From an uncultured cyanobacterium (lineage in GTDB: Bacteria > Cyanobacteriota > Cyanobacteriia > CACIAM-69d), in assembly GCA_937883785.1 (NCBI GenBank), contig CALGDE010000070.1, positions 1-47,634 on the forward strand: a stretch of DNA of 47,634 bases, given 5' to 3'. The translations under genes and the position numbers were made by a program. How positions within the stretch are numbered: position 1 is the stretch's first letter; each line of letters starts with the position of its first letter. The notes below the pieces were generated by a model. That model worked only from the letters and a program-made list of their open reading frames with translations. It had not been told where the DNA came from and searched no databases. Shown piece by piece: positions 1 to 47,634 of the stretch.

Positions 1-461
1 TCGCAAGCGTGAATTGACCTTTCTAAATTGTCAGCGCGATCACCTCGAATTCGCACCTCCAGTACAACTGCCAATCTGTTTTGGACAATTGCCCAGTCGA
101 CGGGAAAGTCCTCACGGGTATAAACCTGTAAAGCTTGTTCATATGCGTGAATTGATCGTTCTAGATTGTCAGCGCGATCACCTCGGATTCGCCTTTTCAA
201 TGCGAGCGCCAGGCTATTTTGGAACATTGCCCACTGGAAGGGAAAATCCTCACGGGTATAAACCTGTAGAGCTTGTTCGCAAGCCTGAATAGGAATTTCT
301 AAATCGTCGGCGCGAGTATCTAGAGGAGAAAAGTTGCTGGAGTGATAGCAAGTTCCTTCAATCAGCTTTGCAATTCCTTCTGCTGTTTCTCTGTCTGTCT
401 CCCCAAAGCTCACCGCCATCAAAAGCCCCAGCAGCACTTGCTGAATCTGTTGCACATCCAT
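1..461 (-). CDS. TPR-repeat protein, N-terminal part (runs off the left edge)
   Basis: The minus strand is open from an ATG at 461 to the window edge, giving 153 codons with no stop. A strong ribosome binding site (GGAGG, about 9 bases upstream) supports the start. After about 65 residues of non-repeat N-terminus, the protein enters a 46-residue tandem repeat with the recurring words EQALQVYTREDFP, a WA..QN.LA helix and RIRGDRADNLE. This is the extended tetratricopeptide repeat common in large cyanobacterial TPR, TPR-CHAT and NB-ARC proteins. One full unit and most of a second are visible. The repeat is also seen in the DNA as a 138-bp periodicity (CACGGGTA at 113 and 251). The C-terminal effector domain, possibly CHAT, lies outside the window. 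It follows the DUF1822 gene on the same strand after 89 bases, so it is probably the last gene of that cluster. Confidence 0.85.
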   Translation of the reverse strand, partial: MDVQQIQQVLLGLLMAVSFGETDRETAEGIAKLIEGTCYHSSNFSPLDTRADDLEIPIQACEQALQVYTREDFPFQWAMFQNSLALALKRRIRGDRADNLERSIHAYEQALQVYTREDFPVDWAIVQNRLAVVLEVRIRGDRADNLERSIHAC

Positions 462-550
462 GATTTAAACCTCCAAAGTGAAAAGCTAAATTTGAGAAAC
501 AAAAATTAATCCAAACACTTAACCTCTCCCTTGTAAGTGGGAAGACGAAA

Positions 551-1324
551 TTACAGCGCTGCTATCTCTTGATCGAGTGCCTCAAAAATACGCTGGGCGA
601 ACTGCCGAGACGCCACACTTGCACCATCGTCCGTCTCCCGAGTAAGCACTGCCTGCTCCCGGTCCTCCAAATCCCGCGCCACCTGAAATGATCGCCGCCG
701 CTTATTCTCAGGTAGTTCCCAGTTCGCCTTAGCAAAGGTCTGTACAATACCGGCTCGCTGACCCTCGGGAATCTCCTCTGCTGCCAATAAACGCTCCAGC
801 GTCTCCACAGTAAACAAATAATCCACCATGGCATCCAGAGAAATCAGCCCCTCCAAAGGCACCGAATCCCCCTGAGCCTGCGCCAGCACAAACCCCGGCC
901 AGAACCCCAACAACCGCGCCGAACTTGAATCAGCCGCCGCCGCCGACTCCCAAGCGATCGCCAAACACCCAACCCGGTCCACCATCGCCTCCAACGGCAA
1001 CGCCACCGAATCCCCCCGCGTCAACCCAGGAGCGATCGCCCGACACTCCACCGCGCCAATGCCCGTCAAAAGCACATCCGCCACATCCTCCACAAACCTT
1101 AGGGGCGATCGCACCGCTGCCCGGTCCCAATCAATGGCGTAATGCTGGAGCTGAAAATAAGCCGCCCCCACCAACGTCGCCAAAGCATTTTCGCGCACCC
1201 GACCCGCGATCGCCCCATTAGGAGCCCCCGCCGCCAAAGCATCCGCCGCCTCTCTCATCCCAGTGGTGATAGGAATCGCGATCGGCAAAGTTTCGTTTGA
1301 GCCCAAATCCATTAACGTCATCAC
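551..1324 (-). CDS. DUF1822 family protein
   Basis: This protein of about 257 residues matches the layout I know for the cyanobacterial DUF1822 family. A helical N-terminus contains RENALATLVGAAYF. A central block has an acidic 'FVEDVADVLLTGIGAVECR' segment, and a 'LPLEAMVDRVGCLAIAWE' stretch is followed by 'ARLLGF'. No catalytic motif, signal peptide or membrane segment is seen, and the biochemical function of the family is unknown. The start is either GTG 1324 or ATG 1321. The ribosome binding site GGAGG is encoded inside the last codons of the upstream sigma-like gene, whose TAG ends at 1327, so the two genes are very probably translationally coupled. In other cyanobacteria these two families are frequently adjacent and lie near TPR or CHAT genes, as here. 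Confidence 0.82.
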   Translation of the reverse strand: MMTLMDLGSNETLPIAIPITTGMREAADALAAGAPNGAIAGRVRENALATLVGAAYFQLQHYAIDWDRAAVRSPLRFVEDVADVLLTGIGAVECRAIAPGLTRGDSVALPLEAMVDRVGCLAIAWESAAAADSSSARLLGFWPGFVLAQAQGDSVPLEGLISLDAMVDYLFTVETLERLLAAEEIPEGQRAGIVQTFAKANWELPENKRRRSFQVARDLEDREQAVLTRETDDGASVASRQFAQRIFEALDQEIAAL

Positions 1325-1326
1325 AC

Positions 1327-2160
1327 CTAACCTCCAAATAACTCTGAATCATTCGCCAAAAAATCCAACAGCAGCGGTTTAACCTTCGTGGTCCAGAAAT
1401 ACCCCACGGTTCCCGGTGCAATCCCATAGCGTTCAGCAATCTCGCGCAACTTCAGCCACTCTGGAGCCAGGCGATCGCGCAACACTACCTGAGCCGTAAT
1501 CTCTGGTCGCGCTTCAATCACTGAAATTGCTTTCAACTTTTTACCGGGGTCTGTCTCCACCCAATGTCGTAACCGCTCCAGGGCGATCGCAGCATCCGGC
1601 GCATCCGCCACCAACTCCATCGGATCTGACCATCCCTCATCGCTCAAAAACGGCTGAGCAATCTTAAATTTGGCTTGCTTGTCATCCTTCCAGTCATGCT
1701 GCAATCGCTTTTCGAGATAGCGATTCAACCAAGTTAACGGACTCGCCGGACCATCAGGATCGTAGGCTTTTTTCGCCGTCAACGGTGGCTCACAGATATT
1801 CCGAGAGAAGTACAGCCATGTTCGTGACAAAGCATCTTGATACTGCTCTTCGGATAGCTCCTCAGGCTTAGCTTTCAGTTTCTTCGAATCCTGAATTAGC
1901 TTCACCATTCGATCAAATAACTTCCGCCGTCGGCGATGCTTCGGAGGGAATTGCCCCATACACCGAGCCATCTCCCTCAGCTCCCCATGAATCGGATCAA
2001 TCTTTGAGTGATGCACAAATCGAGCGTTAGATAAGTGTTCACTCAATTGTGATTGATCTCCCAGTTCGCCGGGGGGCAAACCTAATAAGTCCCTATCTTC
2101 AGTGGGGTCAAAATCATCCTTAAACATCGGCGATCGCCCCCCAACGAAACGCCGTGTCAT
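1327..2160 (-). CDS. divergent sigma-70-like transcription factor
   Basis: This 277-residue protein looks like the cyanobacterial sigma-like proteins that accompany DUF1822. A middle segment (YQDALSRTWLYFSRNIC, then SPLTWLNRYLEKRLQHDW) resembles sigma region 2. The C-terminus (EWLKLREIAERYGIAPGTV, then KVKPLL) reads as a region 4 helix-turn-helix. It is too divergent to assign to an ECF or group 2 class by eye. The longest frame starts at ATG 2160 without a clear ribosome binding site. An internal ATG at 2127 (MFKDDFDP), preceded by a G-run and a HIP1 site, may be the true start. Its stop overlaps the ribosome binding site of the DUF1822 gene, and raf1 lies 102 bp upstream on the same strand. 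It may control its own small cluster; its targets are not visible. Confidence 0.75.
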   Translation of the reverse strand: MTRRFVGGRSPMFKDDFDPTEDRDLLGLPPGELGDQSQLSEHLSNARFVHHSKIDPIHGELREMARCMGQFPPKHRRRRKLFDRMVKLIQDSKKLKAKPEELSEEQYQDALSRTWLYFSRNICEPPLTAKKAYDPDGPASPLTWLNRYLEKRLQHDWKDDKQAKFKIAQPFLSDEGWSDPMELVADAPDAAIALERLRHWVETDPGKKLKAISVIEARPEITAQVVLRDRLAPEWLKLREIAERYGIAPGTVGYFWTTKVKPLLLDFLANDSELFGG

Positions 2161-2262
2161 ACTGTGAAAAATGTGGTGAAAGTGCCATAGGCTAACCCCA
2201 AATTTGCTCGCTACAAGGGGTCTATCAGCCGGGGCGATCGCAATTATGGAACTACGGGAAAT

Positions 2263-3447
2263 TTATTCCTCCACCTGCCACAATTCCTTAACCACTTCCT
2301 CATCGAATACCCGTTTCGGACGCAACACCAAAATCACCTTGCCAAGAATGGGCAACTCCGGCGGCGTTTCAAACCAAGCCAGCCGTAGCTCGCCCCCATC
2401 GTCCACAGCAAAATAACTATCCCGGTCCCAATCCTGCGCCTCCCGGTCGATCGCCACCAACACCTCTTCCTTGGGAGTGTTCTCATCCGCATTAGGCAGC
2501 AGAGCACTATCACAGAGCACCGTCACCGGATCGCCCGAATTCATCAATATCTGCCAATTGGGCAGCGCCACCCAAGCGCCCATTCCCGAGAAGTGAACAA
2601 TATCGAACTCCCCTTCGGTATCTAAAAATGGCACCGCCGTCAGCGCCGATGCCTCCATGGGCAACTGTCCCGCCACCGGCAAAATTCGGGGCACCTCCAT
2701 CGCCGACTCCAACCGGAAATTGGGCAATCGCGGAGCTGGCTGATTGCGCACCACCGTAAAGTCCGTTAACAGCGCCTCAATTTTTCGCCGTGCCGTACTG
2801 GAGGACACAAACCTTAGCGCCTGGGCAATCAGACGCGATCGCTCCTGCAAATCCGACTTTTGCCGCGCCAACCGCCAACATTGATAGGCCGCCGCATCCC
2901 CCGGGTCATCTTCAAATCCATCTGGCAAATCTCGCAAATAGCGAAATTCTTTCAACGCCCGCGCCACTTCCCGCGCCTCATCGCAATCCAATCCCCGCTG
3001 CATCGCCAACGTCGCCGCCGCCACGCGGTCGCTCTCCGTCAAAATGCGCAGCTCATAGAGCACATCGCTGCCGCGCCCCTCAAAAAACGCCACGATATCG
3101 TCATCGGCGCCACCACGCACCAAACTCTGAAACACCTGAGCCGCCACAATCACCAAATTCTGGTGAGTCGCCTCAAACCCCGTCGCCTCAAAAATATCCA
3201 CCGGCGTCAGCCCCGACTGCTGAAGCTGCAAACAGCTCTGTCCCCAGTCCACCCAAGATCCCTCCTTTTTGCGTAGCTGCCCCAGAAGGCGATCGCTCTC
3301 GCTCGCGGGAATCTCATCCACCGGCTTCTGAAACCCCTGAGGCGCAGGAGGCTGGCTCGACGGCTGGCTCGATGACGGTGAAAAACCAACCCCAGAGGGC
3401 AACCCCGGCCGCTGCTTCCGATTTCGACGCTGACGAGACTTGCTCAT
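2263..3447 (-). CDS. raf1: RuBisCO accumulation factor 1 (Raf1)
   Basis: Raf1 is a dimeric assembly chaperone that brackets RbcL dimers and helps build the RbcL8 core before RbcS binds. The 394-residue length fits the family. After a basic, proline-rich, disordered leader of about 45 residues comes the alpha domain with family-typical words: LRKKEGSWVDWG, IFEATGFE, GRGSDVLYELRIL, then PGDAAAYQCWRLARQKSDLQERSRLI. An interdomain linker follows near residue 250 and then the beta-sheet dimerisation domain, which includes FDIVHFSGMGAWVALP. The protein is cytosolic or carboxysome-associated. The start is ATG 3447. The TGA-side neighbour 102 bp downstream is the sigma-like gene. The two are co-oriented but need not be co-transcribed. 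No rbc genes are in the window. Confidence 0.93.
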   Translation of the reverse strand: MSKSRQRRNRKQRPGLPSGVGFSPSSSQPSSQPPAPQGFQKPVDEIPASESDRLLGQLRKKEGSWVDWGQSCLQLQQSGLTPVDIFEATGFEATHQNLVIVAAQVFQSLVRGGADDDIVAFFEGRGSDVLYELRILTESDRVAAATLAMQRGLDCDEAREVARALKEFRYLRDLPDGFEDDPGDAAAYQCWRLARQKSDLQERSRLIAQALRFVSSSTARRKIEALLTDFTVVRNQPAPRLPNFRLESAMEVPRILPVAGQLPMEASALTAVPFLDTEGEFDIVHFSGMGAWVALPNWQILMNSGDPVTVLCDSALLPNADENTPKEEVLVAIDREAQDWDRDSYFAVDDGGELRLAWFETPPELPILGKVILVLRPKRVFDEEVVKELWQVEE

Positions 3448-3849
3448 AAAAGACCAACTAAGTAAACGATGGAAATAGGGTAGGGTAAGTATTAGTGCCT
3501 AATTCTCCGAAAAATATTTCAAGGAAATGAGCCGTAATAGGTCCATTTCAGCTGAAATTTTTATTTGAGGGGTTCTAAAGACACCTTAGGGATGAAAAAC
3601 ACGGAGATTCTTTTTCGTGCCCATTTCAAAACCCACGTAAAGATATAATAGGCGATGGCCCAGCGGTAGCTATTAATACGACCAATCATGTTGGTCAAAA
3701 AATAGCTCTTTATGAACAGCAATTCTAGGTTCAAGAGAATTATTGTTTTTAAAGGTGTGTAACACGCCAACTTCACGCTATCAGCCCCATATTGCTGAAC
3801 GCCTTCATTGAGTTCCCCGACCTAGATTTCCCACGTATAAAACCCGTTT
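3448..3849. other. intergenic region between raf1 and ndhA
   Basis: This 402-bp divergent intergenic space should hold the promoters of raf1 (minus) and ndhA (plus). A 71-codon hydrophobic frame exists on the minus strand (3561-3776), but it has no recognisable family and no convincing ribosome binding site, so I do not call it. No RNA gene or repeat was seen. Confidence 0.5.
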
Positions 3850-4968
3850 ATGTCACCAGGAATCGACTTACAGGGCAGCTTTATTCAACTGCTAACCAGC
3901 CTAGGACTGCCACCCCAGCTGGCTAAGGTGGTTTGGATTCCCCTTCCCCTGTTGCTAATGCTAATTGCCGCCACCGTTGGCGTGCTTGTGGTGGTATGGC
4001 TAGAGCGTAAAATTTCCGCCGCCGCTCAGCAGCGTGTGGGTCCCGAATACGCTGGTCCCTTGGGAACCCTGCAACCGGTGGCTGATGGACTAAAGCTTTT
4101 ATTCAAGGAAGACATTATTCCTGCCCAAGCTGACCCCTGGCTGTTCAGTATTGGTCCCGCACTAGTGGTTGTCCCGGTCTTTCTGTCCTATCTCATCATT
4201 CCGTTTGGACAGAACCTGAATATTACTGACCTGGGCTTAGGCGTGTTTTTATGGATTGCCCTATCCAGTGTTGCTCCGGTGGGGCTGCTGATGTCGGGCT
4301 ATTCTTCCAACAATAAATATTCCCTGTTGGGTGGACTTCGAGCCGCAGCACAGTCCATCAGCTATGAAATTCCTTTGGCTTTGGCGGTGTTGGCGATCGT
4401 GATGATGTCCAACTCCCTAAGCACCGTTGACATCGTTGGTCAGCAATCTGGCTATGGAATTCTGGGCTGGAATATCTGGCGCCAGCCGGTGGGCTTTTTG
4501 ATTTTCTGGGTTGCAGCATTGGCGGAATGTGAGCGTCTTCCCTTTGACCTTCCGGAAGCAGAGGAGGAGTTGGTAGCTGGTTATCAAACTGAATATGGCG
4601 GTATGCGTTTCGCCTTGTTCTACTTGGGTTCCTACGTCAACTTGATTCTTTCTGCTTTATTGGTGGCGGTTTTATATTTGGGAGGCTGGGAACTGCCGAT
4701 TTCTGTGGATTGGATTACCAGTCTGCTGGGACTGGATCCAGCCACGCCCTGGCTACAGGTCATCACCGCATCCTTGGGAATCACCATGGTGGTGCTAAAG
4801 GCTTATCTATTGGTCTTCCTGGCTGTGCTGCTGCGTTGGACTGTACCGCGTGTGCGCATTGACCAACTGTTGGACTTAGGTTGGAAGTTTTTGCTCCCTG
4901 TGGCATTGGTCAACCTATTGCTTACTGCCGCTTTGAAAATTACATTTCCTGCATTTTTCGGCGGATAA
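3850..4968 (+). CDS. ndhA: NAD(P)H-quinone oxidoreductase subunit 1 (NdhA)
   Basis: NdhA is the membrane subunit of cyanobacterial NDH-1 that forms much of the plastoquinone-binding site at the junction with the peripheral arm. It is the homologue of bacterial NuoH. The 372-residue protein has about eight transmembrane helices and the family words [57 protein letters not shown] and [10 protein letters not shown]. These are the conserved acidic and arginine-rich loops facing the quinone chamber. ATG 3850 gives the usual N-terminus ([11 protein letters not shown]), although no strong ribosome binding site precedes it. It is the first gene of the ndhA-I-G-E cluster, whose members are all on the plus strand with short gaps. 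Confidence 0.97.
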
Positions 4969-5128
4969 AGGTGGGGTTTAAATCCGATGATGATTAGCGG
5001 AACTGATATTAAACGCGCTGATTTTGCGGATCAGTTTTATTGACTTTATCGGTAGATTTTTAACCTTTCTTTATTCCGAAATTGAACTAACCTGGTATAA
5101 ATACCCAGCCAGAGAGTGAGTCGCCCCC

Positions 5129-5737
5129 ATGCTGAAATTCCTCAAGAAAGTTGGTGATTACGCAACCGAAGCCGCCCAAGCCGCAAAGTATATTGGTCAG
5201 GGTCTGTCGGTCACCTTTGACCATATGCAGCGTCGCCCGGTAACGGTGCAATATCCCTACGAAAAGTTAGTGCCGTCGGAGCGCTACCGGGGGCGAATTC
5301 ACTTTGAATACGACAAATGTATTGCGTGCGAAGTTTGCGTGCGAGTATGTCCAATTAATTTGCCGGTTGTGGATTACGAGTACAACAAGGCAGCACGAAA
5401 GAAAGAATTAAAGAGCTACAGCATCGACTTTGGTGTTTGTATCTTTTGCGGTAATTGTGTTGAGTATTGCCCCACTAACTGTCTATCAATGACGGAAGAG
5501 TACGAGTTGTCGTCCTATGATCGTCACGATTTGAACTTTGATAATGTGGCTCTGGGGCGCTTGCCTTACAAGGTGACTGATGATCCGATGGTGACGCCTC
5601 TGCGAGAGCTGGCTTATTTACCCAAAGGTGCGATGGATCCCCACGGTGTGCCTGACAGTGCCCGTCGTGCTGGATTGCGCCCTGAAGAAATCATCGAAAA
5701 GGAGAGCGCTGAAGCGCCCGCTGAGGTGGAGTCGTAA
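5129..5737 (+). CDS. ndhI: NAD(P)H-quinone oxidoreductase subunit I, 4Fe-4S protein
   Basis: NdhI carries the two [4Fe-4S] clusters that pass electrons towards plastoquinone in the connecting part of NDH-1. The 202-residue protein has both ferredoxin motifs. [12 protein letters not shown] has cysteines at 64, 67, 70 and 74. [12 protein letters not shown] has cysteines at 104, 107, 110 and 114. The N-terminus is amphipathic and the C-terminal tail after about residue 180 is acidic. ATG 5129 gives the normal family start. The gene follows ndhA by 160 bp and precedes ndhG by 72 bp, the usual cyanobacterial order. Confidence 0.97.
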
Positions 5738-5809
5738 GGCTTGACTGTGAAGGTGGGATTCGAAGCTTGTAACTGATTTAGGAATTATCTGGAAACTAGA
5801 GAGGGCATT

Positions 5810-6406
5810 GTGAATCTGAGTGAGGGCGTTCAGCTAGTTTCTTTTGGGATTTTGACGTTTCTAATGCTAGGGGCAGCGCTGGGGGTGGTTTTGTCCCCAA
5901 GCGTTGTGTATTCAGCATTTTTGCTGGGACTGACGTTTTCCAGCATGGCGGGGTTGTATTTGTTGCTGAACGCAGATTTTGTTGCCGCTGCGCAAATTCT
6001 GGTTTACGTGGGCGCAGTTAATGTATTGATTTTGTTCGGGGTGATGCTGGTCAACAAGCGCCAGGATTACCGGAAGGAGACTGGGCTGCTATTGCGTCAA
6101 TTGCTGACGGCGGTGGTTTGTTTTGGCTTGTTTGCCCTATTGGGAGCGGTGACGGTGATTACGCCGTGGCAAATTGCTGAAGGGGTGACGCGAGTTGATT
6201 CTTCTGTGATTGCCCTGGCGAAACATTTGTTTAGTGATTATCTCCTGCCCTTTGAGGTGGCGTCGGTGCTGCTGCTTATGGCAATGATTGGGGCGATCGT
6301 TTTGGCTCGACGGGACTTGTTAATGGAAGACCCAGAGACGGGTATGCCTGCTGAGACAGAGCTTGCACTGCCGGAGCGTCCACGGGAGACGGTGGTTAGC
6401 GAGTAG
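5810..6406 (+). CDS. ndhG: NAD(P)H-quinone oxidoreductase subunit 6 (NdhG)
   Basis: NdhG is a small membrane subunit of NDH-1, homologous to NuoJ. The 198-residue protein shows five hydrophobic helices. One contains the conserved 'AAAQILVYVGAVNVLILFGVM' region, where NuoJ has its pi-bulge helix. The C-terminal 40 residues are polar and acidic, as in other cyanobacterial NdhG proteins. The start is GTG 5810, preceded by a purine-rich GAGAGGG, and begins at the normal family N-terminus. It lies third in the ndhA-I-G-E cluster, 104 bp before ndhE. Confidence 0.96.
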   Translation: MNLSEGVQLVSFGILTFLMLGAALGVVLSPSVVYSAFLLGLTFSSMAGLYLLLNADFVAAAQILVYVGAVNVLILFGVMLVNKRQDYRKETGLLLRQLLTAVVCFGLFALLGAVTVITPWQIAEGVTRVDSSVIALAKHLFSDYLLPFEVASVLLLMAMIGAIVLARRDLLMEDPETGMPAETELALPERPRETVVSE

Positions 6407-6510
6407 GGTTTTACTGAAAGATTGGGCGATTTTTTGAACTGTCCAGTCTTTCAAATCAAGTTTTTCAATCAATTTTTTTTAGGTCAACGTTTACTGGGGG
6501 TTGTTGAGGG

Positions 6511-6816
6511 ATGGAGCTAAATTATTTTTTGTTGGTGGCGGCGGCGCTGTTTTGCATTGGCATCTACGGTTTGGTAACCAGTCGTAATGCTATTCGTGTT
6601 TTGATGTCCATTGAGCTGATGCTAAATGCGGTCAACTTGAATTTGATGGCATTCTCTAATTTTCTGGATCCTGACGATATCCGAGGTCAGGTTTTCTCCG
6701 TGTTTGTAATTACGATCGCCGCCGCAGAGGCAGCGGTGGGTTTGGCGATTGTGCTGGCGATTTACCGCAACCGAGATACGGTAGATATGGAGCAATTCAA
6801 TTTGCTGAAGTGGTAG
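6511..6816 (+). CDS. ndhE: NAD(P)H-quinone oxidoreductase subunit 4L (NdhE)
   Basis: NdhE is the NuoK homologue, a three-helix subunit of the NDH-1 proton-pumping arm. The 101-residue length is exactly typical. The sequence contains the conserved helix word '[20 protein letters not shown]', with its buried glutamate, and '[20 protein letters not shown]' with the second conserved glutamate. ATG 6511 is preceded by a GGGGGTTGTTGAGGG purine-rich stretch. It is the last ndh gene of the cluster. NAD kinase starts 27 bp after its stop and may be read through. Confidence 0.97.
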
Positions 6817-6843
6817 CGATCGCCCCAGTGAACGGAGGCAGCG

Positions 6844-7788
6844 TTGGAATTAAACCAAGTCATCATTGCCTACAAAGCCGGTGACTCCTTGAGTAAGAAG
6901 TGGGCTGAGCGGTCTGCCCATGAGTTGGAGGCGCTGGGATGTAAGGTTTTGTTTGGTCCGAGCGGTCCGAAAGATAATCCTTATCCGGTTTTCCTGGCAT
7001 CCGCTGGGCAAAAAATTGATCTGGCGGTGGTGCTGGGAGGAGACGGTACTGCCCTTGCCGCAGCACGCCAGTTAGCGCCAGAAAAAATTCCTATTTTGGC
7101 GGTTAATATTGGCGGTCATTTAGGCTTCTTAACGGAGTCCTTTGAGCATTTTCAGGAATCAAAGGACGTTTGGGACCGGCTGCTATCAGATCGATTTGCC
7201 GTGCAAAAGCGGATGATGGCTCAGGCTCAGGTGATTGATGGACCCACCTTAGATAAAGATGGCGGCGGTCATCAGGGAGAGGGCGATCGCGGGGAGATTT
7301 TCCTGGCATTGAACGAAGTGTGCGTTCGAGGATGCGTGGATGACCATCTAACGACGACCATTTTGGAAATGGAAATTGACGGGGAAATTGTGGACCAATA
7401 CCACGGCGACGGGCTACTGGTATCCACCCCCAGCGGCTCCACCTGTTACAACGTGTCTGCCAACGGTCCCATTGTTCATCCTGGAATGGAAGCGCTGGTA
7501 GTTAGCCCCATTTGTCCCCTAAGTTTGTCCAGTCGCCCCATTGTGTTACCCCCCGCCGCCCGGGTAAGCATTTGGCCACTGGCCAACTACGACCTAACCA
7601 TCCGCCTTTGGGCAGACGGCGTCCTCGCTACAAGTATTTGGCCGGGACAGCGAGTGGATGTACGCCAGGCAAAATGTGACGCTCAATTTATTATTCTTCG
7701 GGATAACTATTCCTACTTCAAAACCCTGCGGGAAAAGCTGCTGTGGGCAGGCACTCGTATTCAGTACGGGGGCAATCCTTACAACTAA
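6844..7788 (+). CDS. nadK: NAD kinase
   Basis: It phosphorylates NAD to NADP using ATP or polyphosphate, supplying the NADP pool used by photosynthesis and by NDH-1. The 314-residue protein has the diagnostic GGDGT motif (residues 65-69), followed by NIGGHLGFLTE. The conserved 'STPSGSTCYNVSANGPIVHP' block carries the second nucleotide-binding segment. An acidic insertion at about residues 135-150 (DKDGGGHQGEGDRGE) is somewhat longer than in bacterial minimal forms. The start is TTG 6844, with an AACGGAGG ribosome binding site 7 bases upstream. Its position directly after ndhE suggests transcription with the ndh cluster. Confidence 0.94.
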   Translation: MELNQVIIAYKAGDSLSKKWAERSAHELEALGCKVLFGPSGPKDNPYPVFLASAGQKIDLAVVLGGDGTALAAARQLAPEKIPILAVNIGGHLGFLTESFEHFQESKDVWDRLLSDRFAVQKRMMAQAQVIDGPTLDKDGGGHQGEGDRGEIFLALNEVCVRGCVDDHLTTTILEMEIDGEIVDQYHGDGLLVSTPSGSTCYNVSANGPIVHPGMEALVVSPICPLSLSSRPIVLPPAARVSIWPLANYDLTIRLWADGVLATSIWPGQRVDVRQAKCDAQFIILRDNYSYFKTLREKLLWAGTRIQYGGNPYN

Positions 7789-7814
7789 ACTGCTGGCGGG
7801 AGACTAGCGGGAAA

Positions 7815-7856
7815 CTGAGACGCAACATATTCAGACGCAACATATCCACGTCTCAG
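7815..7856. terminator. bidirectional hairpin between nadK and sppA
   Basis: The perfect inverted repeat CTGAGACG (7815-7822) / CGTCTCAG (7849-7856) lies between two convergent genes. Its 26-base loop is itself a tandem pair of 15-mers (7819-7833 and 7834-7848, one mismatch). There is no clear T-run, so termination is an inference from position. Confidence 0.45.
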
Positions 7857-7872
7857 CTCCCCAGCCCTCAGC

Positions 7873-8688
7873 CTAGGGGCGATACATCCAAAGGGGAACG
7901 CCGTTGGTTTCTAGTTCAAAGCCCACCGTGTCGAGGCTGTTGCTTAAGCGCGAGTTGAAACGGGAGTCGGTGATGCGATTCAGAAGGGATTTCTTCTCCT
8001 CAATGGTGGTCACCTCCACCTTTTCAGGATCCAGTTCCGTTAGCTCCGCCAGCCATTTCTTAGCCTCTGCTTCACTGCCCAGTCGATCCACCACGCCCAT
8101 TTCCTTGGCTTGGGCTCCGGTGAAAATGCGCCCGTCGGCAAAGGTTCTTACGGTGTCTTCGGACAGGTTGCGCCCAGTGGCCACCGTGCCTACAAACTGC
8201 CCGTAGCTGTCGTCGATTAGGGACTGCAAGATATTGCGCTCTTCGTCCGTTAGCTCCCGATCAAAGGACAAAATATCTTTGTAGGGACCAGACTTAATAA
8301 CCTTGAAAGACACCCCCACTTTGTCCAGAAGTTTTTCCAGGTTATTGCCGCGAATAATGACGCCGATGCTGCCGGTGATGGTGCCGGGGTTGGCGACGAT
8401 GTGGTGGGCCCCCATGGCAATGTAGATGCCGCCTGATGCTGAAATATTGCCAAAGCTGGCGACGATTTTGACGGTTTTGCCCAGCTCACACAAGGCGTCA
8501 TAAATTTCCTGGGAGTCGCCCACGGTGCCGCCGGGGCTATCGATACGTAACAGTAGTCCAGGATATTTGCGTTCCTTGACGGTTTCCAAGGCTTTTAAAA
8601 CCCGCTTACGGGTGCCGCTGGCGATCGCCCCTGTCACCTCAATGCGTGCCAACTGTTTCCGACGCTTCCGTTTAAACGGCCAAACCAT
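7873..8688 (-). CDS. sppA: signal peptide peptidase SppA, short form (S49 family)
   Basis: This is an S49-family serine protease with a Ser-Lys dyad that degrades cleaved signal peptides and possibly other membrane proteins. The 271-residue, single-domain length fits the short SppA type. The sequence shows LLRIDSPGGTVGDSQEIY, then the nucleophile region NISASGGIYI (Ser85), then TGSIGVI and the general-base region KSGPYKDI (Lys137 the likely catalytic residue). A basic N-terminus (VWPFKRKRRKQ) is not followed by a membrane helix, so anchoring is not evident. The start is ATG 8688. It is convergent with nadK, and the two are separated by a hairpin. Confidence 0.92.
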   Translation of the reverse strand: MVWPFKRKRRKQLARIEVTGAIASGTRKRVLKALETVKERKYPGLLLRIDSPGGTVGDSQEIYDALCELGKTVKIVASFGNISASGGIYIAMGAHHIVANPGTITGSIGVIIRGNNLEKLLDKVGVSFKVIKSGPYKDILSFDRELTDEERNILQSLIDDSYGQFVGTVATGRNLSEDTVRTFADGRIFTGAQAKEMGVVDRLGSEAEAKKWLAELTELDPEKVEVTTIEEKKSLLNRITDSRFNSRLSNSLDTVGFELETNGVPLWMYRP

Positions 8689-8939
8689 GCCTAACTCCTA
8701 ACTTGACAAGGAATCTTTCGTTGCGATTCCCATAAGGTGATTCCCATAGGGCGATACATATTCTAACGACTTATAGGGTCTGTACACGTTTTAGTCCCAA
8801 GCTTTAGGACCGCTATGGCTAGGGTGCTAGCATACGGCTAATAAATGCCATTTGAAATGACTATTCTCAGCTAAGTTCGCTGACTTTTTTAGCTAGGATC
8901 ACCGCTTCGGCCACTATTACAAATTGCCTCTGTTCTGCT

Positions 8940-10940
8940 GTGCCTCCCAAAACTGCTCCCTCTTCCCAATCATCTAATCAGTCCACCGTTCCCACCCGCG
9001 AGGAACTGGAGGCACGGCGGCGATCGCGACACCAAAAGCCAGAGCGTAAGTCCGAGTCGCCCTACTGGTGGACGGTTATTCAGAATGCGGGACGGGTTAC
9101 GGGGGGCACCCTGTTGACGGCGACATTGGTGGGCAGTGCCACTTTGGCAGGTGGATTGGTGGGGCTGGCGTTTAGTTTTCGTAATTTGCCTGATGTGCGG
9201 GTGCTTCAGGATTATTCCCCCAGTGAAACTAGCTATATTTACGACCTTAAGGGCAAGCTGCTAAGCAGTCTTCATGATGAGGCGAACCGGGAGGTGGTGG
9301 CCTTTGACAATATTTCGCCCCATTTAAAGCGGGCGGTGTTGGCGATCGAGGACAGCGCCTTTTACAGCCATCCCGGCGTTAATGTGGGCAGCGTACTGCG
9401 GGCGTCGGTGGTGAACCTGGAAAGTGGTGAAGCTCGGGAAGGGGGATCCACCATCACCATGCAGTTGGTGAAAAATCTGTTTTTGTCTCCCCAGCGCAAG
9501 CTAAGCCGAAAGGTGGCAGAGGCGGTGCTGTCGTTCCGGCTAGAGCAGATTTTTACCAAGGATCAAATCCTGGAAATGTACCTCAATCAGGTGTATTGGG
9601 GGCACAACAACTACGGCATTCAAACGGCAGCCCGCAGCTATTTCAACACCACGGCTGGGGAGCTGAGCCTAGCGGAGTCAGCATTTTTGGCGGGGTTGAT
9701 TCAAGCGCCGGAAGACTATAGCCCCTTTAATAACAACTACCCTCTGGCGAAGAAGCGCCAACTGCAGGTGCTGGGGCGGATGGAACAGTTGGGGTGGATT
9801 ACGCCGGAAGAGTCCGCGGCGGCAAAGGCGGAGCCCCTGTGGATCGCGGAAAATACGTCGTTCCAAAGGAGCAAGCTGCCCTACATTACCAATGCGGCTA
9901 TCCACGAATTGGAAAAGCGGTTTGGGCGCGATCGCCTGCTACGGGGAGGCATTCGAGTGCAGCTTACCGTGGATTCCAACTATCAGCGGATGGCGGAGAA
10001 CACGGTCAAAGAATCCTTCGCGCGACTGCGGCGGCAGGGGGCCCGCATTGACCAGATTGCTTTGGTGGCGGTGGATCCGCGCACCCATTTTGTGAAGGCG
10101 CTGGTGGGGGGCGTGGATTTTAGGCGCAGCCAGTTTAATCGGGCGGTGCAGGCTTTGCGGCAGCCGGGGTCATCTTTTAAGCCCTTTGTGTACTACGCCG
10201 CCTTTGCCAGCGGCAAATATACGCCCAATTCGGTGGTGCAGGATACCCCCGTTAGCTATCCCGATGGCGATCGCCAGTATCGCCCCAAGAACTACGGCGG
10301 CGGCTACTCGGGCAGCGTGTCCATTAAGCGGGCGATCGAGATATCTCTAAATATTCCAGCGGTGCGGCTAGGGCAGGAAGTGGGCCTCAATCGAGTGATT
10401 GAAATTGCGCGGGTGCTAGGTTTCCACAGTCCCCTGGAGCCGGTGATTTCGTTGCCCCTGGGATCTGAAGATGTGACGCCGCTGGAGATGGCGGGGGCTT
10501 TTGCCACCTTCGCAAGCGGGGGCTGGCATTCGGACACCACGTTGATTGTGCAGGTGACGGACAGCAGCGGTAAGCGACTGTTAGACAATACGCCAAAGCC
10601 GCGCCTGGTATTGGATCCGTGGGCGGTGGCGTCAGTGAATCAAACCTTAAAAGGCGTGATTCAGCAGGGGACAGCGCAGACGGCGAAGTTAGGGCGACCG
10701 GCGGCGGGTAAAACAGGAACCACTGATGCGGAGCGGGATGTGTGGTTTGTGGGGTATGTGCCCCAGCTTTCGGTGGCGGTGTGGGCTGGCAATGATAATT
10801 ACAGTCGTATTGGCACCGGAGCAACCGGGGGGAATTATGTGGCTCCCGTTTGGCGATCGTTTATGCAGCGGGCTTTGAAAGGGGTACCGCCCCAGGATTT
10901 TGCCCCTCCCGGCAATTTCCAGCGACCTACAGGTTTTTAA
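8940..10940 (+). CDS. class A penicillin-binding protein (bifunctional peptidoglycan synthase)
   Basis: It polymerises lipid II and cross-links peptidoglycan outside the plasma membrane. The 666-residue protein has a disordered basic N-terminus and one membrane anchor at about residues 55-80. The GT51 transglycosylase domain has the catalytic motif EDSAFYSHPG (Glu137) and GGSTITMQLVKNLFL. The transpeptidase domain has the SxxK motif SSFK (nucleophile Ser411, Lys414), the SxN motif SLN (469-471) and KTGT (591-594). All catalytic motifs are intact. The start is GTG 8940, but no clear ribosome binding site is present and a start slightly downstream cannot be excluded. It resembles the PBP1-type proteins of cyanobacteria, but which paralogue it is cannot be told here. 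Confidence 0.94.
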   Translation: MPPKTAPSSQSSNQSTVPTREELEARRRSRHQKPERKSESPYWWTVIQNAGRVTGGTLLTATLVGSATLAGGLVGLAFSFRNLPDVRVLQDYSPSETSYIYDLKGKLLSSLHDEANREVVAFDNISPHLKRAVLAIEDSAFYSHPGVNVGSVLRASVVNLESGEAREGGSTITMQLVKNLFLSPQRKLSRKVAEAVLSFRLEQIFTKDQILEMYLNQVYWGHNNYGIQTAARSYFNTTAGELSLAESAFLAGLIQAPEDYSPFNNNYPLAKKRQLQVLGRMEQLGWITPEESAAAKAEPLWIAENTSFQRSKLPYITNAAIHELEKRFGRDRLLRGGIRVQLTVDSNYQRMAENTVKESFARLRRQGARIDQIALVAVDPRTHFVKALVGGVDFRRSQFNRAVQALRQPGSSFKPFVYYAAFASGKYTPNSVVQDTPVSYPDGDRQYRPKNYGGGYSGSVSIKRAIEISLNIPAVRLGQEVGLNRVIEIARVLGFHSPLEPVISLPLGSEDVTPLEMAGAFATFASGGWHSDTTLIVQVTDSSGKRLLDNTPKPRLVLDPWAVASVNQTLKGVIQQGTAQTAKLGRPAAGKTGTTDAERDVWFVGYVPQLSVAVWAGNDNYSRIGTGATGGNYVAPVWRSFMQRALKGVPPQDFAPPGNFQRPTGF

Positions 10941-11037
10941 GGGCGCTAGGCTCACTCGAAGGGAAAATGGTGTAGGGAGAGTGGCAAGATCGGACGAAGG
11001 TAGTGGCAAAATCGGAAAAAATCAGGGCGGCGACGCT

Positions 11038-12354
11038 GTGCTAAACGGAGAGAGGCGGAATGGACAAGGGCGGAATGGCAAATTCCAATCGAGTTTGGAG
11101 ACGGGGCGCGGTGTACCGGTAAGTGGCGCAGGAAGCTCAGGAGAGCGCCAGCTTAGTATCTATTTGGACCACAGCGCTACGACCCCCATTTGTGCTGAGG
11201 CGATCGCCGCCATAAACGACGTATTCCAGAGTCAGTGGGGCAATCCATCTAGTACCCATCGCTGGGGGGAGCGATCAGCGCTGGCGCTGGAGATGGCGCG
11301 AATTCAGGTGGGGGCGTTAATTGGCGCGGACCCCACAGAGATTTTTTTTACCAGCGGCGGGACGGAAGCGGACAACTGGGCATTGTTGGGGGTGGCTCGC
11401 CAACATCAACAGCCCCAGCATTTGGTGATTTCGTCGGTGGAACATTCGGCGATCGCCAAAACGGCCGATTTCCTAGAAACCCAAGGGTGGACCGTAACCC
11501 GCCTACCGGTGGACCACGTCGGACGGGTTAGCCCGCAGGATCTATCTGCAGCGCTGCGTCCCAATACGGCGCTGGTGTCTATTATTCATGGACAGAGCGA
11601 GGTGGGAACCGTTCAGCCCATCGAGGCACTGGGAAAGATCGCCCACGCCGCCGGGGTGCTATTTCACGTGGACGCGGTGCAAACGGCGGGACGGATGCCT
11701 ATCGATTTACGCACCCTGCCGGTGGATTTGCTTTCTCTCTCCAGCCATAAGATTTACGGTCCCCAGGGCGCTGGAGCCCTGTACGTGCGTTCGGGGGTGG
11801 CCATTTCGTCACTGTTGCTTGGGGGCGGACAAGAAAGCAGGCTGCGGGCAGGCACCCAGGCGGTGGCGACGATCGCGGGGTTTGGGGCGGCGGCAGAGCG
11901 CATCGCCCAGGAGATGACCATCGAAACTAAGCGGTTAACGGGGCTTCGCGATCGTCTCTTTGTGGGATTAGCCACCAGTGGCGCCCTGCAGCCGACGGGG
12001 GACCCTGTCCATCGACTGCCCCACCACGCCAGTTTTTGCCTGGCTTTGGACGGCTGGAAAACTCTCAACACGCCCCCTAGCGGATGGGATTTGGTGCGCC
12101 AGCTCAATAGCGCCAGCATTGCCGTTAGCTCAGGCTCCGCGTGCAACAGTGGCACCTTGAGCCCCAGCCCGGTACTTTTGTCCATGGGATACCGCGAAAC
12201 AGAGGCGATCGGGGCGCTGCGGTTTTCCCTGGGGCGATCCACCCAAATGGTAGATATTGATTGGACGGTGAAAGTGGTAAACCAAGTGCTGAAGCGGTTG
12301 GGCTGCGAAACTGCCCCTGCCTTGGTGCATCCCGCCAGGTTAGTTAACCTTTAG
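11038..12354 (+). CDS. cysteine desulfurase (NifS/IscS-type, class V aminotransferase fold)
   Basis: This PLP enzyme removes sulfur from cysteine as an enzyme persulfide for Fe-S cluster and thiocofactor synthesis. The family body starts at IYLDHSATTP (about 11160). It contains the cofactor lysine in SLSSHKIYGPQGAGALYVR and the catalytic loop cysteine in SSGSACNSGTLSPSPVL. Where most relatives have a HxNNExG element, this protein reads HGQSEVGT. The reading frame is open far upstream, even into the preceding gene, and has no ATG at the body. GTG 11038 is a plausible start and TTG 11095 an alternative. Both add an unusual polar leader of 20-40 residues. It is on the same strand as the penicillin-binding protein gene, 97 bp after it. 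Confidence 0.88.
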   Translation: MLNGERRNGQGRNGKFQSSLETGRGVPVSGAGSSGERQLSIYLDHSATTPICAEAIAAINDVFQSQWGNPSSTHRWGERSALALEMARIQVGALIGADPTEIFFTSGGTEADNWALLGVARQHQQPQHLVISSVEHSAIAKTADFLETQGWTVTRLPVDHVGRVSPQDLSAALRPNTALVSIIHGQSEVGTVQPIEALGKIAHAAGVLFHVDAVQTAGRMPIDLRTLPVDLLSLSSHKIYGPQGAGALYVRSGVAISSLLLGGGQESRLRAGTQAVATIAGFGAAAERIAQEMTIETKRLTGLRDRLFVGLATSGALQPTGDPVHRLPHHASFCLALDGWKTLNTPPSGWDLVRQLNSASIAVSSGSACNSGTLSPSPVLLSMGYRETEAIGALRFSLGRSTQMVDIDWTVKVVNQVLKRLGCETAPALVHPARLVNL

Positions 12355-12421
12355 GTAGGGGGCACGACAAGGCGTCGAGCCCTGCCAATTCTCCTGTTCG
12401 TCGGCGTTAAGAGATTTAAGT

Positions 12422-15400
12422 TTGGATTCTGGGAAACGATATCGGCGGCGATCGCGCCTTTGGCTGTCCTGGGGGGCGGTGATTTTGGCGGCGATTTTGA
12501 TTGTTTTGGGATTGGATGGTGCACTCCACGCCCGGGCAGAAGGATGGTGGTTTGATTCCCTGGGCTACGGCGCCATATTTTGGGCGCGGTTTGGGTTCCA
12601 GGTGGCGCTGTTCACCACCATTGGCACTTTAAGTTGGCTATGGCTGTGGGGGAATTTAAATCTGGCGCTGGGACGCCTGCCGCGACGGGTTTCCCCCACG
12701 CCAGCACCTGGGCTACCGGAAAAATGGTGGGTGCGATCGCCTGAACTGGTCAATGGAGGCTCAAAATCGCCTCAAAATGTTGACGACGTTAAACTGCAGC
12801 TGAACGGCGCCCTGTCTTTTCGGGAAACCATCGCTATTGCTGTGGTGATAATTTTGGCGCTAGAACTCTTGGGACTGCACTATGGCACCGTAGCCTGGGA
12901 GTCTTTTAGAGGGGTTTTAAACGGCGACATCTCCGCGGCCACTCTGGGTGGGTTGTCCCTAGAATCAATTCCTGATCGATTTAGCCCGGAGTTCTTGGGG
13001 CGCCGCCTAGGGCAAATTGCCGGAGGAAGTCGTTGGCAGTGGTGGTTGGGGATGGCGATCATAGCGGGGGCAGCGCTGATGGTGCGCCCGGTGGCGGCGT
13101 TAATGGGGTTAGCCCTCGTGCAGTCTTTGAGCTTTGCCTGGATTTTGGGGCGCCAGTGGCCGGTGTGGCTTTTAGCCTCCTTCGGCGGCGACTTTAATCA
13201 GGCGGATCCCCTATTTGAGCTGGATATTGGCACCTATATTTTTTCCCTGCCCCTGTTGGATCTGTTGGATTTTTGGCTAATTGGGCTAATTGGGCTGGGG
13301 TTGCTGTCAGTGATTTTGGTGTATTTACTGGGGGCGCGCACTCTGGAGCGAGGGCGGTTCCCGGGGATGACCCTTATTCAGCAGCGCCACGGCTGTCGTT
13401 TGCTGGGGTTGCTGTTTATGGCGATCGCCGGCAGTCTTTGTTTAAGCTGCCTGGAGCTGGTGTATTCCCCCCGTGGCGTCACCTACGGAGCCAGCTTTAC
13501 GGATATTTGGGTGCAGTTCCCCGTAAATGCGTGCCTAGCGGTGCTAGCGGCAGTGCTGGGGGGCGGACTGTTGGGCTACGGTATCACCGGGCAGCGGCTT
13601 TCGGTGCTGATTACCCAAATGCCCCGGTCAAAGCGACGCCTGGTCGATGATTCCCCTCGCCCTAAGCATGTGGTGAGCGATCGCCGCCTGCCGATGAAAA
13701 CCATTTTGCTGGGGGTGGGCTTTTTTATGACCTTTTCGGCAATCACGGGGTTAGCTTTGCCCCAGGTGGTTAATGCCATTGTGGTGAAGCCCAACGAAAT
13801 TGAGCGAGAGCGATCGTACATCGCCCAAAATATTGCCTACACGCGCCAAGGGTTTGGGCTGGGGGATATTGACGTGCGCCAATTTGAGGTAGGAAATTTT
13901 GGCGATTCGGGCACCGCAGATGCCACCGTTTTGCAGGACAACGCCGCCACCATTGAAAATATTCGCCTATGGGACACTCGCCCCCTGCTGGCCACCAATC
14001 GACAACTGCAACAAATTCGCCCCTACTATCGCTTTGCCAGTGGCGATGTGGATCGCTACAAATTGCCCAACGTTGCCACCGGCGACACCAGCTCCCTGCA
14101 ACAGGTGATTCTCTCCCTGCGGGAAATCGACCCGGATTCGGTGCCGAGCCAAGCCCAAACCTGGGTCAACCGCCACCTTGCTTACACCCACGGCTATGGC
14201 TTTACCCTCAGCCCCGTTAACGCGGTGGACCCCAGCGGGCTGCCTAAATATTTCGTCAAAGACATTAGCACCGGCGCTGATATTTCCACCACCGGTGCCC
14301 TAACGGTGGACCCGCCGGAAATTCGCCAGACCATTCCCATTGATCGCCCGCGAATTTACTATGGCGAGCTAGCCAGCACCTACGTGATGGCCCCCTCCAG
14401 CGTGGACGAATTCGACTACCCCAGCGGCGACACCAATGCCTATAACCACTACGACGGTCGGGGCGGTGTTCTCCTCAGTAACTCCTGGCGACGGCTGGTG
14501 TTTGCCTGGACTTTGCGAGACTGGCAAATGCTATTCGCCCGCAACCTCACCCCCGAAACCAAAATGTTGGTGCACCGCCAAATTCGCCAGCGGGTGCGCA
14601 GAATTGCCCCATTCCTCCGCTACGATAGCGATCCCTATGGAGTCGTGGTGGATGTGGGCGATTCTCCAGGATATGTGAACCCAGAGGCGGGCAGATCCAA
14701 CCATTTATTTTGGATTATGGATGCCTACACCGTTAGCGATCGCTACCCCTACTCGGAGCCCAACGCCCAGGGGCTGAACTATATTCGCAACACCGTCAAG
14801 GTAATCGTTGACGCCTATGACGGCACCGTACGCTTTTACGTCGCTGACCCCACCGATCCCATTATCCAAACCTGGCAGCGCCTTTTCCCCAACCTGTTCC
14901 AGACCCTGGACGATATACCGGATGCCCTGCGCCGCCACCTCCGTTACGGCAATGATCTGCTGCGGATCCAATCAGAGTGCCTCCTGACCTACCACATTGA
15001 TAATCCCCAGGTGTTTTACAACCGGGAAGACGTGTGGGAAGTGCCGTCGGAGGTGTACGACAAAGAGAGCCAGCCCGTCGCTCCCTACTTCGCCATTTTG
15101 CGCCTGTCCGGCAGCCCCACCGCCGAATTTGTGCAGCTTTTACCCTTTAGCCCCGTTAGCCGCAATAACTTGGTGGCGTGGCTCGCGGCCCGATCTGATG
15201 GTGATAATTACGGCAAGCTGCTGCTGTATCAATTCCCGAAGGATGAGCAAATTTTCGGTGTGGAGCAGGTGGAGGCCCGCATCAACCAAACGCCGGAAAT
15301 TTCTGAGCAAATTTCCCTTTGGAATCGAGAGGGATCGCGGGCTATCCAAGGCAATTTATTGGTAATTCCGTTGGGAGACACGTTGCTTTATGTGGAACCC

Positions 15401-15526
15401 GTTTATTTAGAAGCGGTGGAGCAGGGCATTCCCACATTGGCACGGGTTATTGTGGTCCACGAAAATCAAATTGTGATGAAACCGTCCCTGGAAGAAGCGC
15501 TAAATGAAATTTTTCAAAGCGCTTGA
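12422..15526 (+). CDS. UPF0182 family membrane protein
   Basis: This 1034-residue protein belongs to the large UPF0182 family of uncharacterised integral membrane proteins common in cyanobacteria and actinobacteria. About seven hydrophobic helices occupy the first 460 residues, including segments near 20-45, 50-80, 135-160, 210-235 and 285-310. A large extracytoplasmic region follows. That region carries the family words 'RPRIYYGELASTYV', 'EFDYPSGDTNAYNHYDGRGG', 'MDAYTVSDRYPYSEP' and 'VKVIVDAYDGTVRFYV'. No enzymatic motif is recognised. The start used is TTG 12422 after a weak AAGAGA. It lies 67 bp downstream of the cysteine desulfurase on the same strand. Length and domain order look complete. 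Confidence 0.93.
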   Translation: MDSGKRYRRRSRLWLSWGAVILAAILIVLGLDGALHARAEGWWFDSLGYGAIFWARFGFQVALFTTIGTLSWLWLWGNLNLALGRLPRRVSPTPAPGLPEKWWVRSPELVNGGSKSPQNVDDVKLQLNGALSFRETIAIAVVIILALELLGLHYGTVAWESFRGVLNGDISAATLGGLSLESIPDRFSPEFLGRRLGQIAGGSRWQWWLGMAIIAGAALMVRPVAALMGLALVQSLSFAWILGRQWPVWLLASFGGDFNQADPLFELDIGTYIFSLPLLDLLDFWLIGLIGLGLLSVILVYLLGARTLERGRFPGMTLIQQRHGCRLLGLLFMAIAGSLCLSCLELVYSPRGVTYGASFTDIWVQFPVNACLAVLAAVLGGGLLGYGITGQRLSVLITQMPRSKRRLVDDSPRPKHVVSDRRLPMKTILLGVGFFMTFSAITGLALPQVVNAIVVKPNEIERERSYIAQNIAYTRQGFGLGDIDVRQFEVGNFGDSGTADATVLQDNAATIENIRLWDTRPLLATNRQLQQIRPYYRFASGDVDRYKLPNVATGDTSSLQQVILSLREIDPDSVPSQAQTWVNRHLAYTHGYGFTLSPVNAVDPSGLPKYFVKDISTGADISTTGALTVDPPEIRQTIPIDRPRIYYGELASTYVMAPSSVDEFDYPSGDTNAYNHYDGRGGVLLSNSWRRLVFAWTLRDWQMLFARNLTPETKMLVHRQIRQRVRRIAPFLRYDSDPYGVVVDVGDSPGYVNPEAGRSNHLFWIMDAYTVSDRYPYSEPNAQGLNYIRNTVKVIVDAYDGTVRFYVADPTDPIIQTWQRLFPNLFQTLDDIPDALRRHLRYGNDLLRIQSECLLTYHIDNPQVFYNREDVWEVPSEVYDKESQPVAPYFAILRLSGSPTAEFVQLLPFSPVSRNNLVAWLAARSDGDNYGKLLLYQFPKDEQIFGVEQVEARINQTPEISEQISLWNREGSRAIQGNLLVIPLGDTLLYVEPVYLEAVEQGIPTLARVIVVHENQIVMKPSLEEALNEIFQSA

Positions 15527-15592
15527 GCAATCAAAAGCGCTTGATCAACCAAACCTGTTGAGTTAAGGCGGATAACACGGTGAATAACGACG

Positions 15593-16651
15593 CTACTTGA
15601 AATGCTGGAAACCTTGGGACAGGGAAAGCTTGGCGATCGCCCTCCCCCCCTTCCTATCCAACAGTTTGACCCCCTCCCCCTCCACCGCCCGTCCCATCAC
15701 AAAATAGGAGCGACCATCATCCAACTGGTTCGTAAGCTGTTCAATTAGCGCCGCTGAGCCCCCTAAAACCAACTCAAAATCTTCGCCCCCATAGAGCATC
15801 CACTCACGCGCTTTATCGGGTCCCGCCCAATCCCTTAACCCTTCTGGCATCGGCAAGGAATCCATCCACAGTTCAACGCCACAGCCACTTGCCTGCGCCA
15901 GTTGCACCACCGCGTCCCCCAGCCCATCGCTACTGTCCATCCCCGCGATCGCCCGGTTGGCATTTCTCACCATGGGCAGCCAATCCAACCGGGGCTGGGG
16001 ATATTGATGGGCACGCACCCAAGCCCCTTGCAAAGCCCTCGACAGATTCGCCCCAGCTTCGGGATGTAGCAATAACTCTAAGCCCGCCCGTGATGCGCCG
16101 TGGACCCCCGTGGCGACCAGATAATCCCCCGGTTGCAGGGCTGATCGCTGAATTAGATGGGATCGCGGCGATCGCCCCAGCGCCGTAATAGAAAGGGTTG
16201 CCACCGGAGAACGGCATAGGTCACCGCCGATAATTGGGGCGCTATGGGCGTCGCCGCAGTCTTTCAGCCCCCGATAAAGCTCGTCAATCCAGCGCCACTG
16301 GGTATTCCCCGGCAATGCCAACCCCACCGTGAGTCCCACCGGCTCCGCGCCCATCGCCGCTAAATCTGACAGGTTCGCCGCTGCCCCTCGCCAGCCCACC
16401 GAATGCGGCGGGGTGGTGCGATCGCTAAAATGCACACCATCTACCAGCACATCCGTTGTCACCACTAAGTAATCGTCTGGATGGTTGTCAGATGCTGAGG
16501 GAGATTCTGGATGGCATAGGGAAGGCGATCGCCAGGGAATTGCCGCTCCATCGTCACCAATAACGTCCTGAGGGCAAAATTTTTGTAACCGTTTTAGCGT
16601 GGTTTGTTCCCCTAAATTAGCAAGGGTTTCATCTGGAGAACCGTCAGCCAT
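15593..16651 (-). CDS. thiL: thiamine-monophosphate kinase
   Basis: ThiL phosphorylates thiamine monophosphate to the active cofactor thiamine diphosphate using ATP. The 352-residue protein has the AIR-synthase-like fold signature. An N-terminal GDDGAAI is followed by VVTTDVLVDGVHF, the metal and phosphate-binding words WRGAAANLSDLAAMGAEP, then GGDLCRSP and the C-terminal MDSSDGLGDAVVQLAQ. A linker of about 15 residues rich in proline and serine (PSLCHPESPSASDNHPDD) after GAAI is longer than in E. coli ThiL. The start is ATG 16651. It faces the UPF0182 gene (convergent, 66 bp apart), and no other thiamine gene is nearby. Confidence 0.93.
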   Translation of the reverse strand: MADGSPDETLANLGEQTTLKRLQKFCPQDVIGDDGAAIPWRSPSLCHPESPSASDNHPDDYLVVTTDVLVDGVHFSDRTTPPHSVGWRGAAANLSDLAAMGAEPVGLTVGLALPGNTQWRWIDELYRGLKDCGDAHSAPIIGGDLCRSPVATLSITALGRSPRSHLIQRSALQPGDYLVATGVHGASRAGLELLLHPEAGANLSRALQGAWVRAHQYPQPRLDWLPMVRNANRAIAGMDSSDGLGDAVVQLAQASGCGVELWMDSLPMPEGLRDWAGPDKAREWMLYGGEDFELVLGGSAALIEQLTNQLDDGRSYFVMGRAVEGEGVKLLDRKGGRAIAKLSLSQGFQHFK

Positions 16652-16697
16652 ATTATTTCAGCCATACTATTAAGGGATTTCATCACTTAGAACTGGT

Positions 16698-17597
16698 TTA
16701 TCGAGCAGGAAAAACAAGGCGCGACAAGTTTTTGATAAAGTACTTACTATTCCAAATGCCACAATGTTGAAGTTCCAAGAAACTGGCATTTTCGGCAGAG
16801 GGTTTATACACCCGAAATGCTTTCATCAATCCTAAACTTGCAGCGCTTTCTAAAGGTCCAATAAATCGTGTGTCCATATCTAGAAAATATGACTTTTGGG
16901 ACCAGCTACGCATTTGCTCAGCATTGAGAAAAAAGCACCCTGAATGGGGATCTCCAGCCCGTTCGAAAGTGATCTTTCGGTTGAGAAATCGCCCCTCCAA
17001 CTGCTTTTGGTCCGTAAAACAATTGGCTAAACCGGGTGTTTTACCCAAAACCGCTTCAAAGTCCGGATCAATATATACTTTCTGTGCCAAAGGATTTTCC
17101 ATAATTTCAAATCGCATTGGCTGAAGAACGCAATGATTTCCCATTTGTTCTGTAAACCATTGAATCTTCCAGAAAAAATAAGGATCGCGAATAATTAAAT
17201 CGTCTTCAAGGTAACAATAATAGTCATATTCACCGAGGCGATCTGCCAGTACTTTATGACAGCCAAATCCTAACAGTTTAGGATCCTCAGATTTAATGGG
17301 AACATGGAAAAATAAATCGTTAAACTCCGTGTTTTCAGTTAACTTCTCCAACACATGGGAATCATCTGTGGTGCAAAGAAAAATATCGAGGGTTACCTGG
17401 GTCGATTCATTAGTGGGACGCAGCTCCATGTGATCGGTGTAGTAAAAATCAAATTGCTTTGACCCAAAGTGGGCGTGGAGATTTACTAGACAATTTGTCA
17501 GTGCTTTTACGCGAGAACTTCCATCGTCTCGCACGGAGCCATAGTGCCCTTTACCGTCAGGTTTAAAGAAATGGGGGATGGCGATCGCAACGCGCAT
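16698..17597 (-). CDS. glycosyltransferase-like hypothetical protein
   Basis: The family is not firmly recognised. The 299-residue protein begins MRVAIAIPHFF, and a central 'YYCYLEDDLIIRDPYFFWKI' segment looks like the metal-binding acidic loop of GT-A glycosyltransferases. This is followed by 'HSGCFFLNAEQM', the kind of acceptor-site strand seen in that fold. There is no signal peptide or membrane segment, so it should be cytosolic and could act on a lipid-linked or cell-surface glycan. The start is ATG 17597, overlapping a HIP1 site in the first codons (GCGATCGC). It stands alone, 46 bp from thiL on the same strand. Codon usage and base composition look more AT-rich than its neighbours, which might indicate transfer. 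The glycosyltransferase assignment is inference from the acidic motif. Confidence 0.6.
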   Translation of the reverse strand: MRVAIAIPHFFKPDGKGHYGSVRDDGSSRVKALTNCLVNLHAHFGSKQFDFYYTDHMELRPTNESTQVTLDIFLCTTDDSHVLEKLTENTEFNDLFFHVPIKSEDPKLLGFGCHKVLADRLGEYDYYCYLEDDLIIRDPYFFWKIQWFTEQMGNHCVLQPMRFEIMENPLAQKVYIDPDFEAVLGKTPGLANCFTDQKQLEGRFLNRKITFERAGDPHSGCFFLNAEQMRSWSQKSYFLDMDTRFIGPLESAASLGLMKAFRVYKPSAENASFLELQHCGIWNSKYFIKNLSRLVFPAR

Positions 17598-17861
17598 ATA
17601 ACACTCGTACTTAACAGCAAAAGGCGACTTTTAAAGCAGTCGAAACAAGGCTTTTAACGGAAAAATCCTACAGAACAATATCAGAGAATTGCCTTAAATT
17701 TCAGCTTTGGGAAGGCGCTGGGGATAGGTTTTTGCCACCGTCGATCTTGCATTGACGCGGCATCGACACTGCGCCATTGGAAACGATGGGGGGCGATACA
17801 ATACGTGAACGTGCAAAAGCAGCGCGAAAAAACGCGTGAGGAAAGAATAAATACGTTGACT

Positions 17862-18746
17862 ATGATCAAGAGACTTTTGGCGTGGACCTTTGCCACCCTG
17901 CTGACGCTCACAGGGGCCTTTGCGCTGCCGGCTTGGGCTGCGGATCTACCAACGGGAGAGTATGCCGTACAACAGGTGACCTACGATGACGGCGATGGTT
18001 CCTATGGGCTCATGGTTTTGAATACGCCCAAGGGGGCAGCGCCGTTTTTTAGCACCGATGATTTGCAAATGGCGCGGTTAACTGATGAGGCGATCGCGGA
18101 GGGCAAAACACCGTACCTAAGCCATGACGGCGAAAAGAACGTTTTATACCTAACGCCCGACTTCAAAATTGAGTATGTGCACAATGAAACGGAAACGGTG
18201 ACTGACCCCCAAACCGGTCAGCCCCAAACCATTGTGGTGCGCCAACAGTCCAGCTTTTGGCAGCCTTTTTCCGCAGTTTTGGCCGCGAACGCCGTGTCCA
18301 ATATGATGTTTGGTCCGCGATATTATGTGCCGCCCCTGTACAGCACGGGTGGGCTACGGGGCTACGGCGGCGTTGGACAGTCTTACACGGCGGCGGTGGG
18401 GAATTATAAAGAGCGCAACAATGCTCCTCCGGCGGCGGTGAAAAATCGTACTCAGCTCCGCACCTCCGGGAAAGTGGGGCGCGATCGCCAAAGTGCGAAG
18501 AAAGGCTCCCAAAAGGCAAAAGCGGCTTCCAAAAAGCAGCCCTTAAGCCAGCGGGTGCGACGACAGATGCAAAGCAATCGGTCCAGTGGCTCTGGGGTGG
18601 GCGGCAGCAATTTACGTAGCAGCAAGGGCGCCCGCTCCCAAACCCGCCAGCCGGTACGCAGCTTTGGCAGCAGCCGTTCCAGCGGACTCGGAGCCCGCAG
18701 CATGGCTCGTCCCCGCAGTTTTGGCGGTGGTCGCCGTCGCCGTTAG
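17862..18746 (+). CDS. exported protein with a basic, Arg/Ser/Gly-rich C-terminus
   Basis: No family is recognised. From ATG 17862 the protein has a clean signal peptide (KRLLAWTFATLLTLTGAF, cleavage predicted after LPAWA). The mature part has a small domain of about 110 residues with regular beta-like spacing (TGEYAVQQVTYDDGDGSYG, VLYLTPDFKIEYV). A hydrophobic/aromatic stretch follows (FWQPFSAVLAANAVSNMMFG). The last 110 residues are very basic and low-complexity, rich in R, S, K, G and Q, ending GGGRRRR. The frame is open to GTG 17805, but that would bury the signal peptide behind 19 charged residues. A strong hairpin terminator follows at 18840. The basic tail suggests binding to an acidic surface polymer or nucleic acid, which is inference. 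Confidence 0.8.
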   Translation: MIKRLLAWTFATLLTLTGAFALPAWAADLPTGEYAVQQVTYDDGDGSYGLMVLNTPKGAAPFFSTDDLQMARLTDEAIAEGKTPYLSHDGEKNVLYLTPDFKIEYVHNETETVTDPQTGQPQTIVVRQQSSFWQPFSAVLAANAVSNMMFGPRYYVPPLYSTGGLRGYGGVGQSYTAAVGNYKERNNAPPAAVKNRTQLRTSGKVGRDRQSAKKGSQKAKAASKKQPLSQRVRRQMQSNRSSGSGVGGSNLRSSKGARSQTRQPVRSFGSSRSSGLGARSMARPRSFGGGRRRR

Positions 18747-18839
18747 TGGCTTCAGCACCCTCTAGTAAGTTGTTTCAATAAGTTGCTTTAAAAGCCTTTA
18801 AGAGGAACTTTAAAGACAACTGAAGATAGTAGACTCTTC

Positions 18840-18879
18840 GTGAATGGACGATTGATTTTACGGTCCATTCACGTTTTTT
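18840..18879 (+). terminator. Rho-independent terminator
   Basis: GTGAATGGAC (18840-18849) pairs perfectly with GTCCATTCAC (18863-18872) and is followed at once by six T (18874-18879). It lies 94 bp after the basic exported-protein gene. It also shows that the GTG at 18840 cannot be a sensible start for the biotin ligase. Confidence 0.8.
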
Positions 18880-18926
18880 ATGGGCTGTTTATTTCTCGAC
18901 ACAGCTATTTCTCTATCGTTCTGTGC

Positions 18927-19835
18927 ATGCCTTTTATGTGCGAATTAAAAGCCCGTTTTTCTAGTGCTTTTAAACAGGTCCAGGAAGCGTCGTCTTCTGT
19001 CGTCGATTCACCAAAGCTTCACGTTCCTGAGCTTCATGTTTTTGATGCCATACCGTCCACGAACCAAACCCTTTGGGAACGAGTAGAACAGGGATCAAAA
19101 CCAGGGGCGGTGGCGATCGCCCTAGAGCAAAAATCAGGGCGGGGACAGTGGGGGCGATCGTGGAATTCTCCCCCTGGCGGGCTCTATTTATCTTGGTATA
19201 TTGCACCAAAACTGCCGGTGGAAAACGCAGCGCAGCTTACCCTGTGCGCCACTTGGGGAGTAGCCCGTGTTTTAAGGGACTGTGGGCTGCCAGTAAAGAT
19301 AAAGTGGCTCAATGATTTAGTAATTGGCCATAAAAAACTAGGGGGGATTCTAACGGAAACCCGACTAAAAGGCAGTGTAATTGATCGGGCAGTTGTTGGA
19401 GTGGGGATTAACTGGAGCAACCCCGTTCCCGACACCGGAATTAATATAAAAGACGCAATTTTAGATGCAGTTCCTCAGTCAAATAAACTAGGTTGGAACG
19501 CCGATAAAATCGACTCCTTAGAAACGTTGGCGGCGTTGGTTTGGTGGGGATTAGAACGGGCTTATCACCAGTGGAAAGCTAAGGGCGTCACCAGTTTTTT
19601 GGCGGATTATTTAGAATTGCTCAGTCATTTATATTGTCCCGTTTCTGTTGGCGATCGCTGCGGTGTGGTGGTGGGCGTTAATGCAAAAGGAGAACTGCGG
19701 GTGAGGTTGGAGGAAGGAGATTCTGATAATAATCAAGACCCCAAAAAGGACGATAAGGAGATTTCCCTTCCACCGGGCAGCATTAGTTTAGGTTACGCGT
19801 GGAATGGCGATCGCCCCGCCAAATCAAGGGGATAG
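18927..19835 (+). CDS. birA: biotin--[acetyl-CoA-carboxylase] ligase
   Basis: It activates biotin with ATP and attaches it to the biotin carrier protein of acetyl-CoA carboxylase. The catalytic core starts at about residue 37 with FDAIPSTNQTLWE. It contains the biotinyl-AMP loop GRGQWGRSWNSPPGGLYLS, the KIKWLNDLVI motif with the key lysine region, VVGVGINWSN, and a small C-terminal SH3-like domain. There is no N-terminal DNA-binding helix-turn-helix, so it is a monofunctional ligase and not a BirA-type repressor. The frame is open to 18840, but that region is a terminator hairpin. ATG 18927 or 18936 is chosen instead, although neither has a good ribosome binding site. An insertion rich in Asp/Asn/Lys occurs near the C-terminus (DNNQDPKKDDKE). 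Confidence 0.9.
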   Translation: MPFMCELKARFSSAFKQVQEASSSVVDSPKLHVPELHVFDAIPSTNQTLWERVEQGSKPGAVAIALEQKSGRGQWGRSWNSPPGGLYLSWYIAPKLPVENAAQLTLCATWGVARVLRDCGLPVKIKWLNDLVIGHKKLGGILTETRLKGSVIDRAVVGVGINWSNPVPDTGINIKDAILDAVPQSNKLGWNADKIDSLETLAALVWWGLERAYHQWKAKGVTSFLADYLELLSHLYCPVSVGDRCGVVVGVNAKGELRVRLEEGDSDNNQDPKKDDKEISLPPGSISLGYAWNGDRPAKSRG

Positions 19836-19890
19836 CCATAAAATAGTCTAGGAAATGAGGCTAAGAAATTAGGCACTGGCGAGTAGGAAT

Positions 19891-20847
19891 ATGGACGGCG
19901 GTCGCCCCCCTTCAGAGACGTTACCTTTTCGATTAGGGTGTGCCGTTTGGGGATATGCCGGCTGGCGTGGATCGTGGTTTCCTGCCAATATTCAGCCCAA
20001 AGCCATGTTGTCCGCCTATGCCCAGTGCTTCACCGCTGTTGAGGGAAACACCACGTTTTACGGCATGCCCAGCCCGCCCACGGTCAAGAAGTGGCAACTG
20101 CAAGTGTCCTCCCCAGCGCCCTCCGGCACCGCCTTTCATTTCTGCTTAAAACTGCCAAAAACCATTAGCCATCAAGGTTTACTCATGGCTCAATGGTCCC
20201 AGGCACTTGTCTTTATCGAGCGCATTCAACTGCTGGGCAACGCCTTAGGACCCGCTTTTTTGCAACTGCCACCTCGGTACTCTCCCCAATATATGGAGGA
20301 CCTGGACGATTTTTTGGGGCACTGGCAAGACGCAACGGACGCCAAGCTAGCGGTGGAAGTGCGTCATCCCGATTGGTTTACCGCTGAAGGGCGCGATCGC
20401 CTAAACCGACTGCTATTGAGTCACAACGTAGGTCGAGTGATTCTTGATACGCGCCCCATTTATCGCAACCTTCACTCTGACGACGATCCCCAGCAGCTTT
20501 CCCAAAGACGTAAGCCAGATTTGCCGTTACACGCCTCCGTCACGGCTCCCTTCAGCCTGGTGCGTCTTATCACCCATCCCAACTCAGAAAAAAATCAGGC
20601 TTACTTAGACGAATGGGCAAATCGAGTGGAGCGATGGCTAAACAAAGGCATTGATTTATACTTTTTCGTCCACTGCCCCATTGAGGACCATTCTCCCCAT
20701 ACTGCCCGCCAGCTTCAGGAGCGCTTGGTAGAGAAAAACCTTGCCATTCCCTGTCTCCAATACCCTGATCCATCAGAAGCCATAGAAGACGGAGGGTCAC
20801 AGGGGCGATCGCAACTTTCCCTGTTCTCCCCCAACGCTGAGGATTAA
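19891..20847 (+). CDS. DUF72 family protein (YecE-like TIM barrel)
   Basis: This is a 318-residue DUF72 protein, a TIM-barrel family of unproven function. It shows the family signatures: RLGCAVWGYAGWRGSWFP at the N-terminus, then AVEGNTTFYGMPSP, FHFCLKLPKTISH, FLQLPPRYSP, KLAVEVRHPDWF, and a late FVHCPIEDHSPHTARQLQ. Length and order are normal. No signal peptide is present. The start is ATG 19891. It is 55 bp downstream of the biotin ligase and could be co-transcribed with it. No partner gene suggests a substrate. Confidence 0.9.
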   Translation: MDGGRPPSETLPFRLGCAVWGYAGWRGSWFPANIQPKAMLSAYAQCFTAVEGNTTFYGMPSPPTVKKWQLQVSSPAPSGTAFHFCLKLPKTISHQGLLMAQWSQALVFIERIQLLGNALGPAFLQLPPRYSPQYMEDLDDFLGHWQDATDAKLAVEVRHPDWFTAEGRDRLNRLLLSHNVGRVILDTRPIYRNLHSDDDPQQLSQRRKPDLPLHASVTAPFSLVRLITHPNSEKNQAYLDEWANRVERWLNKGIDLYFFVHCPIEDHSPHTARQLQERLVEKNLAIPCLQYPDPSEAIEDGGSQGRSQLSLFSPNAED

Positions 20848-21312
20848 GCGTTTTTCTAATAGAACTTACGCCAAATTTCTGAAGCCCTTACCCTCCAGTA
20901 GGTATCAAAACAATTATGGTGATCTGGCACTGCTTCACCAGGATTATGGGAAGAGAACGCAAAACTTACCTGTATGAGCAATCCAGGATGGTAGATCATC
21001 GTAATATCTGTCTCCACCACTCAATCTTCCTAGAGGGTGCGTCGATTAGAACGGTTCAGTTCAGGATGCAAATTAACTGGCTGATGGTATCCCTGACTTT
21101 TTCCGCTTGCATTTTCTGGTTGAATTGTCCAAGGATGCCTTATCTTCTGCTGTCGTTCAGCCACCTCAGGATATTGGCTTAGGAATTCGGGAACGGAAAG
21201 AAGGAGGACATAGGTACGCAACTATCAGGAACTAATGCGGCTAGTTCCTATTAATCAAACTGCGTTTGGCAATGGTTTGGCAGCGCGGCGTTGACTCACA
21301 TTGTGCGGAACA
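20848..21312. other. intergenic region, no gene recognised
   Basis: These 465 bp hold no frame with a recognisable family. Short open stretches exist on both strands (20916-21182 plus, 21030-21221 minus), but each is broken and lacks a ribosome binding site. The sequence has the look of decayed coding DNA; its origin could not be identified. Confidence 0.45.
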
Positions 21313-22614
21313 TTAATGTTCCTCGGCAGTTCTTTCTAAAGACTGGAGCGCAGGCAGACAGAACCCTGCTAAACCCACTAGCGCCATGGCGATCGCACAC
21401 AGCACATACAGCATCGCCAGCCCCGCCCCACTACCCGACCCAAACACGGGTACAAACCAGCGAGCAAGTCCCACAGGAGATCCCATAGCTGGTTCAAAAA
21501 AGCGATCCCCCAGGGGACCCGCCAATAAAGCAGAGAGGGCGCTTACGATTTCTAGCCCTAGGGATCTAGCCGCAAATACTTTGCCCTGGTGCTCTGAGGG
21601 CACCTTTTCCATCCATAGGGCGTTGGTGCAGCTTCCCAACAAAGGAAAGTTGAGGGATGAGCAAAACTGGGACGGAATCCACGCCAACGGCGATCGCCCC
21701 AAGCCAAAAACGATTTTACTAAGCCCTGCGCCCACATAGCCCACCAGCATTCCTAGGACTCGCCGCTTGGGACCGCGCCACAGGGTAATAGCGATCGCCC
21801 CGGTAACGCCGCCAATGCCCGCGGCTGAACTGATCGCCCCCAAAATCTGCGAATTATTGCCAGAGCGAGCCAGAATCATTGCGCTGTAAACTGCGCCGCC
21901 TAAATCGTGGGCAAACCAAAACGAAGCGGTGACCAACAGCAAACATCGCAGCCCGTCGCGTCGCCAAATATAGCGAATTCCAAAGGTCAGCTCATCCCAT
22001 AAATTCTCTGACTTTTTTGAGTGGCTGATTGGCTTATTAACGGTTTTTTCGTGCTTTATTTGGGGGATTTTGATCCAGCTCAAGGTGGCGATCGCAACCC
22101 CAAACGTTGCCAAATCAATGGGCAAAATACCACCCAAGCCGATTACCGGATAAAGTGCACCGGCAAGGGCGGGCGCGACGATACTGGATCCATAGTGAAC
22201 CGCCGCCACCATGCTGCTAGCGCGGGTGTAGTTTTCAGTAGAAATTAATGAGGCGATCGACGTGGAATAGGCAAGGGTCTGAATTTGACCAAAGCCGCCC
22301 CTAACCGATGCCGCCAGATATAAATGCCAAATTGCCAGGTTGCCCGATAAATAAAGCACAAGGATAAATAAGGTGGACATGGCAGCAACTCCGTCCCCCA
22401 GCATGATCAAACTTTTGCGATCGGCGCGATCCACAATGATTCCCGCAAATAGGGAAACGAAAATACTGGGCAGCAGTTGGAAAAAGCCCACCAAAGCCAG
22501 GGCCGTCGCCGTACCGGTCAGATCCCAGGCCCAAAGGGTCAGGGCAAAGCCCCCCATATAGCTGCCAATAGAAGAGACCAGTTGTCCCAGCCAAATAAGA
22601 GTAAATTTACGCAC
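21313..22614 (-). CDS. MFS transporter, likely siderophore exporter
   Basis: This 433-residue major facilitator protein has 12 predicted helices. The helix 2-3 loop motif reads GIIVDRADRKSL (the MFS motif A form with DR and R). It resembles the EntS-like branch of drug/siderophore exporters (FTLIWLGQLVSSIGSYM at the N-terminus). It starts with GTG 22614, only 4 bp from the stop of the FecB-type gene, so the two are very probably one transcript. Because the receptor and binding protein come before it, export of the cell's own siderophore is the likely job, though the substrate cannot be read from sequence. A decayed second copy of its 3' end lies at 24983-25260. Confidence 0.85.
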   Translation of the reverse strand: MRKFTLIWLGQLVSSIGSYMGGFALTLWAWDLTGTATALALVGFFQLLPSIFVSLFAGIIVDRADRKSLIMLGDGVAAMSTLFILVLYLSGNLAIWHLYLAASVRGGFGQIQTLAYSTSIASLISTENYTRASSMVAAVHYGSSIVAPALAGALYPVIGLGGILPIDLATFGVAIATLSWIKIPQIKHEKTVNKPISHSKKSENLWDELTFGIRYIWRRDGLRCLLLVTASFWFAHDLGGAVYSAMILARSGNNSQILGAISSAAGIGGVTGAIAITLWRGPKRRVLGMLVGYVGAGLSKIVFGLGRSPLAWIPSQFCSSLNFPLLGSCTNALWMEKVPSEHQGKVFAARSLGLEIVSALSALLAGPLGDRFFEPAMGSPVGLARWFVPVFGSGSGAGLAMLYVLCAIAMALVGLAGFCLPALQSLERTAEEH

Positions 22615-22618
22615 CGAC

Positions 22619-23686
22619 TTACCCTTGCTGCTCCTCTGCCACAGTGGGCAGCAGCAAATCAGGTAAAGCCTCTAAAATCAGCTGGTCGGTCAAGGGACCA
22701 CGAGTCACGCTGGTCCAAAGATACATATCTACGAAAAAGAAGCGCCCCTTTTGAAACGCATCCATTGATTCAATTAGGGGACGCTCTGTCCACTGTTTTT
22801 GGCTAGGGTCTAAAGGATTCAGAAGATCATCTCCTCCGCTACAGCTGGTGCAATACATCAAAATAACAATATCGCTTTCCACCTGAGGCAGTATTTCCCA
22901 AGAAATGCTTTGGACATTACCTTCAGCGCCTGGCGGGACAACAATTTCAAAGCCAATATCTTTCAGTAACCGGCTCGCAGTACTGTCTGCACTAAGTCCC
23001 ACATAGGTGTCTAAATCAGAATTGATTAGCAGTATACGCGGGTGAGCCTTCAGTACCGGTTCTAAAGCAGTTCTAGCCTGGGCAATTTGTCGATCATAGG
23101 CTGCCAGCAGCTCTTTCCCTCGAGCTTCTCGCCCCAATGCTTGGGCAACACCCTCAATATTTTGCTGCCAAGACTGCGGCTCGTTGGGATTCTTTCTATC
23201 GTTAAATAGCAACGTTGGGGCAATCTGACTCAGCGAAGAATATTCGTCACTATTGGCCCAACTTTCTCCCAGAATTATATCTGGCTTGAGCTGAGTCAGG
23301 CGTTCTAAGGAGGGAGAAGGGCGTGTTCCCAGCCCCACGGGTTTAGTGGTCACCCATTTACCCAGATGGGGAATTTGCTCTGTTGGGTTGTCGTAGGTTT
23401 GAAGATTAACTTCAATAACTTCTGCATAACCAGCGGGCTGGGCCCCTAAAGCGAGAATGTTATCCAGTATGTGGGCACTAAGCACTGCAATTTTTTGAGG
23501 CTGACCGCACACTTCAGTTACCCCCATCTCGTGCTCTACCGTGCGGCAATTGTCAGCAGATGCAGGCACTGATGTGGGAGAAGATTGCTTGATCGAAGTG
23601 GGCGTTTGGCAGGCTGCGATCAGCAACACTACCAGCAGCCCATACGCAAAGTTGCGAAGTGTTCGGAACATTGAGCGAAATATCAC
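22619..23686 (-). CDS. iron-siderophore ABC transporter substrate-binding lipoprotein (FecB type)
   Basis: This periplasmic binding protein for ferric siderophores belongs to cluster A-II, type III. The 355-residue protein has a lipoprotein signal with lipobox LIAAC, followed by a Ser/Pro-rich tether. The FecB/FhuD domain has CGQPQKIAVLSAHILDNILALG, KPDIILGESWAN and a C-terminal lobe with FFVDMYLW. The ABC permease and ATPase that it would serve are not in this window. It is 9 bp downstream of the TonB-receptor fragment and 4 bp upstream of the MFS gene on the same strand, an iron-uptake operon. The start is ATG 23686. Confidence 0.88.
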   Translation of the reverse strand: MIFRSMFRTLRNFAYGLLVVLLIAACQTPTSIKQSSPTSVPASADNCRTVEHEMGVTEVCGQPQKIAVLSAHILDNILALGAQPAGYAEVIEVNLQTYDNPTEQIPHLGKWVTTKPVGLGTRPSPSLERLTQLKPDIILGESWANSDEYSSLSQIAPTLLFNDRKNPNEPQSWQQNIEGVAQALGREARGKELLAAYDRQIAQARTALEPVLKAHPRILLINSDLDTYVGLSADSTASRLLKDIGFEIVVPPGAEGNVQSISWEILPQVESDIVILMYCTSCSGGDDLLNPLDPSQKQWTERPLIESMDAFQKGRFFFVDMYLWTSVTRGPLTDQLILEALPDLLLPTVAEEQQG

Positions 23687-23695
23687 TTATCCTCC

Positions 23696-24958
23696 TTAAA
23701 ACCGCACTGAAACCCTACCAACAACCGAAAATGGGGCACCGGGAAAGACGCCAACAATACTTTGGGACGATTCTAAGTAGTTGGTGTCAAACAGGTTCTG
23801 AAAATTGATTTGGGCTTGCCAATTGTTTCGCTTGTAAAAAATACTGGCGTCGGCTCGCACATAGGAGGGCAGAACAAAATCATTGGGGATTTGTGCTTCG
23901 CGATCGCCCACGTAAAACACACCCAAGCCAAATCCCAACCCCTGTAAATTGCCTGATTGAATTTCGTAGGTGGTCCATAAGCTTGCACCACTGCCTGGCG
24001 CATTGAGCAGAGCGTCATCTTCTGGGTTGTTATCATCCCCCTCAGAAATAAACGCATCATTAAAAAACAAGGAGCCAATAACATTCCAGCCATCCGATAT
24101 TTCTCCCGCCACATCCAACTCAATGCCGCGACTTCTAACCTCGCCGACGGGAATAGAAAAATTAGGATTATCAGGATCAGCGCGAACGAGGTTTGTATTG
24201 GTGATGTCGTAGGCGGCCAAATTAATAACCACATCGCCAAGTTCTGCCCTAACCCCAACCTCGTATTGGGTTCCGCGTTCCGGTTCGATAATATCGCCAT
24301 CAACCGTGGTCACACTATTAGGAATAAACGACCGACTATAGCTGGCGTAAATAGAGATGGGTTCTATGGGTTGATAGACGATACCTACGCGAGGGGAGAA
24401 AGCTTCACTATCAAACTCGTCAGAGCTAGGAAAAGACTCCCCATCAGCATTGGTAAAAACAGAATCATTTTCGTTTCTATTAAAGTCATATCGCTCCCCA
24501 ACTAGCAGCTTGAGATTGGGCAACAGCGTAATTTGATCTTGTATGTACAGCCCCAGGGTTTCTTGACTGTTGTCACTGGTGAAGAAGCCAGTAAAGTCTT
24601 CAACACCGGGAATGGGTATACCGTATTGTGGATTGACCACATCAATGGCGAGCGGATTATTGTCAAGATCGCGAAAAGAATCAGCGACAGGAAAGCCAAA
24701 GTCAATCCGCGACAATTCAAATCCTACTAGTAGTTGATGTTCTATCGAGCCCGTATTAAACTCACCAATTAAATCTGTTTGCCAGGAAAAGCTTTCGTTA
24801 AAACCCTGAGCATCCGAGAAAAACCTTACGATTTCATTGCTAACCTCTGAATCGAACCCTATAAATGAGCGAACAGCCTCCAAGTCATCCTGAAAAAACT
24901 CGGCACCAAAGCCACTACGCAGCCTAAGGTTTTCGTTAAAACGATTCATGTTTGGCAA
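23696..24958 (-). pseudogene. TonB-dependent siderophore receptor, N-terminally truncated
   Basis: Only the C-terminal beta-barrel part of a TonB-dependent outer-membrane receptor remains, about 420 residues where relatives have roughly 700-850. Recognisable barrel words include NTGSIEHQLLVGFELSR, QETLGLYIQDQITLLPNLKLLVGERYD (split across strands), FSPRVGIVYQPIEPISIYASYSRSF and the last strand VVGRVSVRF, ending in the terminal Phe needed for barrel insertion. The signal peptide, TonB box, plug domain and first strands are missing. The frame is closed upstream by TGA codons inside a tandem 20-bp duplication (24961-25000). TTG 24958 or ATG 24949 would be the first possible start, with no good ribosome binding site. 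It is probably not a working receptor, but its 3' part may still lead the fecB-MFS transcript. Confidence 0.82.
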
Positions 24959-24960
24959 TG

Positions 24961-25000
24961 CTTCAACAATTTGGCATCAGCTTCAACAATTTGGCATCAG
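24961..25000. repeat. 20-bp perfect tandem duplication at the receptor breakpoint
   Basis: CTTCAACAATTTGGCATCAG occurs twice head-to-tail (24961-24980, 24981-25000), with a partial third copy (TTTGGCAATG) just to the left. It lies exactly where the TonB-receptor frame is lost and the MFS remnant ends, so it probably marks a recombination or slippage junction. Confidence 0.9.
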
Positions 25001-25260
25001 TTTATGTGATGCGGGACGTCGATGTTTTTCAGCGGTCTCTTCCAAACTCTGAAGTGTAGGCAGACAGAAGCCAGCACAACCGGTTAGCGTCATAGCGATC
25101 GCGCACAAAACATACAGTATCCACATCCCAGCCCCAGTGCCAGTGCCAGTGCCAATGCCAATGCCAGTGCCAGTGCCAGTGCCAAACAAAGATACAAACC
25201 AGCCAGAAAATCCCAGGGGAGATTCTGTGGCAGGCTTGGTGACAAGAAAGCTAATTAGCT
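24983..25260 (-). pseudogene. decayed 3' end of a second MFS exporter gene
   Basis: On the minus strand the words SPLGFSGWFVSLFG, MWILYVLCAIAMTLTGCAGFCLPTLQSLEETAEKH match the C-terminus of the intact MFS protein at 21313-22614 (SPVGLARWFVPVFG ... MLYVLCAIAMALVGLAGFCLPALQSLERTAEEH). The similarity starts abruptly near 25260 and upstream codons are unrelated, so the first roughly 360 residues are missing. The short Gly-Ser linker of the intact gene has become a run of Gly-Thr/Gly-Ile dipeptides, encoded by a hexamer microsatellite (25135-25182). It is a fragment with no start of its own. Confidence 0.82.
25135..25182. repeat. hexanucleotide microsatellite, eight units
   Basis: There are eight head-to-tail hexamers: three CAGTGC, two CAATGC, three CAGTGC. 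On the minus strand they encode Gly-Thr and Gly-Ile dipeptides inside the MFS remnant. The expansion fits replication slippage in a gene no longer under selection. Confidence 0.93.
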
Positions 25261-25348
25261 CTTGGGGCAAGTCACAAAACAATATTCTTGGGTAAATGTC
25301 CCGTGACTCCACAGAAGCACACACTTCATTTTTCCCTTTGACTTATAA

Positions 25349-25520
25349 ATCCTTGCGAGGCTCAACTGACAATGTTGCGCGGTCAGCCCAGTGGCAGAAC
25401 ATCAACACACCCCCAAGCTTCCCTGGCCGCATCGGAAGCGCCCCTAGTCCCAAGCAACACCATCTCGACCTGATCCACCTCTACTTTTGGTCTGGATTTA
25501 CCCTCGCGAGCAGCCCTTAG
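25349..25520 (+). pseudogene. decayed 3' end of a third CHAT-protein gene
   Basis: In one frame CEAQLTMLRGQ (about 25353-25390) corresponds to RQAQLALLRN of the intact CHAT proteins. In a second frame DLIHLYFWSGFTLASSP (ending at the TAG at 25520) corresponds to their final residues (DFAHPYFWSGFTLVGSPW). The frame change between the two matches shows a frameshift. The rest of the gene is missing upstream, where the oppositely oriented MFS remnant begins. It is therefore a dead fragment about 170 bp long, 0.5 kb upstream of the first intact paralogue and in the same orientation. Confidence 0.75.
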
Positions 25521-26025
25521 CCCCCCCTAAAACCTGTCATTAACCAATTGGAAACTAGCGGGAAATCAGCCCAAAAATCAGCCCCAAGAAGCCTCATAAA
25601 TTTGCCATTTTTATTCTCGCCGGTTCGACTTTTACGGTGCCTTACGGTGCACATTTGGAATGGTAAAATAACAATAAGCAAGATAGAAATTCAAGGTTGG
25701 TTTGGGCACTGATTAAAAAGTGACTGCTGAGCAAACGCCCCCTAGAAACGCCAATTCATGAGGAACTTCAAACTGTAGATCTTTAGATTTTCCAGATTTG
25801 GGTCGGTTACTTAGATGCGTGAAAGGTTCCAAGTTGCAATCTATAAATTTTAATTTTGAACCTTATTTTAGGCTTTCCCAATTAATCTTTCTAAGTTACT
25901 TTCTCTCTGAAAAATTAGCTGGTCTAAAGTGGCTGTCCCCATTGAACTTGTCCGTTTAGTAATTAAATTCTCCCGAAGTTGCCACATTGCGTTTATTTTT
26001 TGTGCGATCGCAGCACAGGTTTGGA
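25521..26025. other. AT-rich upstream region of the first FHA-CHAT gene
   Basis: These 505 bp contain no supported gene. A short direct repeat (TTACGGTGC twice at about 25632-25650) and several A/T-rich tracts are seen. It should carry the promoter of the CHAT gene, but no clear -10/-35 pair was singled out. Confidence 0.4.
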
Positions 26026-29000
26026 ATGGTTATGCTCTATCGCCGTTGTTTAAGCGCAGTATCCCCATTGTCTGCCGCACTGCTGGGCGCGATCGCCACC
26101 AACGGGCTTTATCCCCTCCCCCAGGTCAGTGCCCAGGTCAGCATTACCCCTGCCACTGACGAGATATCCACCCAGGTGGACCAGCAAAATAACGTATTCA
26201 CCATCACCGGAGGGCAACGGTCCCAAGACGGGCTCACCCTATTCCACAGCTTTGGAGAATTCAATTTAAACGCCAGAGAAACGGCGCGGTTTGTTAACGC
26301 AGTGGAAACGGACGTGGTTTTGGGGCGCATTATCGGGGGCAACCCATCCCATATCGACGGATTAATCCAGATGGTGGGGAATCCGGCGGATTTGTACCTA
26401 TTGAATCTGGCAGGCATTATTTTTGGACCCAATGCCTCTTTAGATCTACCCAAAACGTTTATTGGCAGCACGGCCACCGGTGTGGGTCTTGAAGATTTCC
26501 AGGGCAACATCCGATGGTTTGACGTATTTGGTTCATCGGCGGTCCATGAATTTTCGGGCTATCCATCAATATTGCGATTTGAGGTGGAAAATCCAGGCAG
26601 CGTCGCCAATTTTGGAACGTTGCACATTGGCGAGTCGGATCGGCTGTGGCTGGTGGGGGGCAGCGTTTTGCAGGCGGGAGTGATTAGAGCGCCGTTGGGG
26701 GATGTGGTGTTGGCTTCCGTGAGGGCTTACCAACGCCTAAGGCTGGGGCGTTCTGCCAGTGTTTTTGATATCAGAATTCAGGACTCTAGCCCACCTTCGA
26801 TGCCCCTTCCCGTTGCTCCCTTGGATTTACCCACCTTGCTAACGGGGGCGGAGGGAATACGCCCGGCGGCGGCGGTGTCGGTAACATCTCAAGGGCAAAT
26901 AATTTTGCAAGATTCGACCCTGGGCCAATCCGCCAGTGGTTCGGCGAGGGGAGCAACAACGGTCGTCGATTCTCCCCAGGGTTCAACGATTTTAAGCGGC
27001 ATCATCGACGTGAGCGGATCTAGCCAAAACCTATCCGACTTTGGGGCCGTGGTGGTTACGGGACAGGAGGTTTATTTGACGGGGGCTACCATTGATGCGC
27101 GATCGCCCACCAGCGCGGGGATTATTATTTTGGGCAGCGATGTGCGCGATGTAGGCTCCGGGGTTGAGACGGAGCGCATTTTTGTGGATCAGGGGTCGGT
27201 GATTGATGCCAGTGCCTTGGAGCTGGGGAACGGCGGCATTGTGACCATAACGGCAACGGAGGAAGCCCGCTTTCTGGGACATTTAACGGCCGATGGAGGG
27301 GCGATCGCCGGCAATGGCGGCATTGCACTTATTTCTGGCGACAAACAACCGACTGCCATCAGTCTCAACGCCACCAATGGTCAGCCCGGCATACTGACCT
27401 CGCCCGACACTGACCTGGGAGAAAGCGTCGGTGCAGGGTTAACGGGGCTATCCCAAGCCATTAGCGCCATATTATCTTTTGTAGAATTTGAGCCGATTTT
27501 TGATCAAATCACCGAGGACGTTGATCCGAGAAATGCGGGAGAAATTGCGGCGGTTCTGGAAAGTTTAGATGCAACCCCCCTGGGGCAAGACTTTATGACC
27601 GTTTCGGCGATGGCGGTGGAAAACTTAAACGCCGCTGACGCTATTTTGGCGGACGCCTTTAACTCCGTCAGCGCTTTTACCGTCGGGGATAACCGGAGAG
27701 AGGCGGACATTGCGTCGTTAATGCTGTCCCAGCAAACCCAGGTATTAGCCACCATCAATGGCAACCCTGAACAGGTGCGCCAGGAGCTGGGCGACTCCCT
27801 GGATACCCTAACGGCGGCAGAATTGGTGGGCGGTCTAGAGCAGTTGCGGGCGGCGGAGTACAGCGACCACTGGGGAGTTAGCTATCAGACGCCGGTGATC
27901 GAGTCATCGGTGGACTCCATTCAAACGGTGCTCCAGGGCATTGCTCGCAACCCAGGCAAAACGGCGGCGGTGGTTTACGCGTTTATTCACAACGACGATT
28001 TGGCGCTAACGCTGGTTCTACCTAACGGAGAATCGAAACACCACCGGTTCAAAGGGGTCGTTCCGTCCCTGCTGGCGGCCCACAGGGAAATGCGCTGGCA
28101 TGTGACCAATCCCCTTCAGGACAGTCCAGAAGCTTACCAACAACCAGCCCAGGATTTATACCAGTTGCTTCTGGCTCCATTTCGACAAAAGCTGGACCAG
28201 CAGGGGGTTGAGCTACTGCTGTTTTCCCTAGATTCGGGACTGCGATCGCTCCCGGTAGCCGCCCTCCATGATGGTGAGCAATATTTAATCGAACACTACG
28301 CCGTTGCCATCATCCCTAGCTTTGGACTGTTAGAAACCCAATACAAACCCCTCGCCGACGCGAAAGTGCTGGTGGCAGGGGCGTCCCGCTTTGATGCCCT
28401 GGGGGATTTACCGTCGGTGCCCGTGGAAGCGGCCGCCATCGGAGAAAACTGGCCAACGGTGAAATTAATGGAGGAGGATTTCACCCTGGATGCGATGCAA
28501 GCGGCGCGGCGGGAATCAGAATTTGCGATCGCCCATCTAGCCACCCACGCGGTATTTCGGGACGGCGACCCCAGCAACTCCTTTGTGCAGTTGTGGGGCA
28601 ATGAGCGGCTGACCCTAGATGCGATCGCCTCCCTCAACTTCCACAGTCCCCCGCTGGAGTTACTGGTACTAAGCGCCTGTCAAACGGCCTTTGGCACCCC
28701 CTCAGCAGAACTAGGCTTTGCCGGGATTTCCGTGCAATCGGGAGCCAAAAGCGTTGTGGCTAGCCTATGGCAGGTAAGCGATGCCGGCACTTCCACCTTG
28801 ATGGCAGAATTTTATAAGCGCCTAGGGGACATCCCCACCAAGGCAGAAGCTCTGCGCCAAGCCCAATTGGCAATACTGCGCAGCCAAACCAGTGCCGCTG
28901 CCCCTGGGGCTCGCGCCAGCAATAAATCCCTGCTGGCGTCGGAAGTGTTACTCTCGCCCTCCCCTGACATTGACCTAACCCATCCTTATTTCTGGTCTGG

Positions 29001-29028
29001 TTTTGCGCTCGTGGGAAGCCCCTGGTGA
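26026..29028 (+). CDS. exported FHA/TPS-domain protein with C-terminal CHAT protease domain (copy 1)
   Basis: From ATG 26026 (or 26032) the protein is about 1000 residues. It has a signal peptide (LSAVSPLSAALLGAIATNG, cleavage near VSA-Q). The two-partner-secretion haemagglutinin N-domain follows (ISTQVDQQNNVFTITGG, LFHSFGEFNLN, HIDGLIQMVGNPADLYLLN, FGPNASLDLP, then WLVGGSVLQAG). Next come right-handed beta-helix repeats to about residue 460, a helical spacer of about 120 residues and a C-terminal CHAT domain. CHAT is a caspase/clan-CD peptidase family. The dyad is intact: His in AIAHLATHAVFRD (His841) and Cys in LVLSACQTAFG (Cys885). The conserved N-P-x-G element of TPS domains reads LLNLAGIIFGPN, with Pro replaced by Leu. 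The frame is open to TTG 25987, but that start lacks support. It is probably exported. No TpsB gene is nearby. Confidence 0.9.
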   Translation: MVMLYRRCLSAVSPLSAALLGAIATNGLYPLPQVSAQVSITPATDEISTQVDQQNNVFTITGGQRSQDGLTLFHSFGEFNLNARETARFVNAVETDVVLGRIIGGNPSHIDGLIQMVGNPADLYLLNLAGIIFGPNASLDLPKTFIGSTATGVGLEDFQGNIRWFDVFGSSAVHEFSGYPSILRFEVENPGSVANFGTLHIGESDRLWLVGGSVLQAGVIRAPLGDVVLASVRAYQRLRLGRSASVFDIRIQDSSPPSMPLPVAPLDLPTLLTGAEGIRPAAAVSVTSQGQIILQDSTLGQSASGSARGATTVVDSPQGSTILSGIIDVSGSSQNLSDFGAVVVTGQEVYLTGATIDARSPTSAGIIILGSDVRDVGSGVETERIFVDQGSVIDASALELGNGGIVTITATEEARFLGHLTADGGAIAGNGGIALISGDKQPTAISLNATNGQPGILTSPDTDLGESVGAGLTGLSQAISAILSFVEFEPIFDQITEDVDPRNAGEIAAVLESLDATPLGQDFMTVSAMAVENLNAADAILADAFNSVSAFTVGDNRREADIASLMLSQQTQVLATINGNPEQVRQELGDSLDTLTAAELVGGLEQLRAAEYSDHWGVSYQTPVIESSVDSIQTVLQGIARNPGKTAAVVYAFIHNDDLALTLVLPNGESKHHRFKGVVPSLLAAHREMRWHVTNPLQDSPEAYQQPAQDLYQLLLAPFRQKLDQQGVELLLFSLDSGLRSLPVAALHDGEQYLIEHYAVAIIPSFGLLETQYKPLADAKVLVAGASRFDALGDLPSVPVEAAAIGENWPTVKLMEEDFTLDAMQAARRESEFAIAHLATHAVFRDGDPSNSFVQLWGNERLTLDAIASLNFHSPPLELLVLSACQTAFGTPSAELGFAGISVQSGAKSVVASLWQVSDAGTSTLMAEFYKRLGDIPTKAEALRQAQLAILRSQTSAAAPGARASNKSLLASEVLLSPSPDIDLTHPYFWSGFALVGSPW

Positions 29029-29032
29029 TGAA

Positions 29033-29064
29033 AAATCCCCCCCAACCGTAGCTGAGGAGGATTT
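29033..29064 (+). terminator. possible terminator after FHA-CHAT copy 1
   Basis: AAATCC (29033-29038) pairs with GGATTT (29059-29064), with two more G-C pairs after a mismatch, just after the stop codon. The following sequence is only weakly T-rich. A second compact hairpin, TAAGGGG-GCAG-CCCCTTA (29090-29107), lies before the convergent znuA end. Confidence 0.4.
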
Positions 29065-29089
29065 ATCTGGCAGATATAGCCCGTGCCTT

Positions 29090-29107
29090 TAAGGGGGCAG
29101 CCCCTTA
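29090..29107. terminator. compact hairpin between convergent CHAT and znuA genes
   Basis: A perfect 7-bp stem TAAGGGG/CCCCTTA encloses a GCAG tetraloop and lies 60 bp beyond the znuA stop. It has no T-run on either side, so it may be an RNA-stabilising 3' hairpin and not a classical terminator. Confidence 0.4.
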
Positions 29108-29167
29108 GCTGCAGAACGACATCAACCAGAACCAGATCGAGCGGCCTATGTGCAGGCTTTCTTTCCG

Positions 29168-30166
29168 TTATTCAACAGGTGAACATTCCCCGCCTAGACC
29201 TTCCACAATGGCGCAGGTGTTATATTCCAGCATCCCAGCATAAGTCTCCCCAGGCGTACCCTCTGCGCCCAAACCATCTGCCAGCAGGACTTTCTCGGAG
29301 ATTTCAACCTCCGCTTCGTCTGCGACGGTTTTTAGGACGCGATCGTCAGCGGTCAACTCAGCAAAGATGATGGGAATAGATTTTTCACGAATGGATGTGG
29401 CTAGCTCCTCAACGGTGGCGGCACTGGGCTCCTCTTCCGTCGAAATCCCCAACAGTGTGCCCTCCACCGTCAACCCGTAGGCTTTAGCATAGTAGGACAT
29501 GGCATCATGGGTCGTGATCAAGCGGCGCTGCCCCTCCGGAATGGTGGCAATTTGCTCTGGAATCCAGGCATCCAGAGCCTTCAACTTAGCCATCAGCGTT
29601 TCAGCATTTTCGGTGTACATGTCGGTGTTGTCGGGATCGACGGCGATAAGGTTATCCCGAATCAACTCAACCATTGCCAGACCGTTCTCAACGTCATGCC
29701 AGACGTGGGGATCGGGTTCTAACTCTCCATCTTCTTCCGCCTCGATCAGTTCTTGCACCGACTCATCATGCAAGGCGATTTTAGGCGCCTCGGAGTCAGA
29801 GGCAGTAGCCATATCAATGATCGAAGGCTCAAAGTTGAGTCCTGCGTAAAAGACCACGTCAGCCGTATCCACTGCTTCCCGATCAGAGGGCTTGGCCGAA
29901 TAAGTGTGAGGATCTTGATCCGGGGGAATCAGGCATTTCAAGTCCACCGCATCCGCCGCAATTTGAGAGGTCAAATCGCAAATCACGCTGTAGGACGCCA
30001 CCACATCGATCTTGGAATCGTCGTCTGCCACATCACCCGCAGCGCCTTCGGATTCGGTTGTAGTCTCTGAATCGCTGGGAGCCGAACCGGTGCAACCTGC
30101 AATAGCAATTACAAGTGCGGTCGCGACCCCAAAGATCCCTTGCTTCTTTAAAAAGTTGCGTTGCAT
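29168..30166 (-). CDS. znuA: zinc ABC transporter substrate-binding lipoprotein (ZnuA/TroA type)
   Basis: This periplasmic metal-binding lipoprotein belongs to cluster A-I. The 332-residue protein has the lipobox IAGC (Cys25), an acidic tether (about 30-50) and two lobes. The four expected metal ligands can be placed by motif: His87 (DPHTYS), His154 (DPHVWHD), His220 (TTHDAMSYY) and Asp297 (LLADGLG). Manganese-type relatives (PsaA, MntC) have Glu at the third position in an SEGA/CEGA motif, so the His here favours zinc. The flexible loop before DPHVW is acidic (EAEEDGELE) and not His-rich. Two cysteines (63, 78) could form a disulfide. The gene is divergent from the ATPase and permease genes, with a Zur-box-like site in between. 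The start is ATG 30166. Confidence 0.88.
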   Translation of the reverse strand: MQRNFLKKQGIFGVATALVIAIAGCTGSAPSDSETTTESEGAAGDVADDDSKIDVVASYSVICDLTSQIAADAVDLKCLIPPDQDPHTYSAKPSDREAVDTADVVFYAGLNFEPSIIDMATASDSEAPKIALHDESVQELIEAEEDGELEPDPHVWHDVENGLAMVELIRDNLIAVDPDNTDMYTENAETLMAKLKALDAWIPEQIATIPEGQRRLITTHDAMSYYAKAYGLTVEGTLLGISTEEEPSAATVEELATSIREKSIPIIFAELTADDRVLKTVADEAEVEISEKVLLADGLGAEGTPGETYAGMLEYNTCAIVEGLGGECSPVE

Positions 30167-30250
30167 TTTCCTTTCTTCCTACTTGTTTCGACGATTAAAG
30201 AATTACCAAAAGTGCTGGAAACAAAGAACCATTCTATTTCCAAAGACTAA

Positions 30251-30265
30251 TGAAAATGATTAGCG
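30251..30265. promoter_or_regulatory. Zur-box-like palindrome upstream of znuA
   Basis: TGAAAATGATTAGCG agrees with the cyanobacterial Zur consensus TGATAATNATTATCA at 11 of 14 defined positions. It lies 85 bp upstream of the znuA start and 257 bp from znuC, in the divergent intergenic region. Zinc-responsive repression is the expected effect; this is inference from the motif. Confidence 0.55.
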
Positions 30266-30521
30266 TTTAGGTATAACACGTTTTTCAATTTCTCGTACAC
30301 CCGATAAGGGTAAAAATAAACCGCCTAAACAGTCAGATAGAAGGGCGTCATCGTTTTATTGGCCTTTACAACTGCTGCGCTTTAACTGCTCCCATTGATT
30401 ATTTCATAAGAGATTGCTGTCTATTCATAGAATTCTGCGGTCAGTGTTCTTTCCGTCAGGCTTGCTGCTTTTGTGAGGCTAATTTACAATTGCTTCTTGC
30501 CTTTGTCATAGGTTGATATCG

Positions 30522-31241
30522 ATGCTAGAAGTTCGGAATTTGTCGGTCGATTATCGAGGGAACCGCGCACTCGAAGAGGTCAGTCTTTTTATACCCTTAG
30601 GACAATTGGTGGGCATTATCGGTCCTAATGGCGCAGGCAAAAGTACTTTAGTTGAAGCCATGCTGAATTTAATCCCGATAACGCAAGGGAAAGTTCAGTT
30701 TAAGGACAGGCCGCTGAAGGATCAGCTACTCAAAACGAGCTATGTCCCCCAGCGCACTCTTATTGACTGGGATTACCCGGTGACGGTGTGGAATGTGGTG
30801 CTGATGGCTCAGACGGTCCAAACTGGTCTTTTCCGTGGGGTTAGTCGAAAAGCTCGACACTTAGCCAGTGAGGCCCTTGAGCGGGTAAATCTGTATGACT
30901 TGCGCGATCGCCCCATTGGTGAGTTGTCGGGCGGACAACAGCAGCGCGTTTTTTTGGCACGGGCGCTGGCAAAAAAAGCCGAGCTACTGGTATTCGATGA
31001 GCCTTTTACAGGGGTTGATCGCAAAACCGAGGACATTATTTACGACATCTTTCGAGATCTACGCACTGAAGGCAAAACAGTGCTGGTTATTAACCACGAT
31101 TTGGGGGATTCTCTGGCGATTTATGATCAGCTACTCCTTCTGAATAAACGCTTGATTGCCCAAGGACCCCGTCAGGAAGTCATCACCTCTGAAAACCTAG
31201 CGCGGGCTTATGGTCGAGGGCTTGCCCGCGTCTTTGCTTAA
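30522..31241 (+). CDS. znuC: zinc/manganese ABC transporter ATP-binding protein
   Basis: This is the ATPase subunit of the metal importer. From ATG 30522 it has 239 residues with Walker A GPNGAGKST, the Q-loop in SYVPQRTLIDWDYPVTVWNVV, the signature LSGGQQQR, Walker B LLVFDEPF and the switch His in INHDLG. The word YVPQR(x)LIDWDYPVTV is typical of the Mn/Zn/Fe ATPases. An upstream TTG at 30513 is possible, but the ATG follows AGG at good spacing. The permease gene follows 51 bp later, and the binding protein is divergently encoded upstream. Confidence 0.92.
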   Translation: MLEVRNLSVDYRGNRALEEVSLFIPLGQLVGIIGPNGAGKSTLVEAMLNLIPITQGKVQFKDRPLKDQLLKTSYVPQRTLIDWDYPVTVWNVVLMAQTVQTGLFRGVSRKARHLASEALERVNLYDLRDRPIGELSGGQQQRVFLARALAKKAELLVFDEPFTGVDRKTEDIIYDIFRDLRTEGKTVLVINHDLGDSLAIYDQLLLLNKRLIAQGPRQEVITSENLARAYGRGLARVFA

Positions 31242-31292
31242 AAGCCATCACCTTGGACTTCAATTAATTTTAAAAGGAGACAAAAGTATTTC

Positions 31293-32180
31293 ATGCTGGA
31301 TCTAATTCTGGGGCCGTTGTCGTTGTCCTTTATGCAACGAGCCCTCATGCTAGGGGTTTTCCTTGGTGTTCTGTGCGCCGTTGTGGGGAGCTACATGATT
31401 GTGCAGCGGATGGGGATGTTGTCCCATGCCATTTCTCACTCGGTGATGGCGGGGTTACCCGTTGCTTACGTGCTTGGATTAGCTCTATCCTTTGGGGCTT
31501 TGGTGTCGGGAGTGCTTAGTGCATTAGTGCTCTATTTAATTGAATCGAAGTCCCGCGTGAAAACTGACACTGCGATGGCCCTAATCTTGACTTCATTTGT
31601 TGCGATGGGAGTCACGTTAGTCAGTGTTCTGCCGGGGGCAAATCGTCTTGACTTAGTTCATATCCTGTTTGGCGACATTCTAGGGGTAACCATGGAAGAA
31701 GTGTGGTGGACCCTTGTCGTCACGGTCGTTGGCATTATCCTGACACGCCTGTTTTATAAAGAGCTTTTGTTTTACACCTTTGATCCGAAAGGGGCACAGG
31801 CCAGTGGTTTACCTGTGCGTTGGTACAATGCCGCCCTCATTGTTGCGATGACCGTGACGATTGTCGTTTGTTTGCCCACCATTGGGGCGCTTCTGGTGGT
31901 CGCCTTGCTGGTGGCACCTGCTGCAACAGCCTATTTACTGGTTAAAGAGCTTCATCAAATGATGTGGGTAGGTTCGATTATCGGTGCTCTTTCCAGCGTG
32001 ATTGGTATGTATCTGAGTTACTACTTGGACTCACCTTCTGGAGCGGCGATTGTCCTTGTTTCATTCTGCTTTTTCTGCATAGCATTTATATTCAGTCCGT
32101 CTGATGGCTTGTTGAGCAACCTTTGGGCACGGAGCAAGCGATCGCCGTTGGCTGACCAAACGAAATTTGCCGACCAGTAA
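31293..32180 (+). CDS. znuB: zinc/manganese ABC transporter permease
   Basis: This is the membrane subunit of the ABC-3 family. The 295-residue protein has about eight to nine hydrophobic helices and family words: FMQRALMLGVFLGVLCAVVG, GMLSHAISHSVMAGLPVAY (the cytoplasmic coupling region) and GALLVVALLVAPAATAYLL. ATG 31293 is preceded by the ribosome binding site AAAAGGAGAC. With znuC it forms a two-gene operon. Together with the divergent znuA it makes a complete importer. Family members carry either zinc or manganese; the ligand set of the neighbouring binding protein favours zinc. Confidence 0.92.
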   Translation: MLDLILGPLSLSFMQRALMLGVFLGVLCAVVGSYMIVQRMGMLSHAISHSVMAGLPVAYVLGLALSFGALVSGVLSALVLYLIESKSRVKTDTAMALILTSFVAMGVTLVSVLPGANRLDLVHILFGDILGVTMEEVWWTLVVTVVGIILTRLFYKELLFYTFDPKGAQASGLPVRWYNAALIVAMTVTIVVCLPTIGALLVVALLVAPAATAYLLVKELHQMMWVGSIIGALSSVIGMYLSYYLDSPSGAAIVLVSFCFFCIAFIFSPSDGLLSNLWARSKRSPLADQTKFADQ

Positions 32181-32375
32181 TATTGGGGCAATTAAATCGA
32201 AGCTGTCACCGAGGACAACGTTAGGCAAGCCCAGATTTATTCGAGCCATGCCAGCGGACAGATGACGTTGGATACCTATGCCGATTGAACGAACAGGGGA
32301 GGTGGCGATCGCAGATTATGCCTACTCCCCTTAACGCCCCACTTCAATAGCGAAGCCGACAAAGCCAAGTCGATA

Positions 32376-32412
32376 CGCTTGCAGACGCTATGCCTGCAGA
32401 CGTTGCGACCCG
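32376..32412. repeat. short direct repeat TGCAGACG with GC-rich flanks
   Basis: CTTGCAGACGCTATGCC is followed directly by CTGCAGACGTTGCGACC, two imperfect 17-mers between znuB and selO. The wording (TGCAGACGCTATGC / GCGAAC) resembles short interspersed repeats of filamentous cyanobacteria. It is too short to classify. Confidence 0.45.
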
Positions 32413-32446
32413 CGAACCTACAGGCATATTTCAGCTTTACTTAAAA

Positions 32447-34150
32447 TCAAGATGAACAGCTATAGTGCGACACACCACCAGCATTGAAGAATGCCTTAGG
32501 TTTTAGACGATAGTATTTATCTTCTATATCTTGGGATTGCTCGTCGTATGGATCGCTCAGCACCGCTTGCAACTCTTTAATTAAGGCGTAGTCACCGTGC
32601 ATCGCCTGTTGGTAGGCAGGGACAATCAGCCACTCTCGCCATGTGTATTTTGGGTTGGTCCGTTTCATCTTGGTTGATGTCTCAGTCAAACCGCCGCCGT
32701 CAGCCACAAGGTCGCGCCAGCTTTCCAGCCAAGATTGCCATTGCTCGTCGAGCTGCTGTGACGTTTTAACGTAGAAGCTCTTCTTCAATGGTGAAATATC
32801 GTCGGGTATGTGGGATAACTCGCGGAAGAAAATGGTGTAATCCACCTCTGATTCAGTTATCAACGCCATCAGCGTCTTGAAAAGCTCTGGGTTGTATTCA
32901 GTCAAACCCAGTTTGTCCGCCCACATGTTTTGAAGTTGTTGTTCCATCGCTTCTGCAAAGCTATGGCGCACTTGGTCAAACTGTTCTAAGGCTTCAGAGT
33001 CTTCTGCAAGTAGCGGTCTCACAGCTTTCCAAAACATATGGAAATTCGCTTCTGCGGCCGCCGGCTGATTAAAAAATGAAAAGTGCTTGCCGCCGCCAGT
33101 CCAAGGTTGAAACCAAGGGTCAAAACTTTCACAAAATCCAAAGGGACCATAATCGAGGGTAAAGCCACCGGCAGCACAATTGTCACTGTTGAAATTGCCC
33201 TGGCAGTAACCAACCCGTAGCCAGCTTGCCACCAGGGTTGTAAGGCGCTGGCGAAATAGCTTAGCCAACTCAACCAATTGTTCTGAGAAAGCAAGGTCTT
33301 GATTGATATCGCCTTTGTATTCCCGCTCAATTAAGTGGGACACAATCATCCTCAACTCTTCTAAAGCTTTTGGATGAGCGTCATTGCGCGTCCGGCGGGC
33401 AAATAATTCGAGCTGACCAACGCGCAAAAAGGAGGGTGCAACGCGAGTGGAAATAGCGATGGGATTGTCCACCAAAATATCAGGGTCAAAGGAGTGGGAG
33501 TCCTGAGAGTACCAAGGGCGGGCAACGGTGTCAGATTTAGACACATACAGCGTCAAAGAGCGCGATGTGGGAACGCCGAGGGCGTGCATGTAATCTTGCG
33601 CCAGAAACTCACGCACACTGGAACGCAGCACTGCGCGCCCGTCGGCACCACGACAATAAGGCGTTGGACCACCTCCTTTCAGCTGCATTTCCCAGCGCTT
33701 GCCATTGAAAATCCCTTCAAATATGGATACCGCCCGCCCGTCGCCATAGCCATTGCCGGTACCGAATGGGCATTGCTGGGTGTATTCGGTGCCATAAATC
33801 GACAGGGCATAGCCCGTTGCCCAGCCAAAGGGACGCATCGGCTCGTGAGCAGCGGAGATATCACCGGAAAAGACCTGGCGGAATTTTTCATCAAACGCTA
33901 GTTTATCGCTCAGCCCAAGGTCCTGAAAAAAGGTGCTGCTGTGGGCCACATATTCTGGTTCCGCAAGGGGCGTGGGCGTCACCGGTACAAAATGCCCGGA
34001 AAAAACCTGGCGGGCACGGTGATCATCACCATCTTCGGTGCCCTTAGGGTCGGCATTTAAAGTGTCCATCAGCGAATAATCTGCCAACTGCGCAAACTCA
34101 TCGAAAGTGGTTACGCGGGGCTCAGCAGATAGTTTGGATGGATAGGACAT
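32447..34150 (-). CDS. selO: protein adenylyltransferase SelO (YdiU/UPF0061)
   Basis: SelO is a kinase-fold pseudokinase that transfers AMP to protein Ser/Thr/Tyr residues. In E. coli it acts under oxidative stress. The 567-residue protein has the family words [38 protein letters not shown] (nucleotide-binding lysine and arginine), [23 protein letters not shown], the metal site NFNSDN, and [13 protein letters not shown]. It ends SHYSCSS, matching the Cys/Sec-containing tail of the family with Cys in the place of selenocysteine. It is about 90 residues longer than E. coli YdiU, in part from an N-terminal extension. The start is ATG 34150. It is co-oriented with the membrane-protein gene and metE, with gaps of about 150 bp, so an operon is uncertain. 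Confidence 0.93.
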
Positions 34151-34304
34151 GGTTGCCGGTCGGTTTTACCAGAAAAGACTTGTGGTCAATTCTAGACCTT
34201 GTATGGGGGAAAGGGGCGATCGCCACCAAACGGGCAACGCTTTCGCAACCCCCAATTTGTAAGCGGGCAGCAAGTGTCGTAAACGGTTGATGTAGACCAA
34301 GAAC

Positions 34305-34877
34305 TCAGTTTGAAGGGGCATCCTTCAACGGCATCCACCGTTGCACCAACGCCCCGTGAACCACAGCGAGTCCGCCGCCCCAAAGGGCATTCCCCAACAA
34401 GATCCCTGCCAGTATCGCCGGCGTAAACCCGTGGACCCCGCCTAAAACCCAGCCACCGAGCCAAATCACCAACTCATACAAGACAAATCCAAGCAGTAGG
34501 GACAGGGTCAACCACAGTCCATGTCGGGTCTGATTGTGGGAGAACGTCGATCGCATCGATGATAGGAGCACTGCTAAGGTTGCCCCCAGCAACATGACCC
34601 CGCCCCAAGCAAAGGTGCTGACCGTGTAAGGATAGCCCCGCACGGTAAATCCTAGGAGCTGATTTACAAACCACATTGTCAGCAACACTATCAAGGCCCG
34701 TCGCCGGGGCAGGGTGGTTCCCGCCAATACGCCAATGCCCACCAATGGCACGGTGCAGAAATAGAGAACGTTGCTAACGGTCCCTGCCGCCAGCAAACCG
34801 CAGTACCACAGCCGACTGTAATACAGCGATCGGCTCCCCCACTGCCAGGGATGTTTTAGCGTGGTTGATGAATTCAT
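34305..34877 (-). CDS. hypothetical membrane protein
   Basis: The family is not recognised. The 190-residue protein has about five to six hydrophobic segments (near residues 20-45, 55-72, 85-108, 122-145 and 150-178). It has a short polar N-terminus with paired aromatic residues (WQWGSRSLYYSRLWY) and a polar C-terminus (ALVQRWMPLKDAPSN). No signal peptide apart from the first helix, and no ATP-binding or catalytic motif, is visible. The topology would suit a small permease or an S-type substrate-capture subunit, but nothing in the sequence proves this. It lies between metE and selO on the same strand. A long hairpin separates it from metE. The start is ATG 34877. Confidence 0.7.
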   Translation of the reverse strand: MNSSTTLKHPWQWGSRSLYYSRLWYCGLLAAGTVSNVLYFCTVPLVGIGVLAGTTLPRRRALIVLLTMWFVNQLLGFTVRGYPYTVSTFAWGGVMLLGATLAVLLSSMRSTFSHNQTRHGLWLTLSLLLGFVLYELVIWLGGWVLGGVHGFTPAILAGILLGNALWGGGLAVVHGALVQRWMPLKDAPSN

Positions 34878-34930
34878 TGCTCTTCGCCCGACTGTTGTTG
34901 ATCAGTCTGTTCTCGCTAGGGGCCAATGAT

Positions 34931-34975
34931 ACAGCCGAGAACTTCTACACCCATGCCCTGGAAGTTATCGGCTGT
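34931..34975 (-). terminator. long hairpin downstream of metE
   Basis: ACAGCCGAGAACTTC (34931-34945) pairs with GAAGTTATCGGCTGT (34961-34975), 14 of 15 bp, around a 15-base loop. It lies 47 bp after the metE stop. No T-run follows on the metE strand, so it could be a processing or RNA-stability hairpin instead of an intrinsic terminator. Confidence 0.5.
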
Positions 34976-35021
34976 CGGCAATAGCGCTCAATCACCCCAG
35001 TTTAAACAGTCGGTTCCACAA

Positions 35022-37361
35022 CTAGTTGCAGACCGTGGCGCGAAGTCTTGAGGCCGTCTCAACCATGTTGATGAGCGAAGGCTTCACTTCTGACCATTGG
35101 CGAGTCTTGAGACCACAATCTGGGTTGATCCAGAGATTCTGACGCGGGAGTACGGCTTCTGCTTTTGACATCAGGTTGCTCATCTCGTCGGTGGGGGGCA
35201 CCCGTGGCGAGTGGATGTCATAGACCCCAGGACCAATCTCATTGGGATACTTGAAGTCCACAAAGGCGTCGAGCAGTTCCATATTTGAGCGCGAGGTCTC
35301 AATGGTGATGACGTCGGCATCCATGGCGGCGATCGCATCGATAATGTCGTTGAACTCGGAGTAGCACATATGGGTATGGATCTGGGTGTCATCCTTCACG
35401 CCACAGGCACTGAGGTGAAACGCCTTTACCGCCCAGTGGAGATAGTCATCCCACTCGCTCCGGCGCAGGGGCAGACCTTCACGAAACGCCGGTTCATCAA
35501 TCTGGATGGCGGCGATTCCAGTGGTTTCAAGGTCCACCACTTCATCGCGAATGGCTAGGGCAATCTGATGGGTGGTGACTGAGCGGGGCTGGTCGTCGCG
35601 AACGAAACTCCACTGGAGGATCGTGACCGGTCCGGTGAGCATCCCTTTCATCGGGCGATTCGTCAGCGACTGAGCGTAGTCAGACCAGTAGACCGTCATC
35701 GGGTTGGGGCGGCTGACATCGCCAAAGATAATCGGCGGCTTCACGTAGCGAGTGCCAAAGCTCTGCACCCAGCCAGTGCTGGTAAAAGCAAAACCTTCCA
35801 GATTTTCGCCAAAATACTCCACCATGTCATTGCGCTCAAACTCGCCATGAACGGGCATGTCAACGCCGATCGCATCCTGGAAAGCAACGCATTTAGCAAT
35901 TTCTTCCTTGATGAACTGGTCATAGGCCGCGTCGCTCAGTTGCCCTTTTTTCCACTGGGCACGGGTCTGGCGTACTTCCTGGGTCTGTGGAAACGAGCCG
36001 ATAGTTGTGGTTGGGAATTCCGGCAAACGTAGTTTTGCCCGCTGCTTGGGTTGGCGATCGCGAAAAGGCGACGCGCGATCAAAATCTTTGGGTTCCACCA
36101 CCGCAAGGCGCTTTTTCACGGCGTTATTATGGATGCGATCGCTGGACCTGCGAGACGCCACAGCGGCACGGTTAGTTTCAAGGATCTCCACACTACTCAC
36201 CTCATCAAGAAGCTGCCGGAGTTCACTGACTTCCACGAGCTTTTCGTCAGCAAAAGCCAACCAGCTTTTCAGCTCATCATCCAGTTTCCGTTCGTTTTGC
36301 AACGTCACTGGCGAGTGCAACAGCGAGCAGCTCGGTGCCACCCAAAGCCGATCCGCGCCAACCGCATCCTTGAGCTTCCGCAAAACCTCTAGCGAGGTGT
36401 CGTAATCGTTCTTCCATATATTGCGCCCTTCAACGATGCCGGCAGAGAGAATTTTGTTCGCGGGGAAAGCGGCCAAAACAGTGTCGATATCTTCCACACC
36501 CCGCACAAAGTCAAAGTGCAAGGCGTCAACGGGCAACGCAAGATAGTCGTCAAGATTATCTCTCACGCCACCGAAGTAGGTGGTGACAAGCAACTTCGCT
36601 GAGCCTTTGGCTTTGGAGAGGTGATCATAGGCGACCGTCAAAGCATCACGCTGGCGATCGCTCAGGTCGGTGGAAATAATCGGCTCATCAAACTGTATCC
36701 ATTCCGCCCCGGTGGCTGACAGCTTATCGAGAATCTCTTCATAGATAGGAATAAGGCGATCAAGGAGAGTCAACGGATCAAAATCCGGGTTGCCGGAATC
36801 CTGCACCTTTCCCAGAGAAAGATAAGTCACAGGGCCAACAAGTACCGGCTTCCCATTAATCCCCAACGCTTTAGCCTCCGCGAACTCGTCGAAGACCTTA
36901 GTACTACTCAGGGAAAACACTGTGTCCGCCCGAAACTCCGGCACGATGAAGTGGTAATTCGTATCAAACCACTTGGTCATCTCGCTAGCGAACGTGGAAA
37001 CCTTATTTGTTTGGCAGTCCTTCCCATCCTCCACCAAGGAAGCGCCGCCCTCTGTTCCACGGGCGATGGTGAAAACGGTGTTGACATCCGTCTGGGCACC
37101 TTGCCACTGGAAACGTGACGGCACATTCCCCAGCAGACAACTCATATCGAGCACTTGGTCGTAAAAAGAGAAGTCATTCACTGGGATTAGATCAATGCCA
37201 GCAGCCTGCTGCCTATTCCAGTTAGCTTCGCGCAAGCTTTTGCCTATGGCGAGCAGATCGGCAATGGAGAGATCACCTTTCCAGTAGGCTTCCGTCACCT
37301 TTTTTAATTCGCGTTTGGCTCCGATGCGGGGGTATCCCAGGGAATGTGTTTTGACAGTCAT
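35022..37361 (-). CDS. metE: cobalamin-independent methionine synthase
   Basis: It transfers the methyl group of 5-methyltetrahydropteroyltri-L-glutamate to homocysteine at a catalytic zinc. The frame from ATG 37361 gives 779 residues and the normal start (TVKTHSLGYPRIGAKRELKK). The two barrels are both present. The C-terminal one carries the zinc ligands in HTHMCYSEF (His and Cys) and NPDCGLKTR (Cys), plus FPTTTIGSFPQT at its entry. The frame is open 12 codons further (37397), but a MetR-type site occupies that stretch. The gene is divergent from a metR-like regulator. Cyanobacteria more often use cobalamin-dependent MetH, so whether this is the only methionine synthase cannot be judged from the window. 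Confidence 0.96.
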   Translation of the reverse strand: MTVKTHSLGYPRIGAKRELKKVTEAYWKGDLSIADLLAIGKSLREANWNRQQAAGIDLIPVNDFSFYDQVLDMSCLLGNVPSRFQWQGAQTDVNTVFTIARGTEGGASLVEDGKDCQTNKVSTFASEMTKWFDTNYHFIVPEFRADTVFSLSSTKVFDEFAEAKALGINGKPVLVGPVTYLSLGKVQDSGNPDFDPLTLLDRLIPIYEEILDKLSATGAEWIQFDEPIISTDLSDRQRDALTVAYDHLSKAKGSAKLLVTTYFGGVRDNLDDYLALPVDALHFDFVRGVEDIDTVLAAFPANKILSAGIVEGRNIWKNDYDTSLEVLRKLKDAVGADRLWVAPSCSLLHSPVTLQNERKLDDELKSWLAFADEKLVEVSELRQLLDEVSSVEILETNRAAVASRRSSDRIHNNAVKKRLAVVEPKDFDRASPFRDRQPKQRAKLRLPEFPTTTIGSFPQTQEVRQTRAQWKKGQLSDAAYDQFIKEEIAKCVAFQDAIGVDMPVHGEFERNDMVEYFGENLEGFAFTSTGWVQSFGTRYVKPPIIFGDVSRPNPMTVYWSDYAQSLTNRPMKGMLTGPVTILQWSFVRDDQPRSVTTHQIALAIRDEVVDLETTGIAAIQIDEPAFREGLPLRRSEWDDYLHWAVKAFHLSACGVKDDTQIHTHMCYSEFNDIIDAIAAMDADVITIETSRSNMELLDAFVDFKYPNEIGPGVYDIHSPRVPPTDEMSNLMSKAEAVLPRQNLWINPDCGLKTRQWSEVKPSLINMVETASRLRATVCN

Positions 37362-37396
37362 GTTGCGGCTTTTACTCGTAAAACTGAGCTCTGGCA

Positions 37397-37409
37397 TGAA
37401 GGAATTTCA
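37397..37409. promoter_or_regulatory. MetR-type operator upstream of metE
   Basis: TGAAGGAATTTCA fits the MetR consensus TGAA-N5-TTCA perfectly, with A at the centre. It is 36 bp upstream of the chosen metE start and 122 bp from the divergent metR-like gene. Confidence 0.65.
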
Positions 37410-37480
37410 GCGAGCTTTGTTCAATGTCTTCTTTGCTGCCCGTTGGCATGGAAACGATGCTATCAGCGTTGAACGATGAA

Positions 37481-37498
37481 GAAAAATGGTTATTTTTC
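37481..37498. promoter_or_regulatory. inverted repeat upstream of the metR-like gene
   Basis: GAAAAAT-GGTT-ATTTTTC is a perfect 7-bp palindrome within a longer TGAA...TTCA frame (37477-37499). It lies 33 bp before the regulator start and may be an autoregulatory LysR site. A further TGAA-A-TTCA follows at 37512-37520. Confidence 0.5.
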
Positions 37499-37530
37499 AT
37501 GAGACAATGAGTGAAATTCATGAATAGCCG

Positions 37531-38448
37531 ATGACATTTCTCGAACGCAGCCACCTTGAGATTGTCCGCGCGGTAGAACTGCACGGGACGATGACAGCCG
37601 CTGCCGAGACACTACACCTCACCCAATCGGCGTTGAGTCACAGCATGCGCAAGCTGGAGGATCGGATGGGGACAAAGCTTTGGTATCGGGAGGGACGTAG
37701 CCTGCGTCTTACGCCAGCGGGATCCCACTTACTAGCCACAGCTAATCGCCTGATTCCCCAGTTCATCCACGCAGAGGAACGATTAGGGCAATTCGCCCGC
37801 GGTGAGCGAGGTACCTTGCGGGTTGGTATGGAATGCCACCCTTGTTATCAGTGGCTACAAAAAATCATTGCCCCCTATCTACGGGCTTGGCCGTCAGTGG
37901 ATTTTGAGGTCAAACAGAAGTTTCAATTCGGCGGAATCGGAGCACTTTTTGATCGTGAAATTGACTTGCTGGTAACGCCCGACCCGCTGCAAAAAAAGTC
38001 ACTGCATTTTGAGCCGGTCTTTGACTACGAGCAGGTTTTGGTTGTTTCTTCAGACCATCCCCTCAAGGAGAAGGATTACGTTATCCCCCGGCAGCTTGGT
38101 GAAGCGGTGCTTTTCACCTATCCGGTTCCTCGCGATCGCCTGGATATTTATACCTGTTTCCTGACCCCGGCGGGCAGAACGGTCAGAAAACAAAAGGAGG
38201 TCGAGAGTACGGACATGATGCTTCAAATGGTTGCCTGCGGACGCGGCGTGGCGGCTTTACCACGGTGGCTGGTTGAGGAATTTTCCGAAAAATATCCCGT
38301 GCGTGCAGTACGACTAGGTGCCAAAGGTGTTCAAAAGCAGATCTTTTTGGGCGTCCGTCGCACCGAGCTTGAAGTCGACTATCTCCATGCATTTATTGAA
38401 TTGGCTCGTAACTACCGCGAACAGCCCCAAATAGACTCAAATTGTTGA
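37531..38448 (+). CDS. metR: LysR-family regulator, MetR-like
   Basis: In proteobacteria MetR activates metE with homocysteine as co-inducer. This 305-residue protein has a LysR winged helix-turn-helix at residues 3-60 (LEIVRAVELHGTMTAAAETLHLTQSALSHSMRKLE). The effector domain follows, including GTLRVGMECHPCYQWLQ, which matches the MetR effector start. The rest is full length (SDHPLKEKDY, ALPRWLVEEF). ATG 37531 is the only early start, with no clear ribosome binding site. Its divergent position to metE, and the TGAA-N5-TTCA site between them, support the name. MetR is unusual for cyanobacteria, and together with metE this pair looks proteobacterial in type. Lateral transfer is possible but not tested. 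Confidence 0.85.
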   Translation: MTFLERSHLEIVRAVELHGTMTAAAETLHLTQSALSHSMRKLEDRMGTKLWYREGRSLRLTPAGSHLLATANRLIPQFIHAEERLGQFARGERGTLRVGMECHPCYQWLQKIIAPYLRAWPSVDFEVKQKFQFGGIGALFDREIDLLVTPDPLQKKSLHFEPVFDYEQVLVVSSDHPLKEKDYVIPRQLGEAVLFTYPVPRDRLDIYTCFLTPAGRTVRKQKEVESTDMMLQMVACGRGVAALPRWLVEEFSEKYPVRAVRLGAKGVQKQIFLGVRRTELEVDYLHAFIELARNYREQPQIDSNC

Positions 38449-39439
38449 TAACCGACAAACTGACAACAAAGGCTTGAGCAAAGCGCTGTGCTCGTAAAAT
38501 TACTGGTATTTGATTGATCGCCAACGATTCAAAAAGAATTATTTTGCTTACAGGTTTAGGCAGAAATAAAAGGGTCAAGACTTATGCAAAACATGCTGTT
38601 TGGAACCAAAAACAAAATATAGAGTCAACGAACCCGGAAACAATAGTTTACGAAATTCGAATTGAGGTACCTAGACTTATTTTCAAACCATTTCTGTGAA
38701 TAAAAACAAATGAATTTCAAGATGGACAACTTATCGACAAAACGAAGTTTCAGGCTTTATTACGATTAACTCATCAAAAATGATACAGTCGCAATACAAA
38801 GAAATAGTGCTGCGGTGCTAACGACTTTTTATGCTGTGTTGACGGACCATACCAGTGAAATCCCGAAGTTTGGTAGAAAGCGTTTGCAGGTTCTGGCTTA
38901 TTTCCATCAGGCGTGGTATTCCCCACTGCATTAGGTTTTCGCGTTTAGTTTCTGCATTTAATTGATGGATTGACTAATTGACAATATCCTTGACAGCGAA
39001 CTCTAACGTGACTCCGCTGCAGGTTTCTCTATTATTTATTTGTTCATTTTCTATAAGATCCAAACAGACTTAGTTTAATCTGGTTGACTGTTTTTGATGC
39101 GTTCTTTGTTAATGGTGAAAATTAATGGTAGAAATCAAAGCCCAAAGCAGAGAAATTTAAATCTGTCACGAATGAGTTCAGATAAAGATCCAGGCGATTA
39201 ACCCATACAAGCTATTGGATATTGTGGTTGCGATCACCCCAAAAATGCTCTTGGTTTCGGACTTACAATAACCGCCTGAAATAATTTCAAAGCATATTTC
39301 AGGGTGCATTTTAAGGTCTGTTTCAAGACCTATTTATAACCAGACAAAAAATACGGTCCATTAAAAAATATCCTCAAAAACAGCCTAAAACATAGCGAAA
39401 CGCCCTTCTAAAACCTGTCCCAAATCATTGTTTGCGACT
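38449..39439. other. gene-free AT-rich region (about 1 kb)
   Basis: No frame of recognisable family occurs here. The region is AT-rich, with several short broken frames. The most coding-like is a minus-strand stretch of about 48 codons ending at 38818, with the words NLMQWGIPRLMEISQNLQTL and STKLRDFTGM, which has no proper start. It may be decayed sequence or an unknown RNA or promoter region serving the second CHAT gene. Confidence 0.5.
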
Positions 39440-42439
39440 ATGCCCTCCCTTTGTGGTTTCACTAAACGCTACCCTGCGGCGATGATGATCGCCCTCGCTG
39501 GAGCGATCGCCACCGGTGACCTTTATTTGCCATTCAAGGCGATCGCCCAGGGCATTATTCCTGCCTCCGACGAAATATCCACCCAAGTTCAGCAGCAAGG
39601 GGGCGTCTTTACCATTAACGGAGGTCAGCGGTCCCAAAATGGACGCATTCTTTTTCACAGCTTCGACGAATTCAATTTAAACGCGGGCGAGACGGCGCGT
39701 TTTGTTAACGAGGTGGAAACGAACGCGATTTTAGGTCGCGTTGTGGGCGGAAACCCATCTCATATCGACGGACTAATCCAGCTTGTGGGGGATCCATCAG
39801 GGGTTTATCTTCTTAACCCAGCGGGTATTGTCTTTGGTCCCAATGCGGCGTTAGATGTGCCTCGATCTTTTGTGGGCAGTACGGCGACCGGCATTGGCTT
39901 GGAAGATATTCAGGGCAATATCCGATGGTTTGATGTGTTTAGTCCATTGGCGGACCACAGACCTACGGGGTATCCTTCCGTACTGCGCTTCGAGGTGGAA
40001 AATCCTGGTGGCATTGTTAATTTCGGATCCCTAGCCACAAGCAACTTTGAAAGCCTATGGCTAGTGGGCGGCAGTATTTTACAGGCTGGATTGGTCAAAA
40101 TTCCCTTTGGAAAAGTTGCATTAGCGTCTGTGGACGGGTATCACCATGTCAGCCTGGGACCGAGTCTAGATCCGGTGGATATCAGGGCTTGGAATATTGG
40201 CCCACAATCAGAACCTATTCCGATCACCCCCTTGGATTTACCCACGTTGCTGACGGGGGCGGAAGGACTACGACCGGCGGGAGACGTGGCTGTAACGGCA
40301 GAAGGGCAAGTGATTTTGCAGGGGGCGGATTTTAACTTATCCACGAATTCACCGGCGATCGCTGGGACAGTTATCGATACTCCCCAAGGCTCAACAATTT
40401 TTACCGGCACCGTTGACGTTAGGGGACACAACAACGGCAATCCCCATTTTGGAACGGTTGTGATTACGGGACGGGATGTTTACTTGACGGAGGCAACTAT
40501 TGACGCACGGGCGCCGCTTAGCGCGGGGGTGGTTTCCGTGGGCAGTGACATTCGGCGTCTAGGGGGCAGCGTGGAAACAGATCGGCTATTTGTAGACCAG
40601 GCTTCGACTATTAACGCCAGCGCGATTGAAAATGGAAACGGCGGCATTGTGATGGCAACGGCGGCGCGGGAAAGTCGCTTTCTAGGACAGGTGACGGCCC
40701 ACGGGGGAGCGATCGCCGGTAATGGCGGCATTACGATAATCGGGGGCAATGATGGGAATGGGGCGATCAACCTTTACGCTCCCAATGGTCAGCCTGGAGT
40801 GTTGGCGTCGCCTGATACAACCCTGGGGGCAAGCGTGGGCACTGGGCTGGCGAGGTTAGCGGCAGTTTACGATATTGTCCATTCTTCCGATGAGCTTAGC
40901 CCCATCTTCGTCACGTTGACCGAGAGTGTGGATCTTAAAGATCCGGCGGCGGTGTCAGCCGCGCTGCAAAGTTTTGACACCACATTGTTAGGGACCAATG
41001 CGGTAATGGTTTCGGCAAGTGCGGTGGAAAGCTTAAACGCTGCGGACGCAATTTTAGGAGATGCGTTTGACTCTGTTAACGCCTTTACCACGGGTAATAA
41101 TCAGAGGCAAATAGATGTTTCGTCCTTGATGTTGGAACAGGATGATCAGATATTGAACACCGCCAACGTCAATACCACTCCCACCCGACAGGAGCTAAGC
41201 GACTCTTTGGATACCCTAACGGCATCAGAGATGGTGGGCAATCTGGAACGGCTGCGGGCGGCGGAGTATGGCAGTCATTGGGGGGTGAGCTATCAAGCTC
41301 CGGTGGTGGAGTCGTCGGTAGAGTCGATTCAAACGATTTTGCAGGCGATCGCCCAACGTCCCGGCAAAAAAGCAGCGGTTATTTACGCGTTTATCAACGG
41401 AAATGATCTGGAGCTAACCCTTGTTCTTCCCAGCGGTTTGCCCCGGCGTCATACGTTCAAAGATGCCGCATCATCCCTAATTAAAGCGAAGGAACAGCTG
41501 CGTCAAAATATCACCAATCCTTTGTTGCAGTTCCCTCCCCAAATCTATCAAGAACCGGGGCAAAAGGTTTACAGCTGGCTGTTGGAGCCTTTCCGCAACG
41601 CGCTTGATCGCAACCAGGTTGAACTGCTGATGTTTTCTTTAGATTCGGGATTGCGATCGCTTCCCATTGCCGCCCTCCACGATGGTCAGCACTATTTGAT
41701 CGAAAACTATGCCGTCGCGATCATCCCTAGCTTTGGACTCCTGGACACCGAATACAAACCCTTGAAAAATTCCAGAGTCCTCGTCGCCGGAGCGTCGGAA
41801 TTTAATACCCTGAGCGACCTGCCGTCGGTACCCGTGGAGATAGCAGAAATCCAGAAAAACTGGTCCACAATTAACTTGACTGAAGATGAATTTACCTTGG
41901 CTGCGATGCAAAATATTCGCCACCAAGAAGACTTTGCGATCGTCCATCTTGCGACCCATGCGGTGTTTCGCGACGGCGACCCCAGTAATTCCTTTGTGCA
42001 GCTTTGGGGTGACGAGCAGCTGGGATTGGATGCGATCGCCTCCCTCAACTTCCATAGCCCTCCCCTAGAGCTACTGGTCCTAAGCGCCTGTCAAACTGCC
42101 TTTGGCAACCCCTCAGCGGAGCTAGGATTCGCGGGACTATCAGTACAATCAGGCGCAAAAAGTGTTGTGGCGAGCCTCTGGCAGGTGAGCGACGCCGGTA
42201 CCCTGACCTTGATGTCGGAATTTTACGAGCACCTCGGCGATATTCCCACAAAAGCCGAAGCCCTTCGCCAAGCCCAGCTCGCCCTGTTGCGCAACGAAGT
42301 CACAGCGGTCAAGGGCTCCTTAGCTGGCACCAGCCAAGGAGACTTTAATATCGCAGAGCAACTAACCGATTCCAGCGCCACCGACTTTGCCCACCCGTAC
42401 TTTTGGTCCGGCTTCACCTTGGTGGGCAGCCCCTGGTAG
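39440..42439 (+). CDS. exported FHA/TPS-domain protein with C-terminal CHAT protease domain (copy 2)
   Basis: From ATG 39440 this is a 999-residue paralogue of the protein at 26026-29028, with the same plan. A signal peptide ends near AIA-Q (YPAAMMIALAGAIATGDL). The TPS haemagglutinin domain keeps the full LLNPAGIVFGPNAALD motif that copy 1 has altered. A beta-helix region with repeated GNGGI words, a helical spacer (SAASVESLNAADAI-like) and the CHAT domain follow. The dyad is intact: His840 in VHLATHAVFRDGDPSNSF and Cys884 in LVLSACQTAFGN. The upstream TTG at 39428 is possible but unlikely. The two proteins share long identical words in the CHAT part and diverge in the beta-helix. Export through a TpsB channel would be expected, but none is encoded in the window. 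Confidence 0.92.
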   Translation: MPSLCGFTKRYPAAMMIALAGAIATGDLYLPFKAIAQGIIPASDEISTQVQQQGGVFTINGGQRSQNGRILFHSFDEFNLNAGETARFVNEVETNAILGRVVGGNPSHIDGLIQLVGDPSGVYLLNPAGIVFGPNAALDVPRSFVGSTATGIGLEDIQGNIRWFDVFSPLADHRPTGYPSVLRFEVENPGGIVNFGSLATSNFESLWLVGGSILQAGLVKIPFGKVALASVDGYHHVSLGPSLDPVDIRAWNIGPQSEPIPITPLDLPTLLTGAEGLRPAGDVAVTAEGQVILQGADFNLSTNSPAIAGTVIDTPQGSTIFTGTVDVRGHNNGNPHFGTVVITGRDVYLTEATIDARAPLSAGVVSVGSDIRRLGGSVETDRLFVDQASTINASAIENGNGGIVMATAARESRFLGQVTAHGGAIAGNGGITIIGGNDGNGAINLYAPNGQPGVLASPDTTLGASVGTGLARLAAVYDIVHSSDELSPIFVTLTESVDLKDPAAVSAALQSFDTTLLGTNAVMVSASAVESLNAADAILGDAFDSVNAFTTGNNQRQIDVSSLMLEQDDQILNTANVNTTPTRQELSDSLDTLTASEMVGNLERLRAAEYGSHWGVSYQAPVVESSVESIQTILQAIAQRPGKKAAVIYAFINGNDLELTLVLPSGLPRRHTFKDAASSLIKAKEQLRQNITNPLLQFPPQIYQEPGQKVYSWLLEPFRNALDRNQVELLMFSLDSGLRSLPIAALHDGQHYLIENYAVAIIPSFGLLDTEYKPLKNSRVLVAGASEFNTLSDLPSVPVEIAEIQKNWSTINLTEDEFTLAAMQNIRHQEDFAIVHLATHAVFRDGDPSNSFVQLWGDEQLGLDAIASLNFHSPPLELLVLSACQTAFGNPSAELGFAGLSVQSGAKSVVASLWQVSDAGTLTLMSEFYEHLGDIPTKAEALRQAQLALLRNEVTAVKGSLAGTSQGDFNIAEQLTDSSATDFAHPYFWSGFTLVGSPW

Positions 42440-42933
42440 GCGATCATTTCCAAAGACGCCATCCCCCTGCCCCCCAAAAAATTGCCATCTCTCCCCATCC
42501 TCCGCTGCCGCCCATCGCCTGTCGTCACCTCCAAAACCCTTGCAAGACTAGCGTAATAAGGGAGATGCAGATTTAAGCAGATTTTGTGCCATCGAACTGA
42601 CGTCTTTAAGACTTAGGCAGCAGATAGGTCGCAATATAAATTTTCAACCGACGCGGTATACCGTCAGACATATCACCGGACAGAGCCGCTGGGGAGAGGC
42701 TAGAATCTAGCTCAAAGACAAAGGGGTTGAGCAACAAGATATTGCAGCAAGATATTGCAACAAGGTATTTCAGTTTCTTGCTGAAATATGTTTAGCTTTT
42801 AATCTTTTCGTTTAAATACTTCTATTCGACTCAGTTTAGTGTTGATGGCTCCAGAAGGCGCGCTTGAAACCAGTTTCGGGCAATAGCACCACCTGCCCTT
42901 TTAATTCATCCCTTTAGAAGCGAGGCCCCAGTT
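42440..42933. other. intergenic region upstream of ftn2
   Basis: These 494 bp contain no gene. They include a 13-bp tandem repeat (42731-42769). The likely promoter region of ftn2 is AT-rich at 42780-42840. No terminator for the CHAT gene could be singled out. Confidence 0.45.
42731..42769. repeat. 13-bp tandem repeat, three units
   Basis: GCAACAAGATATT, GCAGCAAGATATT and GCAACAAGGTATT follow each other without gaps, each pair differing at one or two positions. It lies about 165-200 bp upstream of the ftn2 start. A role as a regulatory site is possible; it is far too short for a CRISPR array. Confidence 0.85.
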
Positions 42934-45474
42934 GTGTTGATTCCGCTTGATTACTACCGCATTTTGGGCGTGCCCATCCAAGCTGATTCTTCTCAACTCG
43001 GTCAGGCCTATCAACAGCGCCTGGCCCACGTTCCCCATCCGGACTATTCCCAAACGGCGCTGACCCTGCGGCGGCAGCTTCTCGATGAAGCTTACAAAAC
43101 GTTAACCGTTGCCAGCGATCGCCAAACCTACGATGCTCAATTCCTCGCGAAAAGCTACGCCGAGGGTCCCCAACTGACCACTCCCGATGGGGCTGGGGTT
43201 AAGACACCCAATTTAGATATTGATGATCGCCAATTTACCGGGGCGATCGCCCTGCTGCACGAGTTAGGGGAATACGAGCTCGCCATTAAGCTGGGCTACC
43301 CGTATCTCAGCCAACCCCAGGACGTTGAAGCGGGTCGCTTTGGGGAGCCCAATTTAGCCCTGGCAGATTTGCTGCTTACGGTGGTGCTGTCCTACTTGGA
43401 ACTGGGACGGGAACAGTGGCAGGGGAATCAATCGGAGCAGGCGGCTTCGTCGTTGAAAATTGCCCAGGAGCTGCTGCTGCACCATGGGTTATTTGCCGGG
43501 CTGCGGGGGGAGATCCAGGGGGATTTATATCGCCTGCGTCCCTATCGGGTTTTGGAACTATTGGCGAGCCCCGATGCCAATGGGGTCGCCCACCGCCAGG
43601 GTTTACAGCTACTACGCAGTATGTTGAAGGAGCGCGGGGGCATTGACGGCAACGGCGATGATCGCTCTGGGCTAGGGGTCGAAGAATTTTTACGGTTTAT
43701 TCAGCAAATTCGAGGTTATCTCAGCGCCCAGGAACAGCTCGCCCTATTTGAGGCTGAGGCCCGTCGTCCGTCGGCGGTGGCCACTTATTTGGCATCCTAT
43801 GCTCTGATTGCCCAGGGATTTAGTCAGCGACAGCCGGCGTTTGTGCAGCGGTCTAGCTTGCTATTGCGGCGACTGGGACAGAGACAGGATGTGTTTTTGG
43901 AGCAGGCAATCTGCGCCCTGCTGTTGGGTCAGCCAGACGAAGCCTGTCAGTACCTGGCAAAAAGCCAAGAAGCGGAGCCTTTGGATGCGATCCGATCGCG
44001 ATCGGGCAATTCTCCAGACCTGCTTCCCGGGCTATGTGCTTATTGTGAGCAGTGGCTGGCGTCGGAGGTGCTGCCCCACTTCCGCGATTTAAACACCCTG
44101 GAAGTGTCCCTAACGCGCTATTTCTCCGACCCTGGCGTACAGGCTTATTTGGAATCCATGCCCGACGAGGCTGAGGTTACCGGCGATAACACCTGGAGTA
44201 CTACGGTGCCCGACCCCAATCCAGCAAGTCTGGCGGCGGTGGGTCGCAGTGGAGAGCGATCCCTAACGCCCCCCAGCCATCCTCCCATCGTGCCACCCAA
44301 GCTCGGTGGTCCCAACTCGGTGCCGACAACCCCCTTTGCAAAAGCCAAAGCATCGGATACGCCACCAGAGGCGATCGCCTCCCATACTGCCGACGACGAC
44401 AGCAACGGCAACACCAGTGGCGACAGCGGTTCCGCCCCTTTCCAACCTATTTTGCTGGGACCACTGGGAGAGCGCCCAGTCACTAACACCCCCGCCTCAT
44501 CGCCTCAAGTTTCAGTTCCCAACGGCACCAACTTTGCCGCCGGCACCGCCACTTTGCCCAACACAACCGCCTTTACGGGCGCCCCGTCCTCCCTTCGCCC
44601 CCTAACCTCCCCCACGGTGGGTGCCGATTCAAACCAGGGCACGGCGGCGTCATCGGCAAGGGGAATCCCGACGCCAGGGATTTCAACGCCTGGAGCCTCT
44701 GTGGGCGATATGTCCTCCGATGTACCCTCGACGAACCCAGCATTGGATCGCCTAGGTCGCGGCTCTGGCTCTGCGCCCCCCCTCGACGACAGTTCCTTTG
44801 ACGGTGTGGGCGACACGCCCCCGCGCGAGCGGCGCAGACGGGACAGTGGAGAATCGTCCCAGGGCAGCTTGGCTATTTTAGTGGGCGGCAGTTTGCTTGC
44901 GGTGGTGCTGTTTGGCTTCCTAATTGTGCAGGCTTACGGAGCGATCGCCCGCCTATTCCAAGGGGATACGGGACCCACCCTGGAACCCAACCAACCCACG
45001 GTGTATTTGGACCGCCCGTCCACGGAAATTCCTGCCCCCGATACGGCCACCGGTCCGGAAGGCGCCGTATCTAACCCGGCAGTGGAAGGGGATTTGGATC
45101 CGGCGATCGCCAAAGCCGCCGTGGAGAACTGGCTGTCCGCAAAGGCTCGCGCCATGGGTCAAGAGTATGATGCAGCGGCCCTAGAGGCGGTGCTAGTGGA
45201 CCCCATGTTGAGAAAATGGCGCGGTCGGGTGCGGGCAACGAAGGCATCCGGCGAACATTGGACCTATGAGCACGCTGTGGAAATTTCGGACATTACCGTA
45301 AATACGGATAATCCAGAGCGGGGCACCGTCATTGCCCAAGTGCGAGAGGTGGCAAAGCTATACCAGGGCGATCGCCTCAGCAACTCTGGTTCCTACGATG
45401 ACCAACTGCGGGTGCGCTATAACCTGGTGTTTGTGGATGGGCAATGGCTTATTAGCGACGGTAAGGTGCTGTAG
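42934..45474 (+). CDS. ftn2: cell division protein Ftn2/ZipN (ARC6 homologue)
   Basis: Ftn2 tethers FtsZ to the membrane and organises the cyanobacterial divisome; ARC6 is its chloroplast counterpart. The 846-residue protein begins with a degenerate J domain (PLDYYRILGVPIQADSSQLG, then LLDEAYKTLTVASDRQTYD) that lacks HPD at the usual loop. A helical region follows to about residue 400. Next is a Pro/Ser/Thr-rich linker of about 240 residues, one membrane helix at about 644-670 (LAILVGGSLLAVVLFGFLIV), and a C-terminal IMS/ARC6-like domain (AAVENWLSAKARAMG, EISDITVNTD, YNLVFVDGQWLISDGKVL). The start is GTG 42934, with a GAGG ribosome binding site 9 bases upstream. The linker is longer and more proline-rich than in ARC6. 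Confidence 0.92.
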   Translation: MLIPLDYYRILGVPIQADSSQLGQAYQQRLAHVPHPDYSQTALTLRRQLLDEAYKTLTVASDRQTYDAQFLAKSYAEGPQLTTPDGAGVKTPNLDIDDRQFTGAIALLHELGEYELAIKLGYPYLSQPQDVEAGRFGEPNLALADLLLTVVLSYLELGREQWQGNQSEQAASSLKIAQELLLHHGLFAGLRGEIQGDLYRLRPYRVLELLASPDANGVAHRQGLQLLRSMLKERGGIDGNGDDRSGLGVEEFLRFIQQIRGYLSAQEQLALFEAEARRPSAVATYLASYALIAQGFSQRQPAFVQRSSLLLRRLGQRQDVFLEQAICALLLGQPDEACQYLAKSQEAEPLDAIRSRSGNSPDLLPGLCAYCEQWLASEVLPHFRDLNTLEVSLTRYFSDPGVQAYLESMPDEAEVTGDNTWSTTVPDPNPASLAAVGRSGERSLTPPSHPPIVPPKLGGPNSVPTTPFAKAKASDTPPEAIASHTADDDSNGNTSGDSGSAPFQPILLGPLGERPVTNTPASSPQVSVPNGTNFAAGTATLPNTTAFTGAPSSLRPLTSPTVGADSNQGTAASSARGIPTPGISTPGASVGDMSSDVPSTNPALDRLGRGSGSAPPLDDSSFDGVGDTPPRERRRRDSGESSQGSLAILVGGSLLAVVLFGFLIVQAYGAIARLFQGDTGPTLEPNQPTVYLDRPSTEIPAPDTATGPEGAVSNPAVEGDLDPAIAKAAVENWLSAKARAMGQEYDAAALEAVLVDPMLRKWRGRVRATKASGEHWTYEHAVEISDITVNTDNPERGTVIAQVREVAKLYQGDRLSNSGSYDDQLRVRYNLVFVDGQWLISDGKVL

Positions 45475-45646
45475 GAATTATTCGTAATCCATCGAAATAG
45501 ATTGATTTAACGCCGTTGCCCAGTGCCTTAGGGTGTAGGATTATCACGGTTATATGCGGTCATGGCGAAGCGCCCCACCCTTCAAGGGCAAGTCGCCGGA
45601 CCGGCACATCGTGTTAGGGCACCGTACAGGAAAAGCTACGAAACTT

Positions 45647-47074
45647 ATGGCATACGAGAAAATTACGCCCCCCACCGTCGGCGAAAAGATCACCTTTGCG
45701 AACGGTCAGCCGGTGGTTCCCGATCATCCCATCGTGCCGTTTATCCGTGGCGACGGAACCGGGGTAGATATTTGGCCTGCTGCCCAGCGCGTTCTTGATG
45801 CGGCGGTGGAAACGGCCTACGGGGATGCCCGTAAGATTTCCTGGTTTAAGATTTTCGCTGGCGATGAAGCATGCGATCGCTACGGCACCTTCCAATATCT
45901 GCCTGAAGACACCCTGGCGGCCATTCGCGAATATGGCATCGCCATCAAAGGTCCCCTCACCACCCCCGTGGGCGGAGGCATTCGGTCTTTGAATGTGGCC
46001 CTGCGACAAATTTTTGACCTTTACGCCTGTGTTCGTCCCTGCAAGTACTACAGCGGCGTGCCCTCCCCCCACAAAAATCCCGAAAAGCTGGACGTAATTG
46101 TGTACCGGGAAAACACCGAGGATATTTATCTGGGCATTGAGTGGCGGGAAGGGGACGCCACCGGTAATAAGCTCATCACCTTGCTAAATGAGGAGCTTAT
46201 TCCCAATACCCCCGAGCACAAAGGCAAGCAAATTCGCCTGGATTCGGGCATTGGCATTAAGCCCGTTAGTGTCACCGGATCCCAGCGCCTGGTGCGTCGC
46301 GCGATTTTAAATGCGATCGCCCTGCCTAAGGAAAAGCAACAGGTGACCCTGGTGCACAAGGGCAACATTATGAAGTACACCGAGGGGGCATTCCGGGACT
46401 GGGGCTACGAAGTGGCCACCACCGAGTTCCGCGACCAGTGCATTACCGAGCGGGAGTCATGGATTTTGGGCAATAAGGAAGCCAATCCTGATATCTCCGT
46501 TGAGGATAATGCTCGCAAAATTGACCCGGGCTACGACAGCCTAACGCCGGAGAAGCAGGAGGCGATTCGTGGGGAAGTGTCGGCGGTGCTGGACGCCATT
46601 TGGGACACCCACGGCGATGGTAAGTGGAAAGATAAGGTGATGGTGAATGATCGCATTGCCGACAGCATTTTCCAGCAGATCCAAACCCGCCCTAACGAGT
46701 ACTCGATTCTGGCGACGATGAACCTAAATGGGGATTATTTGTCCGATGCGGCGGCGGCGATCGCAGGCGGTCTCGGCATGGCTCCCGGTGCCAACATTGG
46801 CGACAACTGCGCCATCTTTGAAGCCACCCACGGCACGGCACCAAAGCATGCCGGACTAGATCGCATTAACCCCGGCTCTGTAATTTTGTCCGGTGCCATG
46901 ATGCTGGACTTTATGGGCTGGACCGAAGCAGCAGACCTAGTGCGCAAGGGATTGGGTACGGCGATTCAAAATCGAGAAGTGACCTACGATTTGGCGCGAT
47001 TAATGGAGCCCGCCGTGGAGCCACCGCTGAAGTGCTCTGAGTTTGCTGAGGCGATCGTTAAAAACTTCTCCTAA
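45647..47074 (+). CDS. icd: NADP-dependent isocitrate dehydrogenase
   Basis: It converts isocitrate to 2-oxoglutarate, which in cyanobacteria is the link between carbon flow and ammonium assimilation. From ATG 45647 the protein has 475 residues, the length usual for cyanobacterial Icd. The frame is open 31 codons upstream to 45554, but those codons are basic and unlike the family. Visible motifs are FIRGDGTGVDIWPA, the substrate loop VGGGIRSLNVALRQ with its phosphorylatable-type serine, VYRENTEDIYLGIEW, the conserved NIMKYTEGAFRDWGYE, and GDYLSDAAAAIAGGLGMAPGANIG near the C-terminus. A hairpin terminator follows at 47123-47150. Confidence 0.95.
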   Translation: MAYEKITPPTVGEKITFANGQPVVPDHPIVPFIRGDGTGVDIWPAAQRVLDAAVETAYGDARKISWFKIFAGDEACDRYGTFQYLPEDTLAAIREYGIAIKGPLTTPVGGGIRSLNVALRQIFDLYACVRPCKYYSGVPSPHKNPEKLDVIVYRENTEDIYLGIEWREGDATGNKLITLLNEELIPNTPEHKGKQIRLDSGIGIKPVSVTGSQRLVRRAILNAIALPKEKQQVTLVHKGNIMKYTEGAFRDWGYEVATTEFRDQCITERESWILGNKEANPDISVEDNARKIDPGYDSLTPEKQEAIRGEVSAVLDAIWDTHGDGKWKDKVMVNDRIADSIFQQIQTRPNEYSILATMNLNGDYLSDAAAAIAGGLGMAPGANIGDNCAIFEATHGTAPKHAGLDRINPGSVILSGAMMLDFMGWTEAADLVRKGLGTAIQNREVTYDLARLMEPAVEPPLKCSEFAEAIVKNFS

Positions 47075-47122
47075 CGAAATCCCCATTCCTTATATTTCGA
47101 CCGTCATATTTCACTGTTATTG

Positions 47123-47157
47123 GCGTCAGCTCTATTTACCAAGCTGGCGCTGTTTTG
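47123..47157 (+). terminator. Rho-independent terminator of icd
   Basis: GCGTCAGCT (47123-47131) pairs with AGCTGGCGC (47142-47150), nine pairs including one G-U, with a 10-base loop, followed by TGTTTTGTT. It lies 49 bp after the icd stop. Confidence 0.7.
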
Positions 47158-47229
47158 TTGCCTATAAAGACGTCTGTAAAAAAGCCTTTGCTGCCAACTG
47201 AGAAACAGATCAACGTCAAAATATTGCCG

Positions 47230-47604
47230 CTAAAGTGCGGGCTTTTGATAGGACCAAATCTCGTATCGAGCCTGGGACACTATTTCCTCCGCCAAGGAAT
47301 CATAATGTTCCAGACAAAAGGCAGTAAAGTCCTCCATTATTTGTTTAAATACGTCTTCTTCCACCCGCCAGCAGTATCCATATGCCCTAGATTGAAGGTT
47401 TTCTAATAGCTCTTCCACGCTATTTTTAATCATCCATTCTTTAACTTTAAAATAATGCTCTTCATAGCCTCTTTTCAGGAGATGCTCACTTAGTTCAATA
47501 TCATCAATAAAGCGTTTGTACTGACGAAAAGGCTCTATTTTAGGGGTGTAGTGGGATGCGATCGCCCTAAATTGATTTTCAAACCTGACGGGGTGACAAG
47601 AAGG
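47230..47604 (-). pseudogene. unrecognised small protein frame with no normal start
   Basis: The minus strand is open for 124 codons between a TAG at 47607-47605 and the stop at 47230. The text looks like real protein, with charged and aromatic helices: YTPKIEPFRQYKRFIDDIE, LLKRGYEEHYFKVKEWM, FTAFCLEHYDSLAEEIVSQ. No ATG, GTG or TTG occurs before ATG 47433, which would yield only 67 residues and lacks a ribosome binding site. Beyond the TAG the same frame continues plausibly (KRKIQEAF) to the edge of the window. Either the gene is interrupted by a nonsense mutation, or it starts outside the window in another frame, or it uses a rare start. A HIP1 site lies within it. The family is not recognised. 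Confidence 0.5.
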
Positions 47605-47634
47605 CTAAAAGGCTTCCTGTATCTTCCTCTTAGC

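Follow-up and report, generated by a model that had tools for sequence, protein, structure and literature searches.

A 5′-truncated siderophore receptor gene beside the remnant of a second MFS transporter gene in an uncultured cyanobacterium

Cyanobacterial receptor genes that no longer encode one full protein have a described precedent in Anabaena PCC 7120, for which 22 receptors and one split pair are reported (Mirus et al. 2009, PMC2771747). The N-terminal part of this pair, all2620/all2619, is transcribed, and according to these authors the pair would need to act as a heterodimer, although a genetic accident was also considered. The locus described in this work resembles all2620/all2619 in that a receptor gene has ceased to encode a single complete protein, but there the two halves stand side by side with a stop codon between them, whereas here the N-terminal half is gone. 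The window, that is, the whole stretch of 47,634 nucleotides that was analysed, is the complete contig C70 of the draft genome.

At the level of the protein family, the stub belongs with the TonB-dependent siderophore receptors of the FhuA/FoxA-like type (TIGR01783), although its match is restricted to profile positions 290-649 of 649 and its score of 223.0 falls just below the family cut-off of 223.5. It has neither plug nor signal peptide and lacks the start of the barrel, whereas a full relative, L063, covers the whole profile and also aligns to the structures of the enantio-pyochelin receptor, FoxA/CntO and FhuA. A comparison with the homologous cluster in related genomes had been proposed when the stretch was first read from its letters, and it showed that the receptor-fecB-MFS order does recur in cyanobacteria (L068, L071, L076, L031, L072 and others), with the same gene order and strand as here. 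What sets the present locus apart from these is the truncated receptor and the MFS remnant that stands in front of it.

The receptor stub and its neighbourhood

The stub is an open reading frame of 420 aa on the minus strand (23696-24958), whose homologous part covers 23699-24946. A Pfam search of this ORF found the C-terminal barrel (TonB_dep_Rec_b-barrel, PF00593; 4.5e-54, profile positions 95-436 of 436) and no PF07715 plug domain, which is present in the full relative L063. Homology begins at ORF residue 5, which corresponds to residue 481 in the protein of Leptolyngbya sp. Heron Island J, a full receptor whose 894-residue open frame encodes AMIN, plug and barrel; only residues 481-894 of this protein align with the stub, at 68% identity. 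Signal peptide and N-terminus are absent as judged by this homology start, and the missing portion comprises the signal peptide, the AMIN domain, the plug and the first part of the barrel. The sequence-only reading was thus right that the receptor frame has lost its N-terminal half, but it placed the loss at 24949-24961, and the last homologous receptor codon lies at 24946, with homology stopping at 24946-24950.

Downstream of the stub we find an intact gene for a fecB-like siderophore-binding lipoprotein (Peripla_BP_2; 22619-23686, minus strand, 355 aa) and an intact MFS transporter gene (21313-22614, minus strand, 433 aa), for which the closest NCBIfam models are TIGR00900, an H+ antiporter, and more weakly EntS, both below cut-off. 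The ribosome-binding site of fecB overlaps the stop codon of the receptor stub, and translational coupling between both frames is therefore possible. Promoter-like sites in the region 24900-26050 did not exceed background (one found against 1.1 expected), and a scan for Fur-box-like sequences also gave nothing above background, its best hit (14/19) not lying upstream of the stub. Elsewhere in the window, the region 25987-29028 encodes a protein of 1013 aa that carries a TPS secretion domain at its N-terminus and a CHAT domain at its C-terminus and is read divergently from the receptor remnant, and 29168-32180 holds a znuABC-like locus for metal uptake, in which the binding protein is encoded divergently from the ATPase and the permease. 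A 138-bp tandem repeat of 2.3 copies occupies positions 1-315 and continues off the left end of the contig.

The MFS remnant and the junction

The C-terminal ~76 codons of a second MFS transporter gene lie in front of the stub, at 25022-25249 of the minus strand, inside an open frame that spans 24983-25324. That the C-terminus of another MFS copy begins beyond the duplication was among the first claims made on this DNA and was borne out, with the last MFS codon at 25022, a match that reaches about 25249 (tblastn 1.9e-14) and an own-genome DNA match of E=1.4e-14 over 25010-25136. Sixty of these codons align with the intact 433-aa protein, and 12 form an in-frame insertion derived from a hexanucleotide array, CCAGTG repeated 8.5 times (25134-25184). 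The remnant shares 41 of 64 residues with the adjacent downstream MFS protein, against 26 of 66 for the best of 15 other MFS proteins. Moreover, the local alignment between the end of the intact gene and the remnant passes the stop codon and finishes in a shared 11-bp sequence, CATTGCCAAAC, which stops at 24950. The 3′ flank of the remnant can accordingly be delimited at 24950-25021 (minus strand) through its short homology to the flank of the intact gene near 21264; although the homology of the two flanks past the stop codon is short, the chance of such an 11-bp match in two 60-nt flanks is about 9e-4. Over 60 codons, both MFS copies differ with a pS of 0.51 and a pN of 0.20 (Fisher p=2e-4), which indicates that most of their divergence arose while both copies were functional, and that the duplication is old and its copies were kept for long under purifying selection.

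On the receptor side, the break in homology sets the putative deletion junction between receptor interior and MFS 3′ flank at 24946-24950. The perfect 20-bp tandem duplication reported on first reading does exist (copies 24960-24979 and 24980-24999), but the truncation does not sit exactly at it, since the duplication starts ~10 bp beyond the end of receptor homology, within the 3′ flank of the MFS remnant, and the breakpoint itself is free of the 20-bp repeat. A comparison of the junction with the paralogs revealed at most an AAC microhomology and about 3 extra bases, and hence points to an event that was likely illegitimate and not homologous. Nothing resembling the IS ends at contig ends (see below) was detected at the junction, and an IS-mediated truncation of the receptor was rejected for this reason.

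Altogether, the sequence comparisons support a duplication of the MFS gene followed by deletion. The sequence-only reading had proposed a tandem duplication of a whole receptor-fecB-MFS block, of which the second MFS copy beside the first one is recovered, whereas 25230-25995, upstream of the MFS remnant, yielded no convincing trace of another receptor or fecB, and a duplication of the entire block lacks support. It had also invoked a deletion between the copies; a deletion joining the MFS tail with the middle of the receptor does fit, but the age of the MFS copies suggests that it came later than the duplication. Moreover, the locus shows two truncations and not one, at the 5′ side of the receptor and at the front of the MFS remnant, and this second cut, at the own 5′ side of the upstream MFS, implies at least two breakpoints.

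A probable pseudogene and the alternative readings

We consider it quite probable that the receptor stub is a recent pseudogene originated by deletion, lying ahead of intact fecB and MFS genes and beside the remnant of an old MFS duplicate. The ancestral locus would have contained a pair of related MFS genes, of which the upstream one read in the direction of a complete receptor-fecB-MFS unit; an MFS gene followed by a receptor exists in the relative L075. Both MFS copies would then have diverged for long under selection, and a later illegitimate deletion would have removed the DNA between the upstream MFS 3′ flank and about receptor codon 480, and with it the promoter, the signal peptide, the AMIN domain, the plug and the start of the barrel, about one fifth of its length, whereas a separate break would have removed the front of the upstream MFS gene. 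The product of such a stub could presumably be neither exported nor gated, and would thus have no receptor function, while the downstream fecB and MFS genes may still be transcribed. Points against this scenario are that no second genome with the same junction was found among those compared, that the homology of the MFS flanks past the stop codon is short, and that the receptor and fecB which a duplicated block would have lost have left no trace.

As for when the truncation took place, no stop occurs over 416 codons of the stub, and the neutral bound on divergence since the truncation can be estimated at about 0.07-0.09 substitutions per site, indels ignored. Of the 54 columns with a conservation of 93% or more in the other rows of an alignment of 44 receptors, the stub keeps 53, and those other rows depart in 0 to 6 columns, a conservation comparable to that of intact receptors. 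Either the truncation is young or the frame of the stub is still used. An open and well-conserved frame of 420 codons is also what retained function predicts, and age and selection are inseparable with one sequence; dS between the receptor paralogs is saturated, and therefore no branch-specific dN/dS test is possible.

An improbable alternative, the one that survives best, is that the stub has been retained for use, either as a leader whose translation is coupled to fecB, or as one of two receptor halves that pair in trans. The open frame with its conserved residues and the overlap between the fecB ribosome-binding site and the stub stop codon would agree with it, as would the existence of the split pair all2620/all2619 in Anabaena PCC 7120 (PMC2771747). 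However, the stub has no signal peptide, no plug and no partner: no orphan N-terminal half of its clade was found in the genome, where the N-half rows C38, C28a and C28b each have their own C-half. Moreover, no ribosome-binding site was evident by eye before the stub ATG at 24949, and none of the 59 genomes searched with the C-half contains a relative with the same breakpoint.

Less credible still, and very improbable in our view, is that the junction is an assembly artefact joining loci that are not neighbours. The draft, of 4.84 Mb, is divided into 167 contigs. Of the 21 receptor matches in the own genome, 9 fall no more than about 130 bases from the end of a contig, so that receptor loci are the places where the assembly has difficulties. 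These breaks, however, coincide with repeated IS-like ends, whereas the junction in the window has none; at 20 bp, the tandem repeat falls short of the overhangs of roughly 50 bases seen at contig ends, no longer exact repeat was found across the junction, and the MFS flank match ends where receptor homology begins. A near-identical repeat able to misjoin was not found either, the best DNA matches within the genome being 71-74% for long stretches and 86% for one of 59 bp.

The last alternative, in which the stub would be a silent cassette that donates sequence to diversify receptors through gene conversion, finds some echo in the C-terminal-only stubs that relatives have near full receptors, as in L120, with three on one strand, in L072, with one, and elsewhere, but can be practically dismissed and was rejected after a search for near-identical tracts, which between the stub and the compared own-genome loci gave nothing better than those 59 bp, with exact or near-exact identity only up to 20 bp. 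Nor do the relatives demonstrate a preference for C-terminal stubs, as the two complete genomes to which the count was restricted, G018 and G037, once contig-end fragments were dropped, gave about 6 C-only against 2 N-only fragments, too few for such a bias. The three stubs of L120 (9695-9868, 10836-11000 and 11894-12298) lie on the same strand downstream of a full receptor, and are 77-83% identical to each other.

Broken receptors in the rest of the genome

Searches in the own genome gave 21 matches to the C-half and 26 to the N-terminal half of a full receptor. We counted 17 receptor genes of the family of the stub, 10 with a full open frame and 7 broken, a figure that leaves out nine weaker N-half matches (C77, three times, C132, C101, C10, C58, C82 and C133). 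Besides the window stub, with its deletion, the broken set includes C28a, which has a single in-frame TAA at a position occupied by a glutamine codon in the neighbouring C28b, two receptors split by one and the same repeated element with 8-bp target duplications (C28b/C90 and C38/C107), one split by another element with a TTA duplication (C154/C28-end), and one split with a 9-bp duplication (C78/C150). The seventh and least certain case, C118, is cut at a contig end with a further repeated end, and its partner was not found. Rejoining the flanks results in one open frame each for C28b/C90, C38/C107 and C154/C28-end, and C78/C150 is in frame across the join. This decay of other receptors in the genome is in line with the pseudogene reading of the stub.

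The first of these repeated elements has 19-bp ends, GCATAAGTGGGATGCTCCC, which occur 24 times in the genome, all of them at contig ends (loci L021, L022, L023, L024 and L097-L116, among others). In ten pairs of these ends the 8-bp target duplications match, and two of these pairs lie inside siderophore receptor genes. The elements were called IS from their repeated ends and target duplications, transposase genes not having been seen. Several other contig-end sequences that are repeated, and that seem to be different IS elements, split receptors or end contigs at L029/L030/L033, L021/L026 and L025, and the right end of the window shares a repeated contig-end sequence with contig C108.

A tree built from 44 receptor rows places the stub together with C28a, C38/C107 and the Heron Island J receptor (98/89), and C28b/C90 comes next outside this group (100/100). 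All four members of this clade from the present genome are broken, each by its own lesion, with p=0.015 given the 7/17 overall, for a comparison chosen after the fact. On the other side, the fecB genes beside five broken receptors (in the window, in L021, L022 and L024, and near C78/C150 in L033) are open, with 350-394 aa. Such a pattern fits either relaxed selection or selection against receptors, and the data favour neither. A more daring reading, which we regard as doubtful, is that the strain lost a whole clade of siderophore receptors, with four paralogs, by selection and not by neglect, through four independent lesions (a deletion, a nonsense mutation and two IS insertions) that left the neighbouring genes for binding proteins untouched. 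The literature covered gave nothing on the loss of a whole receptor clade in cyanobacteria, and nothing directly on point about receptor loss by cheating or independent mutations; no paper was found either on phage resistance and TonB-dependent siderophore receptors in cyanobacteria. If selection did act in this way, these receptors would be a liability for the cell, as an entry point for phage, bacteriocin or a toxic siderophore mimic.

The truncation of the stub as such is a case of ordinary gene decay, which advises caution against counting the ORF at 23696-24958 as a receptor. The clade-wide breakage of receptors next to open fecB partners, on the other hand, offers a testable case of receptor loss in a cyanobacterium, one that could tell relaxed selection apart from selection against receptors at the surface.
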